Assembly (NCBI RefSeq): GCF_030452765.1
Contig: NZ_JAKDLO010000015.1
Span: 1 to 41,290 of the forward strand
DNA from: Intrasporangium sp.
Lineage (GTDB): Bacteria > Actinomycetota > Actinomycetes > Actinomycetales > Dermatophilaceae
Reading direction: 5' to 3'
Length of the DNA: 41,290 nt
The position numbers and the translations under genes are program-made. A model generated the notes under the pieces. It saw nothing but the letters and a program-made list of their open reading frames with translations, did no database searches and was not told where the DNA came from. Positions 1 through 41,290 of the stretch are shown one piece after another (positions within the stretch are counted from its first letter, which is position 1; each line of letters starts with the position of its first letter).

Positions 1-2
1 CC

Positions 3-131
3 ACCCTGCGCGAGGTCCTGCCCGGGCGCACGGTCGCCTGCCACTACGCCGAAGGGATCCTGGACGGGTCGGTCCAACCGGCGAGCACCGGGCAGCAGGC
101 GGTCGACGACGCACAGCCCGCCTCGAAGTGA
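3..131 (+). CDS. ABC transporter ATP-binding protein, C-terminal end (partial)
   Basis: Only the last 42 codons are in the window; the frame enters from the left edge and stops at TGA 129-131. The translation contains LPGRTVACHYAEGI, which resembles the conserved tail after the nucleotide-binding domain in oligopeptide/dipeptide ABC ATPases (DppF/OppF type), where a VACH segment follows the Fe-S-like or peptide-transporter C-terminal region. The downstream amidohydrolase starts 55 bp later on the same strand, so the transporter probably imports the substrate of the catabolic genes that follow. The family call rests on a short segment and the ligand cannot be told. Confidence 0.6.
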   Translation, partial: TLREVLPGRTVACHYAEGILDGSVQPASTGQQAVDDAQPASK

Positions 132-186
132 GGCGCACCCCAGCGGCGTCCTTGCCGCCACGCACCGACAGGAGCAGGCCCTGACG

Positions 187-1794
187 ATGGATACGATTCT
201 GCACAACGCCAACGTCATCGTCGGCGACGCCACCGGTCGTCGCGCCGCCTCGCTCGGGCTCGCACAGGGCAGGGTCGTCGCCCTCGAGGTGGACAGCGCC
301 CTCGTCGACCCGGACCGGCGGGTCGACCTCCGCGGGCGGACGGTCGTGCCCGGATTCCACGATGCGCACTGCCACACGACCTGGTATGGGCTGTCGCTCC
401 GCGAGCTGCCGCTGGACGACCCGAAGATCCGTGACCTCGATGACGTGTACGCCGCCGTGGCAGCCGCGGCGGCGACCCAGCCGGAGGGCGGCTGGATCAT
501 CGGGCGAGGATGGCACCCCCTCCGCCTCGGCGGCCGCTCGCCCCGGTTGCCGGACCTGGACCGGATCACCACCCGGCATCCAGTCTGGCTCGTGGCCAGC
601 TCGGGTCACGCGTCCGTGGTCAACTCCGTCATCCTGCGACTGCTCGACTTCACCCACCTGTCGGCTCGCAGGCCCCTGCAGACCGACGAGCAGGGCCAGC
701 CGACCGGCCTGCTCGAAGAGGACGCGCACGCGTGTGTCCTCGAACAGGCCCGCCCGTACCTCCTCGACGACGTCGTCGCCGCGATCGGCCGCGCCCACGA
801 CCAGTACCTGCGCGTCGGCATCACCAGCGCCCAGGAGGCCGGGGTGGGGGCCGGGCTCGTCGGGTATGGCGGCGCCGAGATGGGCGCGTACCAGGTCGCC
901 CGCGAGCGTGGTCGGCTGCGGGTCCGCACCACGTTGATGCCCAGCGCGAAGGGCCTGCACGACCTGCACCAGTCCAGGGGCGAAACCCTCTTCGGGCTCG
1001 GCCTGGGCGTGCACACCGGGTTCGGCGACGACCGGCTGCGGATCGGCCCGGTCAAGTTCTTCACCGACGGGTCGGTGCTGGCCGGCACGGCCGGAATGCA
1101 CGGCGGGCCGGAGCAGCCGTACTACGACCACGAGTGGCTGCGGCGCCGGATCATCGACGCGCACCGTTCGGGCTGGCAGCTGGCCATCCACGCCCAAGGT
1201 GATGCGGCCGTCGACTTCGTGCTCGACTGCCTCGAGGAAAGCGCGCGGCGCTACCCGCGCCATGACCCCCGGCACCGGATCGAGCACGCCTCGATCGCCA
1301 CGGACCAGGCTGTGGCGCGGATGGCCCGGCTCGGCGTCATCCCCGACCCCCAAGGACGCTTCGTCGGCGTCGTCGGCGACGGCCTGCTCGACCTGCTCGA
1401 CCCGGCCCAGCTGGCCAACACCTATCGATCCCGCACGTTCCTCGCCGCCGGCCTGGTCCTGCCCGGCAGCTCGGACAGGCCCTGCACGGAAGGCATCCCT
1501 ATGCTCGGAATCCACGACATGGTCAACCGGCGCACCGACAGCGGGCGCCCGTTCGGCCTGGAAGAGGCGCTCACCCCCACCGAGGCGCTGCGCGCCTACT
1601 CGCACGGGTCCGCCTACGCCACCTTCGCCGAGGACCGACTCGGGACACTCGCGGAGGGGCAGCACGCCGACCTCGTCGTGCTCGACGCCGACCCGACCGA
1701 GGTGGCACCCGAGAGCATCCGCGAGATCGAGGTGCTGGCCACCTACGTCGCAGGCCAGCTCGTCCACGACCGCGACGGCCGGTGGGCCCGATGA
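187..1794 (+). CDS. YtcJ-like metal-dependent amidohydrolase (amidohydrolase family 3)
   Basis: This 535-residue protein belongs to the YtcJ branch of the amidohydrolase superfamily, cytoplasmic hydrolases of amide or ester bonds with metal in a TIM barrel. Visible motifs are the first metal ligands in PGFHDAHCH (near residue 60), a histidine in LAIHAQGDAAVD, a histidine in HRIEHAS, and the late acid in LPGSSDRPC. The C-terminus ends with the usual small beta-domain text (GTLAEGQHADLVVLDADP). ATG 187 follows GGAG about 13 bases upstream. The stop overlaps the ATG of the ligase gene by 4 bp, indicating one operon and translational coupling. The substrate is unknown; an acyl amide whose acid product is then activated by the CoA ligase is a reasonable inference. 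Confidence 0.85.
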   Translation: MDTILHNANVIVGDATGRRAASLGLAQGRVVALEVDSALVDPDRRVDLRGRTVVPGFHDAHCHTTWYGLSLRELPLDDPKIRDLDDVYAAVAAAAATQPEGGWIIGRGWHPLRLGGRSPRLPDLDRITTRHPVWLVASSGHASVVNSVILRLLDFTHLSARRPLQTDEQGQPTGLLEEDAHACVLEQARPYLLDDVVAAIGRAHDQYLRVGITSAQEAGVGAGLVGYGGAEMGAYQVARERGRLRVRTTLMPSAKGLHDLHQSRGETLFGLGLGVHTGFGDDRLRIGPVKFFTDGSVLAGTAGMHGGPEQPYYDHEWLRRRIIDAHRSGWQLAIHAQGDAAVDFVLDCLEESARRYPRHDPRHRIEHASIATDQAVARMARLGVIPDPQGRFVGVVGDGLLDLLDPAQLANTYRSRTFLAAGLVLPGSSDRPCTEGIPMLGIHDMVNRRTDSGRPFGLEEALTPTEALRAYSHGSAYATFAEDRLGTLAEGQHADLVVLDADPTEVAPESIREIEVLATYVAGQLVHDRDGRWAR

Positions 1795-3389
1795 CCCCCA
1801 CACCTGCCAGAGACGCACCCGCCGACGCCCACCTGGTCCCGGTCCTCGAGACGCTCCCGGAATACGTGGACCACTGGGCCCGGCAGACCCCCGACGCCGA
1901 GGCGTACATCGACCAAGGACGGGCGACGACCTACCGCGAGCTGGCCGCCCAGGTCGCCACGTTCGCCGCCGCGCTCCGAGAGCGAGGAATCGGGCCTGGC
2001 CACCGGGTTGCGATGCTTACCGACCCACGCGCCGAATACTGGATCTGCCTGCTCGGCACCTTCCGCGCCGGCGCTACCTGGCTCGGACTCAACCCGAAGT
2101 ACCAGCTCGAGGAGCTGCTGCACGTCGTCGGCGACAGCCGCCCGAGCCTGCTCCTGGGCATCCCGCACAGCGGCGACCGCGACCTCACCCCGATCCTCGA
2201 CCGGCTGGCCGAGCACGCCGGCGCCGCGGCGCCGGTCATGCTCGACACCGACGGCACCAACGGGTGGGACGCGTTCCTCGAGACGGCACCCCCCGCATCC
2301 GGCCGGCCGCCGATCGAGATGCCGGAACCGGACACCGCAGCCCTGATCGTCTACACGTCAGGCAGCACGGGTAAGCCCAAGGGCGCAGTCCTCGGGCACC
2401 GCGGGCTGTGTGCCAGCTTCCGGATCCAGGCGCGACACAACGACGTCACGGCGATGCGAGCAATCGTCAACCTGCCGATCAACCACATCGGCGGCGTCGG
2501 AGACCTCTGCTGCACCCCGCTCGTGCAAGGCGGCGCCCTGCTCTTCCAACCGCGGTTCAGCCCGCCCGCCATCCTCGACGCCATCGAGCAGCAAGGCGCC
2601 AACACCCTGATGCAGATACCCACGATGCTCAAGCTCTTGACCGAGCATCCCCGCTGGGGCACGGCCGACCTGGCCGGCCTGCAGTTCGTGGCCTGGGGTG
2701 GTGGTCCGCTGCCGGTTGACACGATCGAGGCGCTCCGGGCGACCGGGGCCCGGCTGGGCACGACCTACGGGATGACCGAGATCAGCGGGTCGGTCAGCTA
2801 CAGCCGCCCTGACGCCACCGACGAAGAGCTCTCGAGAACCGTCGGCCACCCGATCGACGAGATCGAGATGCGGCTCATCGCCGGCGATGACGCTCCCGTC
2901 AGCCCGGGGGAGGAGGGCGAGGTAGCGGTCAAGCACCCCGGCCTGTTCCTCGGCTACTTCGGCAACCCCGAGGCGACTCGGGCGGCCTACACCAAGGACG
3001 GCTTCTTCCGCACCGGCGACGTCGCGGTCCGGCGACCCGGCGGTGCCCTGCGGCTGGTCGGGCGACGAAAGGAGATGTACAAGTCCGGCGGCTACAACGT
3101 CTACCCACGCGAGATCGAGCTCGCCCTCGAATCACACCCGGGCGTCTCCATCGCAGCAGTCGTTCCCGTGGCACACGAGACCTTCGGTGAAGTCGGAACG
3201 GCCTTCTGCGAGACGGCGCCCGGCCACACGGTCACACCCGAGGAACTCGACACGTGGTGCCGCCAGCGGCTCGCGAACTACAAGGTCCCCAAGCAGTTCC
3301 GGATCGTGGATGCCCTGCCGCTGCTGCCGGTCGGCAAGGTTGACAAGATGTGCCTACGGACGATGGCGACAGGACCCGCACAGTCGTAG
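1791..3389 (+). CDS. AMP-forming acyl-CoA synthetase / ligase
   Basis: This 532-residue class I adenylate-forming enzyme makes acyl-AMP and then acyl-CoA from a carboxylate, ATP and CoA. It has the phosphate loop YTSGSTGKPKGA (about residues 187-198), the A5 motif TTYGMTE, the A7 motif FFRTGD, the hinge and A8 segment RRKEMYKSGGYNVYPREIE, and the C-terminal catalytic lysine region LPVGKVDK. A GTG lies nine bases upstream, but ATG 1791, which overlaps the amidohydrolase stop as ATGA, is the better start. The context suggests it activates the acid released by the upstream hydrolase. Chain length or aromatic preference cannot be read from the sequence. Confidence 0.9.
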   Translation: MTPTPARDAPADAHLVPVLETLPEYVDHWARQTPDAEAYIDQGRATTYRELAAQVATFAAALRERGIGPGHRVAMLTDPRAEYWICLLGTFRAGATWLGLNPKYQLEELLHVVGDSRPSLLLGIPHSGDRDLTPILDRLAEHAGAAAPVMLDTDGTNGWDAFLETAPPASGRPPIEMPEPDTAALIVYTSGSTGKPKGAVLGHRGLCASFRIQARHNDVTAMRAIVNLPINHIGGVGDLCCTPLVQGGALLFQPRFSPPAILDAIEQQGANTLMQIPTMLKLLTEHPRWGTADLAGLQFVAWGGGPLPVDTIEALRATGARLGTTYGMTEISGSVSYSRPDATDEELSRTVGHPIDEIEMRLIAGDDAPVSPGEEGEVAVKHPGLFLGYFGNPEATRAAYTKDGFFRTGDVAVRRPGGALRLVGRRKEMYKSGGYNVYPREIELALESHPGVSIAAVVPVAHETFGEVGTAFCETAPGHTVTPEELDTWCRQRLANYKVPKQFRIVDALPLLPVGKVDKMCLRTMATGPAQS

Positions 3390-3540
3390 GCGTACGGGAA
3401 GGATGCGTTATCCCACGTCGGCGCCGTCACTGATCACCGGCTTCCGCCGCCGAGGAAACTCGCGGCGCCATGCCACAGCCAACAGCCAGCGAAGGTCGTT
3501 AGTCGGCCATATGCTGAGGGCCTGCACCAGAGGCTGATAC

Positions 3541-3583
3541 GTCAGTGAGCCTCGACCAAGTCATCGGACCGGTGGTCACTGAC
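3541..3583. promoter_or_regulatory. Inverted repeat in the leader of the TetR gene
   Basis: GTCAGTGA (3541-3548) is repeated in inverted form as TCACTGAC (3576-3583), 24 bases before the TetR start. The arms match perfectly but the 27-bp spacer is long for one TetR dimer site. It could be two half-operators or a leader hairpin. The 217-bp gap (3390-3606) shows nothing else. Confidence 0.4.
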
Positions 3584-3606
3584 TCGGACGAGGAAGGAGG
3601 GAGAGA

Positions 3607-4263
3607 ATGAACGCCTCCGTAGACATCTCGGTCCCGGACGGGGTGGTCAGGGAGCCTGTTCAGACCAGGGCCAAGGCGACGTTCGAGCGGATCCTGCAAG
3701 CGGGCCTCGAAGTGCTCATGGCCGACGGATTGCCGGGGATGAACACGAACCGGATCGCCGAGGTCGCCGGGGTGAACATCGCGACCGTCTACGCCTACTT
3801 CACGAACAAGGAGAGCATCCTGGCGTTCCTCGCTCGCCGCTTCGAGGACGAGCGTGCCAGTTGGGTGGAGGAGTACGCGGCCCAGCTCGGAGTGAGTGGT
3901 GGCCCAACCTGGGAGCAGTGGTTCAGCAAGTCGATCGATGGTATGATCCGGTTCCGCCTCGTCGAACCAGGCTCACTCGCGGTGCGTCGGGCCCTGACGG
4001 CGATGCCAGAACTACGGGATCTCGACACGTGGTCGACGCAACGCGCGACCGAAGCCAAGGTCGCAGGGCTGCGCCGCATCGCCCCGAAGCTGACGCAGGC
4101 AAAGGCCCGCGCCATCTCGCACACCTACACCCTCACCGTGACTGCAGTCATCGATGAAGCCTTCGCGAAAACGCCGTATGACCGTGCCGCGATCCGCGAG
4201 CTCAAGCGCATGATCATTGCCTATCTCGGCAGCTACCTTCCCCCGTCTGAAACGCAGAAGTGA
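3607..4263 (+). CDS. TetR/AcrR family transcriptional regulator
   Basis: This 218-residue protein has a typical TetR N-terminal DNA-binding domain. A recruitment segment (TRAKATFERILQAGLEVL) is followed by the helix-turn-helix at about residues 47-66 (TNRIAEVAGVNIATVYAYF) with the family's TVYAYF-NKE signature. The rest is an all-helical ligand-binding domain with no recognisable specificity. The start is ATG 3607 behind a strong AAGGAGG Shine-Dalgarno sequence. It lies 217 bp after the acyl-CoA synthetase on the same strand and is the likely regulator of the amidohydrolase-ligase operon, perhaps responding to the acyl-CoA product. That target is inference. Confidence 0.9.
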   Translation: MNASVDISVPDGVVREPVQTRAKATFERILQAGLEVLMADGLPGMNTNRIAEVAGVNIATVYAYFTNKESILAFLARRFEDERASWVEEYAAQLGVSGGPTWEQWFSKSIDGMIRFRLVEPGSLAVRRALTAMPELRDLDTWSTQRATEAKVAGLRRIAPKLTQAKARAISHTYTLTVTAVIDEAFAKTPYDRAAIRELKRMIIAYLGSYLPPSETQK

Positions 4264-4570
4264 GTCGGGCGAGCCCCCCAGACCGGCGATCGCGCCCGGC
4301 AACTCGAGCAAGGCAGTCGCAGTCGGCCCCGCAGCCAGCGGGGCACGATCGCCGGATCCCCTTGCCGCTGGCACTGGTCGGTTTGCCTCCCATCTGCAGG
4401 ATGCCCTCCATCCGGAACCCTTGGGTGCTGCATCATGAACGCTACGTCGATCAGGGGGCACGATCAGATCTCCTTGGTACGGCCATCGCGTGACGGGCCA
4501 TGACCTTTGCCTGGGCTCCTGGCTGCGAATCCCGATCGGAGAACGGGGCGGCTGGGGATTGCCGGGACCG
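4264..4570. other. Intergenic gap between convergent genes with one possible terminator hairpin
   Basis: This 307-bp gap separates the TetR gene from the convergent ornithine cyclodeaminase-like gene. No open frame here resembles a known protein. The only structure I see is CCCCGC (4327-4332), a five-base loop and GCGGGG (4338-4343), a hairpin about 63 bp after the TetR stop that lacks a U-tract. It may terminate the regulator transcript. Confidence 0.35.
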
Positions 4571-5491
4571 TCACGTGGGCAGCAGTGTGAGGAGCCGATC
4601 GAGTAGGAAGACCTCAGTGCCGGCGAGGCCGACGGAGCAGAACAGCACGCGCTGGTCCGCGCTGGTCCGCCCCGCGGAATGCCCCGCGAGGACGGCACCA
4701 AGGGAGGTCAGCAGGTGCTCCTTTCCGGTGCCTACGAGGACATTCGGCGGGTCATAGGCGGAGATCTGAGCCACCGAGTCCGTGAACGCCAGGTCACAGA
4801 CTGCCACCAGGTCGGGGCCGAACTCCGCACGCCCGACCTGCTTGGGGCCCAACGTGGTGATGAAGGCGCCCGGCGCCACCCACGCCGGGTCGATCACAGG
4901 TGTGGGACTGCTCGTGGCGAGCACCACGATGTCTGCATGGTCGACGGCCTCCTGGGCGTCTGCGGTGGCCATCGCGTTGAGCCCGAGCTCGGATCGTACG
5001 CGTCCAGCGAACGCGGTCCTGCCGTCAGCCCCTCGGCTGTACACCCGGACGTGAGCAAGGTCTCTCACGACGCTGATGGCGCACAACTGTTCCCAAGCCT
5101 GCGTGCCGGTTCCGACCAGCGCAAGACTGCTTGCCTCGGGCCGAGCCAAGACGTCTGCGGCGACACCGCCGATGGCCCCAACCCGTCGTGGCCCCAGCTC
5201 GTTACCGATCGCGATCCCGCGCACCCGGCCCGTGTTGGCATCGTGGACCACGACGACCTGCTCACCGGGTTCGGCGGTCTCGAACGTGTCGTAGGACCGG
5301 TAGCCGAACCACGCGCGGCGCAGCGCTCCGGTGGTGAAGACCAGACGGCTACCACCGAGGTCGGCGTGAACCCGGGGAGGCGACTGCAGTTCGCCGCGAT
5401 GCTCGGCGACCATCGCTTCGCGCATCCACTCGACCGCGGCATCGCGAGTCAACAACCGTCGCACGTCGGCATCAGTGAGGACCTCAACCAT
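4571..5491 (-). CDS. Ornithine cyclodeaminase / mu-crystallin family protein
   Basis: This 306-residue protein is a member of the OCD/mu-crystallin fold, NAD(P)-dependent enzymes that include ornithine cyclodeaminase, alanine dehydrogenase of archaea and ketimine reductases. The N-terminal substrate domain leads into a Rossmann domain with LALVGTGTQAWEQ (glycine motif at about 127-132) and later VVLATSSPTPVID and GPKQVGRAEF, both typical of the family. It is slightly shorter than most (315-340 residues). The start is ATG 5491, with no convincing Shine-Dalgarno sequence. It lies 109 bp after the acyl-ACP-reductase-like gene on the same strand, and both are Rossmann dehydrogenases. The substrate is not predictable, and true ornithine cyclodeaminase activity should not be assumed. 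Confidence 0.8.
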   Translation of the reverse strand: MVEVLTDADVRRLLTRDAAVEWMREAMVAEHRGELQSPPRVHADLGGSRLVFTTGALRRAWFGYRSYDTFETAEPGEQVVVVHDANTGRVRGIAIGNELGPRRVGAIGGVAADVLARPEASSLALVGTGTQAWEQLCAISVVRDLAHVRVYSRGADGRTAFAGRVRSELGLNAMATADAQEAVDHADIVVLATSSPTPVIDPAWVAPGAFITTLGPKQVGRAEFGPDLVAVCDLAFTDSVAQISAYDPPNVLVGTGKEHLLTSLGAVLAGHSAGRTSADQRVLFCSVGLAGTEVFLLDRLLTLLPT

Positions 5492-5600
5492 GACCGGATC
5501 ATGCCAGTTCTCGTCGACACCTCTGCCGCGAGATCATGCGAATCAAACGGACTCCCCTGCGCGGTCACTGACCCGACCACCCTGCGCCCTGCGCCGCGGG

Positions 5601-6755
5601 TCACGCAGTCGCTCGAAGGCCCCCGAGCGCCGCGGTGACCCGGTCGAAGCGTGCACGCCGCTGGGTGGTCTGGGACCGAGCGGTCGCGTGCGCACCGGTG
5701 GGCGACGCCGTGGCATGAGGCAGCACGAGCGGCTCACCGAACGAGGTCGGCTCGGCCGGCTGGAAGCCGAGCCCGCTGAAGCTGTGCGCGAGCTCCCTTG
5801 TCTGCTCGACGAGCTCGAGGACCGGCGTGCCGATCGAGAAGTCCCCGCGATGCCCGCTCAACGCCAGCAGTGCGGCCTCCGCGAAGGACGCGTGGGCCCG
5901 ACCGTCCGGCAGACCGATGCTCCCGCCGTGCAGCCGCAGCGACGGGATCTCGACGATCCCACCGTCGACGACCAGCACGTCGGGCCGCTGCTCCCGCAGA
6001 CCGAGCGAGGTGTAGCGGGGCTGAGTCGCGTCGAGCACGACGGCACCTGGCGCCAGGTGCTCGGGCCGCAGGACCGTTCCCGCTGAAACCGTCAGGAGCA
6101 CGACGAGGTCGGCGTCGGCAACCGCCGAGACGTCATCGCTGATGCGTGTCCACGCGCAGCTGCTGACCTCACCCGCGAGTGAGGCGAGCCCCCGCGTCGA
6201 CCTGTCCACCAGCGTCAACCGGTCGACCGCGGCGTCGCTGGTAAGGAGCCGAACCAGCGCCGTACCAACGCCTCCCGTCGCGCCGACGATCCCGACGTGG
6301 TGGTCCGCGTCGGGATGCACGGCCTCGCCGAGCAACCGCCGCACCTGCGCGTCGAGCGTCGCCGCGGTGAAGGCATTCCCGTTGGTCACCCCGATGCTCG
6401 CCCGGCCGCACAACCACCGTCCGCCGTCCGTGACCGTCGCGGTCAGCCCGCCGAGCCCGACGGTGCCGACTCCGAGCGTGGCCGCCCGGTCGACGGCCCA
6501 CGCGACTCGCTCGCGACCCACCAACGGATGCTCCAGCAGGCGCCGCGCACCCATCGGGACGAGGATGACGTGGCCGACCTGCTCACCACCGACCTCGATG
6601 GTGGCCGTCGGAATCGGCGGCAGCGCCAGCCGCCGCAGCGTCGAATGATAGAACCGCTCCGGCACCCTGTCCAAAGGAGACCACACGCGCCCCAGATCCT
6701 CCGCGAGCCGCGCTCGCGGGTGGACGAGGAACGCGAACCCCTGACCCCGCTCCAT
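5601..6755 (-). CDS. Acyl-ACP reductase (AAR)-like Rossmann dehydrogenase lacking the catalytic Cys
   Basis: The 384-residue product resembles, end to end, the cyanobacterial long-chain acyl-ACP reductase family. Shared parts are the opening FAFLVHP, a middle block with LGGLTATVT and TNGNAFTAATL (about 101-134), the nucleotide site VGIVGATGGVGTA (about 154-166), GGIVEIP (265-271) and the C-terminal FAEAALLALSGHRGDFSIG. In cyanobacterial enzymes the last segment of the active site reads GGVVEHC, whose Cys forms the acyl thioester; here that position is Pro271. The protein is therefore a relative with a different or lost acyl chemistry. I chose ATG 6755, preceded by GGGGGGTAGGGAG, over an in-frame GTG at 6770. 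A CsoR-box-like element lies about 80-100 bp upstream. The family comparison is from memory. Confidence 0.65.
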   Translation of the reverse strand: MERGQGFAFLVHPRARLAEDLGRVWSPLDRVPERFYHSTLRRLALPPIPTATIEVGGEQVGHVILVPMGARRLLEHPLVGRERVAWAVDRAATLGVGTVGLGGLTATVTDGGRWLCGRASIGVTNGNAFTAATLDAQVRRLLGEAVHPDADHHVGIVGATGGVGTALVRLLTSDAAVDRLTLVDRSTRGLASLAGEVSSCAWTRISDDVSAVADADLVVLLTVSAGTVLRPEHLAPGAVVLDATQPRYTSLGLREQRPDVLVVDGGIVEIPSLRLHGGSIGLPDGRAHASFAEAALLALSGHRGDFSIGTPVLELVEQTRELAHSFSGLGFQPAEPTSFGEPLVLPHATASPTGAHATARSQTTQRRARFDRVTAALGGLRATA

Positions 6756-6833
6756 CTCCCTACCCCCCACGCTCAGGGGTGCCGCCCCCCGGCGGTACCC
6801 ACTGTCTTGCAGAGTAGCCCGGGGCCTCGTGTG

Positions 6834-6853
6834 ATACCGCCCGAAAGGGGTAT
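6834..6853. promoter_or_regulatory. CsoR-box-like inverted repeat / possible hairpin
   Basis: ATACC (6834-6838) and GGTAT (6849-6853) flank GCCCGAAAGG, giving the same ATACC...GGTAT outline as the stronger element at 9061-9077 but with a wider spacer. It lies between the end of the copper ATPase gene and the start of the reductase-like gene, both on the minus strand. It could be a metal-responsive operator for the latter. The same bases can fold into a short hairpin with a GAAA loop, so a weak terminator is the alternative. Confidence 0.35.
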
Positions 6854-6858
6854 GTCGC

Positions 6859-9036
6859 TCACCGAGCCCCGACGCTCGCCTCGGGTGAGAGGTCGAGACG
6901 TCGGAGCAGTTGGGCGTTGGCCGCCACGACGATGGTCGACACCGACATGAGCAGGGCCCCGACCTCCATCGGCAGGACGAACCCGACAGGCGCGAGCACC
7001 CCCGCGGCGAGCGGCACGGCGAGGATGTTGTAGCCCGCCGCCCACCACAGGTTCTGCTTCATCTTCCGGTACCCGGCGCGTGACAGCTCGATGACGGACA
7101 GGACCGAGCGCGGGTCGTCGGAGGCGAGGATGACTCCGGCGGAGGCGATCGCGACGTCGGTGCCGGCGCCGATCGCAATGCCGACGTCGGCCTGGGCGAG
7201 GGCGGGGGCGTCGTTGACGCCGTCGCCGACCATGGCCACCCTGCGGCCCTCCCGCTGCAGCTCGGAGACCTTGCTGCTCTTGTGCTCAGGGCGGACTCCG
7301 GCGAAGACCTGGTCGATCCCGAGCTCGGCCGCCACGGAGCGGGCGACCGGCTCTGCGTCGCCGGTGATCATGACGACGTGGACTCCGAGCGCGTGCAGCG
7401 CGTCGACGGCCTGACGGGACTCCTGCCGTACCTCGTCGGTCAGGGCGAGGGCTCCGGCGACCTGCCCGTCGACGACGACGTGCAGGACGATCGCACCCTC
7501 GTCGGACCACCGCGAGGTCGCCTCCAGGGGCGAGGCGTCGTGCTCGGCAAGTAGGTTCGGCCCGCCGACGCTCACCGTGTGCCCGTCGACCCGTGCCGTC
7601 ACCCCCACCGCGGTCGAGGCGCGGAAGTCGGTCGCGGCCGGGAGGTGCAGACCGCGCTGTTGCGCGCTCGCGACGATCGCCCGGGCCAGCGGGTGCTCGC
7701 TGTCGCTCTCCGCCGCGGCTGCGAGGGCGACCAGCTCGTCGTCGGCCAGCCCGGTCGACAGGACGTCGTGGACGACGGGCTCACCCTTGGTGAGCGTGCC
7801 GGTCTTGTCGAACAGCACGGTGTCGACCTGACGCATCTGCTCGAGGGCCCCGCGATCCTTGACGAGGACCCCGCCCCTGGCGGCCCGCTCGGTCGAGATC
7901 GACACGACGAGCGGGATCGCGAGCCCGAGAGCGTGGGGGCAGGCGATGACGAGGACGGTGATGGCACGCATCAGGGCGCTGTCGGGAGTCCCGGCGAGGC
8001 TCCATACGACGATCGTGACGACGGCTGCCCCGAGGGCGAACCAGAAGAGCCACCCGGCGGCACGGTCCGCGAGCAGCTGCGCGCGGGTGGTCGAGGACTG
8101 TGCCTCGGTGACGAGGCGCTGGATGCCGGCCAGGGCCGTGTCGTCCCCGACTGCATCGACGCGCACCCGCAGGGCGTTGTCGGTCGCGACGGTGCCGGCC
8201 ACGACGTGGTCGCCGATCTCGCGGCGCACCGGCCGCGACTCCCCGGTGATCATCGACTCGTCGATGTCTGCGCCGCCGTCGGCGACCTCACCGTCGGCCG
8301 GCACCCGTCCGCCGGGCCGGACGATGACGATGTCGCCCACCCGCAGCTCGGCGGGGGACACGATCGTGATGCTGTCGCCGTCGAGGCGTTCCGCCTCGTC
8401 CGGCAGCAGGGCGGCGAGCGAGTCGAGCGCGGAGGAGGTACGGGCGAGTGAGCGCATCTCGAGCCAGTGCCCGAGCAGCATGATCACGATGAGCAGCGCC
8501 AGCTCCCACCAGAAGTCGAGCCCGTGCGAGAGCAGGCCGAGGGTCGCGCCCCAGGAGGAGACGAAGGCGACGGTGATGGCCATCCCGATCAGCAGCATCA
8601 TCCCGGGTCGGCGTCCGCGGATCTCGCTCACCGCGCCGGTGAGGAACGGCTGCCCGCCCCACACGTACATGACCGTCCCGAGCACCGCCGGCACCCAGTG
8701 CAGGCCGGGCACGTGGGGGAGGGAGTAGCCGACCAGGTCGGCGAACATCTCGCTGAGCAGCACGGTCGGCACCGAAAAGGCGAGCATGATCCAGAACAGC
8801 CGCCGGAACATCGCGACGTGGTCGCCGTGCCCGGAGTGCCCGCCGTGCCCCGAGTGACCACCGTGTGAATCCTGACCGGTGTGCCCGGTCTGGGCGTGCG
8901 CGCCGTGTGGTGTCTGGGTACCGGGTAGGTCATCGCCCCCGCTGTGCTCGTGGGTCGATGCCCGGGTGGCGTGGTCGTGCTGACCTCCGGCTTGGTTCGC
9001 GCCCTGGGTGACGATCCGGAGCTGGTTCTCCTGCAT
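6859..9036 (-). CDS. copB: Copper-transporting P1B-type ATPase, CopB-like (CPH motif)
   Basis: This 725-residue heavy-metal P-type ATPase pumps copper (for P1B-3 members usually Cu(II) or Cu(I)) out of the cytoplasm. The first 80 residues are rich in His and Gly (GHSGHGGHSGHGDH), replacing the CxxC domains of CopA and typical of CopB. Landmarks are the actuator loop MITGES, the metal-site CPH at residues 366-368 in the sixth membrane helix, the phosphorylation motif DKTGTLT (Asp410), SEHPLA, and GDGVNDAPAL. Later helices have GYNILAVPLAAG and MSVSTIVVAANA, both P1B signatures. ATG 9036 follows AAGGGAG; an in-frame GTG at 9051 would remove that site. A CsoR-like operator overlaps the promoter. 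No metal-sensing regulator gene is in the window. Confidence 0.92.
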   Translation of the reverse strand: MQENQLRIVTQGANQAGGQHDHATRASTHEHSGGDDLPGTQTPHGAHAQTGHTGQDSHGGHSGHGGHSGHGDHVAMFRRLFWIMLAFSVPTVLLSEMFADLVGYSLPHVPGLHWVPAVLGTVMYVWGGQPFLTGAVSEIRGRRPGMMLLIGMAITVAFVSSWGATLGLLSHGLDFWWELALLIVIMLLGHWLEMRSLARTSSALDSLAALLPDEAERLDGDSITIVSPAELRVGDIVIVRPGGRVPADGEVADGGADIDESMITGESRPVRREIGDHVVAGTVATDNALRVRVDAVGDDTALAGIQRLVTEAQSSTTRAQLLADRAAGWLFWFALGAAVVTIVVWSLAGTPDSALMRAITVLVIACPHALGLAIPLVVSISTERAARGGVLVKDRGALEQMRQVDTVLFDKTGTLTKGEPVVHDVLSTGLADDELVALAAAAESDSEHPLARAIVASAQQRGLHLPAATDFRASTAVGVTARVDGHTVSVGGPNLLAEHDASPLEATSRWSDEGAIVLHVVVDGQVAGALALTDEVRQESRQAVDALHALGVHVVMITGDAEPVARSVAAELGIDQVFAGVRPEHKSSKVSELQREGRRVAMVGDGVNDAPALAQADVGIAIGAGTDVAIASAGVILASDDPRSVLSVIELSRAGYRKMKQNLWWAAGYNILAVPLAAGVLAPVGFVLPMEVGALLMSVSTIVVAANAQLLRRLDLSPEASVGAR

Positions 9037-9057
9037 GGCGACTCCCTTCACGTAGAC

Positions 9058-9085
9058 ACGATACCCCCCTATGGTATTAAGTCAA
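9058..9085 (-). promoter_or_regulatory. Promoter of the copper ATPase with CsoR-type operator in its spacer
   Basis: Read on the minus strand, TTGACT (9085-9080) and TATCGT (9063-9058) form -35 and -10 boxes with a 16-bp spacer. The spacer holds most of the inverted repeat ATACC-N7-GGTAT (9061-9077) with a G-tract, matching the general outline of CsoR/CstR operators. Repressor binding here would block RNA polymerase. The ATPase start lies about 22 bases beyond the -10 box. Confidence 0.65.
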
Positions 9086-9287
9086 TACTCAAGCGTGACC
9101 TAATCCCCCCGACCCGGCTTGGTAGCCCGAAGCACGGACTGAAGAGGCAGGTGATGAAGATGAAGCAGGAATGTCCCCACTACCCCTTAACGTCGTCTCG
9201 TGGTCGAGCCATCTCGGCCGCAGTCCGCTGAGTGCGACCCATCCGGGCTCCAGAGCGCCCAGCCCCACACGAAGGAGAGCTGAACCA

Positions 9288-9968
9288 ATGGACGTCATCC
9301 TGATCGCCGGCCTCTGGCTGGACTCCTCCGCATGGGACGCAGTGGTGCCCGAGCTGGAGAAGCTCGGGCACAGCGGCATACCCGTGGCCCTTCCCGGCCA
9401 GGGGGACGGCAGCGGCACCGCCACCCTGGACGACCAGGTCGCGGCGGTCTTGGCTGCCGTCGACGCAGCCGAGAACGCGCTGGTGGTCGGCCACTCGGCC
9501 GCCGCCACGCTCGCCTGGCTCGCCGCGGACCGTCGGCCCGACCGGGTGCGAGGACTGGCCCTCATCGGCGGGTTCCCGTCCGCGGAGGGGGAAGCCTACG
9601 CGGACTTCTTCCCGACCACCGACGGCGCCATGTCCTTTCCGGGCTGGGAGCCGTTCGAAGGCCCGGACTCGGCCGACCTCGACGATGCGATGAAGGCAGC
9701 CGTGGCAGCCAACGCGATCGCTGTCCCCGAAGGAGTCGCGAAGGGGATCGTCCACTACACCGACGACCGTCGATATGCCGTCCCCGTCGTCCTCGTGTGC
9801 CCGGAGTTCTCGCCGGAGCAGGCGAAGGAGTGGCTGGAGGCCGGCGAGCTGCCGGAGCTGGCGGAGGCCCAGCACCTCGAGTACGTCGACATCGACTCGG
9901 GCCACTGGCCGATGTTCACCAAGCCGGCTGAGCTCGCCCGCCTCCTCGCCGCCGCCGCCACCTCCTGA
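9288..9968 (+). CDS. Alpha/beta hydrolase
   Basis: This 226-residue protein has an alpha/beta hydrolase layout: an opening strand with DVILIAGLWLDSSAW, the nucleophile elbow VVGHSAAATLAW (serine in G-H-S-A-A), and a C-terminal histidine in DIDSGHWPMFTKP, the usual GHxPM position. A candidate acid lies in the strand before it. ATG 9288 follows AAGGAG, and the homology begins exactly there, so the longer upstream frame from 9171 is not used. It is divergent from the copper ATPase. Its stop codon falls inside the first unit of a 21-bp tandem repeat. The small size suggests an esterase-type enzyme; the substrate is unknown. Confidence 0.8.
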   Translation: MDVILIAGLWLDSSAWDAVVPELEKLGHSGIPVALPGQGDGSGTATLDDQVAAVLAAVDAAENALVVGHSAAATLAWLAADRRPDRVRGLALIGGFPSAEGEAYADFFPTTDGAMSFPGWEPFEGPDSADLDDAMKAAVAANAIAVPEGVAKGIVHYTDDRRYAVPVVLVCPEFSPEQAKEWLEAGELPELAEAQHLEYVDIDSGHWPMFTKPAELARLLAAAATS

Positions 9969-10067
9969 TCGAGAGTGCAGCACTTCTCATCGAGAGTGCA
10001 CTACTCCTGATCGAGCGTGCAGCACTTCTTATCGACAGTGCGCCACTCCGGATCGAGAGTGCAACAC
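9963..10067. repeat. Five-copy 21-bp tandem repeat after the hydrolase gene
   Basis: Five directly adjacent imperfect copies of 21 bp start at 9963, 9984, 10005, 10026 and 10047. The core is ATCGAGAGTGCA followed by a variable CAC/TAC. Units 1, 3 and 5 begin TCC, units 2 and 4 begin TTC, so the array also reads as a 42-bp alternating pattern. Several units carry GTGCAGCAC or GTGCAC, which are self-complementary. The first unit includes the hydrolase TGA stop. There are no spacers between units, so it is not a CRISPR array. Confidence 0.9.
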
Positions 10068-10157
10068 CGCGCATCTCGGCCCTGTCACACCAGAGCGACT
10101 GGTCCCTGATGTCGACCCAGTCCCGCCACCGGGTCCGAGGACACCGGAGCCAGGGCA

Positions 10158-10179
10158 CCCGGCCATCCTGGTGGCCGGG
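10158..10179. terminator. Perfect inverted repeat between hydrolase and MMPL genes
   Basis: CCCGGCCA (10158-10165), a six-base loop and TGGCCGGG (10172-10179) form a perfect 8-bp GC-rich stem. It lies about 190 bp after the hydrolase stop and 115 bp before the MMPL start. It may be a U-tract-less terminator of the hydrolase transcript, or an operator for the exporter operon. The rest of the 326-bp gap holds only the 21-bp repeat array. Confidence 0.45.
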
Positions 10180-10294
10180 CAGGAGTCATCCGAACGGATG
10201 ATGTCCGGCGGTGGGAAGGGACACCACGTCTTCCTAACGTGAGACACGGCACCCGGACGGTGCCAGTCGCGACGAGAAGAAGGCACACCAACCC

Positions 10295-12406
10295 ATGACC
10301 ACCCAGCTCCACCAACACGATTCGTCAGGCGTAGCGCGCGCTCTCACAAGGAGGCGTGGCGCCTGGCTGACCCTCATCATCGGGATCCTCCTCGCCTTGG
10401 GGGTCATCGGCGGCCTTCAAGGCATGAATGCGTCAGCCCGCAGCGACGCCGCGCCTGCCTCGTCGGAGTCGACCCAGGCGGCTCGGCTCGCCGAGCAGTT
10501 CCCGGACAGCGACCTGCAACCGGTTCTCGTCGTCGCATCCCGCCCGGATGGGCATGCCCTGACCGACCAGGACCTGGCCCAGCTGCAGGACCTGGCGCCG
10601 CAGCTCGAGATGGTCTCGGGCCACCGCCCGTCGCCACCCAACACATCCACTGACCAGCGAGCCGCAGTCATCCAGGTGCCGGTCCGGGTCGCTGAGGACA
10701 ACACCGCCAACGCCACCACAGTCGACCACCTACGTGACACCATCGCCGCCCACACCCCACCGGGGCTGACGCTCCAGGTCACCGGCGGCGTCGCCTTCGG
10801 GGCTGACATCGCATCGGCGTTCGACGGCGCCAACGTCACTCTGCTGCTCGTGACGATCGGCATCGTCGCACTCCTGCTCATCCTGACCTACCGCTCGCCC
10901 GTCCTGTTCCTCGTGCCCCTCGCCGTCGTCGGGCTCGCGGACCAGGTCGCCGCAGTCGTGACCCAGGCCCTCGGTCAGGCCTTCGACCTGCAGTTCGACG
11001 CCGGAGTCGTCAGCGTTCTCGTCTTCGGCGCGGGCACGAACTACGCCCTGCTGCTCATCTCCCGCTACCGGGAGCGGCTGCACCACACTCAGGACTACCG
11101 CGAGGCCCTCGCCCACGCATGGCGGGCGACCGTGCCCGCAGTCGTCGCGAGCAACCTCACCGTCGTGCTCGCCCTGCTCACCCTGGTCCTCGCCGTCATC
11201 CCCGGCACCCGAGGCCTCGGCATCGCGGGCGCTGCCGGCCTGCTCATCGCTGCCGTAGCCGTCCTCACGCTGCTGCCCGCCGGGCTCTCGCTCGCCGGCC
11301 GCCGCGTCTTCTGGCCCTTCGTGCCCAAGCCGCAGACCGCCCCGCATCCGGCCCACAACACCTGGGGACGCATTGCCCGAGCCGTCACCCGACGACCTGC
11401 GGCCGTCCTGCTCGCCTCGACCGTGTTGCTCGGCGCCATGGCCGCTGGGCTCCTGGGCACGAGCGTCGGCCTGACCCAGGCAGACCGCTTCCGCGTCCCG
11501 TCCGAGTCCGCCGCCGGCCTCGAGGTCCTCGCCGAGCACTTCCCCGCGGGCGCAGCAGCCCCCATCACCGTCATCGCCGCGGCCGATCGGATCGACGAGG
11601 TCCAGGCCGCCGTCGAGCAGGCGAACGGTGTCGATTCGGTCCACCCCGGCGGGACGACCAGCGGACCAGACCCACTGGCGAGGCTCGTCGTCACGGGCGA
11701 CCCCGCCCCGGGCACGGATGCCGCTTCCGACCTCGTCCGTGACGTCCGAGCTGCGGCCCATGCGGTCCCAGACGCCCATGCGGTCGTCGGCGGCCAGCCC
11801 GCCGTCGACCTCGATGCCCGGGACGGCAACCACCGCGACCTGCTCGTCGTCGCGCCCCTCATCCTCGCCATCGCCGCTCTCGTGCTGTTCGGGCTGCTCC
11901 GCTCGGTCGTCGCACCGCTCGTGCTGCTCGTGACGAACCTCGCGAGCGCCCTCGCTGCCATCGGCGCCGGGTCCTGGCTGGCTCGCCGGCTCTTCGACGC
12001 ACCCGCCCTCGACCTGCAGGTCCCGCTCTTCGCGTTCCTGTTCCTCGTCGCGCTGGGCATCGACTACACGATCTTCCTCGTGCACCGAGCCCGCGCGGAG
12101 ACGACGGAGCACGGCACGCGGGAGGGTATCGTCCGGGCCGTCGCCAGCACCGGTGGCGTCATCACGAGCGCGGGCATCGTCCTCGCGGCTGTCTTCGCCG
12201 CCCTGGGCGTGCTGCCGCTCGTCACCCTGGGCCAGCTCGGCCTGATCGTCGGCCTCGGGGTCCTGGTCGACACGCTGCTGGTGCGCACCGTCGTCGTGCC
12301 GGCCCTGTTCGCCCTGCTCGGTGACCGCATCTGGTGGCCCTCCCGGCCAGCGGCCCGCCGCCACGACACTCCCGCGCGGGAGCTCGCTGTCACCGTCGCC
12401 GAGTAG
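10295..12406 (+). CDS. MMPL family RND-type exporter
   Basis: This 703-residue inner-membrane transporter has the MMPL plan: one membrane helix (near residues 25-45), an external domain, a bundle of helices, a second external domain and a second bundle. RND/MMPL pumps export lipids, drugs or siderophores using the proton gradient. The paired proton-relay positions are visible. The second half has LGIDYTIFLVHR (Asp590-Tyr591), while the first half has GAGTNYALLLISR, with Asn249 where many MMPLs have Asp. I recall the Asn form as common in one actinobacterial branch, so it is not necessarily a defect. The start is ATG 10295. The kinase gene begins 12 bp after its stop, so the two-component pair very probably controls it. 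The cargo is unknown. Confidence 0.9.
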   Translation: MTTQLHQHDSSGVARALTRRRGAWLTLIIGILLALGVIGGLQGMNASARSDAAPASSESTQAARLAEQFPDSDLQPVLVVASRPDGHALTDQDLAQLQDLAPQLEMVSGHRPSPPNTSTDQRAAVIQVPVRVAEDNTANATTVDHLRDTIAAHTPPGLTLQVTGGVAFGADIASAFDGANVTLLLVTIGIVALLLILTYRSPVLFLVPLAVVGLADQVAAVVTQALGQAFDLQFDAGVVSVLVFGAGTNYALLLISRYRERLHHTQDYREALAHAWRATVPAVVASNLTVVLALLTLVLAVIPGTRGLGIAGAAGLLIAAVAVLTLLPAGLSLAGRRVFWPFVPKPQTAPHPAHNTWGRIARAVTRRPAAVLLASTVLLGAMAAGLLGTSVGLTQADRFRVPSESAAGLEVLAEHFPAGAAAPITVIAAADRIDEVQAAVEQANGVDSVHPGGTTSGPDPLARLVVTGDPAPGTDAASDLVRDVRAAAHAVPDAHAVVGGQPAVDLDARDGNHRDLLVVAPLILAIAALVLFGLLRSVVAPLVLLVTNLASALAAIGAGSWLARRLFDAPALDLQVPLFAFLFLVALGIDYTIFLVHRARAETTEHGTREGIVRAVASTGGVITSAGIVLAAVFAALGVLPLVTLGQLGLIVGLGVLVDTLLVRTVVVPALFALLGDRIWWPSRPAARRHDTPARELAVTVAE

Positions 12407-12417
12407 CGTCGGTGGGC

Positions 12418-13776
12418 ATGAGGACGAGGCCCGTGGGGGGGGCGCCCCCGGGGGGGCCCCCGGGGCCCGCGCGCGCGGGGGGGGCCCGGCGCCGCCGCCC
12501 CGCCCCCGCCCCCCCGGCCCCCCCCCGGGGCGCGCCGGCGCGGGTCGCCCCGATCGTGCGCACGCTGACGATCGTCGAGCACGTCGTGCTGGTCGCCCTC
12601 GTCGGCGTCAGTGTGGTGCGTGGCCTCCTCGACGAGGCCAACCCGTGGTTGCTCGCCACCGGCGCGCTCGCACTCCTGCTCTGGTATGTCGCTGGGCTGC
12701 CTCCCAGCCACCGCCTCCTTCGCAGCCGGGTCCCGAGCCGCAGACGGGTCCCGAGCCGCTGGTGGCTGGCCGGGCTCGTCGTGGTCTGGTTGCTCCTGCT
12801 GCTCGTCACGAGCGAGGCGGTCTGGGTCGCCTTCTCGCTGTGGCTCCTCATCGGTCGCTTCCTGCCGCTGCGCCCGGCTCTGCTCGGTGCGGCCGTCGTC
12901 CTCGCCGCGGTCCTGCTCTCGCCCCTGCGCGACAGCGCCGTCCTCGGCGTCGCCGGCGTCATCGGCCCAGTGATCGGCGCCCTCGTCGCCCTGGCCATCT
13001 CTCGCGGCCAGCAACAGCTGGTTCGCGACGCGATCGAGCGCCAGCGCCTCGTCGAGTCGCTCGTCCATGCCCAGCGGGAGATGGCAGCCATGCACGAAGA
13101 GCTCGCGGCGGAGCAGCGCAACTCCGGTGTCCTCGCTGAGCGCACCCGGCTGTCCCGCGACATCCACGACACGCTCGCCCAGGGCTTCTCGTCGATCCTG
13201 CTGCTCGCCCGTGCCGGGCGTCCCCACGACGACCCGCAGCGCCTTCACGACCTGCTTGCCCAGATCGAGTCGAGCGCTGCGAGCAACCTCGTCGAGGCCC
13301 GTCGCGTCGTCGGTGCGCTCGCGCCCGAGGACCTCGAGAGCCAAGGCCTCCCCGCCGCCCTGCGAAGGCAGCTCGAGGCACTCACCGAGGTGAGCGGCAT
13401 ACAGGCGCAGCTGCACGTCGACGGCGACCTCACGGCACTGCCCACGGCAACCGAGGTGGCCCTGCTGCGCACCGCCCAAGGTGCTCTCGCGAACGTGCGC
13501 CAACACGCCGGTGCAACGCGCGCCGTCATCACCCTGACCGACGCGGGAGACGCGGTGCGCCTCGACATCGTCGACGACGGCGCGGGGTTCGATGCCGACG
13601 GTTGGGCGGCGGCACGGGCTCCCGCCTCGCCGGCCGCCGGCGGCTACGGGCTGCGCGCCATGCGCTCGCGCCTGCGCGAGCTCGGCGGTGAGCTGCACGT
13701 CGAGTCGCAGCCCGGCGAGGGGACGGCGCTGTCCGCCCAGCTCCCCTTGGCGCTCAGCGGTGAGGAGGAGCCGTGA
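12418..13776 (+). CDS. Sensor histidine kinase (NarL-type partner), N-terminus doubtful
   Basis: The 452-residue product has five or so membrane helices (about 45-210), a coiled linker, a HisKA_3 dimerisation box RLSRDIHDTLAQGF with the phospho-acceptor His250, and an HATPase domain with ALANVRQHAG (N box), VDDGAGF and GYGLRAMRSR. It would phosphorylate the regulator encoded next, whose GTG overlaps its TGA by 4 bp. ATG 12418 begins 12 bp after the MMPL stop. Residues about 6-42 come from a 110-base stretch of pure G/C and read as Gly/Pro/Ala/Arg only. The true N-terminal sequence, and perhaps the frame upstream, is therefore uncertain. Confidence 0.85.
   Translation: MRTRPVGGAPPGGPPGPARAGGARRRRPAPAPPAPPRGAPARVAPIVRTLTIVEHVVLVALVGVSVVRGLLDEANPWLLATGALALLLWYVAGLPPSHRLLRSRVPSRRRVPSRWWLAGLVVVWLLLLLVTSEAVWVAFSLWLLIGRFLPLRPALLGAAVVLAAVLLSPLRDSAVLGVAGVIGPVIGALVALAISRGQQQLVRDAIERQRLVESLVHAQREMAAMHEELAAEQRNSGVLAERTRLSRDIHDTLAQGFSSILLLARAGRPHDDPQRLHDLLAQIESSAASNLVEARRVVGALAPEDLESQGLPAALRRQLEALTEVSGIQAQLHVDGDLTALPTATEVALLRTAQGALANVRQHAGATRAVITLTDAGDAVRLDIVDDGAGFDADGWAAARAPASPAAGGYGLRAMRSRLRELGGELHVESQPGEGTALSAQLPLALSGEEEP
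12435..12544. other. 110-bp uninterrupted G/C tract, probable sequence error
   Basis: No A or T occurs from 12435 to 12544. Long runs of G and C alternate (for example ten consecutive C near 12520), unlike any other place in the window. The tract lies at the 5' end of the kinase gene, and normal codon usage resumes abruptly afterwards. A low-quality consensus over a hard-to-sequence hairpin is the simplest explanation. Confidence 0.75.
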
Positions 13777-14396
13777 CCGTCCGCGTCGTCATCGTCGACG
13801 ACCACCCTGTCGTCCGCTCCGGCCTGCAGGCTCTCCTCGCCGGACAGTCGGCCCTCGAGATCGTCGGCCAGGCGGGCTCCGGCATCGAGGCCCTCGACGT
13901 CGTCGACCGGGCCAGACCGGATGTCGTGTTGTGCGACCTACGGCTCGGGCACGGTCCGGACGGTGTCGACGTGACTCGCGCCCTGCGCGCCACACCCGAT
14001 CCCCCGGCGGTCGTCATCCTGACGACCTACGACCACGACGCCGACATCGTCCGCGCCGTCGAGGCGGGCGCGGCCGGTTATCTGCTCAAGGACGCGACGG
14101 CCGACGAGATCGCGTCGGCCGCAGTCGAGGCCGCGCGCGGTGAGAGCGTCCTGTCGCCCGGCCTCACCGAACGGGTCGTCGACGCCATGCGCACCCGCCG
14201 CGCCGACCTCAGCCCCCGCCAGCGCGAGATCCTCGGTCTGCTCGCCGAGGGCCTGTCCAACCGCGAGATCGCCCGCCGGGTGTTCCTCAGCGAAGCGACG
14301 GTCAAGACCCACCTCGCGCACGTCTACGCCAAGCTCGATGTCGAGGGCCGCACGGCCGCCGTCGCGCGGGCGCGTGAGGCCGGGATCCTGCCGTGA
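13773..14396 (+). CDS. NarL/LuxR-family response regulator
   Basis: The 207-residue protein has a receiver domain with acidic residues Asp9-Asp10, phospho-acceptor Asp55 in VVLCDLRLG and the conserved lysine in YLLKDAT (about 104). Its C-terminal LuxR helix-turn-helix reads LSPRQREILGLLAEGLSNRE and ATVKTHLAHVYAKLDV. It starts with GTG 13773 inside the kinase stop (GTGA), behind GAGGAG. It is the cognate regulator of the kinase and most likely activates or represses the MMPL exporter upstream. The remnants of a toxin gene start immediately after its stop, so this gene marks the left edge of the inserted island. Confidence 0.95.
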   Translation: MTVRVVIVDDHPVVRSGLQALLAGQSALEIVGQAGSGIEALDVVDRARPDVVLCDLRLGHGPDGVDVTRALRATPDPPAVVILTTYDHDADIVRAVEAGAAGYLLKDATADEIASAAVEAARGESVLSPGLTERVVDAMRTRRADLSPRQREILGLLAEGLSNREIARRVFLSEATVKTHLAHVYAKLDVEGRTAAVARAREAGILP

Positions 14397-15006
14397 CGAT
14401 ATGCCGCAGCTGTCGACCAGGCAACGAACATGTGACCCAGCCGGAGTCATCCTGACCGCACCGAGGCGGGCCACAAGAGGTATCGCGTCGAGGCGGCAGC
14501 TCCGGTGCGTTCGCCGGGTCGGTCGTGGTGACCTCTCCGGTGATCCCGGTGCCGACGGCGAGGTCCACCTGCAGCGAGCCCTTGGTGCTGAGCCCGATAA
14601 GGATCTCGAACCTGACCTGGTAGCCCTCGGTGTAGGGCTGGGTGTCGTTGCCGATCGACTGGGTGTGGCTGACGTACTGGAACCGGAAGTGGTCGCCAAG
14701 GTCGATCGCTGCCAGACGGATCAGGTCGTCGAGGGCTTGGGTGAGAGTGAAGCCGCGGCGGTACAGGTCGATGTCCCGAGTGGCGCGGGTCGAAGGCACT
14801 CGGGCGAGCATGCCCGTGCCGCCCTTCAGCACCCAGTCGGAGTCCTCGGCCTCGGAGAACACGCGGCTCAGGAAGCGGTTGAAGTACTCCAGCTGGATCC
14901 GCTTGTTGACGTCGAGTGACGGATCGGCAGCAGCTGCGCTCCTCGCGGCGTCCTTGATCGCGTTTTCGACGCCGCGCGGAGTGGAGTATGGCTCGGGCTC
15001 AGCCAC
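14302..15006 (-). pseudogene. abiEii: AbiEii toxin (nucleotidyltransferase), C-terminally truncated
   Basis: The first ~165 residues match the AbiEii/AbiGii family, DNA polymerase beta-like nucleotidyltransferase toxins of type IV systems. The GG(T) and paired-acid signature is present (WVLKGGTGMLARV, then TRDIDLYRR), followed by VRFEILIGLSTKGSLQVDLA. After TDPANAPELPP (near 14500) the sequence stops resembling the family and turns into Arg/Pro/Gly-rich text that runs antisense into the response regulator gene, ending at 14302. The part with the lysine and C-terminal helices is missing. GTG 15006 overlaps the antitoxin stop by 8 bp. The enzyme is probably inactive, the breakpoint marking one end of the island. 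Confidence 0.75.
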
Positions 15007-16054
15007 GCGTGACCGCCTTCTGGGTCTCACGAATGGCGGCAAGCGTCTCCGGCTTGAGCGCGATGCTGTCGCTCAGGGCAGTGGCCCATCCCCGGCTGAT
15101 CTTCTCCATGACGTCGCTGTTGACGAGCTGTGCTGAGATTCGGCGCGCGACCTCGTCGAGACCTGCGTTCTTGACCAGGTCGACACTCACGCGCTCCATA
15201 GTTGCGTTGATGTCGGCGAGCTGAGGAGCCATAGAACTCCGGATTGTTGCGGCAACCGACTCCTGGATCGAGCGCATGGTCTGTTGCATCTCGGGAGTCA
15301 TGACGAGCCGATCGAGGTCCTCCTTGCTAAGGCCAACGAAGTAGCTCGCAGCGACCCGAGAGCCGAGCGACGCGTCGGCGGCGACGCGACGCGCGACAGC
15401 CTCCGGGTCGATGCCTGCGATCTCCATCAGCCGATCCAGCAGGGCGGCTCCATCACCCTTCTTGAGTCCGTTGCGCTGGGCGAGGGGAGCGAGGAGTGAC
15501 CGGAGCCGCTCGAGGTCGAGGTCCAGTTTGCGAGAGGCGTCGCGGAGTGCGTCAGCGACGAGGTTGAGGTCGCCCACCTCTTCGATGAGATCGGCGATGG
15601 TGCGCTCCATCGTCATGACCGGCAGGCCATCGACGAGCGTGACGTCGCGGGAGTCAAGCATGCGCTGGCGGTAGCGGATGGCGCTGCGCTGACTCTGCCG
15701 GCGGCCCGGGGAGACGAACTCGTGCCGTAGGGCGCGGAAGTCACCGATGCCGTGCAGGTCGGCGGCGGACTCTCCTGCCACGACCACGCCGTTGGCGCCG
15801 TCCTTGATGCGCGCCTCGCCCATCGTCTTCGAATCGGTGCTGAGCCAGGCTGCTTTCAGGTCGTCGTGCGGGCCGCCGGGAGCACCGGCGTCCTTGTAGA
15901 CCCCGTGGGCGACGCGTTCCAGCTGGCCGTCAGTGGCGAGTCGGGCGAGGTCGAGGCGGGTGATGCCGTGCATGCTGGCTTGAGCCGAGGTCACCAGGCC
16001 CCACTGATAGGCGGTGACCTCAGCAAGGACACGGAGGGCATCCTTCGACTTCAT
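14999..16054 (-). CDS. abiEi: AbiEi-family antitoxin with a long C-terminal extension
   Basis: This 351-residue protein starts with the AbiEi winged-helix domain (YQWGLVTSAQASMHGITRLD, then LERVAHGVYKDAG), which binds the promoter of its own operon. The middle matches AbiEi cores (HEFVSPGRR, RDVTLVDGLPVMTMERTIADL). Residues beyond about 240 form a helical extension with MQQTMRSIQESVAAT and MERVSVDLVKNAG, making it longer than most AbiEi proteins (roughly 180-280). The start ATG 16054 is overlapped by a large inverted repeat. The partner toxin downstream is truncated, so this antitoxin survives without a full toxin. It may now act only as a repressor or against an AbiEii elsewhere, such as the pair at 21.7-23.1 kb. 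Confidence 0.8.
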   Translation of the reverse strand: MKSKDALRVLAEVTAYQWGLVTSAQASMHGITRLDLARLATDGQLERVAHGVYKDAGAPGGPHDDLKAAWLSTDSKTMGEARIKDGANGVVVAGESAADLHGIGDFRALRHEFVSPGRRQSQRSAIRYRQRMLDSRDVTLVDGLPVMTMERTIADLIEEVGDLNLVADALRDASRKLDLDLERLRSLLAPLAQRNGLKKGDGAALLDRLMEIAGIDPEAVARRVAADASLGSRVAASYFVGLSKEDLDRLVMTPEMQQTMRSIQESVAATIRSSMAPQLADINATMERVSVDLVKNAGLDEVARRISAQLVNSDVMEKISRGWATALSDSIALKPETLAAIRETQKAVTRG

Positions 16055-16092
16055 GCTTGGAGTGTATCTCTAACTTAGATACATTCCAAGCA
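16054..16092. promoter_or_regulatory. Large palindromic operator at the abiEi start
   Basis: TGCTTGGAGTGTATCT (16054-16069) and AGATACATTCCAAGCA (16077-16092) are inverted repeats with 16-bp arms, one mismatch and a 7-bp spacer. One arm touches the AbiEi start codon (16052-16054). AbiEi proteins are known to repress their own promoters by binding inverted repeats, so this is the likely autoregulatory site. It is clearly richer in A+T than its surroundings. Confidence 0.75.
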
Positions 16093-16104
16093 AACGGCTA
16101 GCCA

Positions 16105-16371
16105 TCAGAGCCCAAGAGCAGGTCCGCTGCTCGACGGAGTTGTGCGACGGAGGTCATCGACGGGAGCCGTGCGCCGGGCTCGCCGTGCGACGAGGTCCTT
16201 CACGCGAAAGGCGAGGGCGGCAGTTGGGTGGTCCACCGGCAGCGGTTTACGGGCGACGGCGAGCTCGAGCATCCGCTCGGCGTCGACCGCCTTGCGCTGG
16301 AGCCCGTCGAGGGCTTCGCCGTACCGAGCGTTGATCCGGTTGGTGAGGTTCCGGTGGTACCGCCTCGTCAT
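16105..16371 (-). pseudogene. Unrecognised fragment in the decayed island
   Basis: An 88-codon frame contains a plausible protein segment (RYHRNLTNRINARYGEALDG, LPVDHPTAALAFRVKDLV) that I cannot place with confidence. It ends just before the abiEi operator. It directly follows, and may belong to, the frameshifted ATPase remnant upstream, since its first codons overlap the end of that fragment. No catalytic motif is visible. It is probably a piece of a larger mobile-element gene rather than an independent small gene. Confidence 0.35.
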
Positions 16372-16735
16372 CGTCGCGCGGTGAAGGTCCGGAGGCTGCG
16401 CTCGTCGGTGGGTACGCCTGGTGCGGGTCGATGTCTTTCAGAAGCTGAGGAAGGTGTTCGTTGGTGAGCCGGTCGATCAGGTGTGGGGTCGCGGTCTTCT
16501 GAGATCACCAGCCAACCCTGCGCGCCGGCGACGGGTCCTCGTACGCGTTGAGCATGACCGTCTTGCCCGTGCCTCGCAGCCCGGTCACCAGGGTGGCCCG
16601 TTCGGGTGCGCCCGGCCCACCACGCAGGCCTTCCAGGAAGTCCTCCAGGTCCCCGTCGCGACCCACCAGCAGCGGCGGGCTGGTCCCAAAGGTGGGAGTG
16701 AATGGGTTCATCTGCACAAGCGTCTCGCCTTTCAA
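16372..16735 (-). pseudogene. Frameshifted AAA-family ATPase remnant
   Basis: The first ~57 residues read as the start of a mobile-element AAA ATPase: MNPFTPTFGTSPPLLVGRD, then a Walker A loop VTGLRGTGKTVMLNAYED. That frame stops near 16505. The homology continues in a second frame with AQGWLVISE, then in a third with TPHLIDRLTNEHLPQLLKDI until about 16400. At least two frameshifts or small deletions are therefore present, and Walker B and everything beyond are gone. The start may be TTG 16735 (behind AAAAGGA) or ATG 16711. Proteins of this type often regulate or accompany integrated elements; here it is a relic. Confidence 0.7.
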
Positions 16736-16801
16736 TCCTTTTCAATCTCTTAAATCTAGTATGGCGTGGACTGCTCTAATGGCCTTTCAACCGTTTCAAC
16801 C
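16728..16801. repeat. Pair of CCTTTCAA-type repeats upstream of the ATPase remnant
   Basis: CCTTTCAATCCTTTTCAATC (16728-16747) and CCTTTCAACCGTTTCAACC (16783-16801) are two near copies 55 bp apart, each itself made of two TTTCAA half-units. They flank an A+T-rich stretch that is probably the promoter of the ATPase remnant. They look like binding sites for an element-encoded regulator. Confidence 0.55.
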
Positions 16802-16838
16802 TTCGTGACACAACCTCGTGGTACTCACGTCCCAACGA

Positions 16839-16873
16839 CGTGTTACGCATGCGTGTTACGATAGCGTGTATGG
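16839..16873 (+). promoter_or_regulatory. Three 13-bp-spaced repeats at the antitoxin start
   Basis: CGTGTTACG occurs at 16839 and 16852, with the related CGTGTATGG at 16865, a regular 13-bp spacing. The last unit overlaps the ATG at 16870, and no Shine-Dalgarno sequence is present. Ribbon-helix-helix antitoxins typically bind short tandem repeats of this kind, so this is the likely autoregulatory site. Confidence 0.6.
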
Positions 16874-17112
16874 CTAAGACGTTGAGCATCCGCCTCAATG
16901 CCGAGGACCGGGAGACCCTGGAGGCGGCCGCACGCGGGCAGGGAAAGGGACTCAGCGCGTTCGTTCGGGAGCTGGCCGAGGCCGAGGCGCGGCGAGTGCG
17001 GCGGGAAGCGATACGAGTTGAGGGCGAGCGGGTGGTAGCCCATCTGGCCACCCACCCGGGGGCTCAGGACGAGCTTGACGAGATCGGCACGCCGCTGAGC
17101 GATCTACGGTGA
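16870..17112 (+). CDS. Ribbon-helix-helix type antitoxin
   Basis: This 80-residue protein begins with KTLSIRLNAEDRETLEAAAR, the beta strand and first helix of a CopG/RHH-like DNA-binding antitoxin, followed by GLSAFVRELAEAEARRV and a Glu-rich C-terminal tail that would wrap the toxin. ATG 16870 lies within a set of 13-bp repeats that are probably its operator, with no Shine-Dalgarno sequence. The toxin gene starts with GTG overlapping its TGA (GTGA). The pair is intact, unlike its neighbours. Confidence 0.85.
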   Translation: MAKTLSIRLNAEDRETLEAAARGQGKGLSAFVRELAEAEARRVRREAIRVEGERVVAHLATHPGAQDELDEIGTPLSDLR

Positions 17113-17465
17113 GCCGACATCCGGCTGGCAGCATCGTGGTCGTCGACTGGCGCGGCGACGCGCTGCCGCAAGAGCCAGGTCGACTGCGCCCCGCAGTGGT
17201 CGTCGAGGATCACGAACTGTTCCCGGACGAGTACCCCGACACGCTGGTAGTCCCGTTGACCCGCGACGAGGGCCTTGCCCACCGCTCGTTCGCCGAACGG
17301 ATCGAACCTGGTGCGGACAACGGCGTCACCGCGACCTGCTGGGCCCTGGCCCACCACGTCACGAGCGTGTCGATGCGGCGGGTGCAACCCACCGGATCCC
17401 GGGTGACCACGCAGCATTTGGACACCATCCGCCAGCGCATCGTGACCGCCATAGGACTCACCTGA
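17109..17465 (+). CDS. MazF/PemK-family endoribonuclease toxin
   Basis: This 118-residue protein is the toxin partner of the preceding antitoxin. It has the PemK-like plan: an opening strand GSIVVVDWRGD, a proline-arginine loop GRLRPAVVVEDHELF, strands TLVVPLTRDEGLAH and SFAERIEPG, then GVTATCWALAHHVTSVSM and the C-terminal helix LDTIRQRIVTAIGL. MazF-type toxins cleave mRNA at short motifs. GTG 17109 is coupled to the antitoxin stop by a 4-bp overlap. Length and domain are complete, so the module is probably active. Cleavage specificity cannot be inferred. Confidence 0.85.
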   Translation: MSRHPAGSIVVVDWRGDALPQEPGRLRPAVVVEDHELFPDEYPDTLVVPLTRDEGLAHRSFAERIEPGADNGVTATCWALAHHVTSVSMRRVQPTGSRVTTQHLDTIRQRIVTAIGLT

Positions 17466-17504
17466 CCTGTCGCTGTCCGATCGCGGATCGATAAACGGGC
17501 ACGG

Positions 17505-17651
17505 TCAGGCGATGCCAAGGAAGACGACCAGGGCCCGGGACAGGGCCAGCATGGTGGCATCGAACCGGTCATCTTGGACGACCAGCACGGGACGTGGCTT
17601 GCTCGCGTAGTGCTTGCCCCCGGTCGCGGTCCACAGTTGTCCACGCCTCAC
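17505..17651 (-). pseudogene. MazF-family toxin with internal deletion (48 residues)
   Basis: GTG 17651 overlaps the antitoxin stop as GTGA, and the frame opens with MRRGQLWTATGG, KPRPVLVVQDDRFDAT, the classical N-terminus of a MazF toxin. It then jumps directly to ALSRALVVFLGIA, a typical MazF C-terminal helix, and stops at 17505. Only 48 codons remain against about 110 in the family, so some 55-65 central residues are missing in frame, including the region of the catalytic Thr/Ser and the RNA-binding face. It cannot be an active ribonuclease. It faces the intact MazF gene tail to tail, with 39 bp between the stops. Confidence 0.8.
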
Positions 17652-17884
17652 TCGGTGTCCTCGTCGGGGAACCAAGAGATGGCATCGACGAAGGCCTGGT
17701 CATCTGCTGCGTGCGGGCTTGCGGCGGCCAGTGCGGATTGTCGGTGCGCCTCGGCGGCGAACCCTGGAGCTCGCACGTCGGCGACCCAGATCTGCACCGG
17801 ACGCAGTCCCTGGCGGCGCAGCCGCGCTCGGTGCGCAGCCACCCTCTCGCGGACCGGACGCTTGTTCCGTTCACTTATATCCAC
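17648..17884 (-). CDS. MazE-type antitoxin of the DUF3018 family
   Basis: This 78-residue protein matches the DUF3018/MazE-like antitoxins: RERVAAHRARLRRQGLRPVQ, IWVADVRAPGF, EAHRQSALAAAS and an acidic end with AFVDAISWFPDEDTE. Such proteins bind DNA at the N-terminus and neutralise a MazF toxin with the C-terminus. GTG 17884 lies next to a perfect 14-bp palindrome (17886-17899), the probable operator. Its toxin, translated with a 4-bp overlap, carries a large internal deletion. The antitoxin is thus an intact orphan that might still bind the truncated peptide or other MazF proteins. Confidence 0.85.
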   Translation of the reverse strand: MDISERNKRPVRERVAAHRARLRRQGLRPVQIWVADVRAPGFAAEAHRQSALAAASPHAADDQAFVDAISWFPDEDTE

Positions 17885-17885
17885 A

Positions 17886-17899
17886 CGTTACATGTAACG
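17886..17899. promoter_or_regulatory. Perfect 14-bp palindrome upstream of the DUF3018 antitoxin
   Basis: CGTTACATGTAACG is identical on both strands and lies one base beyond the antitoxin GTG. It is the likely autoregulatory operator. The half-site GTTAC also occurs in the repeats before the neighbouring RHH antitoxin (GTTACG at 16842 and 16855), hinting that the two modules could share regulator recognition. Confidence 0.6.
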
Positions 17900-17941
17900 A
17901 AGACACTTCGCCCATCGAGGGGTTGAGAATCGACAACTGGG

Positions 17942-17971
17942 GATGGTCCAGGCGCGCGCGCCTGGACCATC
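17942..17971. terminator. Perfect 30-bp palindrome, probable terminator of the CHAP gene
   Basis: The 30 bases from GATGGTCCAGG to CCTGGACCATC are fully self-complementary around a central GCGCGCGC. It lies 84 bp after the CHAP gene stop and before the minus-strand antitoxin promoter. It would form a very stable hairpin in either direction, without a U-tract, as is common for actinobacterial terminators. Confidence 0.7.
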
Positions 17972-18054
17972 GCCTCTACACGTGGCCGAGAACGACGTAG
18001 GCCGCCCACCTCGCGGAGGTGAGCGGCATACCGTCGCTCGGGGCTGGCTCAGGC

Positions 18055-18942
18055 TCAGGGAGCGTAGATGTACCGCATCCCGCCGACGTTCGTCAGCGTG
18101 CGGGTGTTGTAGTTGTAGGCGCCCGCGAGGGCGTTCATCTCGACGATCGTGACCCGGTTGCCGTTGACGGCGGTGACCCAGCCGACGTGACCGGCGCTCG
18201 AGGAGCCGTGGACGCCGGGCTGCATGACGACGATCGAGCGGACCCGCGGCACGCTGCTGACGGTGTAGCCCGCGCTCGCGGCGCCGTAGGCCCACCCGGA
18301 GGCGTTGCCGGTCCAGCCGCTGGGGTAGTAGCCCTCGGACTGGTACCACTTGTTGAGTGCCCCCCACGTGCACTGCCCGGGGGTGGCCCAGTTGCGGGAC
18401 GACCGGATGCCGGAGGAGGCGGCGGGAGCGTTGTTCGAGCCAGCCTTGGCGGAGTAGGTCGACCCGGACCGGTTCGACCGCGTCGTGGACCTGGAGGCCC
18501 GCTCCGCCTGGGCGGCACGGGCAGCCCGTGCCTGGGCTGCGGCCTTCGCCTCGGCAGCGGCCTTCGCCTTGGCGGCCTTGGCGCGCCGGTCCTTGACGAC
18601 GAGGTCCTCGATGACGATCGGCTTCGTCGTGGGCTTCTTCGCCTTGGGGGCGGCGTAGCCGATGGCGGCCAGCGCGTTCGCCGACTCGGTCACGCCCGAG
18701 TCCGGGCCGACGGCGCTCGGGGCAACGCTGACGGCCTGCGCAACCGTGCCGCTGGTTGCGGAGCTCACGGTTTCGGCAGCCGCTGGGCCGGCGACTGCGG
18801 CGATGAGGCCACCGGCTGCCGCAAGGGTGGCCGCGCTCTTCATCACTGGTTGGGCAGACTCCCTGGCGATGAGCCGGAGCTCGGTCAGGGGGCTGGGGCG
18901 TCCGGGGGCGCGGTGGCGTCCGGTTGGGCGTCGAGTTGTCAC
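18055..18942 (-). CDS. Secreted CHAP-domain peptidoglycan hydrolase
   Basis: This 295-residue protein has a long signal region: an Arg-rich start, then MKSAATLAAAGGLIAAVAGP with an Ala-rich cleavage region near residue 55. A linker rich in Ala and Lys (about 95-140) leads to a C-terminal CHAP domain (about 180-295). The catalytic pair is visible as Cys in TPGQCTWGALNKW and His in SSAGHVGWVTAV, followed by VTIVEMNA. CHAP enzymes cut amide or peptide bonds in peptidoglycan. The GTG start at 18942 follows GAGGT and is immediately preceded by a c-di-AMP riboswitch, which fits control of a cell-wall hydrolase by c-di-AMP, as known for resuscitation-promoting and NlpC/P60 genes in actinobacteria. 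Confidence 0.9.
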   Translation of the reverse strand: MTTRRPTGRHRAPGRPSPLTELRLIARESAQPVMKSAATLAAAGGLIAAVAGPAAAETVSSATSGTVAQAVSVAPSAVGPDSGVTESANALAAIGYAAPKAKKPTTKPIVIEDLVVKDRRAKAAKAKAAAEAKAAAQARAARAAQAERASRSTTRSNRSGSTYSAKAGSNNAPAASSGIRSSRNWATPGQCTWGALNKWYQSEGYYPSGWTGNASGWAYGAASAGYTVSSVPRVRSIVVMQPGVHGSSSAGHVGWVTAVNGNRVTIVEMNALAGAYNYNTRTLTNVGGMRYIYAP

Positions 18943-18954
18943 TTGTACCTCATG

Positions 18955-19137
18955 ACCGCCTGCGAGGTTAGCTGTCGGGTTCGGGCGGAGGTCCTGCCCG
19001 GCCCACGGAGGGCTCGCGTTGAGCCCACGCTGAGGGCTTCACCCCGAGGGCGCGACGCCCGGGAGTTGGGTCCCCCACTCCTGCCAGATGGGATGTCATG
19101 GGGCCTCGGGCGATAGGCAGGACTCGGCGGGCCGCCC
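18955..19137 (-). ncRNA. ydaO/yuaA-type c-di-AMP riboswitch
   Basis: On the minus strand the leader of the CHAP gene contains the hallmark 3' block CCGAACCCGACAGCTAACCT, followed by CGCAGGCGG, conserved in ydaO riboswitches. Further 5' are GACCCAACTCC, GGGGTGAAGCCC and the first strand GCCGAGTCCTGCC, which can pair with the 3' GCAGGCGG to close the structure. The element ends about 12 bases before the GTG start. In actinobacteria c-di-AMP binding generally turns off the downstream wall-hydrolase gene. Exact ends are estimated. Confidence 0.85.
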
Positions 19138-19170
19138 TCGGCACCGGCTCGATCCGAACCGGCGGGCTTC

Positions 19171-19200
19171 ACACTAGTGGAGCCCGCCCCCGAATGTCAC
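19171..19200 (-). promoter_or_regulatory. Probable promoter of the riboswitch-CHAP transcript
   Basis: On the minus strand GTGACA (19200-19195) and TAGTGT (19176-19171) form -35 and -10 boxes separated by 18 bp. They lie about 35 bp before the riboswitch. The spacing fits an initiation site just ahead of the aptamer. The assignment is by consensus only. Confidence 0.45.
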
Positions 19201-19302
19201 ATTTGGATAACGGGTGGAGGGTGTCGTGATTCTCACAGTCGTTGGGTCGGGGGCTTTGGTGCCCGTTTGAGGGGGACTTGGTGTCCGCCCGACGGGTTGG
19301 GG

Positions 19303-20382
19303 CTACTGCCCGCCTGACTCCAGCCGGGCCAGCCGGGCCTGCAGCGACGGCACCCGGTGCGCGTTGCCCGGCAGGTGCAGGTAGTCCGCGCCATACACCG
19401 CCAGGAGTGCGTCATCGAGCCGCCGCACGGCCCCGGGCGGGTACTTGTACTCCATCCGGTCGCTGAGCCGAGCCTCGTCGACCCCCGCCAGTACCTGGCC
19501 GAGCTGCTCGACCCTGCCGATGCCGAGGTCGGCGAGCAGTCCCGAGATCCAGTCGTAGTGGTCGCTGCGGGACCAGCCGGCATCCGTGTACGTCGCCGCG
19601 AGGAACTTCGCGAGGTCCTGGGCGCCGATCCGCGGGGTGGGCGGCTCGTGTCCCTCCTGCGCGTCGGCCGCGTCCACGGCCTCCTCGTCCTCGTCCTCGG
19701 CAGGCTGTTCGGGCAGGGCCACCTGCAGTCGGTGTCGGATGGCCGCGAACTCCCGGTCCGCGAGGTCGAGCAGACCGGCGGCGAGGGTGAACCGCCGGTC
19801 GAGGTCGGAGGCGTACTCCTCCGGTACCGTCCCCTTGTACCGGATGTCGTGCTCGAACTCGGCCCACGCGTGCTGCAGCACGGTTCGCACCTGCACCGAC
19901 GCCGCGAGACGCCGCAGCGGCTCGTACTCTGCGGGGAGGCTCCGGCTGGCGTCCACGGCGACGAGCAGGTGCCGGCTCGAGTAGCCGAACCGCCCGGCCC
20001 GCGCCGTCTCGACCCCGAGGTCGCGATCGTCGAGGACCGCTAGCTCCTGGGCCAGCAGCTCAGCGACCGCGTCGACGTCGTCGAGGACGTACGTCACGAC
20101 GCGCACCCCGATCGCATCGGTGATCTCCTCGCGGATCAGCGCGTCGAGGTCGTCCGGCCGTGCCAGTGCCCGGACGATCCGCTCGGCCTTGCCGGCATAC
20201 GACTCGACCGTCTTGGTCCGTCCCGTGACCGTCAGATAGTTGATGCCCGCGTCGTCGAGCAGGTCTGTGACCATGTCGACGAAGTGGCGGGTCGCCACCT
20301 GCAGCTGTGGTCGCCGTTCGGCGTAGGCGGTCGCGGCACGATGCACCGCGGCCCGACGCTCTCGGGAGCCGGCACGTGTCAT
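19303..20382 (-). CDS. RelA/SpoT-domain protein (putative (p)ppGpp synthetase)
   Basis: The 359-residue protein has a RelA/SpoT nucleotidyltransferase domain. Visible are the ATP-binding GRTKTVESYAGKAERI (R-x-K-x-x-x-S), ITDAIGVRVVTYVLDDV with the Asp-x-x-Gly-x-Arg motif, GYSSRHLLV (GTP stacking), and LQHAWAEFEHDIRYK with the catalytic Glu and the HD-x-x-YK end. There is no hydrolase domain, TGS or ACT domain, so it is a small alarmone synthetase-like protein with an acidic linker (about 235-250) and a C-terminal extension. ATG 20382 overlaps the stop of the broken sigma gene (ATGA); an in-frame ATG nine bases upstream is the alternative. Alarmone synthesis is likely but untested for this branch. 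Confidence 0.85.
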   Translation of the reverse strand: MTRAGSRERRAAVHRAATAYAERRPQLQVATRHFVDMVTDLLDDAGINYLTVTGRTKTVESYAGKAERIVRALARPDDLDALIREEITDAIGVRVVTYVLDDVDAVAELLAQELAVLDDRDLGVETARAGRFGYSSRHLLVAVDASRSLPAEYEPLRRLAASVQVRTVLQHAWAEFEHDIRYKGTVPEEYASDLDRRFTLAAGLLDLADREFAAIRHRLQVALPEQPAEDEDEEAVDAADAQEGHEPPTPRIGAQDLAKFLAATYTDAGWSRSDHYDWISGLLADLGIGRVEQLGQVLAGVDEARLSDRMEYKYPPGAVRRLDDALLAVYGADYLHLPGNAHRVPSLQARLARLESGGQ

Positions 20383-21016
20383 GGGCCCCATCCTGCCGGG
20401 TCGCCGGCTCGTCTCAGACAGAACCTCCGCAGCGGCGTCACGGTCAGCTCGTCCGCGAGCGCGCGGTACCGCTCGGTGGCCTGCTCCTGCCGTCCCCTGC
20501 GCCAGGCGAGGTCGGCCAGGGCCGGCCGCGCGTCACGGCGTGCGTATGCCGCTGTGCTCGCCTCGATCTCGAGCAGCGCGTCCTCGACGCGTGGGTGGTG
20601 ATCTCCGGGATCGTCAGGCCGCAGACGATCCGTCGGGCGAGCACGAGCTGGCTCGTCTCGCTCAGCTGCTCGTCGCAGGCGACATACAGCAGCGCGACCC
20701 GGTCGTCGAGGTCGGTGCTCGCGGCGAGCGGGTCATCGGGGTCGTGCGTCATGGCGGTCTCGTCCACGATGGGCGGCGTCAGCTGCGGGGACAGTCGAGC
20801 GAGTACCGAGCGGCGTCGTCGGTCGTCGAGCCAAGCCCGTTTGCCGACGGTGATGCACCAGGCGGCGAGCGAGTCGATCCGACCGTGGTGGGCGGCGGCG
20901 CGGGCGAGGGACTCAGCGGCATACTCCTCCGCGTCGTCGAGGCTGCCCGTCGCGGCGGCGAGGCCACGCACGATCCGTGGCCACGCGTCCGAGAGCTCCT
21001 CCGGGGTCGGCCGCAT
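20379..21016 (-). pseudogene. ECF-type sigma factor (YCII-associated, DUF6596 class), internally deleted
   Basis: ATG 21016 opens the N-terminal half of a YCII-linked sigma factor: region 2 (DDAEEYAAESLARAAAHHGR, LAAWCITVGKRAWLDDRRRR) and the start of region 4 (LSETSQLVLARRIVCGLTIP). At about 20606 homology breaks. The typical C-terminal segment of the same family then appears in another frame (RPALADLAWRRGRQEQATER, then RALADELTVTPLRRFCLRRA), ending at TGA 20379. About 190 residues of middle and the DNA-binding helix are missing. The original frame runs on to 20444 as unrelated Arg/Ser-rich text. The gene lies between its usual partner YCII and the alarmone synthetase gene. It is almost certainly inactive. 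Confidence 0.75.
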
Positions 21017-21078
21017 GCAGTCATTGTCGCCGCGGCCATTGTCGCCGTGGCCGACCCCGTCAGGCAGAGCGGCGGAGG

Positions 21079-21480
21079 TCACATGCCAGGCGGGAAGACC
21101 TTGCGCCACTCGATCGAGCCCCCGGTGGGGACGAGGGCGGCGATCCGCCTCGCGAGGTCGGGGTCGTCGGTCTCGACCAGGTAGAAGCCGGTGATGACCT
21201 CGGAGGTCTCCGTGAACGGTCCGTCCGTCCAGGCGGCGTCCTCGACCCGGCGCTCGCCTGCTCCGGGCCGGACCGTGCCGCCGAACTTCGAGTTCTGCAG
21301 GGCGGCCCCACCGACGACCCGGGCGCCCAGCTCGGCCACTGCCGCCTGAAACGCCTTGTGCTGCGGGAAGGAGCTCTCCGCGTGTGCTCGCGGGTCCTTG
21401 CCGGCCGGACCGTTCCCGGGCAGGAACGTGTCCGAGTCCCAGTCGGGCTCGTGGATGAGGTAGACGTACGTGTCGGCCAT
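21079..21480 (-). CDS. YCII-family (DGPF domain) protein
   Basis: This 133-residue protein carries the DGPF signature WTDGPFTETSEVITGFYLVE and the opening TYVYLIHEPDWDSD of YCII-like proteins. The family is a small alpha/beta barrel fold, commonly encoded next to ECF sigma factors of the DUF6596 class and thought to help sense or regulate. Here the sigma gene follows 62 bp later but is broken, so this protein may have lost its partner. ATG 21480 follows AAGGAG; the in-frame GTG at 21495 is less likely. Confidence 0.85.
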   Translation of the reverse strand: MADTYVYLIHEPDWDSDTFLPGNGPAGKDPRAHAESSFPQHKAFQAAVAELGARVVGGAALQNSKFGGTVRPGAGERRVEDAAWTDGPFTETSEVITGFYLVETDDPDLARRIAALVPTGGSIEWRKVFPPGM

Positions 21481-21511
21481 GATCGGCTCCTTCACTCTTC
21501 ACTCGGTGCTC

Positions 21512-21528
21512 GTGACGGCTCTCGTCAC
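21512..21528. promoter_or_regulatory. Inverted repeat upstream of the YCII gene
   Basis: GTGACG (21512-21517) and CGTCAC (21523-21528) form a perfect 6-bp inverted repeat with a 5-bp spacer, 32 bp before the YCII start. It could be an operator or part of the promoter. The remaining bases to the AbiEii gene end at 21733 show nothing I recognise. Confidence 0.3.
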
Positions 21529-21732
21529 ATTGTGCTGACGAACGAGCGCCACCGGAATCGACATGAGTATCGACGTCGTTCGCAACTCTGGCCCGCCAAG
21601 AATCAATGCCGGTGATGCCTACCGCGTGTCGTGGCTGGGGCTGATCGCTTGGGGCCTTGAACGCGCGTCGGCGACTGTTGGCTGCCGCCGACCGCGGCTG
21701 GTCGTCCCGCCACATTCTTGCCACAGGTGAAG

Positions 21733-22563
21733 TCAGGCTGTTCCCGCCTCGATGCGGGCGACGAGTGCGTTGACCCAGGCGACGGCGGATCCGACGTCAG
21801 GCACAGCGTTCACGTCTTGGGCGGCTGTCTCGTAGAGCGTGTCCCATCCGACACCGGCCACGACGGTCGGCGGCCACGACTGCTGGCGGCGGTAGTCGAA
21901 GAGCCGAATGCAGGTCGCCCGGACTCGGGCGAGGTCGAGGTCCTCGCCCTTGTCGAGGAGTTGGAGGTCGACGAGGTCGCGGGCTCGCTCGTTGTCCTCG
22001 CTCGTGACGGCGTGGAGCTTCTGCGCGACTTGGTGATCGACGCGCATAACCGGCACGGGCATGGGCACTTCGAGTCCAACCGCGGTGAAGAGCTCTGCGA
22101 GATCCGCGGCGAGGTGGTATTCGGGCTCGTCGGCGTCACCGATCTCGTTGTGGCCCAGCTCGAGGTGCACTGTGCACCATGACCGGCCCCGGTAGTCGAG
22201 CTTTACCTCGAACGGTTTCATGACGTACGCCATGGGCACAGCTGATGGGCGAGGTGCGGTCTTCGCGACCAGCCTCCCGGTGAAGCCTGCCCATCCCGTC
22301 GACAGCGACTCCTCGAAGTCGCTGCGGAACCGGGCGAGCGGCTGGACCCGCGCTGCGTCGAGGTCTTGGGTGAAGCGTGTGCCACGTCCGAAGCGCAGGG
22401 CCATCGCGCTACCACCCTTGATCGCACCCTCCGGCAGTATCTGGCCGACCACGACCAGCGCCATCCCGACTCGACGGCGGAGGGACAGGCCGTCGTTGCC
22501 TTCGAGGTTGCGGATGCGCTGCGCCAGGGAACGCACGCTCGTGGGGGCGCCGGAGTAGCTCAC
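21733..22563 (-). CDS. abiEii: AbiEii-family nucleotidyltransferase toxin (intact)
   Basis: The 276-residue protein has the complete AbiEii plan. LPEGAIKGGSAMALRFG carries the GG(S) motif, TQDLDAARV the paired acids, and VKLDYRG the third acid, while the C-terminal helices contain VDHQVAQKLHAVTSEDNERA and RDLVDLQLL, with the Lys and Arg-Asp positions that are absent from the truncated copy at 14.3 kb. Such toxins transfer nucleotides to RNA or other targets and cause growth arrest or abortive infection. GTG 22563 overlaps the antitoxin stop (GTGA). Together with the antitoxin it forms a complete type IV module. Confidence 0.85.
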   Translation of the reverse strand: MSYSGAPTSVRSLAQRIRNLEGNDGLSLRRRVGMALVVVGQILPEGAIKGGSAMALRFGRGTRFTQDLDAARVQPLARFRSDFEESLSTGWAGFTGRLVAKTAPRPSAVPMAYVMKPFEVKLDYRGRSWCTVHLELGHNEIGDADEPEYHLAADLAELFTAVGLEVPMPVPVMRVDHQVAQKLHAVTSEDNERARDLVDLQLLDKGEDLDLARVRATCIRLFDYRRQQSWPPTVVAGVGWDTLYETAAQDVNAVPDVGSAVAWVNALVARIEAGTA

Positions 22564-23102
22564 GACCGCAGCGCCTTCCGGACACGCTGCCACTCTGCCG
22601 TGGTGAGCAAGCCTTCCTTGCGTGCCTGCCTGGCGGCATCCAGCAGACGCTCGGTCTCGATCCGCCCCCGACACTCGAGAATGGCATCGGCTACGCGTTG
22701 AGCCTTCAGGCCCTCGTAGAGGGTCGTCCGCACAGCGTCTCTCGCCTGAGTCAACTCCACGAACGCCGGGAGCTTGGGGCGCGCCCGCCTGGGAACCGCC
22801 ACCTTGATTTGTTTGGGGTTGACCTCGGCCAGCCCGAACAAGGCGAGCACCGACTCGCCGTGGAGGTACGCTCCCTCGCCTGCCCGGAGCAAAGCCTCGG
22901 CGAACTGGTCGTAGTCCGTCGGCGGAATGTCCGGCACTCGGTACAGCCCGTAGGAGACGTTCTCCAAACCGCCTCGTGCGGCGAGCTTGGGCAGCTCAAC
23001 GGCCGGCACCCCCGCCTCGGTCGCCTCCTTCGTCGTGACGTACCCGTAGTGGTCGAGCGCGATCTCGCGCACGACGTCCCGATACCTCACCTTGACAGCC
23101 AT
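22560..23102 (-). CDS. abiEi: AbiEi-family antitoxin
   Basis: The 180-residue protein has the AbiEi N-terminal winged helix (YGYVTTKEATEAGVPAVELP, GGLENVSYGLYRVPDIPPTD) and core (AYLHGESVLALFGLAEVNP, KIKVAVPRR-like VPRRARPKLP). This is the usual size, unlike the 351-residue relative at 15-16 kb. Unlike true Abi-linked long forms it ends soon after LLTTAEWQRVRKAL. ATG 23102 lies next to a short CACAAC/GTTGTG inverted repeat (23105-23110 and 23129-23134) that may be its operator. The toxin is coupled by a 4-bp overlap. The module sits between the sigma/RelA operon and the DNA ligase gene. Confidence 0.85.
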   Translation of the reverse strand: MAVKVRYRDVVREIALDHYGYVTTKEATEAGVPAVELPKLAARGGLENVSYGLYRVPDIPPTDYDQFAEALLRAGEGAYLHGESVLALFGLAEVNPKQIKVAVPRRARPKLPAFVELTQARDAVRTTLYEGLKAQRVADAILECRGRIETERLLDAARQARKEGLLTTAEWQRVRKALRS

Positions 23103-23104
23103 GG

Positions 23105-23134
23105 CACAACCATACCGGGAACAGTAGTGTTGTG
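23105..23134. promoter_or_regulatory. Inverted repeat at the second abiE promoter
   Basis: CACAAC (23105-23110) and GTTGTG (23129-23134) are perfect 6-bp inverted half-sites with an 18-bp spacer, starting two bases upstream of the AbiEi start codon. Their position suggests autoregulation by AbiEi. The arms are short, so the call is weak. Confidence 0.35.
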
Positions 23135-23162
23135 ACCACGGCCATGAACCCCTCGTTGATGC

Positions 23163-25337
23163 CTACCTGGCCGTGAGGACGTCGGCGAGGTCGTAGCCGA
23201 CCGGCTCGTCGAGCTGCTCGAAGGTGCAGGACCTCGGATCACGGTCGGGCCGCCAGCGGACGAACTGGGCCGTGTGGCGGAACCGGGATCCCTCCATGTG
23301 GTCATAGCGCACCTCGACGACGAGCTCGGGCCGCAACGGGACGAAGGACAGGTCCTTCTGGTTGTTCCACCGGCTGAACTCCGACGAGCGGGGAGTGCGT
23401 ACCCCCTCCTCGGGCTTGGCCCAGTTCCACGGGTGGTCGTCCCACTCGGAGATCAGCTGCTGCACCTGCTCGAACAGCTCCTTGCGTCGGGCCATCGGGA
23501 AGGCGCCGATGACGCCGACACTGGCGAGCTTCCCGTCGGCGTCGTAGAGGCCGAGCAGCAGCGAGCCGACCGCCTCCGGGTCGGTCTTGTGGGTCCGGTA
23601 CCCGGCGACGACGCAGTCGGCGGTGCGCTCGTGCTTGATCTTGAACATGGTCCGCTTGTCCGGCTCGTAGCGGCCCTCGACCGGCTTGGCGATGACTCCG
23701 TCGAGCCCCGCCCCCTCGAACTGCTCGAACCACTCAAGGGCGCGGTCACGGTCCGGCGTGGCCGGGGTGAGGTGGATCGGGGCTTGCGCGTGGGCCAAGG
23801 CCTTCTCGAGGGCGGCGCGGCGCTCATGGAACGGCTTGTCGAGATAGGACTCTCCGTCGAGGGCGAGCAGGTCGAAGGCGACAAAGCTCGCCGGTGTCTC
23901 GGCCGACAGCTTGCGGACCCGTGTGGCGGCCGGGTGGATGCGCTGTTGGAGCAGCTCGAAGTCGAGCCGGTCCCGGTCCTCGGGCCGAACGAGCACGATC
24001 TCTCCGTCGATGACGGCCTGCTGCGGGAAGTTGGCACGGACCGCCTCGACGATCTCCGGGAAGTAGCGGGTCATCGGCTTCTCGTTGCGGCTGCCGATCT
24101 CGACCTCGTCGCCGGAGCGGAACACGATCGAGCGGAAGCCGTCCCACTTCGGCTCGTAGAGCACCTCACCGGTGACCGCGCCGAAGTCCTTGACTGCCTT
24201 GGCGAGCATCGGCGGGACCGGCGGGGGGACCGCGCCCCACAGCGTGCGCAGGTCGGCGTCGCGCTCCGACTTGGGTGCCATGTACTCATGGTCGGCCTTG
24301 TCGGCTCGACGTTTGCTCGGCTGGACCCGGGGCGGCTCACCGGGCATCTTCGGGTAGTCCGGCGGGAAGTTCAGCTCGCCCAACCCTCGTTCACGGACGT
24401 CTTTGTCCCACAAGGCGATTGCTGCACCAACGTCCCCGCCGGACGCGTCCATACCGGCCCAGGGGTTGCCTCGGTCGGTCACCCGGCCGGGCACGGTCCT
24501 GACGGTGAGCGTCCTCGGGTCGATCTGCCTCAGCTCCGCCCACGTGACCGGCGTCGAGACGGGCGCCCCCGGCAGTGGCCGGGGCGAGAACGCCGAGGCG
24601 ATGGTGCGGTCACGGCTCGCTTGGTTGAAGTCGACGAAGATCCGTTCGCCGCGCTCCTCCTTCCACCACGATGTCGTGACGAGGTCGGGCAGGCGCCGTT
24701 CGAGCTCACGGGCGATGCCGATCACGCCGTGCCGGACGTCCAGGAACTCGTGCGTCGGCGCGATCCGAGCGTAGACGTGCACCCCCCGGTTGCCGCTCGT
24801 CTTGGCCCACGCGGTGAGCCCGATCTCGGCCATGACCTCACGCAGTGCGAAGGCCGCCTCGACGGCGTCGGCGAACACCCGGCCCGGCTGCGGGTCGAGG
24901 TCGATGCGCAGCTCGTCGGGCCTGTCGACGTCTTCGGTGCGCACCGGCCAGGGGTGGAAGGTGATCGTGTTCATCTGGACCGCCCACACCGCGGTCGCGA
25001 CCTCGTCGATGACGAGCTGCAGGTGGCGCCGACCCGAGGGGTAGGTGACGGTGACCGTTCGCGCGTGGTCCGGGACGCCACGCGGCGGGTTCTTCGAGAA
25101 GAACTCCTCACCCTCGATGCCCTCGGGGAAGCGCTGCAACGTCACCGGCCGGCCCCCCAGCGCGGCGAGCAGCGGATCGGCAACGGCGAGAACGTAGTTC
25201 GCCAGGTCGAGCTTCGTGACGGGCTGGTTGTCGGCCATGCCCGCAGCAGGCCAGAGAACCCGCTCGGGGCTGGAGACCCGCACCTGGCGCGTCCCGTGCG
25301 GACCGGGGGCTTCGAGCACGGCGGCCTTGTCGCTCAC
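23163..25337 (-). CDS. Fused primase/polymerase and LigC-type ATP-dependent DNA ligase (LigD-like)
   Basis: The 724-residue protein joins two NHEJ-type modules. Residues about 15-310 are a LigD-type polymerase domain (TSGNRGVHVYARI, DELRIDLDPQPG with metal ligands Asp146 and Asp148, WWKEERGERIFVDFNQ, SAFSPRPLPGAPVSTPV). Residues about 375-724 are an ATP-dependent ligase with nucleotidyl-lysine Lys397 in LYEPKWDGFR, VIDGEIVL, GLDGVIAKP and the motif V KIKHERTADCV. The ligase part reads like mycobacterial LigC (PPMLAKAVKDFG) more than like LigD ligase, and no phosphoesterase domain is present. It would repair breaks with ribonucleotide-tolerant filling and sealing. GTG 25337 is the likely start. 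No ku gene is in the window. Confidence 0.85.
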   Translation of the reverse strand: MSDKAAVLEAPGPHGTRQVRVSSPERVLWPAAGMADNQPVTKLDLANYVLAVADPLLAALGGRPVTLQRFPEGIEGEEFFSKNPPRGVPDHARTVTVTYPSGRRHLQLVIDEVATAVWAVQMNTITFHPWPVRTEDVDRPDELRIDLDPQPGRVFADAVEAAFALREVMAEIGLTAWAKTSGNRGVHVYARIAPTHEFLDVRHGVIGIARELERRLPDLVTTSWWKEERGERIFVDFNQASRDRTIASAFSPRPLPGAPVSTPVTWAELRQIDPRTLTVRTVPGRVTDRGNPWAGMDASGGDVGAAIALWDKDVRERGLGELNFPPDYPKMPGEPPRVQPSKRRADKADHEYMAPKSERDADLRTLWGAVPPPVPPMLAKAVKDFGAVTGEVLYEPKWDGFRSIVFRSGDEVEIGSRNEKPMTRYFPEIVEAVRANFPQQAVIDGEIVLVRPEDRDRLDFELLQQRIHPAATRVRKLSAETPASFVAFDLLALDGESYLDKPFHERRAALEKALAHAQAPIHLTPATPDRDRALEWFEQFEGAGLDGVIAKPVEGRYEPDKRTMFKIKHERTADCVVAGYRTHKTDPEAVGSLLLGLYDADGKLASVGVIGAFPMARRKELFEQVQQLISEWDDHPWNWAKPEEGVRTPRSSEFSRWNNQKDLSFVPLRPELVVEVRYDHMEGSRFRHTAQFVRWRPDRDPRSCTFEQLDEPVGYDLADVLTAR

Positions 25338-25387
25338 CCGCCGATCGTAGGCGCAAGCACCCGGCGGAGCACGGACAAGGAGCCCGG

Positions 25388-25421
25388 ACAAGGAGCCCGG
25401 CGAGCCTGCCGGGCTCCTTGT
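25388..25421. terminator. Strong hairpin terminator of the subtilase gene
   Basis: ACAAGGAGCCCGGC (25388-25401), a six-base loop and GCCGGGCTCCTTGT (25408-25421) form a perfect 14-bp stem without a U-tract. It lies 46 bp beyond the subtilase stop on the minus strand and before the ligase start. The left arm is part of a 13-bp tandem duplication (25372-25397), so a second, shifted stem is also possible. Confidence 0.75.
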
Positions 25422-25467
25422 CGTGCGCTGGGTCAGCCCCCCGGCCGGCCCGGGCCGACCCCCGGCG

Positions 25468-28400
25468 TCACCGGAACCTCACCACCTGCGCACGCGACCC
25501 GCTCGCCCCGTGCAGCCGGATGACCAGCGCCTGCGCGGCAGAGGGCTTCGGATGTTGGCCCTTCCCGGTGTCCTTGGCGGCCGGCGCGCCGGTGCGGGTC
25601 ACCGGGATCGTGCCCCGGGCGTCGAGGAACAGCTCGGAGTCGACGCCGATGGCGGGCTTGGCACTGTCGAACGTGACCGGCCCGACCTCGTCGATGTCAC
25701 CGTTCGAGTTGTTCGTGTAGGGGCTGAACGTCCCGACGCTATAGGTGACCTTCGACCCCTTCGTCGCGGTGAGGGCCTCCCGCAGGACCGGGACGAGCAC
25801 GACGTCGGTGTCGAAGACGTTCGCGTCGATGTCGCCGAACTGGAAGTTGACCGGCTGCAGGTCGATCGCCTCCCCCGACTCGAGGTCGACCAGGACCGAG
25901 AACAGCACGTCCGTGCCGGGGTAGTTCTGCACGTACGCCTCGTAGTCCGACTCCTTGTCGCCGTTCACGTCGAAGTCGACGTAGGGGATCATCGTGTTGC
26001 CGATCGTGGCGCTGTTGCCCCAGGTCGCCAGACCGAACCACAGCCACTCGTCGGTGGCGTTGGCCCCCACGTACTTGAGGTCACCACCCTGTGCGGTCTG
26101 GTTGACGGTGCAGCCGGTCTGCTCGGCTGCCTTGCACGTCGGCAGCCGGGGGCTGGTGGCGCCGAGCTCGAGGACGGACAGCAGCGACGTGTAGGCGCTG
26201 GCGCCCGACCCCTGGTCGATCCCGGTCCCGATCACCCGCAGCGTGTCGCGCCGGGGTGTGCTGAGCGGGAAGACCCTCGTCGAGGACGTGGGCTTGGCCG
26301 CCCCGTAGACCGGCACCCGCAGCGGTTGCGCGCTCGCCCCACTGACCAGCACCCGGCCCGACGCGTCCGAGACGAACTGCCTGGGCAGCCCGATCTGTTC
26401 GGCCTGCATCGTCGGGTCGATCGTGTGCCGCAGCGCGGTCGGCCGAACGGTCATCGTCACGACGACCCTGCGGGTCTGGCCGGGACGCAGGGTGACCCGG
26501 GCCGGACGGACCGAGTAGCCCACCCCCGGCTGGGTGACGATCGGCTCGTACCTCAGGGAGAGGTTCGCCCGGGTCGTCCCCGTGTTCTGCAGGGTGATGG
26601 TGCGCCGCGCCGTGACGAGGCCACGGGTGACCGGCGCCTCGACGACCCCGAACGAGGCACTGACCCCGCCGGAGCCGGCCTCCGCGTAGGCGAGGACCTT
26701 CGTGCCGACCGCGGCGAGCGCGTCGACCCGCCCGACGCCGACCCGTGCCGGGCCGAACCTCGTGCCGGACTGGTTCGGGTCGGTCCACAGGTCGTGCCCG
26801 GCGGTGTTCATGATGGCCGCCTTGAGCTGCTCGCTCGTCCACGTCGAGTGGCTCTGCTTGACGAGGGCTGCGATACCGGCCGTGTGCGGGGTCGCCATCG
26901 ACGTGCCCGACAGGACGCTGACACCGTCGCCGGTTCCCATCGCCGCCGAGGCGATCGTGTCGCCGGGCGCTGCGACGTCGGGCTTGACGACGCCGATCGA
27001 GCCGTGCGGGCCGCGCGAGGTGAACGACGAGGGCAGGTCGGCGATCGACGGGTCGACGTCCTGGACCGCGTTGAGCAGGTCCTTGGTGAAGGTGACGTCG
27101 AGCGTCCCGGCGTCGACGGCTGCCTGCAGCCGCTGGGTCTGCTTCAGCGTCAGCTGGAAGACCGGGATGTCAGGGTCCCCGCTGATGCCCGAGGCGAAGA
27201 TCGCCACATCGCCGGTGAACAGGGCTCCGATCGCGCCGGCCTTCTTGACGTTGGCGGCGCGGCCCGCGGACCCGCAGCGGCGGGTCGAGTCGTCCGAGTC
27301 CCAGGTCAGCCAGGCGACCTTGCCGGCGACCGCTGCGGCGTCGGCGCCGTCGAGCGGGTCGCAGCCATCCGCGTTCGCCTCGCTCAGGGCGACCACGTCG
27401 CCGGTGACGTCGGGCTCGTTCGCCCAGTCGTAGGCCACCGAGGTCTGCCCGGCCGCCGTGCCCACCTCGGCCGGAGGCGCGTTGACCTTGATCCCGGACA
27501 GGAGCTGGTACTGGTCGACCGAGCTCGCGACGGCAAGCGAGCGCACCGCGTTGCCGGGTGACCCGCCGACATCGGTCAGGTCGCCTGCGTTGCCCATCGC
27601 GATGACCGGCAGCACCCCGTGCTTGGCCAGGTTGTCGACCACGAGGTTCTCGGGGTCGTCGACGGTGGCGTAGTCGCTGCCGAGGGAGAGGTTGACGATG
27701 TCGAGCCGGTCGCTGAAGTCCCCGTCCCCGTTGGGGTCGAGCGCCCGGTCCAGAGCGAGGCTGACGACGTCGGTCGAGCCCGCACAGCCGAAGACCTTCA
27801 GGCCGTACAACGTCGCCTTGGGCGCCATGCCCGGGCCCACCTGCATGCCGTACAGGTCCGTGCCCGTCAGCGCGCGGTAGTCGCCGGTGAATGTCGAGCC
27901 GTCCGCGTCGACGCCGTAGCCGGCGACGGTGCCGCTGACGTGGGTGCCGTGCTCGTTGCAGTCGAGCGGGTTCGCGTCCGGGTGTGGCACCGGCTGGTAG
28001 TCGGGGGAGTCGGGGTCGGCGTCGTAGTCGTTGCCGACGAAGTCCCAGCCGCCGGCGAGCTTCGTCTTGGCCAGCGGCGGCAGCGGGTCTCGCCAGGCCG
28101 CGCCGGCCTCACTGTCGGACACCTCGAGCGCGGCTTCGTAGGCAGCGCGCGTGCCGACCCCGCCGAAGTCGGCGTGCGTGAAGTCGATCCCCGTGTCGAT
28201 GACCCCGACCGTGACACCGTCGCCGAGCCGGCCGGTCTGCTGCCACTCGTCGAGCACCCTGGTCAGCTGGGCGGCGCCCGCGTTCGTCACCTTCTTCGGG
28301 ACGATCGGGCGCACCGCGACGACGTCGCTGCGGCCGGCGACCGCCCGGATCGCGGCCGCGTCGCCGCGCATGACGACGGCGGGCACCGTGTTGACGATCT

Positions 28401-28818
28401 GGTAGAGCTCCCTGGCTCCGCTGTCCCTGCCCTTGGCGGTCTTGACCACGGCCGCGGCCTTGTCCCGGGCGGCCAGCCTGGCCGCCCGTGCGGCAGCCCG
28501 CTGGGCGGCCTTGTCCTTGCCCTGCCCTCGCGCTGCGCTCGCAGCGTCGGCGGCGCCCTGGCCGGTCAGCTCGACGAAGACCGTCCGGGGCCCCTTCCTC
28601 GCGCTGACCGAGCCGGCCATCTTGTCCCGCAGGGACGCCGGCAGCGTGGCCTTCGTGACGGGGACCGGCTTCGCCGTCGGGTCGTCGGCAGGGGACGGCG
28701 CGGCCGCGCTCGCGGTGGCGGCACCGAGGCTCCCCGTGATGACGAGGCAGGCGGTGGCCACGATTCCGAGGGCTCGCCTGGTGAGTGAGCGCGACCGTGG
28801 GGTGGGTGGGTCCTGCAT
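25468..28818 (-). CDS. Secreted subtilisin-like serine protease (S8) with PA domain
   Basis: The 1116-residue protein has a signal peptide (RRALGIVATACLVITGSLGA, cleavage near 39), an I9-like inhibitor propeptide (TVFVELTGQ to DVVAVRPIVPK, about 78-175), and an S8 catalytic domain. The triad is Asp208 (VIDTGIDFTHADF), His290 (NEHGTHVSGTVAG) and Ser640 (LSGTSMATPHTAG). A PA-like insert (about 450-570) with ANVKKAGAIGALFTG lies between His and Ser, as in C5a-peptidase-like subtilases. Beyond ~700 come beta-sandwich repeats. ATG 28818 follows CAGGAG and fits the signal peptide; upstream in-frame sequence to 29088 is not plausible protein. A 14-bp hairpin follows the gene. It probably degrades extracellular proteins. 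Confidence 0.93.
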   Translation of the reverse strand: MQDPPTPRSRSLTRRALGIVATACLVITGSLGAATASAAAPSPADDPTAKPVPVTKATLPASLRDKMAGSVSARKGPRTVFVELTGQGAADAASAARGQGKDKAAQRAAARAARLAARDKAAAVVKTAKGRDSGARELYQIVNTVPAVVMRGDAAAIRAVAGRSDVVAVRPIVPKKVTNAGAAQLTRVLDEWQQTGRLGDGVTVGVIDTGIDFTHADFGGVGTRAAYEAALEVSDSEAGAAWRDPLPPLAKTKLAGGWDFVGNDYDADPDSPDYQPVPHPDANPLDCNEHGTHVSGTVAGYGVDADGSTFTGDYRALTGTDLYGMQVGPGMAPKATLYGLKVFGCAGSTDVVSLALDRALDPNGDGDFSDRLDIVNLSLGSDYATVDDPENLVVDNLAKHGVLPVIAMGNAGDLTDVGGSPGNAVRSLAVASSVDQYQLLSGIKVNAPPAEVGTAAGQTSVAYDWANEPDVTGDVVALSEANADGCDPLDGADAAAVAGKVAWLTWDSDDSTRRCGSAGRAANVKKAGAIGALFTGDVAIFASGISGDPDIPVFQLTLKQTQRLQAAVDAGTLDVTFTKDLLNAVQDVDPSIADLPSSFTSRGPHGSIGVVKPDVAAPGDTIASAAMGTGDGVSVLSGTSMATPHTAGIAALVKQSHSTWTSEQLKAAIMNTAGHDLWTDPNQSGTRFGPARVGVGRVDALAAVGTKVLAYAEAGSGGVSASFGVVEAPVTRGLVTARRTITLQNTGTTRANLSLRYEPIVTQPGVGYSVRPARVTLRPGQTRRVVVTMTVRPTALRHTIDPTMQAEQIGLPRQFVSDASGRVLVSGASAQPLRVPVYGAAKPTSSTRVFPLSTPRRDTLRVIGTGIDQGSGASAYTSLLSVLELGATSPRLPTCKAAEQTGCTVNQTAQGGDLKYVGANATDEWLWFGLATWGNSATIGNTMIPYVDFDVNGDKESDYEAYVQNYPGTDVLFSVLVDLESGEAIDLQPVNFQFGDIDANVFDTDVVLVPVLREALTATKGSKVTYSVGTFSPYTNNSNGDIDEVGPVTFDSAKPAIGVDSELFLDARGTIPVTRTGAPAAKDTGKGQHPKPSAAQALVIRLHGASGSRAQVVRFR

Positions 28819-29062
28819 CGTTGCGGCTCCTGTCGGTTGGCTCCCCGAGCTAACTGGTGACCGTAACGGAGCTGGCGCCCCGGCAGGGCCTTGCGCGCGA
28901 GGTTCTTCCCACCGGCTGCCCGATGACCCCGCAGCGCCGGGCGCTACGCCATCGACAGTCCTGGTATGCCGCTGTGCGCAGGAGGCGACACCACCCGGCG
29001 TCAACCGGGTCGCGGACCAGCGGACACGCGGAGGTCGGCTGCCTGGGTGCGCGACAGCGCGG

Positions 29063-29941
29063 TCAGCCGGCCAGGAGGCCTCGGACATACGTCGCGCTGG
29101 TGCTCACGTCTGCGGCCGGGCCGGCGGCGCCCTCCGGTGGCCCCACCAGGATCGTGTCCTGCTCGAGGGTGTACCACCCGGAGTAGCCGTGGCCCTCGAG
29201 GTGCCCCACGATCGCGGCGATGTCGACATCGCCCTCACCGAGCGGCCGGTACATGCCCGCCCGGACCGCCTCGGTGTAGGTGAGTCGACCCTCCTGGACC
29301 TTGCGAGCGAACGCACCGTCGACGTCCTTGAGGTGGGTGTGTGCGATCCGGTCGGGCACTTCTCGGGTGAGCTCGGCGGGGTCGGTGCCGCCGATGAGCA
29401 GGTGTCCGGTGTCGAGGCACAGCGCGACCGAGGAGCCGTCGAGCACCCGGAGCACGTCGCCGGTGCTCTCGACCATCGTCCCGACGTGCGGGTGGAGCAC
29501 CACCGTGATGTCGTGTTGCGCTGCCTCGTCCGTGACGCGGTCGAGGTTGGCGAGCAGCACGGCCCAGTCACCGTCGTCGAGCAGCGGCCGCGAGTCGTAC
29601 CCGGTCAGCCCGGTGTCGGCCGACACGACCATGACCCCGGCGTGCGCCGCCACGAACCCGGGCAGCAGCCGCCGCAGCTCGACCAGGGGGTCGACCTCGC
29701 GGCGGTGCAGGACGAACGGGGTGAAACCTCCGACGGCCTGCAGGTGGTGCTCGGCCAGGACGGCGGCGAGCCGGTCGGGCTCGCCGGGCAGGAACCCGTC
29801 GGGTCCGAGCTCGGTCGCGGCGAGGCCGAGCTCCTGCATCTCGGCCAGGACCCGGCCGGCGGGCAGCTGGTAACCCCAGCCGGGGACCTCGCAGACGCCC
29901 CAGCTGATCGGGGCTGCGGCGATGCGGTTGCCGGTGCTCAT
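29063..29941 (-). CDS. IolE-like sugar phosphate isomerase/epimerase (inosose dehydratase family)
   Basis: The 292-residue TIM-barrel protein matches the xylose isomerase-like family that includes IolE (2-keto-myo-inositol dehydratase). Typical text is APISWGVCEVPGWGYQLPAG, TELGPDGFLPGEPD, the metal-site segments VVLHPHVGTMVE and LCLDTGHLLIGG, HTHLKDVDGAFARKV, and GYSGWYTLEQDTIL. IolE removes water from 2-inosose to give the diketone that IolD hydrolyses, and IolD is three genes upstream. ATG 29941 overlaps the preceding dehydrogenase stop by 4 bp. It is the last gene of the operon. Epimerase activity on a related cyclitol is the alternative. Confidence 0.8.
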   Translation of the reverse strand: MSTGNRIAAAPISWGVCEVPGWGYQLPAGRVLAEMQELGLAATELGPDGFLPGEPDRLAAVLAEHHLQAVGGFTPFVLHRREVDPLVELRRLLPGFVAAHAGVMVVSADTGLTGYDSRPLLDDGDWAVLLANLDRVTDEAAQHDITVVLHPHVGTMVESTGDVLRVLDGSSVALCLDTGHLLIGGTDPAELTREVPDRIAHTHLKDVDGAFARKVQEGRLTYTEAVRAGMYRPLGEGDVDIAAIVGHLEGHGYSGWYTLEQDTILVGPPEGAAGPAADVSTSATYVRGLLAG

Positions 29942-30897
29942 GGGGTGCTCCTCGGTGGGTTGCGGTGATGGTGGGTCCAGTCGGGGTTCGCGACGGCTGC
30001 GGGCGGTTGCCCGGACAGGACGGCGGTGATGCCCCGGGCCGCGTCGGCGTAGGTCAGGGCGGTGGCCCGCCGGGTCATGCCCATCAGGTGCGGGGTCAGG
30101 ACGACATCCGGATGGTCGAACAGCGGATGGTGCTCGGGGGGCTCAGGATCGTAGACATCGAGCCCGACCCCGCCCAGCCGCCCGGCCCGCAGCGCGTCAT
30201 ACGTCGCGTCGAGGTCCACCAGCCCGCCGCGGCCGCAGTTGACGAGGATCGCGCCACGCTTGGCCCGCGCCAGGCGCGCCTCGTCGACCAGATGGCGGTT
30301 CTCCGGGGTCAGGGGCAGGTGCAGGCTGATGACGTCGCTGCGGGTTAACACCTGCTCGAGGGTGGCCGGGACGGCTGGCGGGGTGACCGGCGCGAACGGG
30401 TCGTGCGCCAGCACCCGCATCCCGAAGGCGTCGGCGAGCCTGGCCGTGGCGCAACCGATGCGGCCGTAGCCGAGGATCCCCATCGTCGCCCCGGACAGGT
30501 CGCCGAGTGCCAGAGCGGAGCGCTCGGGCCACCGCCCCTCCCGGACGAGGTCGGTGGTGACCCGGAGCCGCTTGACGAGGCACAGGGCCAGGGCCATGGC
30601 TCCCTCGGCGACCGCACCGGTACCTGATCCGGGGGTGATGACGACCGGGATGCCCCGCGCGGTCGCTGCGGGCACGTCGACCCGGTCGGTGCCGACGCCG
30701 GTGCGGGCGAGCACCCGCAACCGGGGCATCCGGCTCAGCAGGTCGGAGTCGACCAGCACGTCCGCTCGCACGAGCGCACCGACCGCGGCGGCCAGCTCGT
30801 CCGGGCCGGGATCGGCGACCACGCGCGCACCCTCGGGCAGGTAGGGCTCGACCAGGTCGGGTTCCACCTGCCCGAGCGCGACCACGACGACGGTCAT
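29938..30897 (-). CDS. D-2-hydroxyacid dehydrogenase (D-isomer family)
   Basis: This 319-residue NAD(P)-dependent dehydrogenase has the family's Rossmann site (GATMGILGYGRIGCATA) and catalytic residues: Arg in ILVNCGRGGLVDL, Glu in VYDPEPPEHHP and His in VVLTPHLMGMTRR. It interconverts 2-keto acids and D-2-hydroxyacids, and hydroxypyruvate or glyoxylate reductases share this form. The usual inositol pathway has no such step. ATG 30897 overlaps the aldolase stop, and its own stop overlaps the IolE-like ATG, both by 4 bp. It could act on an aldolase product such as tartronate semialdehyde or hydroxypyruvate, which is inference. Confidence 0.88.
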   Translation of the reverse strand: MTVVVVALGQVEPDLVEPYLPEGARVVADPGPDELAAAVGALVRADVLVDSDLLSRMPRLRVLARTGVGTDRVDVPAATARGIPVVITPGSGTGAVAEGAMALALCLVKRLRVTTDLVREGRWPERSALALGDLSGATMGILGYGRIGCATARLADAFGMRVLAHDPFAPVTPPAVPATLEQVLTRSDVISLHLPLTPENRHLVDEARLARAKRGAILVNCGRGGLVDLDATYDALRAGRLGGVGLDVYDPEPPEHHPLFDHPDVVLTPHLMGMTRRATALTYADAARGITAVLSGQPPAAVANPDWTHHHRNPPRSTP

Positions 30898-31688
30898 GAC
30901 GGGCCCGCGGTGGCCTGGGCGAGCTCGCGCCGCAGCGCCGTGGCCAAGACCGTCGTGTCCGACCCGATCGCCACGAACCGCCATCCCTGCTCTGCCCACC
31001 GGTGGGCGGACTCCCCGTCTGCCACGAGCAGCCCCACCGCGGTCCCGTGCTGGCGGCCGGCGGCGAGGACGGCCGCGGTCGCCTCGAGGAACACCGGTGC
31101 GCCCACCTGTCCCGGGACACCGAGGGCGTGGCTGAGGTCGCGTGGCCCGACGAAGAGCACGTCGACCCCGTCGAGGGCGGCGATCGTGTCGACCTCCCGG
31201 AGCGCGCCGAGCGTCTCGACCTGGATGACGCCCAGGACCTCCTCGTCGGCCCGGTCCAGGGCGCCGGGGTCGAGCCCGAAACGGCACGCCCGGTTGTACG
31301 TCGCGACGCCGCGCTCGCCTGCCGGCGGGTAGCGCATCGCGCGGACGGCCTGCTCCGCCGTGGCGACCGAGTCGACGCGCGGGAACATCACGCCCGCGGC
31401 GCCTTGGTCGAGGATGCGACCGGCGCGAATGCGTTCGGTCGTCTCGGCGCGGACGACCGTGGGCACCCCGTAGGCCGCGGCGGCCGGGATGGTCGTGCGC
31501 AGCTGCTCCTCCCCACCACCTCCGTGCTCGAGGTCCAGCAGCAGCCAGTCGAGGCCGGCAGCGGCGCAGGCCTCGGCGACGAGGGGCGAGGCTCCTCCCA
31601 CGAAGGTCCCGAAGGTCGTCGCGCCGTCGGCGAGGCGGGCCTTGAGCCGGCCGCGGTCCGTCGGGCTCGGCAGGCCGGTGGGCGTCAT
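30894..31688 (-). CDS. HpcH/HpaI-family class II aldolase
   Basis: This 264-residue metal-dependent aldolase has the family features LLLDLEHGGGGEEQLR, VVRAETTERIRAG (Arg for carboxylate binding), MFPRVDSVATAEQAVRA, VIQVETLGAL (metal Glu) and VDVLFVGPRDLSHALG (metal Asp). Relatives such as GarL, RhmA and HpaI split 2-keto-acids to pyruvate and an aldehyde. In the classical inositol pathway the cleaving enzyme is IolJ, a different family, so this aldolase implies another intermediate. ATG 31688 overlaps the IolD stop by 4 bp. The substrate is unknown. Confidence 0.88.
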   Translation of the reverse strand: MTPTGLPSPTDRGRLKARLADGATTFGTFVGGASPLVAEACAAAGLDWLLLDLEHGGGGEEQLRTTIPAAAAYGVPTVVRAETTERIRAGRILDQGAAGVMFPRVDSVATAEQAVRAMRYPPAGERGVATYNRACRFGLDPGALDRADEEVLGVIQVETLGALREVDTIAALDGVDVLFVGPRDLSHALGVPGQVGAPVFLEATAAVLAAGRQHGTAVGLLVADGESAHRWAEQGWRFVAIGSDTTVLATALRRELAQATAGPS

Positions 31689-33646
31689 CCGTACCACCGC
31701 TGTGCCTCGAGGCCCTTCTCGTACACCACCCGCGCCTGTTGGACGCTGTCGATCTCGCTGACCTGCGCCGGGGCGACGTCCCACCAGCACCCGGCCGAGG
31801 GCAGGTCGGCGTGCGGGATGACCGGCACGACGATGACGACGGGTCCCCGGTGGTCGCGGGTGTCGGCGAGTGCGGTGCGGACCTCGGCCGCGGTCGTGGC
31901 CCGGATGGACCGGGCGCCCAGCCCTGCCGCCACCGCGACCAGGTCGACCTGGAGGTAGTCGCCCGAGAGCCGCGCCGGGCCGTCGGCCGACAGATCGAGA
32001 CCGTCGGGTCGGTAGCGGAACTCGTTGCCGAACTCCCGCCCCACGGTGCCCATCTGGAGGCGGTGGATCACCTGGTAGCCGTGGTTCTCGGGGATGACGA
32101 TCGTGACCGCGGCTGCCTCGGCACCGGCCGTGACGAGCTCGGTCGGGGCCATCAGGAAGGTGCCGTCACCGATGAACGAGGTGACCCGATGGGCCGGGTC
32201 GGGGTCGGCGAGACGGACCCCGACCGCGGCGGGGATCTCGTAGCCCATGCAGGAGAACCCGAACTCCAGGTGGCAGCGGCGCCCGCCGGTGGCATCCCAC
32301 ACCTTCAGCAGGTCCCCGGGTGGCCCACCGGCTGCCGCGATGATCGTGTCGCCGGGCCGGGTGTGCTCCTGCAGGAGACCGATCAGCTGGCCCTGCGTGA
32401 GGACCGCGTCCGTGTCGGGGATGACATCGGTGCTCGTGCGACGCAGCTCGGCGATCTCGACGGGCTGGTCGGCATCGAGCGCCGCGGCACGCACCGGCGC
32501 CCAGCGGGCCTTGGCCTCGCGGGTGCGTGTCTGCCATGCGTGGGGTGCCTGGTGGCCCGCGAGTGCGTCGGCCAGCCCCTCGAGAGCGAGCCGGGCGTCG
32601 CCCTGGATGCTCGTGGCCCCGAGCCGGTCCCCGTCGCGTGGGTCGACGTTGATGCTGGCGAACCGCACGTCGGGGTTGCCGAAGAGCGAGTGCGATCCGG
32701 TGGCGAAGTCGGTCAGCCGCGAGCCGACGGTGAGGACGAGGTCGGCGTCACGCGCGAGGTCGTTGGTGGCGGGGTTCCCCTCGAGCCCGATCCCGCCCAG
32801 CTGCCACCAGGCGGGCTGCTGGACCGCACCCTTGCCCGCGAACGTCTCCGAAACGGGTATGCCGACCGCCTCGGCCAGCCGCTCGAGCGCGGCCGTGGCC
32901 CCGGAGTAGAGCACCCCGCCTCCGGCGACGATCATCGGCTGCCGAGCGGCCCGCACGAGGTCCGCGACCGCCGTGACCTCGACCGGGTCGGGGACAGGAC
33001 GGCGGATCGTCCAGTCGCGCGGCTCGAAGAAGGCGGCGGGGAAGTCGTGGGCGTGGGACTGCACGTCCTGGGGCAGGCTGATGACGGCGGCGCCCGTGCC
33101 CACCGGGTCGGTGAGGACGCGCATCGCGGCGGGCAGGGCCGTGAGCAGCTGCTCGGGACGGGTGATCCGGTCGAAGAAGCGGGCCACCGGGCGGAAGGCG
33201 TCGTTGACGCTGGCGTCCGCCTCGATGGGGTGCTGCAGTTGCTGCAGCACGGGGCCCTGCCGGCGGGTGGCGTAGGCGTCGCCGGGCAGCAGCAGCACGG
33301 GCAGCCGGTTGACGGTGGCCAGCCCGGCACCGGTGACCATGTTCAGGGCGCCGGGGCCGATCGAGGCCGTGACGGCCAGCGTTGCGTGCCGGAGGCTGGC
33401 CTTGGCGTACGCGGACGCGATGTGGACGAGGTTCTGCTCGTTGCGGCCCTGCACGAAGGGCATCTGCTCGCTCAGCTGGTCCAGGGCTTGCCCGAGGCCG
33501 GCCACGTTCCCGTGCCCGAAGATGCCGAGGGTCGCCGGGACGAGGCGGCGGCGTTGCCCGTCGGCGAGGCTGAACTGGCGAGCCAGGTACAGCGTCAGGG
33601 CCTGGGCGGTGGTCAGGCGGATCGTTGCGTGTGACTGGGTGGTCAT
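31685..33646 (-). CDS. iolD: IolD-like ThDP-dependent cyclohexanedione acylhydrolase
   Basis: This 653-residue thiamine-diphosphate enzyme matches 3D-(3,5/4)-trihydroxycyclohexane-1,2-dione hydrolase, which opens the inositol ring to 5-deoxyglucuronate. It has the ThDP-activating Glu in PFVQGRNEQNLVHIASAYAK, the characteristic TLAVTASIGPGALNMVTGA and NRLPVLLLPGDAYATRR, the middle domain PMIVAGGGVLYSGA, and the cofactor motif GDGTFLMAPTELVTAG...IPENHGYQV, with GDG and NH. ATG 33646 follows AAGGGAG, 31 bp after the aldehyde dehydrogenase stop. It is the strongest indicator that the operon degrades a cyclitol. The exact ring substrate could be other than inositol. Confidence 0.9.
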   Translation of the reverse strand: MTTQSHATIRLTTAQALTLYLARQFSLADGQRRRLVPATLGIFGHGNVAGLGQALDQLSEQMPFVQGRNEQNLVHIASAYAKASLRHATLAVTASIGPGALNMVTGAGLATVNRLPVLLLPGDAYATRRQGPVLQQLQHPIEADASVNDAFRPVARFFDRITRPEQLLTALPAAMRVLTDPVGTGAAVISLPQDVQSHAHDFPAAFFEPRDWTIRRPVPDPVEVTAVADLVRAARQPMIVAGGGVLYSGATAALERLAEAVGIPVSETFAGKGAVQQPAWWQLGGIGLEGNPATNDLARDADLVLTVGSRLTDFATGSHSLFGNPDVRFASINVDPRDGDRLGATSIQGDARLALEGLADALAGHQAPHAWQTRTREAKARWAPVRAAALDADQPVEIAELRRTSTDVIPDTDAVLTQGQLIGLLQEHTRPGDTIIAAAGGPPGDLLKVWDATGGRRCHLEFGFSCMGYEIPAAVGVRLADPDPAHRVTSFIGDGTFLMAPTELVTAGAEAAAVTIVIPENHGYQVIHRLQMGTVGREFGNEFRYRPDGLDLSADGPARLSGDYLQVDLVAVAAGLGARSIRATTAAEVRTALADTRDHRGPVVIVVPVIPHADLPSAGCWWDVAPAQVSEIDSVQQARVVYEKGLEAQRWYG

Positions 33647-33677
33647 GGCTGTCTCCCTTCGATGAAGCAGTGCGTGG

Positions 33678-35126
33678 TCACCAGGGCCGGCCATGGAGGA
33701 TGACCGTCTTGGCCTCGGTCATCTCCTCCACTGCGGACCGGAAGCCCTCCTTGCCGATCCCGGAGGCCTTCAGCCCCCCGTACGGCATGAGGTCCGCTCG
33801 CCACAGGGGCGTCCAGTTGATATGGATCACCCCGGCGTCGATGTCGCGCACGGCGCGCACGGCCCCCGACACGTCTGACGTGAAGATCCCGGCACCGAGG
33901 CCGTAGCCGGTGCCGTTGGCCTGCGCGACGGCAGCGGTCCAGTCCGCGGCGGTGGAGACCGCGACCGCTGGGCCGAAGAGCTCCTCCTGTGCCAGAGGCG
34001 ACCGGGGGTCGACTCCGGCGATGACGGCCGGGGACACCGTCGCACCGTCGAGGGCGCCCCCGGTGCGGATCGAGGCGCCCTCTTCGGTGGCTGCCTGGAT
34101 CGCGGCGTGGACCCGGCTGGCCTCGCTCGCGGTGATGAGGGTCCCCATCTGGCTCGTCGCCGCGCCGGGGTCGCCGACCTGGATGGCCGCCACCTTCGGC
34201 ACGAGCGCGTCGAGGAAGTCTGCGCTGATGCGCGGGTGGGTGATGACCCGCTGGACCGAGATGCACACCTGTCCGGCGTTGACGTACCCACCGAGGGCGA
34301 CCGCCGCCGCGGCCGCCTCGATGTCGGCATCCGGCAGCACGACGACCGGACAGGAGGCGCCGAGCTCGAGAGAGAGCTTCTTCACCCCTGCCAGGGACGC
34401 GATCCGCCGGCCCGTCGCCGTGGACCCGGTGAACGAGATCTTGCGCACCCGCGGGTCCGACACGAGCGCGTCCCCGAGAGCGGCGCCCGGGCCGGTCAGG
34501 ACGCCCAGGACGCCCTCGGGCAGGCCTGCGTCGAGGAACACCTGCGCGAGCAGGAGCGCGGTGAGCGGGGTGGTGCGGGCCGGTTTGAGGACCACGGAGT
34601 TGCCTGCCGCCAGGGCCGGAGCCACCTTGTGCAGGACCAGGAGCGAGGGGTAGTTGAACGGCGTGATCGCGACCACGACCCCACACGGCTGCCGAACGGT
34701 GAAGCCGAGCTTGTCCCGGCCGGTGCCACGGTTCGCGTCCAGCGGGAGCGTGTCGCCGTAGAGCTGGGTGCCCTCGTACCCGGCGAGCCGGATCATGTCG
34801 CCGGCCCGGCCGACCTCCCCGCGCGCCTCGGTGATGGTCTTGCCGTTCTCGGCGCTGAGCACCTGCGCGATGTCCTCCGCGCGCCCCTCGACGAGGGCGG
34901 CCGCCCGGTTCATCACGTCCATACGCGCGAACGCCGGGGTCTCACGCCATACCGTGGCGCCTCGTTCGGCGGCCCGCCGGGCCGCCTCGACGTCGGGCGC
35001 GCCCGCGACGGCGACCTCGCCCACGACGTGGCCGTCCCAAGGAGAGCGGACCGGCTCGCTGGCTCCGGAGGCGGCCGGGGCCCACTCTCCTGCGATGAGC
35101 AGTCGGTCCGGGATCGTGGTGTTCAC
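33678..35126 (-). CDS. NAD(P)-dependent aldehyde dehydrogenase
   Basis: This 482-residue protein has the standard aldehyde dehydrogenase plan: cofactor segment VVVAITPFNYPSLLVLHKV, GNSVVLKPARTTPLTA, KISFTGSTATGRRIA, the general base in KKLSLELGASCP and the nucleophile Cys in NAGQVCISVQRV. The general-base Glu is present, as in hydrolytic enzymes, whereas CoA-acylating IolA lacks it. So it is more likely a lactaldehyde or semialdehyde-type dehydrogenase than IolA. GTG 35126 overlaps the MocA gene stop as GTGA and gives the usual length; an ATG 12 bases upstream is the alternative. It probably oxidises an aldehyde released by the aldolase. Confidence 0.9.
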   Translation of the reverse strand: MNTTIPDRLLIAGEWAPAASGASEPVRSPWDGHVVGEVAVAGAPDVEAARRAAERGATVWRETPAFARMDVMNRAAALVEGRAEDIAQVLSAENGKTITEARGEVGRAGDMIRLAGYEGTQLYGDTLPLDANRGTGRDKLGFTVRQPCGVVVAITPFNYPSLLVLHKVAPALAAGNSVVLKPARTTPLTALLLAQVFLDAGLPEGVLGVLTGPGAALGDALVSDPRVRKISFTGSTATGRRIASLAGVKKLSLELGASCPVVVLPDADIEAAAAAVALGGYVNAGQVCISVQRVITHPRISADFLDALVPKVAAIQVGDPGAATSQMGTLITASEASRVHAAIQAATEEGASIRTGGALDGATVSPAVIAGVDPRSPLAQEELFGPAVAVSTAADWTAAVAQANGTGYGLGAGIFTSDVSGAVRAVRDIDAGVIHINWTPLWRADLMPYGGLKASGIGKEGFRSAVEEMTEAKTVILHGRPW

Positions 35127-36277
35127 AGCTTCACCCATCCTTCCGAGGTGATGGATTCCATGGCGGCTTCGGCGACCGTCGCGGCGCGCACCGCGTCGGC
35201 GAGGGTGGCGCCGGTCGGCACGCCGCTGACAATGGACTCGAGCAGCCGCTTGGCCTCGATGACCTTCAGGTCGTCGTAGCTCATCGCGATACCGGCGTCC
35301 GGCTGGAAGACGCCGAACTCCGCGAGCCCCGGACCGACGAGGCGCGTGGACCACATGGCGGCCTGGTAGTCCTGGTCGAGACACACCCGCAGCTCACCCA
35401 TCCGGCGGAAGTCCCAGGCGATCGCACCGGTCCGCCCGTGGATGACGAACCCGTACGCGTTCTGCTCCCCGACCGAGGCCCGGCTCGCCTCGAGCACCCC
35501 GCGGGCGCCCGACTCGAACGCCACGAGCATCGAGACGTAGTCCTCGTTCTCCACCGTCTCGAGCGGTCCGCCCGCGCCACGCGAGAAATGTGATGCGGCG
35601 CCGACGCTGGCGGGTCGCTGCGTGATGAACGTGCAGTCCTGGGCCATCACCCGGACGATGGGGCCCACGAGGTACTCGGCGAGGTCGGCACCGTGTGAGC
35701 CGAGGTCCCCGATGACGCCACTGCCGGACAGGGCGCGAGTGAACCGCCACGTGTGCGCGCCCTGCGGGTGGGCGGCATAGTCACCGAGCATCTGGAAGCG
35801 CGCATGGGTCACCTCGCCGATCCGGCCGGCCCGCACCAGCTCGCGGGCGTGCTCGACGGCGGGGGCGTTGCGATAGTTGAACCCGACGGCCGAGTGCACC
35901 CCGGCCCGTGCCGCGGCCTCGGCGATGGCCCGGGTCTCGGCCAGACCGCGCCCGGCCGGCTTCTCCACCCACAGGTGCTTGCCCGCCTGCGCGGCGGCGA
36001 CGGCGACCTCCGCATGGATGAAGTTGGGTCCGGTGACGCTGACCACATCGACGGCGTCGCTGGTCACGAGTTCTCGCCAGTCGGCGGTCGTCGCGGCGAA
36101 ACCGTACGAGTCCTTCGCCAGCTCGAGCCGTGAGTCGGGCGCGTTGTCAGCGACCATCGCCAGCTCGGGGACGACGGGAAGATCGGGGTAGTGGTGGCGG
36201 ACGCGGGTCAAAGCGCGGGCATGGGCCTGACCCATCCACCCGAAGCCGACCACCCCGAGACGGACATGTTGTGTCAC
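35123..36277 (-). CDS. Gfo/Idh/MocA-family oxidoreductase
   Basis: This 384-residue protein is the first gene of the operon. It has the Rossmann start LGVVGFGWMGQAHARAL, VVSVTGPNFIHAEVAVAAA and the family motif LWVEKPAGRG (Glu-Lys-Pro), then VGFNYRNAPAVEHA and GVIGDLGSHGADLAEY, the catalytic His-containing segment. Members oxidise sugars and inositols at ring hydroxyls with NAD(P); IolG, IolX and IolW belong here. It would therefore make the ketone acted on by the IolE-like protein. The start is GTG 36277, behind AAAGGGA. The gene is divergent from the hydrolase gene at 36.5 kb. Confidence 0.9.
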   Translation of the reverse strand: MTQHVRLGVVGFGWMGQAHARALTRVRHHYPDLPVVPELAMVADNAPDSRLELAKDSYGFAATTADWRELVTSDAVDVVSVTGPNFIHAEVAVAAAQAGKHLWVEKPAGRGLAETRAIAEAAARAGVHSAVGFNYRNAPAVEHARELVRAGRIGEVTHARFQMLGDYAAHPQGAHTWRFTRALSGSGVIGDLGSHGADLAEYLVGPIVRVMAQDCTFITQRPASVGAASHFSRGAGGPLETVENEDYVSMLVAFESGARGVLEASRASVGEQNAYGFVIHGRTGAIAWDFRRMGELRVCLDQDYQAAMWSTRLVGPGLAEFGVFQPDAGIAMSYDDLKVIEAKRLLESIVSGVPTGATLADAVRAATVAEAAMESITSEGWVKL

Positions 36278-36512
36278 GGCAGGTCCCTTTCCGATGCAAC
36301 AAGGCGTGGTGTGTGGAGTCGTCGCGCCGGTGCCTTGCGATCACGCGTCGATGCGACTACCTCGACGATATGGTCCCGCGGGCCTCGCCGACCCCCGCGA
36401 ATCCCCTCAGAAAGACCTCAACCCCGGGTCAGCGGCATCGACCGTGCTCGGCAGCGTTCCCGTTCCTGCGGATGTCCACAGAATCGGTGCTACTCGTGGG
36501 TACATTGAAAGT
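36278..36512. promoter_or_regulatory. Divergent promoter region of the cyclitol operon and hydrolase gene
   Basis: This 235-bp gap serves the leftward operon and the rightward hydrolase. Near its middle CGTCGA (36346-36351) and TCGACG (36362-36367) are inverted half-sites with a 10-bp spacer, a possible regulator site. Just before the hydrolase ATG, TACATT (36501-36506) is a good -10 hexamer. No regulator gene for the operon lies nearby. Confidence 0.4.
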
Positions 36513-37451
36513 ATGACGACCGTTGACATCCCAGTCGCGGCGCTCGCATCCCGGTGGAAGGGCAAGAGCCGCATCGTGGATCTGCGCGGCCCCGTCCATT
36601 GGGTCGACTTCGGGGCGCCCGAGCGGGACGACCGGGCGCCCGTCGTGCTCGTGCACGGGTTGGGCGGGTCGCACCTCGACTGGGTGCGCATCGCCCCTGC
36701 GCTCGCCGACCACCGCCACGTCGTTGCCGTCGACCTGCCCGGGTTCGGACTGACCCCTGCGGCCGGGCGCCACACCACGGTCCGCGCCAACGCACGCCTC
36801 CTCGGCCGTTTCGTCGACGAGGTCCTGCGTCAGCCCGCCGTCCTCGTCGGCAACTCGATGGGCGGGATGATCGCGCTCCTGCTCGCGGCCGACCGTCCCG
36901 GGCTCGCCGCGGGGCTCTGCCTGCTCGACCCCTCCCTGCCGCTGGACCGTCGCCACCAGGACCCGCTCGTCGCGGCCGAGTTCGCGCTGTTCACGGTGCC
37001 GTTCCTCAGCCGGGCCTACCTCGAGCGCAACCGGCGCCGTCTGACCGCCGAGGAACAGGTGCTCCGCACCCTCGATCTCTGCTTCGCCGATGACGCCCGG
37101 ATCGACCCCGACGTGCTCGAGGCCGACGTCGCACTGGCCGAGTACCGGGCCGCGATCCCCGGCACCGACGTCGAGTTCCTCGGCGCAGCGCGTTCACTGC
37201 TGCGCGTGCTGGCCCGCAGCAGGAGTTATGCCGCTCACATCCGTTCGATCGACCGCCCGGTGCTGCTCGTGCACGGTGAGCAGGACCGCCTGGTGCCCTT
37301 CTCTGCAGCGGAGGCGACCGCGGCGGCGAACCCGCGCTGGGAGACACTCTTCCTGCCCGGGGTCGGCCACGTCCCACACCTCGAGGTCCCGGGGGTCGTC
37401 CTTGACCGACTGCTGCCCTGGCTCGATCGGCTGCGCCGCGCCTCGCAATAA
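36513..37451 (+). CDS. Alpha/beta hydrolase, probably leaderless transcript
   Basis: This 312-residue protein has the oxyanion-hole motif VVLVHGLGGSHLDW, the strand-and-loop VAVDLPGFGLT, the nucleophile elbow LVGNSMGGMIAL (Ser in G-N-S-M-G), a late acid in LLVHGEQDRLVP and the His in LPGVGHVPHLEVP. It is a cytosolic esterase or epoxide/dioxygenase-product hydrolase of unknown substrate. ATG 36513 has no Shine-Dalgarno sequence, but the -10-like TACATT ends six bases before it, so transcription probably starts at the A of ATG. It is divergent from the cyclitol operon; a shared role is not demonstrated. Confidence 0.88.
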   Translation: MTTVDIPVAALASRWKGKSRIVDLRGPVHWVDFGAPERDDRAPVVLVHGLGGSHLDWVRIAPALADHRHVVAVDLPGFGLTPAAGRHTTVRANARLLGRFVDEVLRQPAVLVGNSMGGMIALLLAADRPGLAAGLCLLDPSLPLDRRHQDPLVAAEFALFTVPFLSRAYLERNRRRLTAEEQVLRTLDLCFADDARIDPDVLEADVALAEYRAAIPGTDVEFLGAARSLLRVLARSRSYAAHIRSIDRPVLLVHGEQDRLVPFSAAEATAAANPRWETLFLPGVGHVPHLEVPGVVLDRLLPWLDRLRRASQ

Positions 37452-37585
37452 TGCAAACCGGTCGCTCCGGGCCGGGCTCTGGACGTAGCGTGGACTGTCA
37501 GTCCCGCGTCGTCGTGGTGTCGTCGCCGCCCCCGTCCCGCTCGGATCCTCGACTCCCACCGTCTCCGAAGAAAGCGCCTCCAGCC

Positions 37586-39142
37586 GTGGCCCACAGAGCA
37601 CCGACCCCGACCGGCCTCCCCGAGAAGATCGACGCCGCCGTCCTCAAGATCGCCGGTGTCGTCGTCCTCGGCGCGATCATGTCGATCCTCGACATCACCG
37701 TGGTCAACGTCGCGCTGCCGACGTTCCAGACCGTCTTCGCCACCGACCCGGCCCACCCGGTCGAGTACTCGACCGTGGCGTGGACCGTCACGGCCTACAC
37801 CCTCGCGCTCGCGACCGTCATCCCGCTGACCGGCTGGTCCGCGGACCGGTTCGGCACGAAACGGCTCTACATCATGGCCCTGCTGCTGTTCACCGCGGGG
37901 TCGGCGCTCTGCGCCACGGCCAACACGATCGGCGTGCTCATCATCTTCCGGGTCATCCAGGGCCTCGGCGGCGGCATGCTCATGCCTCTGGGCATGACGA
38001 TCATGACGAAGGCCGCAGGTCCGCACCGGATGGGCCGGCTCATGGCGATCCTCGGTATCCCGATGCTGCTCGGCCCGATCTTCGGCCCGATCCTCGGCGG
38101 CTGGCTGATCGACCACTACTCGTGGCACTGGATCTTCCTCGTCAACGTCCCGATCGGCATCGTCGCGGTGGTCTACGCGTTGATCGCGCTGCCCAAGGAC
38201 AAGCCTGAACCCTCGGAGTCCTTCGACGTCGTCGGCATGCTGCTCATGTCGCCGGGTCTCGCCCTGTTCCTCTACGGCGTCAGCTCGATCCCCGGTGAAG
38301 GCACCATCGCGGCGGCCAAGGTCCTCCTGCCGGGGATCGTCGGCCTGGTCATGCTCGGGGCGTTCGTCGTGTACAGCTTCAGGCCGAAGCACCCGCTGCT
38401 CGACCTGCGACTGTTCGCCAACCGCAACCTCGCGGTCTCGATCATCACCATGTTCCTCTTCGGTGCGGCCTTCTTCGGAGGCCTGCTGCTGGTGCCGACC
38501 TACTACCAGGTCGTGCGCGGTGAGCTGCCGGTCACCGCCGGCTGGCTCATGGCGCCCCAAGGGGTCGGCGCCATGATCACGATGCCGATCGCTGGAGCCT
38601 TGATCGACAAGTTCCCGGTCGGGCGGATCGTGCCGTTCGGGGTGCTGCTCATCACGGGTGGGATGTTCGCCCTGACGCAGGTCACGGCCGACACGCCCTA
38701 CTGGGGGTACCTCATCCCGGTCCTGTTCGTCATGGGCCTGGGCATGGGCGCGACGATGATGCCCGTCATGACCTCGGCGCTCAAGACGCTCACCGCGCAC
38801 CAGGTTGCCCGCGGGTCCACGCTGATCAACATCACGCAACAGATCGCGAGCTCGATCGGTGTCGCCGTCATCTCGGTCGTCTACACGAACTACCTCAAGG
38901 GCGAGCCGCTCGCCGTGCCGGCCATCGCCGCCGCGCACGACCCGGCCATCGCCGAGAAGCTTGGCCCAGCCGGCATCGCCGCCGGTCTCTCCCAAGCCGC
39001 CGAGGCCTTCGCCAGCACGTTCCTCGTCGCTGCCATCCTCGTCGCGTGCACGCTCGTCCCGGCCTTGTTCCTGCCGCGCAAGCACGAGGAGTCCCGGCTC
39101 CTCGAGGACGAGACTTCGGCGCCGCCCGCGATGCTGCACTGA
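37586..39142 (+). CDS. DHA2-family MFS multidrug exporter (EmrB-like)
   Basis: This 518-residue protein has about 14 membrane helices and the DHA2 signatures: VVLGAIMSILDITVVNVALP in helix 1, WTVTAYTLALATVIPLTGWS, RVIQGLGGGMLMPLGMTIMT (motif C-like region) and WHWIFLVNVPIG. Proton-coupled drug or metabolite efflux is the likely role. I chose GTG 37586, where the homology begins. An ATG at 37451, inside the end of the hydrolase gene, would add 45 Ser/Pro-rich residues that do not look like protein. The start remains uncertain. A 27-bp near-palindrome right at its stop is a terminator. Confidence 0.85.
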   Translation: MAHRAPTPTGLPEKIDAAVLKIAGVVVLGAIMSILDITVVNVALPTFQTVFATDPAHPVEYSTVAWTVTAYTLALATVIPLTGWSADRFGTKRLYIMALLLFTAGSALCATANTIGVLIIFRVIQGLGGGMLMPLGMTIMTKAAGPHRMGRLMAILGIPMLLGPIFGPILGGWLIDHYSWHWIFLVNVPIGIVAVVYALIALPKDKPEPSESFDVVGMLLMSPGLALFLYGVSSIPGEGTIAAAKVLLPGIVGLVMLGAFVVYSFRPKHPLLDLRLFANRNLAVSIITMFLFGAAFFGGLLLVPTYYQVVRGELPVTAGWLMAPQGVGAMITMPIAGALIDKFPVGRIVPFGVLLITGGMFALTQVTADTPYWGYLIPVLFVMGLGMGATMMPVMTSALKTLTAHQVARGSTLINITQQIASSIGVAVISVVYTNYLKGEPLAVPAIAAAHDPAIAEKLGPAGIAAGLSQAAEAFASTFLVAAILVACTLVPALFLPRKHEESRLLEDETSAPPAMLH

Positions 39143-39167
39143 GGCGCCCGGGCCGGCCCGGGGCCTC
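39141..39167 (+). terminator. GC-rich hairpin terminator after the MFS gene
   Basis: The 27 bases from GAGGCGCCCGGG to CCCGGGGCCTC are a near-perfect palindrome with one mismatch, beginning within the MFS stop codon. It would form a very stable stem without a U-tract. It separates the exporter from the oxidoreductase gene 41 bp further on. Confidence 0.75.
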
Positions 39168-39208
39168 GGGCAGGTTAGGACCCACCCGGATCCGGGCAAG
39201 ACCGGGCG

Positions 39209-40573
39209 GTGGACACCCAGAGCTACGACATCGCGGTCATCGGTCTCGGCCCCGGCGGTGAGATGGTCGCCGGTCGGCTCGCGAGAGAGGGCGTGAGCGT
39301 CCTCGCGGTGGACCATCGGCTTGTCGGTGGTGAGTGCCCCTACTGGGGATGCATTCCGTCGAAGATGATGGTCCGCGCGGCTGGAGCCCTCGCCGAGGCC
39401 CGATACGTCCCCCGGCTCGCGGGGCGGACCGGTGACATCGTGCCCGACTGGGGGCCGGTGGCCGACCGGATCCGTGACGAGGCCACGGACGACTGGGACG
39501 ACACGGCCGCCGTCGACCGGCTCGTCAAGAGCGGGGCGGCCTTCGTGCGGGGGACGGGCCGTATCCGCGGTCCGCACGAGATCGAGGTCGACGAGCAGAT
39601 CTACCGGGTCGGCCGGGGCATCGTCGTCAACACCGGGACGACTCCGCTCATCCCGCCGATCGAGGGCATCGCCGACGTCGACGCGTGGACCAACCACGAC
39701 CTCGTCGAGGCCCGGGAGCTGCCCGCATCGATGGTCATCCTCGGGGGCGGCACGATCGGCTGCGAGTTCGGGCAGGCGCTCGCCCGCTTCGGCGTCACCG
39801 TCGCGATCGTCGAGGCCGGGCCACGCCTGCTCGCACACGAGGAGCCCGAGGCGTCCGACCGGCTCCGCGACGTCTTCGATGCCGAGGGCATCGAGGTGCG
39901 GCTCGGTGCAGCCGCGACGAAGGTCACCGAACGTGACGGCCACGTCGAGCTCTCCTTCGAGGACGGCACGACCGTCACCGGTGAGCGGTTGCTCGTCGCT
40001 GTGGGCCGCCGGGTCGACCCGTCAGCCGTCGGCCTCGACCGGGTCGGCGTCGACCCCACCGCGCAGCGCGTCCCGGTCGACGACCGGTGCCGGGTCACCG
40101 ACCAGGTCTGGGCCGTCGGCGACATCACCGGCAAGGGCGCCTTCACCCACGTGTCGATGTATCAGGCGGCGATCGTCGTCCGCGACGTGCTCGAACAGGA
40201 CGGTCCTGCCGCCGACTACCGCGCGGTGCCGCGGGTCACCTTCACCGACCCCGAGATCGGCGCCGTCGGCCTGACCGAGGCCCAGGCCAGGGAGCAGGGC
40301 ATCGAGGTCCGCACCGGCACGGTCCCGATCGCCGAGACGAGCCGCGGCTTCGTGCACGGCCCCGGCGGGGAAGGCGTCCTCAAGGTGGTATCGGATGCCG
40401 ACCGCAGCGTCCTCGTCGGGGCGACGGCGATGGGCCCCGCCGGGGGCGAGGTCCTCGGTGCGCTCTCGGTCGCGGTCCATGCCGAGGTCCCTCTCGAGGT
40501 CCTGCGCTCGATGATCTTTGCGTATCCGACCTTTCATCGTGGCATCGAGACGGCACTCGGCGGGCTCGACTGA
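39209..40573 (+). CDS. Pyridine nucleotide-disulfide oxidoreductase (FAD, class I)
   Basis: This 454-residue flavoprotein has an N-terminal FAD site (AVIGLGPGGEMVAGRLA), a redox disulfide in VGGECPYWGCIPSK (Cys-x4-Cys), an NAD(P) site MVILGGGTIGCEFGQALARF, a second FAD segment QVWAVGDITGKGAFTHV, and a dimerisation domain ending AYPTFHRGIETALGG with the base histidine. It resembles dihydrolipoamide dehydrogenase and mercuric reductase, but the YW insert marks an actinobacterial branch of unknown substrate. There is no N-terminal metal domain or merR neighbour, so a mercury role is unlikely. GTG 39209 is the start. A role in thiol or quinone redox is a guess. Confidence 0.88.
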   Translation: MDTQSYDIAVIGLGPGGEMVAGRLAREGVSVLAVDHRLVGGECPYWGCIPSKMMVRAAGALAEARYVPRLAGRTGDIVPDWGPVADRIRDEATDDWDDTAAVDRLVKSGAAFVRGTGRIRGPHEIEVDEQIYRVGRGIVVNTGTTPLIPPIEGIADVDAWTNHDLVEARELPASMVILGGGTIGCEFGQALARFGVTVAIVEAGPRLLAHEEPEASDRLRDVFDAEGIEVRLGAAATKVTERDGHVELSFEDGTTVTGERLLVAVGRRVDPSAVGLDRVGVDPTAQRVPVDDRCRVTDQVWAVGDITGKGAFTHVSMYQAAIVVRDVLEQDGPAADYRAVPRVTFTDPEIGAVGLTEAQAREQGIEVRTGTVPIAETSRGFVHGPGGEGVLKVVSDADRSVLVGATAMGPAGGEVLGALSVAVHAEVPLEVLRSMIFAYPTFHRGIETALGGLD

Positions 40574-40671
40574 CCGGGACGCTTTCGGGGACAGTTGTCC
40601 GATCGCCAGTGCGGCGGTCCGCCCGACATGGGATATTTGGCGCTCGAAGACACACTGGAGGTGCGCTGGGA

Positions 40672-41290
40672 ATGGACGATATCGACCTGAACGGAGACTG
40701 GGACTTCGACCCGAGCCATACGCGGATCGGCTTCTCGGCGCGGCACGCGATGGTGACGACTGTGCGGGGGTCGTTCAACGACATCGAGGGGCACTTCCAC
40801 GCCGACCTCGAGGACATGACCAAGTCGACCGCGGTCGTGCGGCTCAAGACGGGCAGCATCGACACGCGCAACGACCAGCGCGACGACCACCTGCGCAGCG
40901 GCGACTTCTTCGACGCGGAGCGCTGGCCAGAGATCGTCTTCGAGAGCACCGACATCGAGGAGATCGAGGAGCGCGCCTACATCGTCAACGGCAACCTCAC
41001 CATCCGTGACGTCACCCGGCCGACCGTCATCCCCCTCGAGCTCATGGGGGTGCAGACCGACCCCCAGGGCAACATCCGGGCCGGCTTCGAGGGCAGCCGA
41101 CGGGTGAACCGACGCGACTTCGGTCTCGAGTGGAACGTCGCCCTCGACGCCGGGGGGGTCCTCGTGTCGGAGAAGATCTCCCTCGAGTTCGAGATCTCGG
41201 CCGTCAAGCGGCAGGACGACGAGTCGCAGGGCGACGAGTCGCAGGACGGCGAGTCGCAGGACGGCGAGTCGCAGGACGGCGAGTCGCAGG
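40672..41290 (+). CDS. YceI-family lipocalin-like protein with repetitive tail (partial)
   Basis: The first ~180 residues match YceI (WDFDPSHTRIGFSARHAMVT, GSFNDIEGHFHADLED, NDQRDDHLRSGDFFDAERWP, IVNGNLTIRDVTRPTVIPLE), a beta-barrel that binds isoprenoid-like lipids. There is no signal peptide, as in many actinobacterial members. ATG 40672 follows GGAGGTG. After SLEFEISAVKRQ the protein enters a five-residue repeat (D-D/G-E-S-Q) encoded by a 15-bp tandem DNA repeat, which runs past the window edge without a stop. The acidic tail is unusual for the family. Confidence 0.88.
   Translation, partial: MDDIDLNGDWDFDPSHTRIGFSARHAMVTTVRGSFNDIEGHFHADLEDMTKSTAVVRLKTGSIDTRNDQRDDHLRSGDFFDAERWPEIVFESTDIEEIEERAYIVNGNLTIRDVTRPTVIPLELMGVQTDPQGNIRAGFEGSRRVNRRDFGLEWNVALDAGGVLVSEKISLEFEISAVKRQDDESQGDESQDGESQDGESQDGESQ
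41215..41289 (+). repeat. 15-bp in-frame tandem repeat in the YceI gene
   Basis: Five adjacent 15-bp units start at 41215, 41230, 41245, 41260 and 41275, the last three identical (GACGGCGAGTCGCAG). They encode Asp-Gly-Glu-Ser-Gln. The array continues off the right edge, so copy number is unknown. Being a multiple of three it can expand or shrink without a frameshift. Confidence 0.9.

Follow-up and report, generated by a model that had tools for sequence, protein, structure and literature searches.

A six-gene operon of Intrasporangium sp. and related actinobacteria apparently suited to the oxidative breakdown of inositol-type ring alcohols

The window analysed here, a stretch of 41,290 nucleotides from Intrasporangium sp. 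(contig NZ_JAKDLO010000015.1, positions 1 to 41,290), carries six open genes on the minus strand between positions 29063 and 36277. They encode a putative GFO/IDH/MocA-family cyclitol dehydrogenase (MocA), a putative non-acylating aldehyde dehydrogenase (ALDH), an IolD-type ThDP-dependent ring-opening hydrolase, an HpcH/HpaI-family class II oxoacid aldolase, a D-2-hydroxyacid dehydrogenase (2-HADH) and a TIM-barrel protein resembling inosose dehydratase (IolE-like). Four of the gene junctions are 4-bp overlaps (MocA/ALDH, IolD/aldolase, aldolase/2-HADH and 2-HADH/IolE), and 31 bp separate ALDH and IolD. All six gene products matched the expected Pfam families well over the cut-offs, and together with the open reading frame coordinates this bears out the original prediction of six minus-strand genes with four 4-bp overlaps. 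The gene set, family assignments, conserved residues, conservation among relatives and canonical genes of the same genome described in the following are computational observations.

The canonical myo-inositol pathway proceeds via IolG-IolE-IolD-IolB-IolC-IolJ-IolA. Its upper half recurs in the operon in the form of MocA, the IolE-like protein and the IolD. None of the six genes encodes the isomerase, the kinase, the fructose-bisphosphate-type aldolase or the CoA-acylating dehydrogenase of the canonical route, and no IolB, IolC, IolJ or IolA was found in the operon (Pfam and NCBIfam), in agreement with what had been predicted. In contrast to the canonical pathway, the operon encodes the ALDH, the 2-HADH and the HpcH/HpaI aldolase and has no kinase step. 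No transporter or regulator is encoded inside the window's own operon.

IolD (31685..33646, minus strand) scored 752 bits against its equivalog model TIGR04377 (cut-off 715) and is 60–77% identical to IolD of related operons and 46.5% identical to the canonical IolD of the same genome. For the IolE-like protein (29063..29941, minus strand; PF01261), the sole solved chains at E <= 1e-6 are the IolE proteins 9zmu and 3cny. It remained below the cut-off of the IolE equivalog TIGR04379 (155 < 290), as did both IolE-like proteins encoded in this genome's canonical cluster (165 and 159). MocA (35123..36277, minus strand; PF22725/PF01408) has as its nearest solved chain 6a3f, named 'Putative dehydrogenase' by its depositors, which we take to be levoglucosan dehydrogenase, and as its third the scyllo-inositol dehydrogenase 5ya8. 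The best NCBIfam model for MocA was likewise levoglucosan dehydrogenase (NF052479), below the cut-off (291 < 650). This match would suit an operon that does not serve cyclitols at all and whose IolD-like enzyme acts on a cyclic 1,2-dione of another origin, e.g. a modified sugar. We regard this as very improbable: it is at odds with the IolD score, with the IolE proteins as the closest solved chains to the IolE-like protein, with the proximity of IolB, which 8 of 36 genomes encode on the same contig at a distance of up to 31 kb, and with a substrate-binding protein (SBP) near a related locus, which was best matched by a rhizopine model, below its cut-off (179.8 < 420), and has matches in 18 of the 40 related loci. 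Together with the scyllo-inositol dehydrogenase relative of MocA, the IolD, IolE and SBP matches support the cyclitol context of the original prediction.

On contig C242 of the same genome, IolG-, IolE-, IolC-, IolB- and IolD-type genes are located with an aldolase-like gene, and three MMSDH-type genes over the cut-off are encoded elsewhere in this genome. The view that the canonical route is missing thus did not hold beyond the operon itself. A canonical cluster elsewhere, combined with an operon unresponsive to cyclitols, had been named in advance as evidence against the prediction, and the first half of this, the cluster, was found. Since the genome holds the canonical cluster and also a second operon of the window's kind, the operon of the window is to be seen as an accessory branch. 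Among the 38 genomes carrying this operon type, no carrier without IolB was found; IolB was over the cut-off in 37, and the last contains a fragment at a contig end. A replacement of the canonical pathway by the operon is rejected in view of these 37 carriers and of the cluster in the operon's own genome. An IolD-type match was obtained in 121 of 296 genomes of the class. In G377 (98% complete) and in the metagenome-assembled genome G078, the only IolD found (E <= 1e-100 and E <= 1e-150, respectively) is of the operon type, and IolB, IolC and a canonical-type aldolase are present; in G377, IolB and IolC lie apart from the operon. This combination is a hint that the operon-type IolD makes ordinary 5-deoxyglucuronate.

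As IolE-like, IolD and IolB genes are already present in the canonical cluster, a second gene set suggests another substrate. MocA might act on another carbon or on another inositol, and the resulting epimeric inosose, diketone and 5-deoxyhexuronate might be unusable by IolB, leaving the epimeric series to the operon's own IolE and IolD; a stereochemical block of the canonical branch would then be the reason for the oxidative one. The residues of MocA are compatible with such a shift. In the alignment with Pl-scyllo-IDH (LgdA) of Paracoccus laeviglucosivorans, which spans residues 7-351, the equivalents of K106, Y135, R178, D191 and H195 are kept in 33 of 33 cluster sequences, whereas Y163, E165 and H318 are replaced in all 33 (residue functions according to the available part of PMC5969746). 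According to the same part of that publication, the 4'-OH of myo-inositol bound to Pl-scyllo-IDH lies at the catalytic Lys, which suggests that L-epi-2-inosose is formed, and the enzyme reduces L-epi-2-inosose. The sole, operon-type IolD of G377, found together with IolB and IolC, points instead to ordinary 5-deoxyglucuronate, and we consider this stereoisomer reading unlikely, if the most serious of the alternatives.

Of 40 related loci in actinobacteria, all but two (38) keep the order ALDH-IolD-aldolase-2-HADH within 5.2–6.6 kb, so the grouping of these genes is more than chance. The 2-HADH and the aldolase were present in all 40 loci, ALDH in 39, MocA in 35 and the IolE-like gene in 33, with several loci ending at contig edges, which adds to the losses of the latter two. 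L064 lacks ALDH (the best ALDHs of that genome are 38% identical), and in L057 the aldolase is separated from the remaining module genes. In the Leucobacter loci L066, L071, L072 and L077, MocA and IolE form a pair separate from the four-gene module; such a split would be expected if two enzymes serve the ring and four serve ring opening and the open chain. An MMSDH-type gene was found near the module in 3 of the 40 loci.

The presence of IolB over the cut-off in almost all carriers and the single-IolD genomes G377 and G078 would also be in line with plain redundancy, i.e. an additional upper pathway feeding IolB and IolC, with ALDH, 2-HADH and aldolase acting on side products or on another sugar acid. 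We consider this improbable, given that just these three genes accompany IolD in the 40 loci more steadily than do those of MocA and the IolE-like protein, whose losses are increased by contig ends, and that the linked aldolases differ from their unlinked relatives, as described below.

The ALDH (33678..35126, minus strand; PF00171) has lactaldehyde dehydrogenase as its best NCBIfam model, below the cut-off (433.5 < 650), and scored far below the cut-off of the CoA-acylating MMSDH model TIGR01722 (264 < 448.5). The catalytic Cys is present in 36 of 36 aligned sequences, and the Glu motif LELGA occurs in all variants listed (33 of 36 sequences), while the IolA-type sequence reads ALGGAKNH at this position. 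An identity as IolA is rejected on the MMSDH score and the Glu motif; the conserved Cys and Glu fit a non-acylating aldehyde dehydrogenase. The 2-HADH (29938..30897, minus strand) matched PF02826 (183.5 bits) and PF00389 (65.4 bits), and the Arg and His of its motifs, presumably catalytic, are found in all variants listed (32 of 38 sequences). Its nearest solved relatives are the glycerate dehydrogenase/glyoxylate reductase 2cuk and phosphoglycerate dehydrogenases. The oxidation of an aldarate by such an enzyme would be unusual. In view of the relationship to 2cuk, the 2-HADH may instead reduce hydroxypyruvate, in which case an oxidation at C2 would be left without an enzyme.

The aldolase (30894..31688, minus strand) matched PF03328 with 127 bits (cut-off 25) and remained below the equivalog cut-offs of HpaI (193.5 < 368.8), GarL (156.8 < 406.75) and 2-keto-3-deoxy-L-rhamnonate aldolase (143.8 < 441). 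Residues E54, H55, R80, E158 and D184, corresponding to the catalytic residues E46, H47, R72, E151 and D177 of AbHpaI (roles according to the available part of PMC8560999), are conserved in all 66 aligned sequences, of which 40 are linked to the operon type and 26 are unlinked. Directly before the metal-binding Asp, the linked aldolases carry R (25), Q (8) or L (7), while the unlinked ones carry S (14), A (10) or G (2); R183 of the window's aldolase thus differs from all 26 unlinked relatives. On account of this residue and of the missed equivalog cut-offs, the aldolase is not assigned to plain GarL or HpaI. The tree of the aldolases contains one group (100/99) that comprises the linked sequences, with L063 placed among these 40, and a clade of ten unlinked ones. 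Within it, the grouping of the linked sequences with L063 is weakly supported (83/54), and with L063 falling inside, a branch splits off the linked sequences in only 8% of the bootstrap trees. The pattern beside the metal ligand partly reflects shared ancestry.

Ten of the eleven nearest unlinked aldolase loci contain an enolase-type aldarate dehydratase (L070- or L063-like), and most of them, judged by eye with two scanned by profile, also TSR-like genes. At L063, both the dehydratase (658 > 500) and a tartronate-semialdehyde reductase (358 > 341) are over the cut-off. This company supports an oxoacid aldolase and places the operon aldolase close to those of aldarate clusters, as in the glucarate/galactarate pathway (dehydratase, GarL, GarR), with a C6 oxo-aldarate as proposed substrate. 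Unlike in that pathway, none of the 40 loci with a linked aldolase gave a match to an L070- or L063-like enolase-type dehydratase (tblastn, E <= 1e-5), R, Q or L takes the place of A, S or G ahead of the metal Asp, and entry would be from a ring-opened cyclitol via the ALDH. The linked aldolases therefore need another source of a 2-oxo acid, which ALDH and 2-HADH would supply. With a deoxy-cyclitol as substrate or a second dehydration, a 2-oxo-3-deoxy acid might be cleaved to pyruvate and a semialdehyde, as by GarL. The dehydratases and TSR-like genes beside the nearest unlinked aldolases would agree with this, and the linked loci have tartronate-semialdehyde reductase as a neighbour in 3 of 40 cases and a hydroxypyruvate-isomerase-like gene (114 bits vs 353) in 4; both of these rare neighbours also fit an outcome of pyruvate plus tartronate semialdehyde. 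As no enolase-type dehydratase of these kinds was found at the linked loci, and as all linked aldolases differ from the unlinked ones next to the metal ligand, we hold a pyruvate-forming version to be quite unlikely, though the substrate may be a deoxy-cyclitol. The original prediction had left pyruvate or a hydroxy-analogue open. Hydroxypyruvate would be the simpler product, because no second dehydratase was found in the search for the enolase type. HpcH-family aldolases can use hydroxypyruvate in vitro, as did 19 of 571 class II aldolases screened (available part of PMC7610986).

Taken at face value, the operon would encode all steps of an oxidative route that breaks down an inositol-type cyclitol without a kinase, with one gene per step, a reading to which we give an even chance; its substrates, step order and aldolase products are those we infer from the gene set. 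MocA would convert the cyclitol to an inosose (step 1), the IolE-like protein would remove water to yield a trihydroxycyclohexanedione (step 2), and IolD would open the ring hydrolytically to a 5-deoxyhexuronate (step 3), which would be 5-deoxyglucuronate in the case of the usual inosose. The aldehyde of the 5-deoxyhexuronate would be oxidised by the ALDH to a 5-deoxyaldarate (step 4), and the 2-HADH would oxidise C2 to give the 2-oxo acid (step 5). As a GarL-like metal aldolase, the aldolase would then cleave 2-oxo-5-deoxyaldarate between C3 and C4 into hydroxypyruvate and malonate semialdehyde (step 6), for which the mass balance would close (C6H8O7 = C3H4O4 + C3H4O3). Malonate semialdehyde, also an intermediate of the canonical pathway, would be converted to acetyl-CoA by the CoA-acylating dehydrogenases encoded elsewhere, and hydroxypyruvate, predicted here as the C3 product in place of the canonical DHAP, to glycerate. 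The route would run alongside the canonical IolB-IolC branch.

More tentatively, at somewhat less than even chance, scattered actinobacteria possess a second, phosphate-free lower branch parallel to the canonical one, which leads from 5-deoxyuronate to 5-deoxyaldarate and includes the first physiological HpcH/HpaI aldolase releasing hydroxypyruvate. To our knowledge, hydroxypyruvate is known only as an in vitro donor for aldolases. The Thermotoga-type inositol route via 5-keto-gluconate likewise deviates from the canonical pathway in its lower part; it opens the ring with a different hydrolase and includes an epimerase, and we know of no IolD or HpcH aldolase in it.

A gene set that would degrade ring alcohols of the inositol type oxidatively, with no phosphorylation, is apparently undescribed. 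No published description of the route was found in the literature searched, with most subscription journals and bioRxiv outside the search. In its available part, PMC9430895 tallies iolB, iolC, iolD and iolE and notes no such variant, and that of PMC9603128 contains nothing on a route of this type. If the proposed route is correct, inositol catabolism has a kinase-free oxidative branch to hydroxypyruvate, a serine and glycerate precursor, with extra reducing equivalents, and surveys tallying iolB, iolC, iolD and iolE cannot distinguish it. Hydroxypyruvate would then have a natural role as an aldolase product, and the operon type would provide new aldolases for the synthesis of 3,4-dihydroxy-2-oxo acids.

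A comparison of the operon's flanking genes yielded no usable neighbourhood in relatives: at the E cut-offs applied, the hydrolase was found in 1 and the subtilase in 2 of 18 relatives. The 5' region of the operon contains one imperfect 11-nt inverted repeat (36377-36399).

The six genes of the operon are located on the minus strand from 36277 down to 29063, exactly as in the original prediction, and reading of starts and stops gave 4-bp overlaps at four junctions and a gap of 31 bp between the aldehyde dehydrogenase (ALDH) and IolD genes. All six predicted family assignments have strong Pfam support. Among the rows listed, only the 653-aa IolD, the third gene product, passed a curated NCBIfam cut-off (752 > 715). 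It is preceded by a 384-aa MocA (nearest NCBIfam model levoglucosan dehydrogenase, 291 < 650) and a 482-aa ALDH (lactaldehyde dehydrogenase, 433.5 < 650), and followed by a 264-aa HpcH/HpaI aldolase (HpaI, 193.5 < 368.8; 2-dehydro-3-deoxyglucarate aldolase, 162.4 < 393), a 319-aa D-2-hydroxyacid dehydrogenase (2-HADH; phosphoglycerate dehydrogenase, 236.9 < 454) and a 292-aa IolE-like TIM barrel protein (IolE, 155.3 < 290). The window's own six-gene operon contains no transporter or regulator gene. A subtilase-like gene was recognized by eye downstream of the operon, while a divergent hydrolase, an EmrB-type efflux pump and a flavoprotein reductase were identified on the other flank by profile search. 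The EmrB-type gene (37451-39142, DHA2 efflux MFS), which adjoins the divergent neighbour, scored above its subfamily cut-off (440 > 230).

The known inositol pathway has its upper half in common with the operon, whereas the lower half differs throughout; the operon is therefore rated as a putative inositol pathway new in its lower half only. No account of a route of this kind emerged from a literature search, most subscription papers being outside its reach. MocA keeps five positions that serve inositol binding or catalysis in scyllo-inositol dehydrogenase (positions from PMC5969746) and has three others changed, in 33/33 rows. The same paper reports L-epi-2-inosose as the likely product of Pl-scyllo-IDH with myo-inositol; this raises the possibility, which speaks against the proposed route, that the true intermediate is an inosose other than the proposed one. 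The hydrolytic type predicted for the ALDH agrees with a catalytic Cys in 36/36 rows and a Glu in all variants printed (33/36 rows); the IolA-type row is unlike the operon-type ALDHs at this Cys/Glu pattern of hydrolytic ALDHs. ALDH plus 2-HADH would deliver the 2-oxo acid for the aldolase via oxidation of a 2-hydroxy acid, which would be the simplest way, since a search for enolase-type enzymes found no second dehydratase. D-specific enzymes use the configuration that D-gluconate-type acids have at C2. Retro-aldol cleavage of 2-oxo-5-deoxyglucarate would have to yield hydroxypyruvate and malonate semialdehyde, so that six genes would account for six steps with balanced atoms. Hydroxypyruvate can serve HpcH/HpaI enzymes as a donor substrate in vitro: in a screen of 571 class II aldolases, 19 accepted it (PMC7610986).

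GTDB genomes scanned with the window's aldolase yielded at least 64 loci, and in 36/64 of the matches listed the aldolase was linked to an IolD sharing over 55% identity with that of the window. Together with the window, a second copy on contig C3 of the same genome and one locus each from genomes G377 and G235, these form a set of 40 linked loci in 38 genomes, including Streptomyces, Kineosporia, Pseudonocardia, Humibacillus, Geodermatophilus, Leucobacter and Kocuria; all linked loci with a lineage given belong to the Actinomycetota. The comparison of aldolase neighbourhoods across actinobacteria, suggested in the original prediction, revealed that ALDH, IolD, aldolase and 2-HADH follow one another in this order on the same strand, within at most 9 kb, in 38/40. 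The four genes remain grouped even in four Leucobacter loci in which MocA and IolE lie apart from them. The exceptions are L057, with the aldolase apart, and L064, which lacks the ALDH and thereby speaks against the proposed route; the best ALDH matches in the genome of L064 are only 38% identical. Several loci being truncated, 2-HADH was found in 40/40, ALDH in 39/40, MocA in 35/40, IolE-like in 33/40, IolG-type in 22/40, and substrate-binding protein and SDR in 18/40 each. CoA-acylating dehydrogenase (MMSDH, 3/40), tartronate-semialdehyde reductase (TSR, 3/40) and hydroxypyruvate isomerase-like genes (4/40) are scarce. Further points against the proposed route are that 2-HADH possibly reduces hydroxypyruvate instead of oxidizing C2, which would leave C2 oxidation without an enzyme, and that the rare TSR and isomerase-like neighbours fit hydroxypyruvate as well as pyruvate plus tartronate semialdehyde as the outcome of the pathway. 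An IolD-type match (E <= 1e-100) was obtained for 121 of 296 genomes sampled from the class. Since a window-type IolD (>= 64% identity) occurs in three of the 296 and all remaining matches are at most 53% identical, the operon is a rare and patchy putative accessory system, its IolD clearly separated from canonical IolD. In Humibacillus copies, an unassigned gene near LacI-like regulators recurs (L049:2820-4001, L050:2843-4099), resembling by eye a phytanoyl-CoA dioxygenase-like protein.

A maximum-likelihood tree was calculated from 66 aldolases, 40 linked and 26 unlinked (2 of 28 unlinked loci were dropped). The linked rows, unlinked locus L063 and a clade of 10 unlinked rows (100/99) form one group (100/99). 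Linked rows and L063 are joined at 83/54 only, and, because L063 falls among them, a branch that sets all linked rows apart from all others appears in only 8% of bootstrap trees. By tblastn (E <= 1e-5), ten of the 11 nearest unlinked loci (exception L075), compared to 0/40 linked loci, encode an enolase-type dehydratase similar to those of L070 (glucarate-dehydratase-like, 252 < 829) and L063 (talarate/galactarate dehydratase, 658 > 500). TSR-like genes were recognized by eye 3' of the aldolase at the majority of these 11 loci; the two scanned scored 277 < 341 (L070) and 358 > 341 (L063). By context, the unlinked relatives would thus act on C6 oxo-aldarates formed by dehydration, and the linked aldolases would have to obtain their oxo acid by another way. 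While the dehydratase count strengthens the proposed route, the poorly supported single origin of the linked aldolases speaks against it. Equivalents of the metal- and substrate-binding residues of AbHpaI (E46, H47, R72, E151 and D177; PMC8560999) are conserved in 66/66 rows. Immediately before the metal Asp, the 40 linked aldolases carry R (25), Q (8) or L (7) and the 26 unlinked ones carry S (14), A (10) or G (2), a difference that may bear on function, the correlation partly reflecting shared ancestry. L063 (296-3878, Brachybacterium MAG) encodes a galactarate dehydratase, a GntR-like protein (by eye), a GarL-type aldolase and a tartronate-semialdehyde reductase; its aldolase has Ser before the metal Asp though 57-58% identical to the window's.

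The window (contig C164) belongs to a 4.6-Mb draft assembly (97% complete). Canonical iol genes, whose presence elsewhere in the genome the original prediction had considered, were found in part above cut-offs. Contig C242 encodes a GntR-type regulator (by eye), an IolG-type protein (257 < 355), a first IolE-like copy (165 < 290), IolC (351 > 300), an aldolase-like protein with no NCBIfam match above cut-off, which we take to be the actinobacterial IolJ counterpart, IolB (278.5 > 205), canonical IolD (891 > 715) and, at the contig end, a second IolE-like copy (159 < 290). With these genes and three MMSDH genes above cut-off elsewhere in the genome, the same cell probably has the canonical lower pathway at its disposal. 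The second window-type operon on C3 (L023:1170-13657) is larger and additionally harbors LacI-like (by eye), SDR, IolG-type and further genes. Identities to the window's proteins are 74% (ALDH), 70% (IolD), 63% (aldolase), 42% (MocA), 60% (2-HADH) and 66% (IolE-like). Its aldolase clusters with Intrasporangium/Humibacillus copies, and that of the window groups (98/84) with Kineosporia-type copies, which have the MocA-first order in common; the two operons therefore seem to differ in origin. Transposase-like ORFs (by eye) lie directly downstream of the C3 copy (L023:14474-16250).

IolB was above cut-off in 34/36 genomes reached via the listed loci. The exceptions are the genome of L063, with no window-type operon at the locus and no IolD match, and G067, with an IolB fragment (3868-4122 of a 4143-base contig) beside IolC. 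Including the window's genome (G000), G377 and G235, 37 of the 38 genomes with linked loci have IolB above cut-off; in 8/36 it shares a contig with the operon's IolD, 7.8 to 30.5 kb apart. This constant companionship of IolB speaks against the proposed route. The other carriers checked have two or more IolD matches each, but the sole IolD found in G078 (MAG; E <= 1e-150) and in G377 (98% complete; E <= 1e-100) is of the window type, yet IolB, IolC and an aldolase-like gene are present. These two genomes provide the best hint that window-type IolD might form 5-deoxyglucuronate, and are equally evidence that the operon supplements the canonical branch. In the 1.4-Mb genome G377, IolE-IolC-aldolase-IolB (L130) and the window-type module (L129) are located on separate contigs and a canonical IolD was not found, one IolD apparently being common to the two branches.
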